NCBI GenBank assembly: GCA_929200485.1
Contig: CAKMZU010000036.1
Location: 1-12,823, forward strand
Direction: 5' to 3'
Origin: an uncultured Gammaproteobacteria bacterium
GTDB lineage: Bacteria > Pseudomonadota > Gammaproteobacteria > Pseudomonadales > DT-91
DNA length: 12,823 nucleotides
The translations under genes were made by a program, and so were the position numbers. Numbering within the stretch: the stretch's first letter is position 1; the number at the start of each line of letters is the position of its first letter. Shown here piece by piece: positions 1 through 12,823 of this stretch. Below the pieces are notes generated by a model. It worked only from the letters and a program-made list of their open reading frames with translations, did not search any database and was not told where the DNA came from.

Positions 1-1
1 A

Positions 2-1648
2 GTGCCTGGCTCCGACAAAGTATATTTGCGCCAGATTGATTTGCAAACGCATCAGACCGTTGCCCAGATTGTTTTAAAAGCAGGGGTGGACTATGACATT
101 GATCCATTTCAGGGGCGTATCATCTTAACTCAACCGTTATCCAGCCGATCCTTGTTAAATAACCAACCTTTGATTAATAACCGTTTAGGCGGTGAGGTCT
201 ATAACTATCTGGTTGTGGATTATGAGTATGTTCCTAGAAACACAAGAGACCGGCTTGAAAATATGACCTATGGTGGTCGCATGAAAGGATGGATTACCAA
301 GCATTTTGGATTAGGTGCGACCTATGTTAAAGAAGAAAAAGACAGTCAGGATTATGAATTAAAAGGCGGTGATGTCACCATTCGGTTTACTGAGGGCAGC
401 TATATTAAAGCAGAATATGCCAAGTCCGATGGTGTTGAGAGCGACAGTAATTTTGTATCCACAGACGGCGGTTTAACCTTTGATCGGCGTGATGGCGTTA
501 AAGACAAGCGTGATGGCAATATGGTTTTGGTCAATTCCGTTATCAATCTTTATGATTTGATGCCGGGTGTTATTGGTGCTGTGGGTAATGATTTTGGGCT
601 GTGGTACAAAGAGAAAGATTCAGGCTTCAGTTATGCCAGTCAATTTGATTCGCTTGAGCAAAAAAATTACGGTGGTCGATTGCGCTTACAATTTGCTGAT
701 CGAGTGAATTTTGTCACAAGACATCAGGAGACCGACGAGAAAGATGCAGGGGGTGTGCAGGAAACCGACACGAGAGAAACTGAAGTTGAGCTCGGTTGGC
801 TGATCACGGATCATTTTAAAGTCGCTATTGCCGGGGAGAAAATTAAAGAATTGGATCGCCAAAAAGCAATGAGTGATGCCAACCTTGCAGGTCTCCGATT
901 CGATTATATTTATAATTCTGCCAATAACTTTTATGTCAAAGGCCAGAAAACCGTTGATAGCTCAAAAAACTATCAAGACAATGACAGTGTGACGGTTGGA
1001 TTGCAAACGCGACTGCTCCGCAATCTCAGCCTGGCTGGAGATTACACCTCCGGTGATCGGGGTGAAACCACACAGCTGACTTTAGGTTTCGATCGCACCA
1101 ATACACACAACACCTATGTGACCTGGTTGACTAATGATTATGAAGATAAAAACAATCTGGTGTTTGGCCAAAAAGGGCAGCTAACGGATAATCTCAGCGC
1201 GTTTCAGGAAAACCAGTTTGTAGCAGAAAACAATGGCAAGGGGCGTATAGATTCGTTTGGCTTTAATTATAAAGTCAATGATGTGTTACAAAGTGGCTTG
1301 TCTTTTCAGCAGGGTAAAATCGATAATAAATCCATGGTGAATAACCTGCCGGTTGAAGAAACGGTCAAGAGAACCGCAGGCTCAATGTATTGGGTATTTG
1401 ATAATGATAAGGTGTTTGTTACCAATAAATTTGAAGTTCGATACGACAGAGGCAAGGAGGATACTGAGCAGTATGTGACAATCAACCGATACATGCAGCA
1501 GTTAACGCTTGCGCATACCTTGTACGGTAAATTCAATTACACCATTACCAACAACAAAGAAACCGATAAAACCATTCAGCGTTTTATTGAAGGGTCAGCT
1601 GGCATTGCTTACCGTCCGCATGGAAAAAAACCGATGAAACCTATGTGA
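2..1648 (+). CDS. Large outer-membrane beta-barrel protein, 5'-truncated by the window edge, broken by a frame change at its 3' end
   Basis: This frame is open from the left edge, so the true start lies outside the window and the GTG at position 2 is not a supported start. Residues 1-80 form a small beta-rich module with a 'GVDYDIDPFQGRIIL' segment. Such modules occur just before the barrel in long surface proteins. From about residue 88 to the end there are many amphipathic strands alternating aromatic and polar residues, joined by Asp/Lys/Gly-rich turns, which is typical of an outer-membrane barrel. There is no C-terminal aromatic beta-signal in this frame: it ends in a Pro/Lys/Met-rich stub right after a run of seven A at 1624-1630. 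The -1 frame continues the barrel (see 1630-1935). The next gene, a peptidoglycan-binding lipoprotein, overlaps that continuation, which suggests a barrel plus wall-anchor pair. The precise family is not recognised; the barrel assignment is fairly sure. Confidence 0.75.
   Translation: MPGSDKVYLRQIDLQTHQTVAQIVLKAGVDYDIDPFQGRIILTQPLSSRSLLNNQPLINNRLGGEVYNYLVVDYEYVPRNTRDRLENMTYGGRMKGWITKHFGLGATYVKEEKDSQDYELKGGDVTIRFTEGSYIKAEYAKSDGVESDSNFVSTDGGLTFDRRDGVKDKRDGNMVLVNSVINLYDLMPGVIGAVGNDFGLWYKEKDSGFSYASQFDSLEQKNYGGRLRLQFADRVNFVTRHQETDEKDAGGVQETDTRETEVELGWLITDHFKVAIAGEKIKELDRQKAMSDANLAGLRFDYIYNSANNFYVKGQKTVDSSKNYQDNDSVTVGLQTRLLRNLSLAGDYTSGDRGETTQLTLGFDRTNTHNTYVTWLTNDYEDKNNLVFGQKGQLTDNLSAFQENQFVAENNGKGRIDSFGFNYKVNDVLQSGLSFQQGKIDNKSMVNNLPVEETVKRTAGSMYWVFDNDKVFVTNKFEVRYDRGKEDTEQYVTINRYMQQLTLAHTLYGKFNYTITNNKETDKTIQRFIEGSAGIAYRPHGKKPMKPM
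1624..1630 (+). other. A7 homopolymer in slippery phase at the frame junction
   Basis: Seven A lie exactly as A|AAA|AAA relative to the upstream zero frame (the last base of a GGA codon, then two AAA Lys codons). This is the X_XXY_YYZ arrangement at which -1 ribosomal slippage or transcriptional slippage can occur. Zero-frame translation stops at 1646-1648, six codons after the run. I see no strong Shine-Dalgarno-like stimulator upstream and no convincing hairpin downstream, so an indel or sequencing error is at least as likely as recoding. Confidence 0.5.
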
Positions 1649-1935
1649 GAGCCGATAAGACACGTTTGCCACTAGAAAATGATGTTTATCTTTTAGCGGT
1701 AAGTTCATCCTATCACTTGATGAATAGCTGGGATTTAATGGCAGAATACCATTGGAAAACCGATCGGAATTCGGATGATGTGCTTCAAGGCGCATTGGTT
1801 TCTGTTAATAAACTGATAGGCAAGAACTTGAAATTGGGTATTGGCTATAACTTCTCTGACTTTAACGATGACCTTGTGAAAAAAGATGATTATGAAGCAC
1901 ATGGCTTCTTTATCAACATGCTGGGAACGTTCTAA
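1630..1935 (+). CDS. C-terminal end of the same beta-barrel protein, in the -1 frame
   Basis: Reading on from the A-run in the -1 frame gives about 101 residues (K-T-D-E-T-Y-V-R-A-D-K onward) with the same alternating strand pattern. The last strand is 'AHGFFINMLGTF' and ends in Phe, the classic beta-signal recognised by the BAM machinery. An isolated reading would have to begin at GTG 1645, which has no ribosome binding site and would encode only the last few strands, so an independent gene is unlikely. The segment is best read as the lost 3' end of the upstream frame. It ends in TAA sharing its last base with the ATG of the OmpA-like lipoprotein (TAATG), so translational coupling would need ribosomes in this frame. 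Causes could be a sequencing error in the homopolymer, a real pseudogenising indel, or programmed slippage. Confidence 0.7.
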   Translation, partial: TDETYVRADKTRLPLENDVYLLAVSSSYHLMNSWDLMAEYHWKTDRNSDDVLQGALVSVNKLIGKNLKLGIGYNFSDFNDDLVKKDDYEAHGFFINMLGTF

Positions 1936-2432
1936 TGAAGATACCAACGTATGGCTATCCTATCGCTTTGTTGTTATTGGTGGTTTTGATGGGGCTAATT
2001 GGTTGTTCTACCCAGACCTATGTCAGTGACGAAAATATCAACAAATATGCGCCTGTGATGGTAGAGAAGTTTGTTATTGATGAAGGCTCTGCAAAACCCG
2101 ACTTAACGGTGTATTTTGGGTTTGATCAATCCATGTTAACCGGAGCAGAAAAGCAAAAACTTGATGCGTTTATCCAACGCGTTAAAAACACCAAAGGTGA
2201 AATCATTATTTCAGGTTATACGGATTTAACGGGGAGTAGCGAATATAATAAAGGGTTGTCTGAGCGCCGAGCGGCATCAATTACCAGCTATTTACAATCT
2301 AAAGATCAAAACGTATCGAATCATCAATATAGCCAAAAAGCGCTGGGTAAAACCCATCCGCTTGTCAGAGCCATGGGATCTGATGCCAATGCACAAAATC
2401 GCCGAGGTTATGTTTTCTTTAAACCTTCCTAG
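1935..2432 (+). CDS. OmpA-family peptidoglycan-binding lipoprotein (Pal-like)
   Basis: This 165-residue protein starts with a lipoprotein signal: a hydrophobic stretch at residues 10-20 followed by the lipobox L-I-G-C with the lipidated Cys at 24. Residues 58-163 match the OmpA C-terminal domain: the strand 'LTVYFGFDQSMLT', then 'ISGYTDLTGSSEYNKGLSERRAASI' around residues 92-116, then a closing 'NRRGYVFF'. Asp97 and Arg112, 15 apart, correspond to the pair that grips the diaminopimelate side chain of peptidoglycan in this family. The protein should be anchored in a membrane, probably the outer one, and bind the wall non-covalently. Its ATG overlaps the stop of the barrel reading frame (TAATG), so it is probably translated from the same mRNA and may tether that barrel to the wall. 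The length is near that of Pal (about 170), but no tol genes are next to it, so it is not called pal. Confidence 0.9.
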   Translation: MKIPTYGYPIALLLLVVLMGLIGCSTQTYVSDENINKYAPVMVEKFVIDEGSAKPDLTVYFGFDQSMLTGAEKQKLDAFIQRVKNTKGEIIISGYTDLTGSSEYNKGLSERRAASITSYLQSKDQNVSNHQYSQKALGKTHPLVRAMGSDANAQNRRGYVFFKPS

Positions 2433-2479
2433 TGCGGCTGCCAGTCAATTCCTTCAAATTAGATAACTTACGTAAAAAG

Positions 2480-2507
2480 CATCCTTCGACGGGCTCAGGA
2501 TGAACGG
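2480..2507 (+). repeat. REP-like repeat, copy 1 (forward)
   Basis: A 28-bp extragenic element beginning CATCCTTCGACGGG and ending in ATGAACGG, with complementary CATCCT/AGGATG ends. It shares 22-23 of 28 positions with 4398-4425 and is matched in reverse orientation by 2532-2555. It resembles a short palindromic repeat type scattered in many proteobacterial genomes. It lies between two convergent genes. Confidence 0.7.
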
Positions 2508-2552
2508 TAGTGAGGATTTCAACCTTCTCTCCCATTCGCACTGAGCTCGTTG
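2487..2552. terminator. Long imperfect hairpin between convergent genes, possible bidirectional terminator
   Basis: Bases 2487-2507 can pair with 2532-2552 over 21 positions, with two G-U wobbles, a three-base internal mismatch and one C-A mismatch. The loop is 24 bases. It sits between the stop of the OmpA-like gene (2432) and the stop of the oppositely oriented DUF4345 gene (2626). There is no clean T-run after it, so it may stabilise 3' ends or block read-through rather than act as a textbook intrinsic terminator. Confidence 0.45.
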
Positions 2553-2555
2553 AAG
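2532..2555 (-). repeat. REP-like repeat, copy 2 (inverted)
   Basis: Read on the minus strand this gives CTTCAACGAGCTCAGTGCGAATGG, a diverged copy of the element at 2480-2507. The two copies form an inverted pair separated by 24 bp, the arrangement seen when REP elements occur as paired (BIME-like) units. Divergence is concentrated at GGAT versus GTGC in the middle. Confidence 0.65.
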
Positions 2556-2625
2556 AGCGCAAAAAAACGGAAGGGACTTTAAAGCAGATGCACTAGAGAC
2601 TTCAGGAATAATAAAGGCATTAATA

Positions 2626-3045
2626 TTACCCTTTGGTTTCTCGGAGGGCCCTTGATTTTATTCGTTTTAAATTAACAGCGATTAATAGTACAGGAAGAAC
2701 AAGTTCAACAATCATGGCAATAAATAATACGGGGCCTGGATGCCCGGCAAGACAATAAGAAAGTAATCTGGCAAGCCCCGCACTTAGCATAATCAAGGCA
2801 ATCATAGGGATAAAAAAGCCGCGGATTCTGATATTTGTTGCCACCCATAAACAAAATAAGCCATAAAAAATCCAAAACACCGAGAGAAAACGAAGCTCGC
2901 TGTCGATAGCAGGGCTGACAATGGTTTCTTTGGGAAGTGTCTCGGCACCTGGAACGTTAATTATCCCACCAAACAATAGGTTCATGCCGGTAATGGCTGC
3001 AATGATAAAGGTGATAAGCAGGAGTGTTTTTAATGCCGATTCCAT
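2626..3045 (-). CDS. DUF4345 family four-helix membrane protein
   Basis: This 139-residue protein has four predicted membrane segments at about residues 6-26, 52-70, 77-98 and 105-125, and a basic C-terminal tail that should be cytoplasmic. The pattern matches the DUF4345 family: a 'DSELRF' motif (48-53) opening the second helix, 'GLARLLSY' (90-97) in the third, 'GHPGP' (101-105) in the turn and a Glu at 114 within the last helix. The length is usual for the family, whose function is unknown. The ATG at 3045 is preceded on the minus strand by AAAGG about nine bases upstream. The gene is transcribed divergently from the yjfI-like operon, with about 210 bp of A+T-rich sequence between them, and convergently with the OmpA-like gene. 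No link to the flanking systems is shown beyond position. Confidence 0.85.
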   Translation of the reverse strand: MESALKTLLLITFIIAAITGMNLLFGGIINVPGAETLPKETIVSPAIDSELRFLSVFWIFYGLFCLWVATNIRIRGFFIPMIALIMLSAGLARLLSYCLAGHPGPVLFIAMIVELVLPVLLIAVNLKRIKSRALRETKG

Positions 3046-3165
3046 TCGATAGATACCTTTAAATCCTTTTCATTGAGCCTATTGCTTTTTTTGTAAAATG
3101 TCGAGTTGAGATTTGTTGTCTTTTTTCTAGCGTTAATTTTTTATGATAAATGGTAAAATAATTGT

Positions 3166-3193
3166 TTGACATAATATGTCATCATGGTAGTGT
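3166..3193 (+). promoter_or_regulatory. Candidate sigma-70-type promoter of the yjfI-like operon
   Basis: A perfect -35 hexamer TTGACA (3166-3171) is followed after 16 bp by TAGTGT (3188-3193), which keeps the three most conserved -10 positions (T, A and final T) but is otherwise weak. Transcription would start near 3200 and leave an untranslated leader of about 58 bases before the ATG at 3259. A strong ribosome site, AGGGAG, lies at 3246-3251. A good -35 with a poor -10 suits a promoter that depends on an activator or is tightly controlled. Confidence 0.4.
3167..3181. promoter_or_regulatory. Perfect 15-bp palindrome over the -35 box, candidate operator
   Basis: TGACATA-A-TATGTCA is a perfect inverted repeat of 7-bp arms about a single central A. 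It overlaps the TTGACA hexamer, so a bound dimeric repressor would occlude RNA polymerase. No regulator gene of a known class adjoins it. The ribbon-helix-helix-like protein at 5170-5496 is the only DNA-binding-like candidate in the cluster. Confidence 0.45.
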
Positions 3194-3258
3194 GGATGCC
3201 AAGTCACTATTCATGTTGATTAATATAAAAACGAAAACGCTATAAGGGAGCACTTTGT

Positions 3259-3663
3259 ATGCAGTCACAGGATTTAAGCCTGCACTTTTCAAATTTGACC
3301 TTTGAAGGTTATGGGTTCGATTGCCAGATCATTCAAGGGGAGGTGGATGTCCTTCAAGTGGTTGTTGAAGGGTTTGAAGAGTTACCGGTCTATCTTTCGA
3401 TTACCGATAACCAGATTCTCTGTATTAGTTATCTGTGGAATGAATCGGAAGTCAATCAGGAAAAACGCGCTGAGATGCTTGATGTGATGCTAGAGATGAA
3501 TATTCCTATGCCGCTATCGTCATTTTCACGCATTCAAGATCAGTACGTCATATTTGGCGCGTTATCAACAAACTCAAGTTTTGATGATATTGCTCATGAG
3601 ATCATCACGCTTTGTGAAAACGCCGTAGAAGCCATCGGCGCAATGACTGACTACTTAAATTAA
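3259..3663 (+). CDS. yjfI: YjfI-like protein (DUF2170)
   Basis: This 134-residue, acidic, soluble protein has no signal peptide. It matches the DUF2170 family typified by E. coli YjfI (133 residues) in length, in composition and in position directly before a YjfJ-like PspA homologue. The N-terminal half is beta-rich ('VVVEGFEELPVYLSITDNQILCISYLW', about residues 34-60), followed by a helix with 'RAEMLDVMLEMNIPMPLSSF' (73-92), a strand 'QYVIFGALS' and a long C-terminal helix. The biochemical role is unknown; the constant pairing with YjfJ suggests a cytoplasmic partner or adaptor of that PspA-type protein. AGGGAG eight bases before the ATG supports this start. It is the first gene of the operon and is followed after 32 bp by yjfJ. 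Confidence 0.85.
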   Translation: MQSQDLSLHFSNLTFEGYGFDCQIIQGEVDVLQVVVEGFEELPVYLSITDNQILCISYLWNESEVNQEKRAEMLDVMLEMNIPMPLSSFSRIQDQYVIFGALSTNSSFDDIAHEIITLCENAVEAIGAMTDYLN

Positions 3664-3695
3664 CGGAAGTTTTTGTAAGGATTAGGGGATTAGCT

Positions 3696-4388
3696 ATGAA
3701 AGTATTATCTAAATTAATGACAGCGATTCGAGGCGGCGCCAGAGAAGCAGGTGAATCCATTGTGGATGCCAATGCCGTTCGTATTTTTGAGCAGGAAATC
3801 GTTGATTCAAAAAATCATATTAAAAAAGCCAAAGACAGTTTGACTTCTGTTATGGCGGAAAAGATGCAGGCAGCAAGAAAAGTCGATGCGATCCAAAATG
3901 ATATTGCTGCCAATGAAGGGTATGCGGAAAAAGCCTTAGCCAAAGGCGATGAAGCGCTGGCTTTGGAAGTGGCTCAAAAAATTGCACAGTTAGAGTCGGA
4001 ATTAGCTGATCAGCAAGGTGTTCAGCAAACTTGTGCGCTTCATGTTGAAAAATTAAAAGGGCAGATTCAAGCGGCAGAGCGTCAAATTGTTGAAAATGAA
4101 CGTCAGCTCAATATGATCAAAACAACTGAAAGTGTGCATAAAGCCACGGCAGCGATTAGCGATAATTTTTCTCAATCGGGCTCGAAGCTGGTTAACGCTA
4201 AAGAATCGTTAGAGCGTATTAAAAAACGTCAGGAAATGCGTGAAGATAAATTAAAAGCGGCAGAAGAGTTAAACAGCGAAAACTTCGACAAGTCGTTAAA
4301 TGACAAGTTGAAAGATGCTGGAATCATGGATAGCGGTTCATCAAGTGCCAATGCTGTGCTTGAACGTTTGAAAAACAAGCAATCTTAA
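3696..4388 (+). CDS. yjfJ: YjfJ-like PspA/IM30 family protein
   Basis: This 230-residue protein is almost wholly alpha-helical coiled coil, with heptad-rich Glu/Lys/Gln/Ala segments from about 20 to 205. It begins with an amphipathic stretch (MKVLSKLMTAIRGGAREAGE) like the membrane-binding N-terminus of PspA and Vipp1. The 'VDANAVRIFEQEIVDSK' segment is the family's hallmark hairpin start. Length and neighbours fit E. coli YjfJ (232 residues). PspA/IM30 proteins form large ESCRT-III-like assemblies that bind and stabilise damaged inner membrane. Residues 184-230 are Ser/Asn/Lys-rich and probably flexible. PspF, PspB and PspC are not nearby, so control is unlikely to follow the classical Psp circuit. 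A purine-rich stretch (AAGGATTAGGGGATTAG) precedes the ATG. Confidence 0.92.
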   Translation: MKVLSKLMTAIRGGAREAGESIVDANAVRIFEQEIVDSKNHIKKAKDSLTSVMAEKMQAARKVDAIQNDIAANEGYAEKALAKGDEALALEVAQKIAQLESELADQQGVQQTCALHVEKLKGQIQAAERQIVENERQLNMIKTTESVHKATAAISDNFSQSGSKLVNAKESLERIKKRQEMREDKLKAAEELNSENFDKSLNDKLKDAGIMDSGSSSANAVLERLKNKQS

Positions 4389-4397
4389 GCTGCGAAA

Positions 4398-4425
4398 CAT
4401 CCTTTGACAAGCTCAGGATGAGCGG
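4398..4425 (+). repeat. REP-like repeat, copy 3
   Basis: A 28-bp element ten bases after the yjfJ-like stop codon, in the same orientation as 2480-2507 and differing mainly at the TTCGACGGG/TTTGACAAG core. Its ends CATCCT/AGGATG are complementary. It lies inside the operon, where such hairpins often protect the upstream message from 3' decay. Confidence 0.7.
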
Positions 4426-4441
4426 AACTTATATCTGCTCA

Positions 4442-4465
4442 GGGCGGGCGAGTTATCGCCCACCC
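4442..4465 (+). terminator. G+C-rich hairpin inside the operon, possible attenuator or processing site
   Basis: GGGCGA (4446-4451) and TCGCCC (4456-4461) form a perfect 6-bp stem with a GTTA loop. After one C-A mismatch it is extended by GGG (4442-4444) and CCC (4463-4465). No T-run follows (GTAAATCTTG), so termination would be partial at best. Together with the REP-like element it fills the 133-bp gap between yjfJ and yjfK, the widest gap in the operon, and may lower expression of the downstream genes relative to yjfI and yjfJ. Confidence 0.45.
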
Positions 4466-4521
4466 GTAAATCTTGAGTCTTGCCAGAGTGTTTCTTAATA
4501 ATTCTTCTTGATGGAACCTAA

Positions 4522-5154
4522 ATGAAAAAATTATTCAAAGCCATGATGGCGTCAATGAAATCTGAGGCACCTCTACGTGACGTAGTTGAGTTAAAAGATT
4601 TGGCGATCAATGATTATGTGGATTTGTCCGATAGCTTTGCATTGCCTTCTGAGTTGCGTGGTAAAACGTTTCAAGTGAATAGTATTGATAGCTATTTCTA
4701 CAGTGATGGTTTGAACACAGAATGGGCCCTCAAAGGGGATACTCAAAAGAAGTTGTATCTGGCTCAGACGGATTTAGGTGGCGAAGATCAGTTAGAATTT
4801 AGTTATCAATTGAAGAAAAAAGAAGTGGATTCTTTATTTGGATGGGATCAGTTAAAAGCCCTTTTTGATAAATCTAATGATACCGAGCTTAGCTGCAAGA
4901 ATATCGATGCGTTTGAAGGTTGGTTGGCAGAGAAATACACAAGGAGCGAATGCGGTGCTAAAGGTACTTATTGCGCTGGCGATTATAGGGGCAAGCCTCG
5001 TCAAAATGGGGATGAGTCGTTTACTTATTTCAGCTTTTTCAATGCGGATGAAACATTAAGTGTAGAAGTCGAGGTTTGGGATGAAGATGAAATCGATGTG
5101 TTTATTTCCATTCTTAGGCCTGAAACTGACATCACCGCCTGTTATGCAGGGTAA
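4522..5154 (+). CDS. yjfK: YjfK-like protein (DUF2491)
   Basis: This 210-residue soluble, acidic protein without a signal peptide matches the DUF2491 family of E. coli YjfK (219 residues) by length and order. It has a small N-terminal helix with paired Lys, then beta-rich sequence containing 'VELKDLAINDYVDLSDSF' (about 22-39) and 'FSYQLKKKEVDSLFGW' (93-108). After these come a Cys-containing stretch with 'GDYRGKPRQNG', where a Gly-Asp-Tyr-Arg turn is conserved as I recall it, and a C-terminal beta hairpin rich in acidic residues ('SVEVEVWDEDEIDVFISI'). No enzymatic motif is visible; a role as scaffold or sensor in the PspA-type module is inference from gene order. GGAA about nine bases upstream supports the ATG. 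Only 15 bp separate it from the next gene. Confidence 0.82.
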   Translation: MKKLFKAMMASMKSEAPLRDVVELKDLAINDYVDLSDSFALPSELRGKTFQVNSIDSYFYSDGLNTEWALKGDTQKKLYLAQTDLGGEDQLEFSYQLKKKEVDSLFGWDQLKALFDKSNDTELSCKNIDAFEGWLAEKYTRSECGAKGTYCAGDYRGKPRQNGDESFTYFSFFNADETLSVEVEVWDEDEIDVFISILRPETDITACYAG

Positions 5155-5169
5155 TCGTAAGTTAATTCG

Positions 5170-5496
5170 ATGAAAAAACTTCCTCAAAAATGGCAATCTG
5201 AACAAAAAGCCATTCGAGCCATCCAATTGGCGTTTGATCTTGATGAAAAAATCCAGTCTGTGATTCGAGAAGAAGCACAAAATACAGGTGTCAGTGCCAG
5301 TGAGCATATTCGAGGCATTCTTGGACTTTCTGTGACAGGCAAGCCTGTTCGGCCAAGGCTTACGGTATCGTTGAAACCTGAAGATTTTGAACAGTTGGCG
5401 CAAAAATATCAGGTGGATGCGTCAAATCGAAAAGAGATCAAAGATTGTGTCTCGCGCGATTTGCAGGACTATGTTAATCTCAAACTGCAAAAATAA
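5170..5496 (+). CDS. Small protein with two ribbon-helix-helix-like units, function unknown
   Basis: This 108-residue basic protein has no signal or membrane segment. It reads as two similar strand-helix-helix units. Residues 15-52 have strand 'AIQLAFDL', a helix through 'IQSVIREEAQNTG' and a short helix 'SASEHIRGILG'. Residues 61-101 have strand 'RLTVSLK', helix 'PEDFEQLAQKYQV' and helix 'NRKEIKDCVSRDLQDYV'. Each resembles a ribbon-helix-helix monomer, so one chain could form the two-monomer fold that normally needs a dimer. It may bind the operon's own promoter palindrome, or use the fold for protein contacts. It has no counterpart in the E. coli yjfIJKLM order that I recall. The start has a poor ribosome site (AAGTTAATTCG) and probably depends on read-through from yjfK. 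Confidence 0.6.
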   Translation: MKKLPQKWQSEQKAIRAIQLAFDLDEKIQSVIREEAQNTGVSASEHIRGILGLSVTGKPVRPRLTVSLKPEDFEQLAQKYQVDASNRKEIKDCVSRDLQDYVNLKLQK

Positions 5497-5539
5497 CGAT
5501 AATAATCTCTTATGACTAATTTCTTATAAATGATCCCTT

Positions 5540-6646
5540 ATGGGCAGAACCTTTTTCTTTCTAAAACGTCTAGGTCGTAATAAAAAAAAGCAATCCTTAG
5601 TCGAGCGATCCCATAAAGCGCGATTAACAAGGCTTTTTGGTTTGTTGTTGGGCCTTATTTGTCTTCATACGCTGCTGATTATGCGGTTTGAAGCGTTACC
5701 TTTATCGGATGCGTTGTGGCTAACCTTAACATCCATGACAACAGTGGGTTACGGCGATTATTCTGCGGCGACTATTCCCGGTCGACTAACAACGGTTGCG
5801 CTGATTTATGTGTTAGGCATTTGGATATTGGCACAGCTCGCTGGTGATTTTTTGGATTATCGCCAGGATCGACGAGAGAAAATGATAAAAGGCTTATGGA
5901 GGTGGCAAACCATGTCTCGGCATATTTTAATTATTAATTCACCAGAAAAAAATTCTGAACGCTATCTTGTGCGTTTAATTGAACAGATTCAACAGACACC
6001 CAGTTTAGAGTCATTGCCTGTCAATATCCTGACCTCTCGTTATCCTGAAGGCTTGCCGACGAGTCTACGAGATAGAGGTGTAAAACATTTTCATCGAGAT
6101 GTGCATACTCAGGTTAACCTCAATGAACTTCACCTTGATTGCGCGGATTATATTCTGGTGTTAGCGCCTGATGAGTATGATGCACGCTCGGATAGTTTAA
6201 CACTGGATATGCTAGATAGGCTCAAACGAGAGAAAACATCGGCATTTGTCGTGGCGGAATGTTTGTTGGATGAAAATCGAGATCGCTTTATAAGTTTAGG
6301 TGCCAATGCTGTGATACGTCCGGTGCGTGGTTATCCAGAGCTGATTGTTCGTGCGATGTCAGCGCCGGGCACGGAAAGAATTTTAGAAAATCTGTTTACG
6401 CATCAAGGTGCATCGATGAGGCGGGTGGATATTGACCTGTCGGGCATTCAATGGAAAACACTGGTCAGTTGCCTGATCGAAAAGGGGGTCGGAACAGCGC
6501 TTGGATATATTGATAGTTCTGATCGAGTCATTACTAACCCGGAAGCCCTCGATAAAATACAGGGCAAAGCCTTATTGATGATAGTGAGTGATTCCAAGAC
6601 ATTAACCATCAAACAGGTTAAGAACGCACTAGAGGACGCAAGTTAA
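5540..6646 (+). CDS. Two-helix potassium channel with cytoplasmic RCK-like region
   Basis: This 368-residue protein begins with a basic cytoplasmic N-terminus (1-30), then helix 1 (about 31-48), a pore helix and the K+ selectivity filter T-T-V-G-Y-G-D-Y (67-74), and helix 2 (84-104). This is the Ion_trans_2/Kch-type pore. The cytoplasmic part from 127 starts like an RCK/TrkA-N domain ('RHILIIN') but has N-S-P-E-K-N-S in place of the glycine-rich GxGxxG turn, so it may not bind NAD(H) in the usual way. Residues 290-360 form a second alpha/beta lobe. Tetrameric channels of this kind conduct K+ across the inner membrane under ligand gating. The stop overlaps the next ATG (TAATG), so it is tightly coupled to the DUF350 protein. 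The ATG at 5540 follows an in-frame TGA at 5531-5533; the ribosome site is weak. Confidence 0.92.
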   Translation: MGRTFFFLKRLGRNKKKQSLVERSHKARLTRLFGLLLGLICLHTLLIMRFEALPLSDALWLTLTSMTTVGYGDYSAATIPGRLTTVALIYVLGIWILAQLAGDFLDYRQDRREKMIKGLWRWQTMSRHILIINSPEKNSERYLVRLIEQIQQTPSLESLPVNILTSRYPEGLPTSLRDRGVKHFHRDVHTQVNLNELHLDCADYILVLAPDEYDARSDSLTLDMLDRLKREKTSAFVVAECLLDENRDRFISLGANAVIRPVRGYPELIVRAMSAPGTERILENLFTHQGASMRRVDIDLSGIQWKTLVSCLIEKGVGTALGYIDSSDRVITNPEALDKIQGKALLMIVSDSKTLTIKQVKNALEDAS

Positions 6647-7494
6647 TGGATTTTAAGGAAGTCATTGAAGCGCTTTACAGTACAGGAAGTTTATTACTGC
6701 TGTATTTGGCCATCTTTTTTATTGCCAACTTGTTTTATGCAAGGAAAGCCGGTGCCGATATAAAAAGACAAATTATCGACAATGATAATGCTGCAGCGGC
6801 CATTAGTTTTGCAGGCTTTTTAATAGGGCAGGGGGTTATTTTTATTGGTTCAGTTATGGGGCCTTCTCAGGGATTAATTGCTGATTTACTGGTGGTTCTA
6901 CAATACGGTGCATTGGGCATATTGTTTTTATTTATTTCACACTGGATCAACGATAAATTGATTCTCTCACGATTTTGTAACAAAACCCTGATTCAAAAAG
7001 ATCATAATATTGGCGTAGGGATTGTTCAGGCCGCGTCATTTATTGCGTCAAGTTTGATGATATCGGGTAGCCTTCAAGGTGAAGGTGGCGGAATAGAAAC
7101 AGCGTTAGCATTTTTTGTTCTGGGTCAGTTTTTTCTGGTCATTATGGGTAAGATTTACGACAAAATTACGCCATTCGATTTACAAAAAGAAGTCCTTGAA
7201 AACAATCTCGCAGCGAGTGTTTCCTTTGCCGGCAGCTTAATTGCTTTAGGGGTGATATTGGCCAAAGCAGCCTCAGGTGATTTTATCAGCTGGGAAGATA
7301 ACCTGATAAGCTTTCTAAGCTTTGCTGTCGGGGCGTGTTTGCTGTTGCCGGTTTTCCGATTTTTCTTTGATAAGTGTGTAATCCCGCAAGGAGATTTAAA
7401 TACAGAAATTGCCAGAGATAAAAATCTTGGAGCAGGCATATTGGAATTAGCCACGACAGTGATTTTTACCACTGTGCTCTGTTTTTTATTTTAG
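6646..7494 (+). CDS. yjfL: Tandem DUF350 membrane protein (double YjfL)
   Basis: This 282-residue integral membrane protein has about eight helices. E. coli YjfL and most DUF350 proteins have about 130 residues and four helices; here two copies are fused. The repeat is direct and visible: S-F-A-G at 54-57 and 193-196, and D-x-N-[IL]-G-x-G-I at 119-126 and 258-265, both with an offset of 139 residues. The Asn residues at 46-48 and 186-187 before each S-F-A-G unit are also shared. DUF350 is found beside PspA-like proteins, K+ channels and polyamine enzymes; its molecular function is not established. The ATG shares a base with the stop of the channel gene. The symbol is by family; this is a duplicated form. 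Confidence 0.88.
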   Translation: MDFKEVIEALYSTGSLLLLYLAIFFIANLFYARKAGADIKRQIIDNDNAAAAISFAGFLIGQGVIFIGSVMGPSQGLIADLLVVLQYGALGILFLFISHWINDKLILSRFCNKTLIQKDHNIGVGIVQAASFIASSLMISGSLQGEGGGIETALAFFVLGQFFLVIMGKIYDKITPFDLQKEVLENNLAASVSFAGSLIALGVILAKAASGDFISWEDNLISFLSFAVGACLLLPVFRFFFDKCVIPQGDLNTEIARDKNLGAGILELATTVIFTTVLCFLF

Positions 7495-7527
7495 GTTTTT
7501 TTATTTTAAGGCGATTTTAAGGATTTA

Positions 7528-8274
7528 ATGATGCCATACGCGTTTATTTTTGGTATTTATTGCGCTATCGGTTTGTTGTTTGCAGCGATTATGTCAGGCG
7601 ATTCGTCGGTTCGTGACATGCGATTGATTAATTCAGATAGTGGTCGGTTCGGCCCGATTCATATTGATAAGAAAAATACGATTAAAAATATCAATATCTA
7701 TAAAGATGTCTCCTTGGGAAGATGGACCTCTATTGATGTGGATGTTTTGGATGCACAAGGCACAAAGCTTTTCAGCTTTGGTGATCAACTATGGCATGAA
7801 AGTGGTTATGATTCCGACGGTGCCTGGGAAGAATCAAATCGTGAAATTGAGATTCCAATCACTTTTAGGTCACCGGGTAAGTATTATTTGGATATTCGAA
7901 CTGATACCAATGAAACGAGCCAATTGAGTATTTATGTCTCAGAAGCAACGCAACGTGGAAGCTCGATCCCTTTTGTGCTGCTGTCTATTTTAAGTTTAAT
8001 CGCCGCTTTGGTTTGTTATTATCTGTACCAACATTCGAAAAGACCAGTGAGTAAAGGGAATTTTATTACGGTGATTGCTGTACTTGGCGTCCTTTTTTTC
8101 GTGGCATTTTTCTATAGCTTTCGAGGCTATGGTTATACGGGTTATTATGGTTACCACAGAGGTCCATCGTTCTACTATTGGGGAGGGCCGAAGATTTATC
8201 ACGAGAGAAGTTACCGACATGGCAGTGTGGGGGGGATTAAACATCGTGGTGGCGGTTTTAGCAGCGGTAAGTAG
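7528..8274 (+). CDS. Membrane-anchored beta-rich protein with Tyr/Gly/His-rich tail, unknown function
   Basis: This 248-residue protein starts with a hydrophobic helix (4-22). A beta-rich region of about 100 residues follows (40-138), containing 'FSFGDQLWHESGYDSDGAWEES' (82-103) and 'SPGKYYLDI', a pattern suggesting a jelly-roll or Ig-like sandwich. Two more helices (146-167 and 179-197) are joined by a basic loop (HSKRPVSKGN), which should be cytoplasmic. That places both the beta domain and the C-terminal tail on the periplasmic side. The last 51 residues hold about 14 Gly, 9 Tyr and 4 His and end in 'HRGGGFSSGK'. I do not recognise a named family. Its place between tandem DUF350 and the aminopropyltransferase, with only 5 bp to the latter, suggests a component of the same membrane complex. 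AAGGA upstream supports the first ATG; the adjacent second ATG is equally possible. Confidence 0.75.
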   Translation: MMPYAFIFGIYCAIGLLFAAIMSGDSSVRDMRLINSDSGRFGPIHIDKKNTIKNINIYKDVSLGRWTSIDVDVLDAQGTKLFSFGDQLWHESGYDSDGAWEESNREIEIPITFRSPGKYYLDIRTDTNETSQLSIYVSEATQRGSSIPFVLLSILSLIAALVCYYLYQHSKRPVSKGNFITVIAVLGVLFFVAFFYSFRGYGYTGYYGYHRGPSFYYWGGPKIYHERSYRHGSVGGIKHRGGGFSSGK

Positions 8275-8279
8275 CGTTA

Positions 8280-9800
8280 ATGAAGCATAAAGAAACCCAT
8301 GTCCTTATCTTTGCGGTATTCATCGCAGGTCTTTGTTCTATTATCTATGAGCTGTTGATTGCAACAGCGTCTTCCTATTTTTTGGGCGATAGTATCAAGC
8401 AATTTTCAATTACCATTGGCAGCTATATGGCGGCCATGGGGATAGGTTCTTATCTATCCCGGTTTGTTGGGGATAAACAGTTACTACTAAATTTTATTCG
8501 CTTTGAGCTGGTGTTAGGGCTGATAGGCGGCCTGAGTGTGCCATTGTTGTATTTGGCATTTGCCTATACCGAGAGCTTTCAGTGGGTATCCATTGGGTTA
8601 ACCGTTGCCATCGGTATACTCATCGGTCTGGAAATACCCTTACTTAGCCGATTGATGGAAAAGCATTATCAGTTAAGTTTTAATATTTCCAATGTACTCT
8701 CAGTTGATTATTTAGGTGCATTAATTGCGACACTGATTTTTCCATTTATTTTATTGCCTGCCTTTGGCACATTTAAAACCGCGTTGTTTTTTGGTTTGGT
8801 AAACATGTCCATTGCTTTTGTGCTGTTGATATTCTTTGCGGATAAGATTGCCATCAGCCATAAGAAAATTATTTGGGGATACTCTCTGGTGGTGACGGCG
8901 TTACTTGGCTGTACTTTTATATTTTCAAGCACACTTCTGCATCACTTCAGTGATAACCTCTATAACGATCGCATTGTGTATGCAGTCGAAACACCGTATC
9001 AAAAAATCGTCATGACCAAACGAAAAGATGATTTACGATTATATTTGAATGGCAATCTACAGTTCTCGTCAACCGATGAGTACCGCTATCATGAGTCGCT
9101 AGTGCATTTGCCGTTGGCGAATGTCAGGGTGCCAAAAAATGTTCTTATGCTCGGTGGTGGTGACGGTTTAGGTGTTCGAGAGGTTTTAAAATATCCCTCG
9201 ATTGAATCCATTACGTTGGTCGATCTAGATCCTGCGATTACACATTTAGCTACCGAAAATCACTTATTATCCAAGCTTAATAAACAGAGTTTAGAAAACA
9301 CCAAGGTGACAGTCATCAATCAAGATGCCTTTACTTTTTTATTGGATAGCACTAAGAAATATCATGCGATTATCATTGATCTACCTGACCCTAATAACGC
9401 AGCGCTTGCAAGACTCTACAGTCAGGAGTTCTATCGATTAATCCGCCAAAACCTGGCGTTTGACGGGGTTTTTGTGACTCAGGCAACCAGCCCATTTTTT
9501 GCGCACAAAGCGTTTTGGACGATTTATTCATCCATTAAATCAGGTGGATTTGCCTATGCTGTGCCATATCATGTGAATGTGCCATCTTTTGGTGATTGGG
9601 GGTTTATCATGGCCTCACAAAGGCCGTTAGATCTTAAGCAGCTTGATTTGATTGATCAAACGCAATTTGTTTCAGATCAAGTGACTGAATCAATGACAGT
9701 GTTTGCTAAAGATAGGGGCTTTGTTGCCATGCCATCAAGCACCATTGATCATCCTTTAGTGTTAAATCATTATCTTAAAGGCTTTAAAGAGTGGGATTAA
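8280..9800 (+). CDS. Polyamine aminopropyltransferase (spermidine synthase-like) with N-terminal membrane domain
   Basis: This 506-residue protein has about seven membrane helices in residues 8-218, then a complete spermidine-synthase-type fold (about 225-500; soluble SpeE is about 290). Visible motifs are D-E-Y-x-Y-H-E (266-272), the nucleotide loop G-G-G-D-G (292-296) followed by R-E, V-D-L-D (314-317), D-A-F (349-351), I-I-D-L-P-D-P (365-371) with the catalytic-type Asp367 and Asp370, Y-S-Q-E-F-Y (380-385) and F-G-D-W-G-F (437-442). Family members move the aminopropyl group of decarboxylated S-adenosylmethionine to a diamine. V-D-L-D replaces the usual V-E-[IL]-D and L-P-D-P replaces the usual S-x-D-P, so substrate choice may differ. 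No S-adenosylmethionine decarboxylase (speD) is in the window. This is the last gene of the cluster. The gene name speE is avoided because the architecture differs. Confidence 0.9.
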   Translation: MKHKETHVLIFAVFIAGLCSIIYELLIATASSYFLGDSIKQFSITIGSYMAAMGIGSYLSRFVGDKQLLLNFIRFELVLGLIGGLSVPLLYLAFAYTESFQWVSIGLTVAIGILIGLEIPLLSRLMEKHYQLSFNISNVLSVDYLGALIATLIFPFILLPAFGTFKTALFFGLVNMSIAFVLLIFFADKIAISHKKIIWGYSLVVTALLGCTFIFSSTLLHHFSDNLYNDRIVYAVETPYQKIVMTKRKDDLRLYLNGNLQFSSTDEYRYHESLVHLPLANVRVPKNVLMLGGGDGLGVREVLKYPSIESITLVDLDPAITHLATENHLLSKLNKQSLENTKVTVINQDAFTFLLDSTKKYHAIIIDLPDPNNAALARLYSQEFYRLIRQNLAFDGVFVTQATSPFFAHKAFWTIYSSIKSGGFAYAVPYHVNVPSFGDWGFIMASQRPLDLKQLDLIDQTQFVSDQVTESMTVFAKDRGFVAMPSSTIDHPLVLNHYLKGFKEWD

Positions 9801-9815
9801 CCATTAACCCCACTC
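9789..9815. terminator. Hairpin at the convergent ends of the aminopropyltransferase gene and a small minus-strand gene
   Basis: GAGTGGG (9789-9795) pairs perfectly with CCCACTC (9809-9815) around a 13-base loop. It spans the stop codons of both convergent genes. On the plus strand it is followed by GTTAAAATATTAAC, a second small hairpin, and on the minus strand by CTTTAAAG. Neither side has a proper T-run, so bidirectional termination is likely but not certain. Confidence 0.4.
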
Positions 9816-9973
9816 GTTAAAATATTAACCTTTACTTCATAGTTCAAGTTCATCATTTGCGGGTTTATTTTTTCATGAGATGCACTTAGTGGAACTACGT
9901 ATTCGGAATTTTTAGTCTTCGGCGTCTTTTTTAATTTGCTCATGTTTGAGCTGAGAAATTTTTCGTTAATCAT
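9797..9973 (-). CDS. Small protein of 58 residues coupled to the upstream secreted-protein gene
   Basis: On the minus strand an ATG at 9973 lies one base after the TAA (9977-9975) of the 210-residue gene and stays open for 58 codons to a TAA at 9799-9797. That stop overlaps the end of the convergent aminopropyltransferase gene by four bases. The product begins M-I-N-E-K-F-L-S-S-N, has a basic patch around residues 13-21 (K-L-K-K-T-P-K-T-K), and then a mixed soluble sequence rich in Asn, Val and Ser. There is no membrane segment. There is no Shine-Dalgarno site, so translation would rely on coupling. A shorter start at the second Met (9943) is possible. I do not recognise a family; candidate roles such as partner or immunity-like companion of the preceding protein are speculation. 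Confidence 0.45.
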   Translation of the reverse strand: MINEKFLSSNMSKLKKTPKTKNSEYVVPLSASHEKINPQMMNLNYEVKVNILTSGVNG

Positions 9974-9974
9974 T

Positions 9975-10607
9975 TTATTTTTTCGAATAATAGAGTAAAG
10001 AGCCTGTCGTTGTAAGTATGCAGTTTACCCCCGAGGTGCCAAGCAGTCTAAGAATTCCAGCGTCATAAGGAGTAACAGCTGATGTAATAACGGCAGATGA
10101 ATAGGGTATACATATATTGGTGCAAAAATCATATTGATCAGTTTTATTCATTTCAAAGATGTGATGGCAGCTGCCTTTAATGCAAAGTGCTGATGTGGCA
10201 AAGTTTCCAATGATCTGGGTTGTTGTATCGGAAAATGGACTAATTGGAAGAAATTTTAAAGCGCAACCCAGAGTCAGCGCTGCAGATTCCAACCAGCGGC
10301 TTGTTTTTTTATTGTCTTTGTTCTGCTTCAGATATTCTTCGGAGAGGTTTGGGGTAAAATTTTGATCGAAGTCTTCAACATAGCTATTTTGTGAGCTTTC
10401 AGGCTGAGAGGTAATTACTCCATTATTGCCGTTTATTTTTTTTAAGTGAAAGTGTTTGGGTATGTCTTTTAAGGTGCCATTGGAGGATTCGTCTAAGCCT
10501 GCTATGGATGAATGCGTATGAAAAAAATAAACTGAAAAGGCAAAAAGTAAAAGCAGTTGATTGATAAATCTATTGATTATTTTCCCTTTATCAGATTTCA
10601 GGTTCAT
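9975..10607 (-). CDS. Putative exported protein with six cysteines, unknown function
   Basis: This 210-residue protein has a basic N-terminus (M-N-L-K-S-D-K-G-K) followed by a hydrophobic stretch at about 14-29 and 'HTHSSIAG', consistent with a signal peptide cut near residue 36, or an uncleaved anchor. Residues 38-105 are polar, rich in Asn, Ser, Asp and Lys, and probably extended. Residues 106-210 are more compact and contain Cys at 115, 142, 147, 162, 166 and 196. These could form disulfides outside the cytoplasm: two closely spaced pairs (C-x4-C and C-x3-C) and two singles. Two moderately hydrophobic stretches (106-121, 188-205) could be membrane-active or just buried. No enzyme motif is visible and no family is recognised. 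The ribosome site is weak. The gene is followed one base later by a small ORF on the same strand. Confidence 0.6.
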   Translation of the reverse strand: MNLKSDKGKIINRFINQLLLLFAFSVYFFHTHSSIAGLDESSNGTLKDIPKHFHLKKINGNNGVITSQPESSQNSYVEDFDQNFTPNLSEEYLKQNKDNKKTSRWLESAALTLGCALKFLPISPFSDTTTQIIGNFATSALCIKGSCHHIFEMNKTDQYDFCTNICIPYSSAVITSAVTPYDAGILRLLGTSGVNCILTTTGSLLYYSKK

Positions 10608-10765
10608 TTTGATTTACTTAAAGTTTGGATATGGAGTTTTTATGACTTATTTCATCAATCAAAGTTTCAATTTTCTAGGGTTGCGTATATCTGCAAAAGA
10701 TATCGGTTGAGATACCTGATTTTGGTGAAGCGGGTTTAGTTCTAGCAAACTTTAGCCTGAATAAT

Positions 10766-10879
10766 TCATGGCAATTTTGAATGACTGGCAATTAACTGAG
10801 TGGGCCACCAAGGCATGCAGTTATTGAGATCACGAAACAGCCACTTTTGTTCTTTAATGCGGTTTTCCAATTCCCAGGC
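10766..10879 (-). pseudogene. Possible degenerate coding remnant (37 codons)
   Basis: The minus strand reads as an open stretch between two TGA stops, with protein-like composition: A-W-E-L-E-N-R-I-K-E-Q-K-W-L-F-R-D-L, then N-N-C-M-P-W-W-P-T. There are four Trp, a helix-like charged pattern and a W-W-P-T turn. It has no start codon before the first half and no continuation in any frame that I can follow, so it looks like the tail of a decayed gene rather than a working one. The parent family is not recognised, and chance cannot be excluded at this length. Confidence 0.25.
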
Positions 10880-11032
10880 TCACAATAGATCTGACTGAAA
10901 ATTTATTTTTATTGTTTCAAATATTGTTATTATAAGAGTTTGCGCCAGCCCTACATACTTTGTCATTGGTTATTCAGGCTGGGAAGCTTTCTGGAGTTTA
11001 GGATGAGCGAATAAATAACAGGATGGTATTTT

Positions 11033-11067
11033 GGTTAACTTTACCAATAAAAATTAATTGGCTAACC
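11033..11067 (-). terminator. Nested inverted repeat downstream of the HD-domain gene
   Basis: GGTTA (11033-11037) pairs with TAACC (11063-11067), and inside it CCAAT (11044-11048) pairs with ATTGG (11057-11061) around an A+T-rich loop. It lies 35 bases beyond the HD-domain gene's stop on the minus strand and is followed there by AAAATACC rather than T. A weak terminator or 3' stabiliser is possible. Confidence 0.3.
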
Positions 11068-11101
11068 TTATTAATGAAACGGCTGCAATCGACCTGGCTG
11101 A

Positions 11102-12229
11102 TCAAGAATTAGTTGACTGCTTTACTTTAGCATATTGATAACGACAACGACCTGTTTCTTTATCAAAACGTTCTTTAAATCTACTATCAATTTGTGTAAG
11201 GCGCTGCCAGCCTTCTTCTGTTAATACTCTCGGATTAACAATACGACAGCGGAGGTTTTTGAAAGTTATATCCGCCTGGTCGGGACTACTTACCTCGGTT
11301 ACGTTATACCAGGAAAATTTCAACTTATTTACCAGTGCACGCACTTCGGCATCTTTGTTTTCAAAAAACGCACTCCAAACTTCAGCATCGGTTTTGTTAT
11401 ATAGAACATCTTCTATGGTGAACTCACCCAATTCAACTAGACGACTCAGCGCTTTGGCTGTCCAAATATAAAGCATGCGCGCCCATGCAGCAGCAAATAT
11501 TTTACTGTTAAGTTCTATGCTTGCATCTGCTATAAGTCTTGCCGCCTTTTCATTCTTTAGATACCAATGTGCTGTTTTCTTATCAAAAAGCAGCGCATCC
11601 AATACCTCATTTTGTTCGGTTTGGCTCATAACCCCTCGTCGAACTGCACCTTGTAAAATATAATCAATGCGATCAGCACATAAATCAGGCAACTCTCTTT
11701 CAAGCATGGTAAACCCTTTTTTTGCTGGGTTAACGTCACATGCAGATAAACCATACCGACCAAGAATGTCGGAAAGGCCACGTTTTTTCACAAATGGAAT
11801 AAACAACGAATCATGAAAATTTGTATTTCCCGCTGAATTGTCAGAAAAAAGATAATCAGAAACATGACTGAAAACCGTGTGTGAAACATCGTGCAAAAGC
11901 CCGCTGACTTGTTCTTTATAAGAGGCATGAAATCTTCTTAAAAGATACAGCACCCCTAATGAGTGATCATAACGAGAGTAAGGCTCGTTATTTTGATCAG
12001 ATGAATCTACTAGCTGAATAACACCGTATTGGTTGATGTGTTTCAACCTTTGAAGGGACTGACTTTCAAGTAGGTCTTGAAGAAGTTTGTCTTCAGGAAA
12101 AAATAATTTTATTTCCCCGTACCAACTTGGTATCGCAGCATGATATTGACAGTGTGCATCACAAAATGACGATATTACTATGCAAACAATAATAAACCTA
12201 AAAACTAATGCAAAAAAGCAACACTTCAT
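11102..12229 (-). CDS. HD-domain phosphohydrolase with N-terminal export signal
   Basis: Using ATG 12229 (375 residues), chosen because AGG lies eight bases upstream while the in-frame TTG at 12235 is too close to it. Residues 2-22 form a hydrophobic, Cys-rich signal-like segment, with possible cleavage near 'FCDAHC'. The body shows HD-superfamily metal-binding motifs of the SAMHD1/COG1078 type: R-Y-D-H-S (His89), L-L-H-D (His113-Asp114), S-H-T-V-F-S-H (His117, His122) and A-D-R-I-D-Y (Asp186 at the place of SAMHD1 Asp311). These enzymes hydrolyse phosphate esters, often dNTPs. An exported member would be unusual, as the known dNTPases are intracellular. The C-terminal 100 residues are alpha/beta without a clear match. 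It is a single-gene unit flanked by A+T-rich gaps. HD-hydrolase class is firm; substrate and location are not. Confidence 0.82.
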   Translation of the reverse strand: MKCCFFALVFRFIIVCIVISSFCDAHCQYHAAIPSWYGEIKLFFPEDKLLQDLLESQSLQRLKHINQYGVIQLVDSSDQNNEPYSRYDHSLGVLYLLRRFHASYKEQVSGLLHDVSHTVFSHVSDYLFSDNSAGNTNFHDSLFIPFVKKRGLSDILGRYGLSACDVNPAKKGFTMLERELPDLCADRIDYILQGAVRRGVMSQTEQNEVLDALLFDKKTAHWYLKNEKAARLIADASIELNSKIFAAAWARMLYIWTAKALSRLVELGEFTIEDVLYNKTDAEVWSAFFENKDAEVRALVNKLKFSWYNVTEVSSPDQADITFKNLRCRIVNPRVLTEEGWQRLTQIDSRFKERFDKETGRCRYQYAKVKQSTNS

Positions 12230-12372
12230 CTGCAAAGCCTATATGGTAGGTTTCCCTTTAATTTCAATATCTACTTAGATAACAAGCGAAATAATCAAGA
12301 CTTTCATCCCAGATAGTCATCATTTGGCTACGATCAGGATTTATTAATAGGCAAGAGCTGTGCATTTTAATA

Positions 12373-12823
12373 TCAAAATACTAGCAAATCATAATCTAGC
12401 CAAACCTTTAGCTTATCTCTTTTTAAATGAATCTCTTGCATCAACTCTTTGTTCCCGCGGTACAAGCCATATTCGAGTGCGAAATTCAGCCCTTTGATCC
12501 CCTTGAATCCAGGAGTAAAAAAAAGAGCAAAATCGTGCTCATACTCGGATAATTTCTGCTTGTTGTTAAAACGGTCGATTATCCGGATATTAGAACCGTA
12601 GCGTAACGCATAGTTCAACCTCAAATTATGGTTTTTAAAACCTATTAATTTGTAGCTAACACCTGTCATCCAGACAGTTTCGCCACCATAATGCATGTCT
12701 TGAGCAAAGCCTCTTGTATCCACATCCCAAGTGCCGCGAATATTTTTCCCAAAATTATAATAATAAGAACCTGGCAGTGCGATTTTACCAGATTTGCCAA
12801 CAAGATGATGATCCGACTGAAAG
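12373..12823 (-). CDS. OprD-like outer-membrane porin, C-terminal part, cut by the window edge
   Basis: The minus-strand frame is open from the right edge to a TGA at 12375-12373, giving about 149 residues of the 3' end; the GTG at 12723 is internal, not a start. The sequence is a run of amphipathic beta strands: 'ALPGSYYYNF', 'TVWMTGVSYKL', 'NLRLNYALRYG', 'HDFALFFTPGF', 'GLNFALEYGLYRG' and the last strand 'LKVWLDYDLLVF', ending in Phe as the beta-signal. The order G-[IL]-K-G-L-x-[FV]-x-[LW] followed by a Tyr-Arg strand and a closing strand resembles OprD-family porins, which pass small solutes. Substrate cannot be inferred from this fragment. OprD is the best match from memory; another 16-18-stranded porin family is possible. 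Confidence 0.65.
   Translation of the reverse strand, partial: FQSDHHLVGKSGKIALPGSYYYNFGKNIRGTWDVDTRGFAQDMHYGGETVWMTGVSYKLIGFKNHNLRLNYALRYGSNIRIIDRFNNKQKLSEYEHDFALFFTPGFKGIKGLNFALEYGLYRGNKELMQEIHLKRDKLKVWLDYDLLVF

What the first reader, a model, noticed from the sequence alone, without database searches (positions are those of the whole stretch)
3259..9800. Eight-gene module linking a PspA-type protein, a K+ channel, tandem DUF350 and a membrane aminopropyltransferase
The sequence shows eight tightly packed same-strand genes, several overlapping or less than 20 bp apart. E. coli has yjfI-J-K-L with yjfM and the ATP-grasp gene yjfC. Here the ATP-grasp and yjfM genes are missing, and a K+ channel, a ribbon-helix-helix-like protein, a Tyr/Gly/His-tailed membrane protein and a membrane-bound spermidine-synthase-like enzyme take their place. 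From memory and unverified, comparative-genomic surveys of PspA and amidoligase neighbourhoods noted related associations, but I know of no biochemical description of this set. Polyamines are known blockers of cation channels, so one hypothesis is that locally made polyamine gates or tunes the channel while YjfJ repairs the membrane.
Basis: partly seen in the sequence, partly recalled or inferred. Interest (0 to 1): 0.8.

Follow-up and report, generated by a model that had tools for sequence, protein, structure and literature searches.

The report
Polyamine-tail membrane operon with potassium channel
An eight-gene bacterial envelope-stress operon carries a membrane enzyme of the spermidine-synthase family beside a surface protein whose tail ends in glycine-lysine, an ending that recurs beside such enzymes, which suggests that the enzyme puts a polyamine cap on that protein tail rather than making free polyamine.

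Summary
The eight genes are real and the operon is not peculiar to this strain. It belongs to a published class (PspA + DUF2170 + DUF350 + membrane spermidine-synthase-like protein; Ravi 2024), with a K+ channel added. Gene 3 is DUF4178-like, not YjfK/DUF2491. The operon looks chimeric: genes 1-5 match mostly gammaproteobacterial operons, genes 6-8 (DUF350, tailed membrane protein, aminopropyltransferase) a lineage found in several phyla. The swap exchanged the tailed protein too, yet both tail proteins, without detectable kinship, end in Gly-Lys. The pattern is wider: 117 of the 120 listed homologues (704 found) of the usual tail lipoprotein end in GK; 29 of 34 loci with enzyme and DUF350 have a GK tail; loci using a glutathionylspermidine-synthetase-like ATP-grasp ligase instead have none (0 of 10) and end in GG/GS (9 of 10). 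I propose that the enzyme aminopropylates the terminal lysine, giving a spermidine-like cap, and that the ligase makes nearly the same cap on a terminal glycine. Modification, outward-facing enzyme and channel control are inferred.

The parts
3259..3663 (+). gene 1, YjfI/DUF2170, CesT/Tir-like chaperone fold according to the literature
   Evidence: Pfam DUF2170 1.3e-37; fold from PMC11237479 and PMC10948618
3696..4388 (+). gene 2, PspA/YjfJ; the only PspA_IM30 match in this draft assembly
   Evidence: Pfam 4.6e-39; one match in the genome
4395..4425 (+). REP-like repeat inside the 133-bp gap between genes 2 and 3; the gap folds strongly
   Evidence: 38 matches of its core (up to 2 mismatches) in the genome, 0 of the reversed control; RNA fold z -6.2
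4522..5154 (+). gene 3, divergent DUF4178-like protein (not DUF2491/YjfK)
   Evidence: 7 of 14 aligned members match DUF4178, none DUF2491; no profile link to DUF2491 (hhalign probability 5.9)
5170..5496 (+). gene 4, ribbon-helix-helix-like protein, likely regulator
   Evidence: 45 homologues; RHH_1 0.068
5540..6646 (+). gene 5, two-TM K+ channel with cytoplasmic MthK-like domain; TVGYGD filter
   Evidence: Ion_trans_2 2.3e-10; profile hits an MthK chain at 6.9e-22 over profile positions 25-362
6646..7494 (+). gene 6, tandem DUF350, eight predicted TM segments; belongs to the branch that accompanies the short-type synthase
   Evidence: DUF350 8.4e-49; TM scan; tree
7528..8274 (+). gene 7, TM + outer domain + two TM + Gly/Tyr/His tail ending ...HRGGGFSSGK; proposed substrate
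   Evidence: three hydrophobic segments; 10 of 10 full-length family members, this one included, end in GK
8266..8271 (+). codons of the terminal Gly-Lys of gene 7, proposed recognition and acceptor site
8280..9800 (+). gene 8, membrane aminopropyltransferase (PRK03612 type), six or seven TM segments; catalytic core kept; only PF01564 match in this draft genome
   Evidence: 620.7 bits; one PF01564 match; active-site columns invariant in 25 aligned proteins; topology

Best explanation
The operon encodes an envelope-stress membrane module. Gene 8 is a membrane aminopropyltransferase, probably outward-facing. It takes the aminopropyl group of decarboxylated SAM, made by the genome's single AdoMet decarboxylase, and attaches it to the amine of the terminal lysine of gene 7's flexible tail. 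The side chain becomes -(CH2)4-NH-(CH2)3-NH2, a spermidine arm fixed to a protein. In sister operons an ATP-grasp ligase of the glutathionylspermidine-synthetase family makes nearly the same cap by joining spermidine to a terminal glycine. The capped, cationic tail works at the membrane with DUF350 and, where present, the K+ channel (anchoring to acidic lipid or acting as a tethered blocker), while YjfI and PspA handle membrane damage and the RHH-like protein regulates. Shown by sequence: gene content, operon recurrence, the GK/GG ending pattern, retained catalytic residues, different ancestry of the 3' half. Inferred: the modification, its site, the side of the enzyme, the action on DUF350/channel.
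For: 1) Endings: the usual tail lipoprotein (c7) ends in GK in 20 of 20 in hand and in 117 of the 120 listed of 704 homologues, after a fast-changing Ser/Arg linker in which only the last two residues are invariant (15 aligned). 2) Gene 7's family shows no kinship to c7 (hhalign probability 0.6-0.8), yet its 10 full-length members end in GK. 3) Fixed filter: synthase + DUF350 loci 29 of 34 with a GK tail; ATP-grasp + DUF350 loci 0 of 10 GK, 9 of 10 GG/GS; Fisher p 1.2e-6 (loci are not independent). Same filter in 74 other loci (1.29 Mb): 2 GK tails, both members of the system. 4) Predictions noted and then met: a Bacillota and a Streptomyces DUF4247 protein end in GK; the larger c7 set; E. coli YjfM and YgiB end in GG. 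5) Of eight regions with synthase and DUF350 from a later search, 7 have a GK tail. 6) c7 is in 14 of 16 genomes with the long-type enzyme and 0 of 15 where it was not seen. 7) Catalytic residues invariant in 25 aligned proteins. 8) K+R bias over seven assigned TM segments in 25 of 25 puts the catalytic domain on the tail's side. 9) RefSeq names YjfC and YgiC peptide-spermidine ligases.
Against: No modified peptide has been seen. Three c7 homologues (the two named ones Thalassotalea) end in RRR. By eye, L019 and L021 have tails ending in HK, L091 in GKN, L177 none. Two long-type genomes (G025, G358) lack c7. The side of the enzyme is unsure: an automatic scan found seven TM segments in only 17 of 35 synthases and six in gene 8 itself; the segments were set by hand, and by net charge the bias holds in 23 of 25. 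An outward-facing enzyme needs decarboxylated SAM outside the cytoplasm, with no known route; the ATP-grasp ligase has to work inside. GK could be a binding or processing signal only. c7 has weak profile similarity to two other tail families (hhalign 44 and 41, E 2e-4 and 3e-4), so the families may be fewer than they look. 4 of 16 gene-5 orthologues lie in unrelated contexts. No structure could be predicted.
Confidence: 0.45

Rival explanations
1. The GK tail is a docking, sorting or processing signal read by the enzyme or DUF350, while the real acceptor of the aminopropyl group is a lipid head group or small amine.
For: The enzyme is membrane-embedded; the recalled abstract of Li 2019 (not held) reports that MFS-type fusions do not complement a spermidine synthase mutant. 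The penultimate Gly is as conserved as Lys in c7, as a recognition motif would be.
Against: Does not explain why the ending is GG/GS beside a ligase whose relatives act on a terminal glycine, nor why K is kept where G is lost in L019 and L021 (by eye).
Confidence: 0.29
2. One reading: gene 8 makes free spermidine-type polyamine at the membrane that gates or tunes the K+ channel.
For: Aminopropyltransferase residues kept; only one synthase match and one AdoMet decarboxylase match in G000 and G002; channel, tail protein and DUF350 lie together in four genomes away from the other genes.
Against: Several genomes with a membrane synthase also carry a separate ~300-residue speE-like gene (G106, G193, G020, G025), so free spermidine does not need it; channel not always present; ignores the GK tail.
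Confidence: 0.13
3. A loose stress operon: the enzyme supplies polyamine for general membrane protection and the tail ending is a lineage habit without function.
For: Gene content varies between lineages.
Against: The ending is kept by families that show little or no kinship once tails are removed and is nearly absent from background.
Confidence: 0.08

Closest known systems
Ravi et al. 2024 'second major group' operon (Shewanella, e.g. AAN56744-AAN56747)
   Same: CesT/Tir (DUF2170)-PspA pair, 7TM-synthase fusion, 8TM DUF350, DUF4178, RHH (section read)
   Different: The section names no K+ channel in this group; there the lipoprotein is the Ctha_1186 type (my c7, identification inferred) and, in the operons I fetched, the synthase is the ~575-aa type; here gene 7 and the ~506-aa type. 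No GK ending is mentioned in that section.
Ravi 'third group' / E. coli yjfIJKLMC and ygiBC
   Same: DUF2170, PspA, DUF350, K+ channel in many members, polyamine-linked enzyme, tailed lipoprotein
   Different: ATP-grasp ligase, DUF2491, single DUF350, DUF1190 tail ending in GG/GS instead of GK; E. coli has no channel in the operon and ygiBC is a two-gene pair
Actinobacterial/Bacillota DUF4247-DUF350-synthase cluster (PspA-less variant in Ravi; weak PspA matches beside it in L174, L175)
   Same: Short-type synthase next to DUF350 and a lipoprotein; tails end GGGPxxGK
   Different: Tail protein DUF4247 (L175, L178; L174 unmatched); no K+ channel match in the fetched regions
Spermidine/thermospermine synthases (SpeE, ACAULIS)
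   Same: Catalytic domain; best PDB match thermospermine synthase 2.6e-38
   Different: Multi-TM N-terminal half, dedicated tail protein
Hypusine (recalled) and peptide-spermidine ligases YgiC/YjfC (Pederick 2023 seen as a reference title; called peptidylpolyamine synthetases in a passage of PMC12568646)
   Same: Polyamine attached to a protein or peptide
   Different: Here direct aminopropyl transfer to a terminal lysine is proposed, probably outside the cytoplasm

Membership tests
Ravi group-2 PspA operon | DUF2170-PspA pair with membrane synthase and tandem DUF350 | tested here: met
Ravi group-2 PspA operon | Ctha_1186-type lipoprotein (taken to be c7) | tested here: not met
   no c7 match in G000 or G002; gene 7 shows no kinship; so filed as a variant
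Ravi group-2 PspA operon | DUF4178 protein | tested here: inconclusive
   7 of 14 aligned members match DUF4178, one (L026) seen over the cut-off; the window protein alone has no Pfam hit
ATP-grasp (yjf) group | GSP_synth ATP-grasp, DUF2491, DUF1190 | tested here: not met
   no PF03738 match in the genome; gene 3 not DUF2491; gene 7 shows no kinship to DUF1190
Aminopropyltransferase | decarboxylated-SAM site and catalytic Asp pair | tested here: met
   Q241, Q261, D266, D295 of GGGDG, D317, D349, D367, D370 invariant in 25 aligned proteins; role of each residue recalled
Aminopropyltransferase | polyamine acceptor (putrescine or other amine) | not testable with these tools
   needs an assay
MthK-like K+ channel | TVGYGD filter and cytoplasmic RCK-like domain | tested here: met
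MthK-like K+ channel | ligand (Ca2+, nucleotide) binding | not tested

The most novel reading that the evidence does not exclude
A new class of protein modification: a membrane aminopropyltransferase works outside the cytoplasm and converts the terminal lysine of surface-protein tails into a tethered spermidine arm. A GK-versus-GG ending code assigns each tail to aminopropyltransferase or ATP-grasp ligase, and the capped tail blocks or gates the neighbouring DUF350/K+ channel assembly as a covalent ball-and-chain polyamine.
Probability: 0.28. Interest if true: 0.94.

Novelty: new variant of a known kind. Interest (0 to 1): 0.8.

Why it matters
DUF350, DUF4247, the tail lipoprotein and the membrane spermidine-synthase-like proteins occur in several phyla and have no established function that I know of. 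If the enzymes read a two-residue ending, the acceptor of the membrane aminopropyltransferases becomes directly testable (one mass-spectrometry experiment). It would also explain why an AdoMet decarboxylase often sits beside these operons, why two unrelated enzymes stand in for each other, and how polyamine chemistry is tied to PspA envelope defence and a K+ channel.

Tried and rejected
Gene 3 as YjfK/DUF2491: rejected. Gene 7 as a relative of the usual tail lipoprotein or of DUF1190: no support. A sigma-54 promoter like that reported for the Pseudomonas bac operon: pattern matches in the window are at chance level (48 found, 58 expected). Sigma-70 and terminator scans and Rfam (no hits) gave nothing to use. 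DUF350 has no PDB relative by sequence. 'Strain-specific neighbourhood': rejected. 'The synthase without DUF350 follows the same pattern': mostly not (5 of 22; some of these regions are cut by contig ends); six Streptomyces loci of a distant branch have a Cys/Gly-rich frame nearby ending CGGGS or CGGGGS instead. Misses of the fixed filter were then read by eye: L062 is a contig-edge c7 ending GGK, L018 has a 48-residue ORF ending GGGK, L021 ends HK, L091 GKN, L177 none; the 29 of 34 is the unadjusted number. Papers: searches listed nothing that, by title, abstract start or the passages I opened, states a GK tail or lysine aminopropylation; Li 2019 is not held, Pederick 2023 was not looked up, so priority there is open. 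On checking I lowered the best explanation from 0.48 to 0.45 and the novel case from 0.30 to 0.28, because the automatic TM scan gave six segments for gene 8.
Full report
Observation. Only one pair overlaps (by 1 bp), and the gap between genes 2 and 3 is 133 bp and holds a REP-like repeat. The window lies on contig C36 of a 3.66-Mb draft genome, 93% complete. The closest named kin in the protein search are a Cellvibrionales MAG (genes 4 and 7; its 7,280-base contig has the length of the G002 contig) and, for gene 7, Candidatus Endobugula sertula.

Conservation. In a same-genus genome (G002) genes 3 to 8 are kept in order to the contig end, and an AdoMet decarboxylase gene lies convergent to gene 8 (L028). 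In G000 and in G002 one AdoMet_dc match and one PF01564 match were found; in G000 the former is on another contig, C56. Of five genomes of the genus, two (G000, G002) have gene 8 at 1e-30 and the same two have AdoMet_dc. In a class-level sample of 369 genomes, 11 (own included) matched gene 8 at 1e-60; 10 of these 11 have AdoMet_dc (G197 does not) against 203 of 369 overall. DUF2170 occurs in 27 of 369, at 30 places. All 30 places are in hand, the window's own included, and were parsed with profiles. They fall into ~575-residue ('long-type') synthase operons; ATP-grasp operons with DUF2491, DUF1190 and single DUF350, 6 of 8 such loci with a K+ channel; operons with another conserved gene pair that I take, untested, to be Ravi's band-7 group; and a few with only DUF2170-PspA and one or two of the other genes.

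A chimeric operon. Gene 8 is of the short (~506-residue, PRK03612) type: in a tree of 53 synthases the 23 long-type rows are one side of a branch (SH-aLRT 100) and the window lies outside them. In a tree of 26 tandem DUF350 proteins the window and L028 lie with five that accompany short-type enzymes, among them Thermodesulfobacteriota, Bacteroidota, Fibrobacterota and Verrucomicrobiota (SH-aLRT 100) (quick trees without bootstrap). Genes 1-5 match the long-type operons, nearly all gammaproteobacterial (for example channel 44% to L027). No trees were made for genes 1-5. The 3' part (DUF350, tail protein, enzyme) has therefore probably been exchanged as a unit. Part of gene 7 resembles the C-terminal part of a DUF4178 protein in short-type clusters L018/L020 (hhalign 96%).

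The tail pattern. The exchanged unit replaced one tail protein (c7, a lipoprotein with an invariant Cys) by another (gene 7) with no detectable kinship, but the last two residues stayed Gly-Lys. All 20 c7 proteins in hand and 117 of the 120 listed of 704 homologues end in GK; three end in RRR. The ten full-length gene-7 family members, the window's included, end in GK; the other six listed hits do not carry the tail. In contrast, seven DUF1190 proteins (six beside an ATP-grasp gene, L041 cut by the contig end) end in GG (5) or GS (2); in four Bacillota ATP-grasp loci the protein just upstream ends in GG; E. coli YjfM and YgiB end in GG. I wrote down four predictions before testing further. A search of 47 further genomes, mostly of other phyla, gave 19 regions. 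Eight hold synthase and DUF350, and seven of the eight have a GK tail (one, L179, is a contig already touched as L107). Two of the seven are DUF4247 proteins by Pfam (L175 1.9e-10, L178 3.1e-12; L174 was not matched). Eleven regions without a DUF350 match gave two GK tails; one of the eleven (L176) is cut by its contig end.

Counting with one fixed filter (same strand, tail composition, a hydrophobic stretch) over the 66 loci in hand with either enzyme: synthase + DUF350 29 of 34 GK; synthase without DUF350 5 of 22; ATP-grasp + DUF350 0 of 10 GK and 9 of 10 GG/GS. Fisher p is 1.2e-6 for GK between enzymes and 3.8e-6 for DUF350 presence. The loci share ancestry, so the number of separate tail families matters more: with tails removed, gene 7 shows hhalign probabilities under 1 to the six other GK-tail families; c7 shows weak similarity to the L022-L024 lipoproteins (44, E 2e-4) and to the L084/L184/L091 proteins (41, E 3e-4), so remote kinship there is open; other pairs among the GK-tail families are at 18 or below. 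The same filter in 74 other loci of at least 6 kb (1.29 Mb; loci L097-L140 among them had not been scanned for the enzymes) finds two GK tails, both c7-type members of the system (L107, L051). A simpler count: 8 of 745 other ORFs of 150 residues or more end in GK, three of them these tails. Phyletic test in 32 genomes: c7 is in 14 of 16 genomes where the long-type enzyme was seen (missing in G025 and G358; in G246 the enzyme is a fragment at a contig end), in 0 of 15 where it was not seen, and in G286, where the enzyme was not on the contig fetched. In four genomes where c7 lies away from the other genes (G110, G246, G286, G293) it sits between a gene-5 orthologue and DUF350.

Mechanism. Active-site columns are invariant in the 25 aligned synthases. 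With seven TM segments set by hand on the alignment, K+R is higher on the N-terminal side in 25 of 25 (net charge in 23 of 25), which places the catalytic domain outside, where lipoprotein tails and, by its loop charges, gene 7's tail also lie. An automatic scan found seven segments in only 17 of 35 proteins and six in gene 8, so this is the weakest link. Aminopropylation of a terminal lysine gives a spermidine-like arm; ligation of spermidine to a terminal glycine gives nearly the same group. This accounts for the enzyme exchange, the endings and a dedicated AdoMet decarboxylase. The steps from tail to cap to DUF350/channel are inference. The main difficulty is the supply of decarboxylated SAM outside the cytoplasm; the membrane half or DUF350 may provide it.

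Known work. Ravi 2024 (PMC11237479, section 19 read whole, passages elsewhere) described the operon classes and the link of the third with polyamine genes; that section names no substrate for the synthase. The Pseudomonas bac operon paper (PMC10948618, passages) gives a DUF2170 structure. PMC12568646, PMC12270671 (reference list only), PMC12506659 and PMC11107197 were seen as passages; the first two supply the title of Pederick 2023, and PMC12506659 notes that YgiC does not have the activity of the glutathionylspermidine synthase Gsp. Li 2019 is recalled only.

Noticed in passing
window 2477-2507 and 4395-4425: Two copies of a REP-like element (core GACAAGCTCAGGATGAGCGG); 38 matches of the core in the genome with up to 2 mismatches, 0 of the reversed control.
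   Followed up: partly
L181, L182, L183, L185, L186, L187 (Streptomyces): A distant branch of membrane synthase without a DUF350 match has, in 6 of 6 loci, a nearby Cys/Gly-rich frame ending ...CGGGS or ...CGGGGS: possibly a third tail code.
   Followed up: no
P0128, P0131, P0175: Three c7 homologues (two named Thalassotalea) end in RRR instead of GK; their synthases were not examined.
   Followed up: no
L050, L053, L054, L075: A Peptidase_M50B-like protein (Pfam for L054; others by profile) sits at one end of four long-type operons.
   Followed up: no
window 11102-12235 (-): HD-domain protein with an apparent N-terminal signal or TM segment (by eye).
   Followed up: no
window 2-2432 (+): ORFs that look, by eye only, like outer-membrane beta-barrel proteins and an OmpA-like lipoprotein upstream of the module.
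   Followed up: no
L027:9063-9584: A protein with two ACT-domain stretches directly follows the channel gene in one operon.
   Followed up: no
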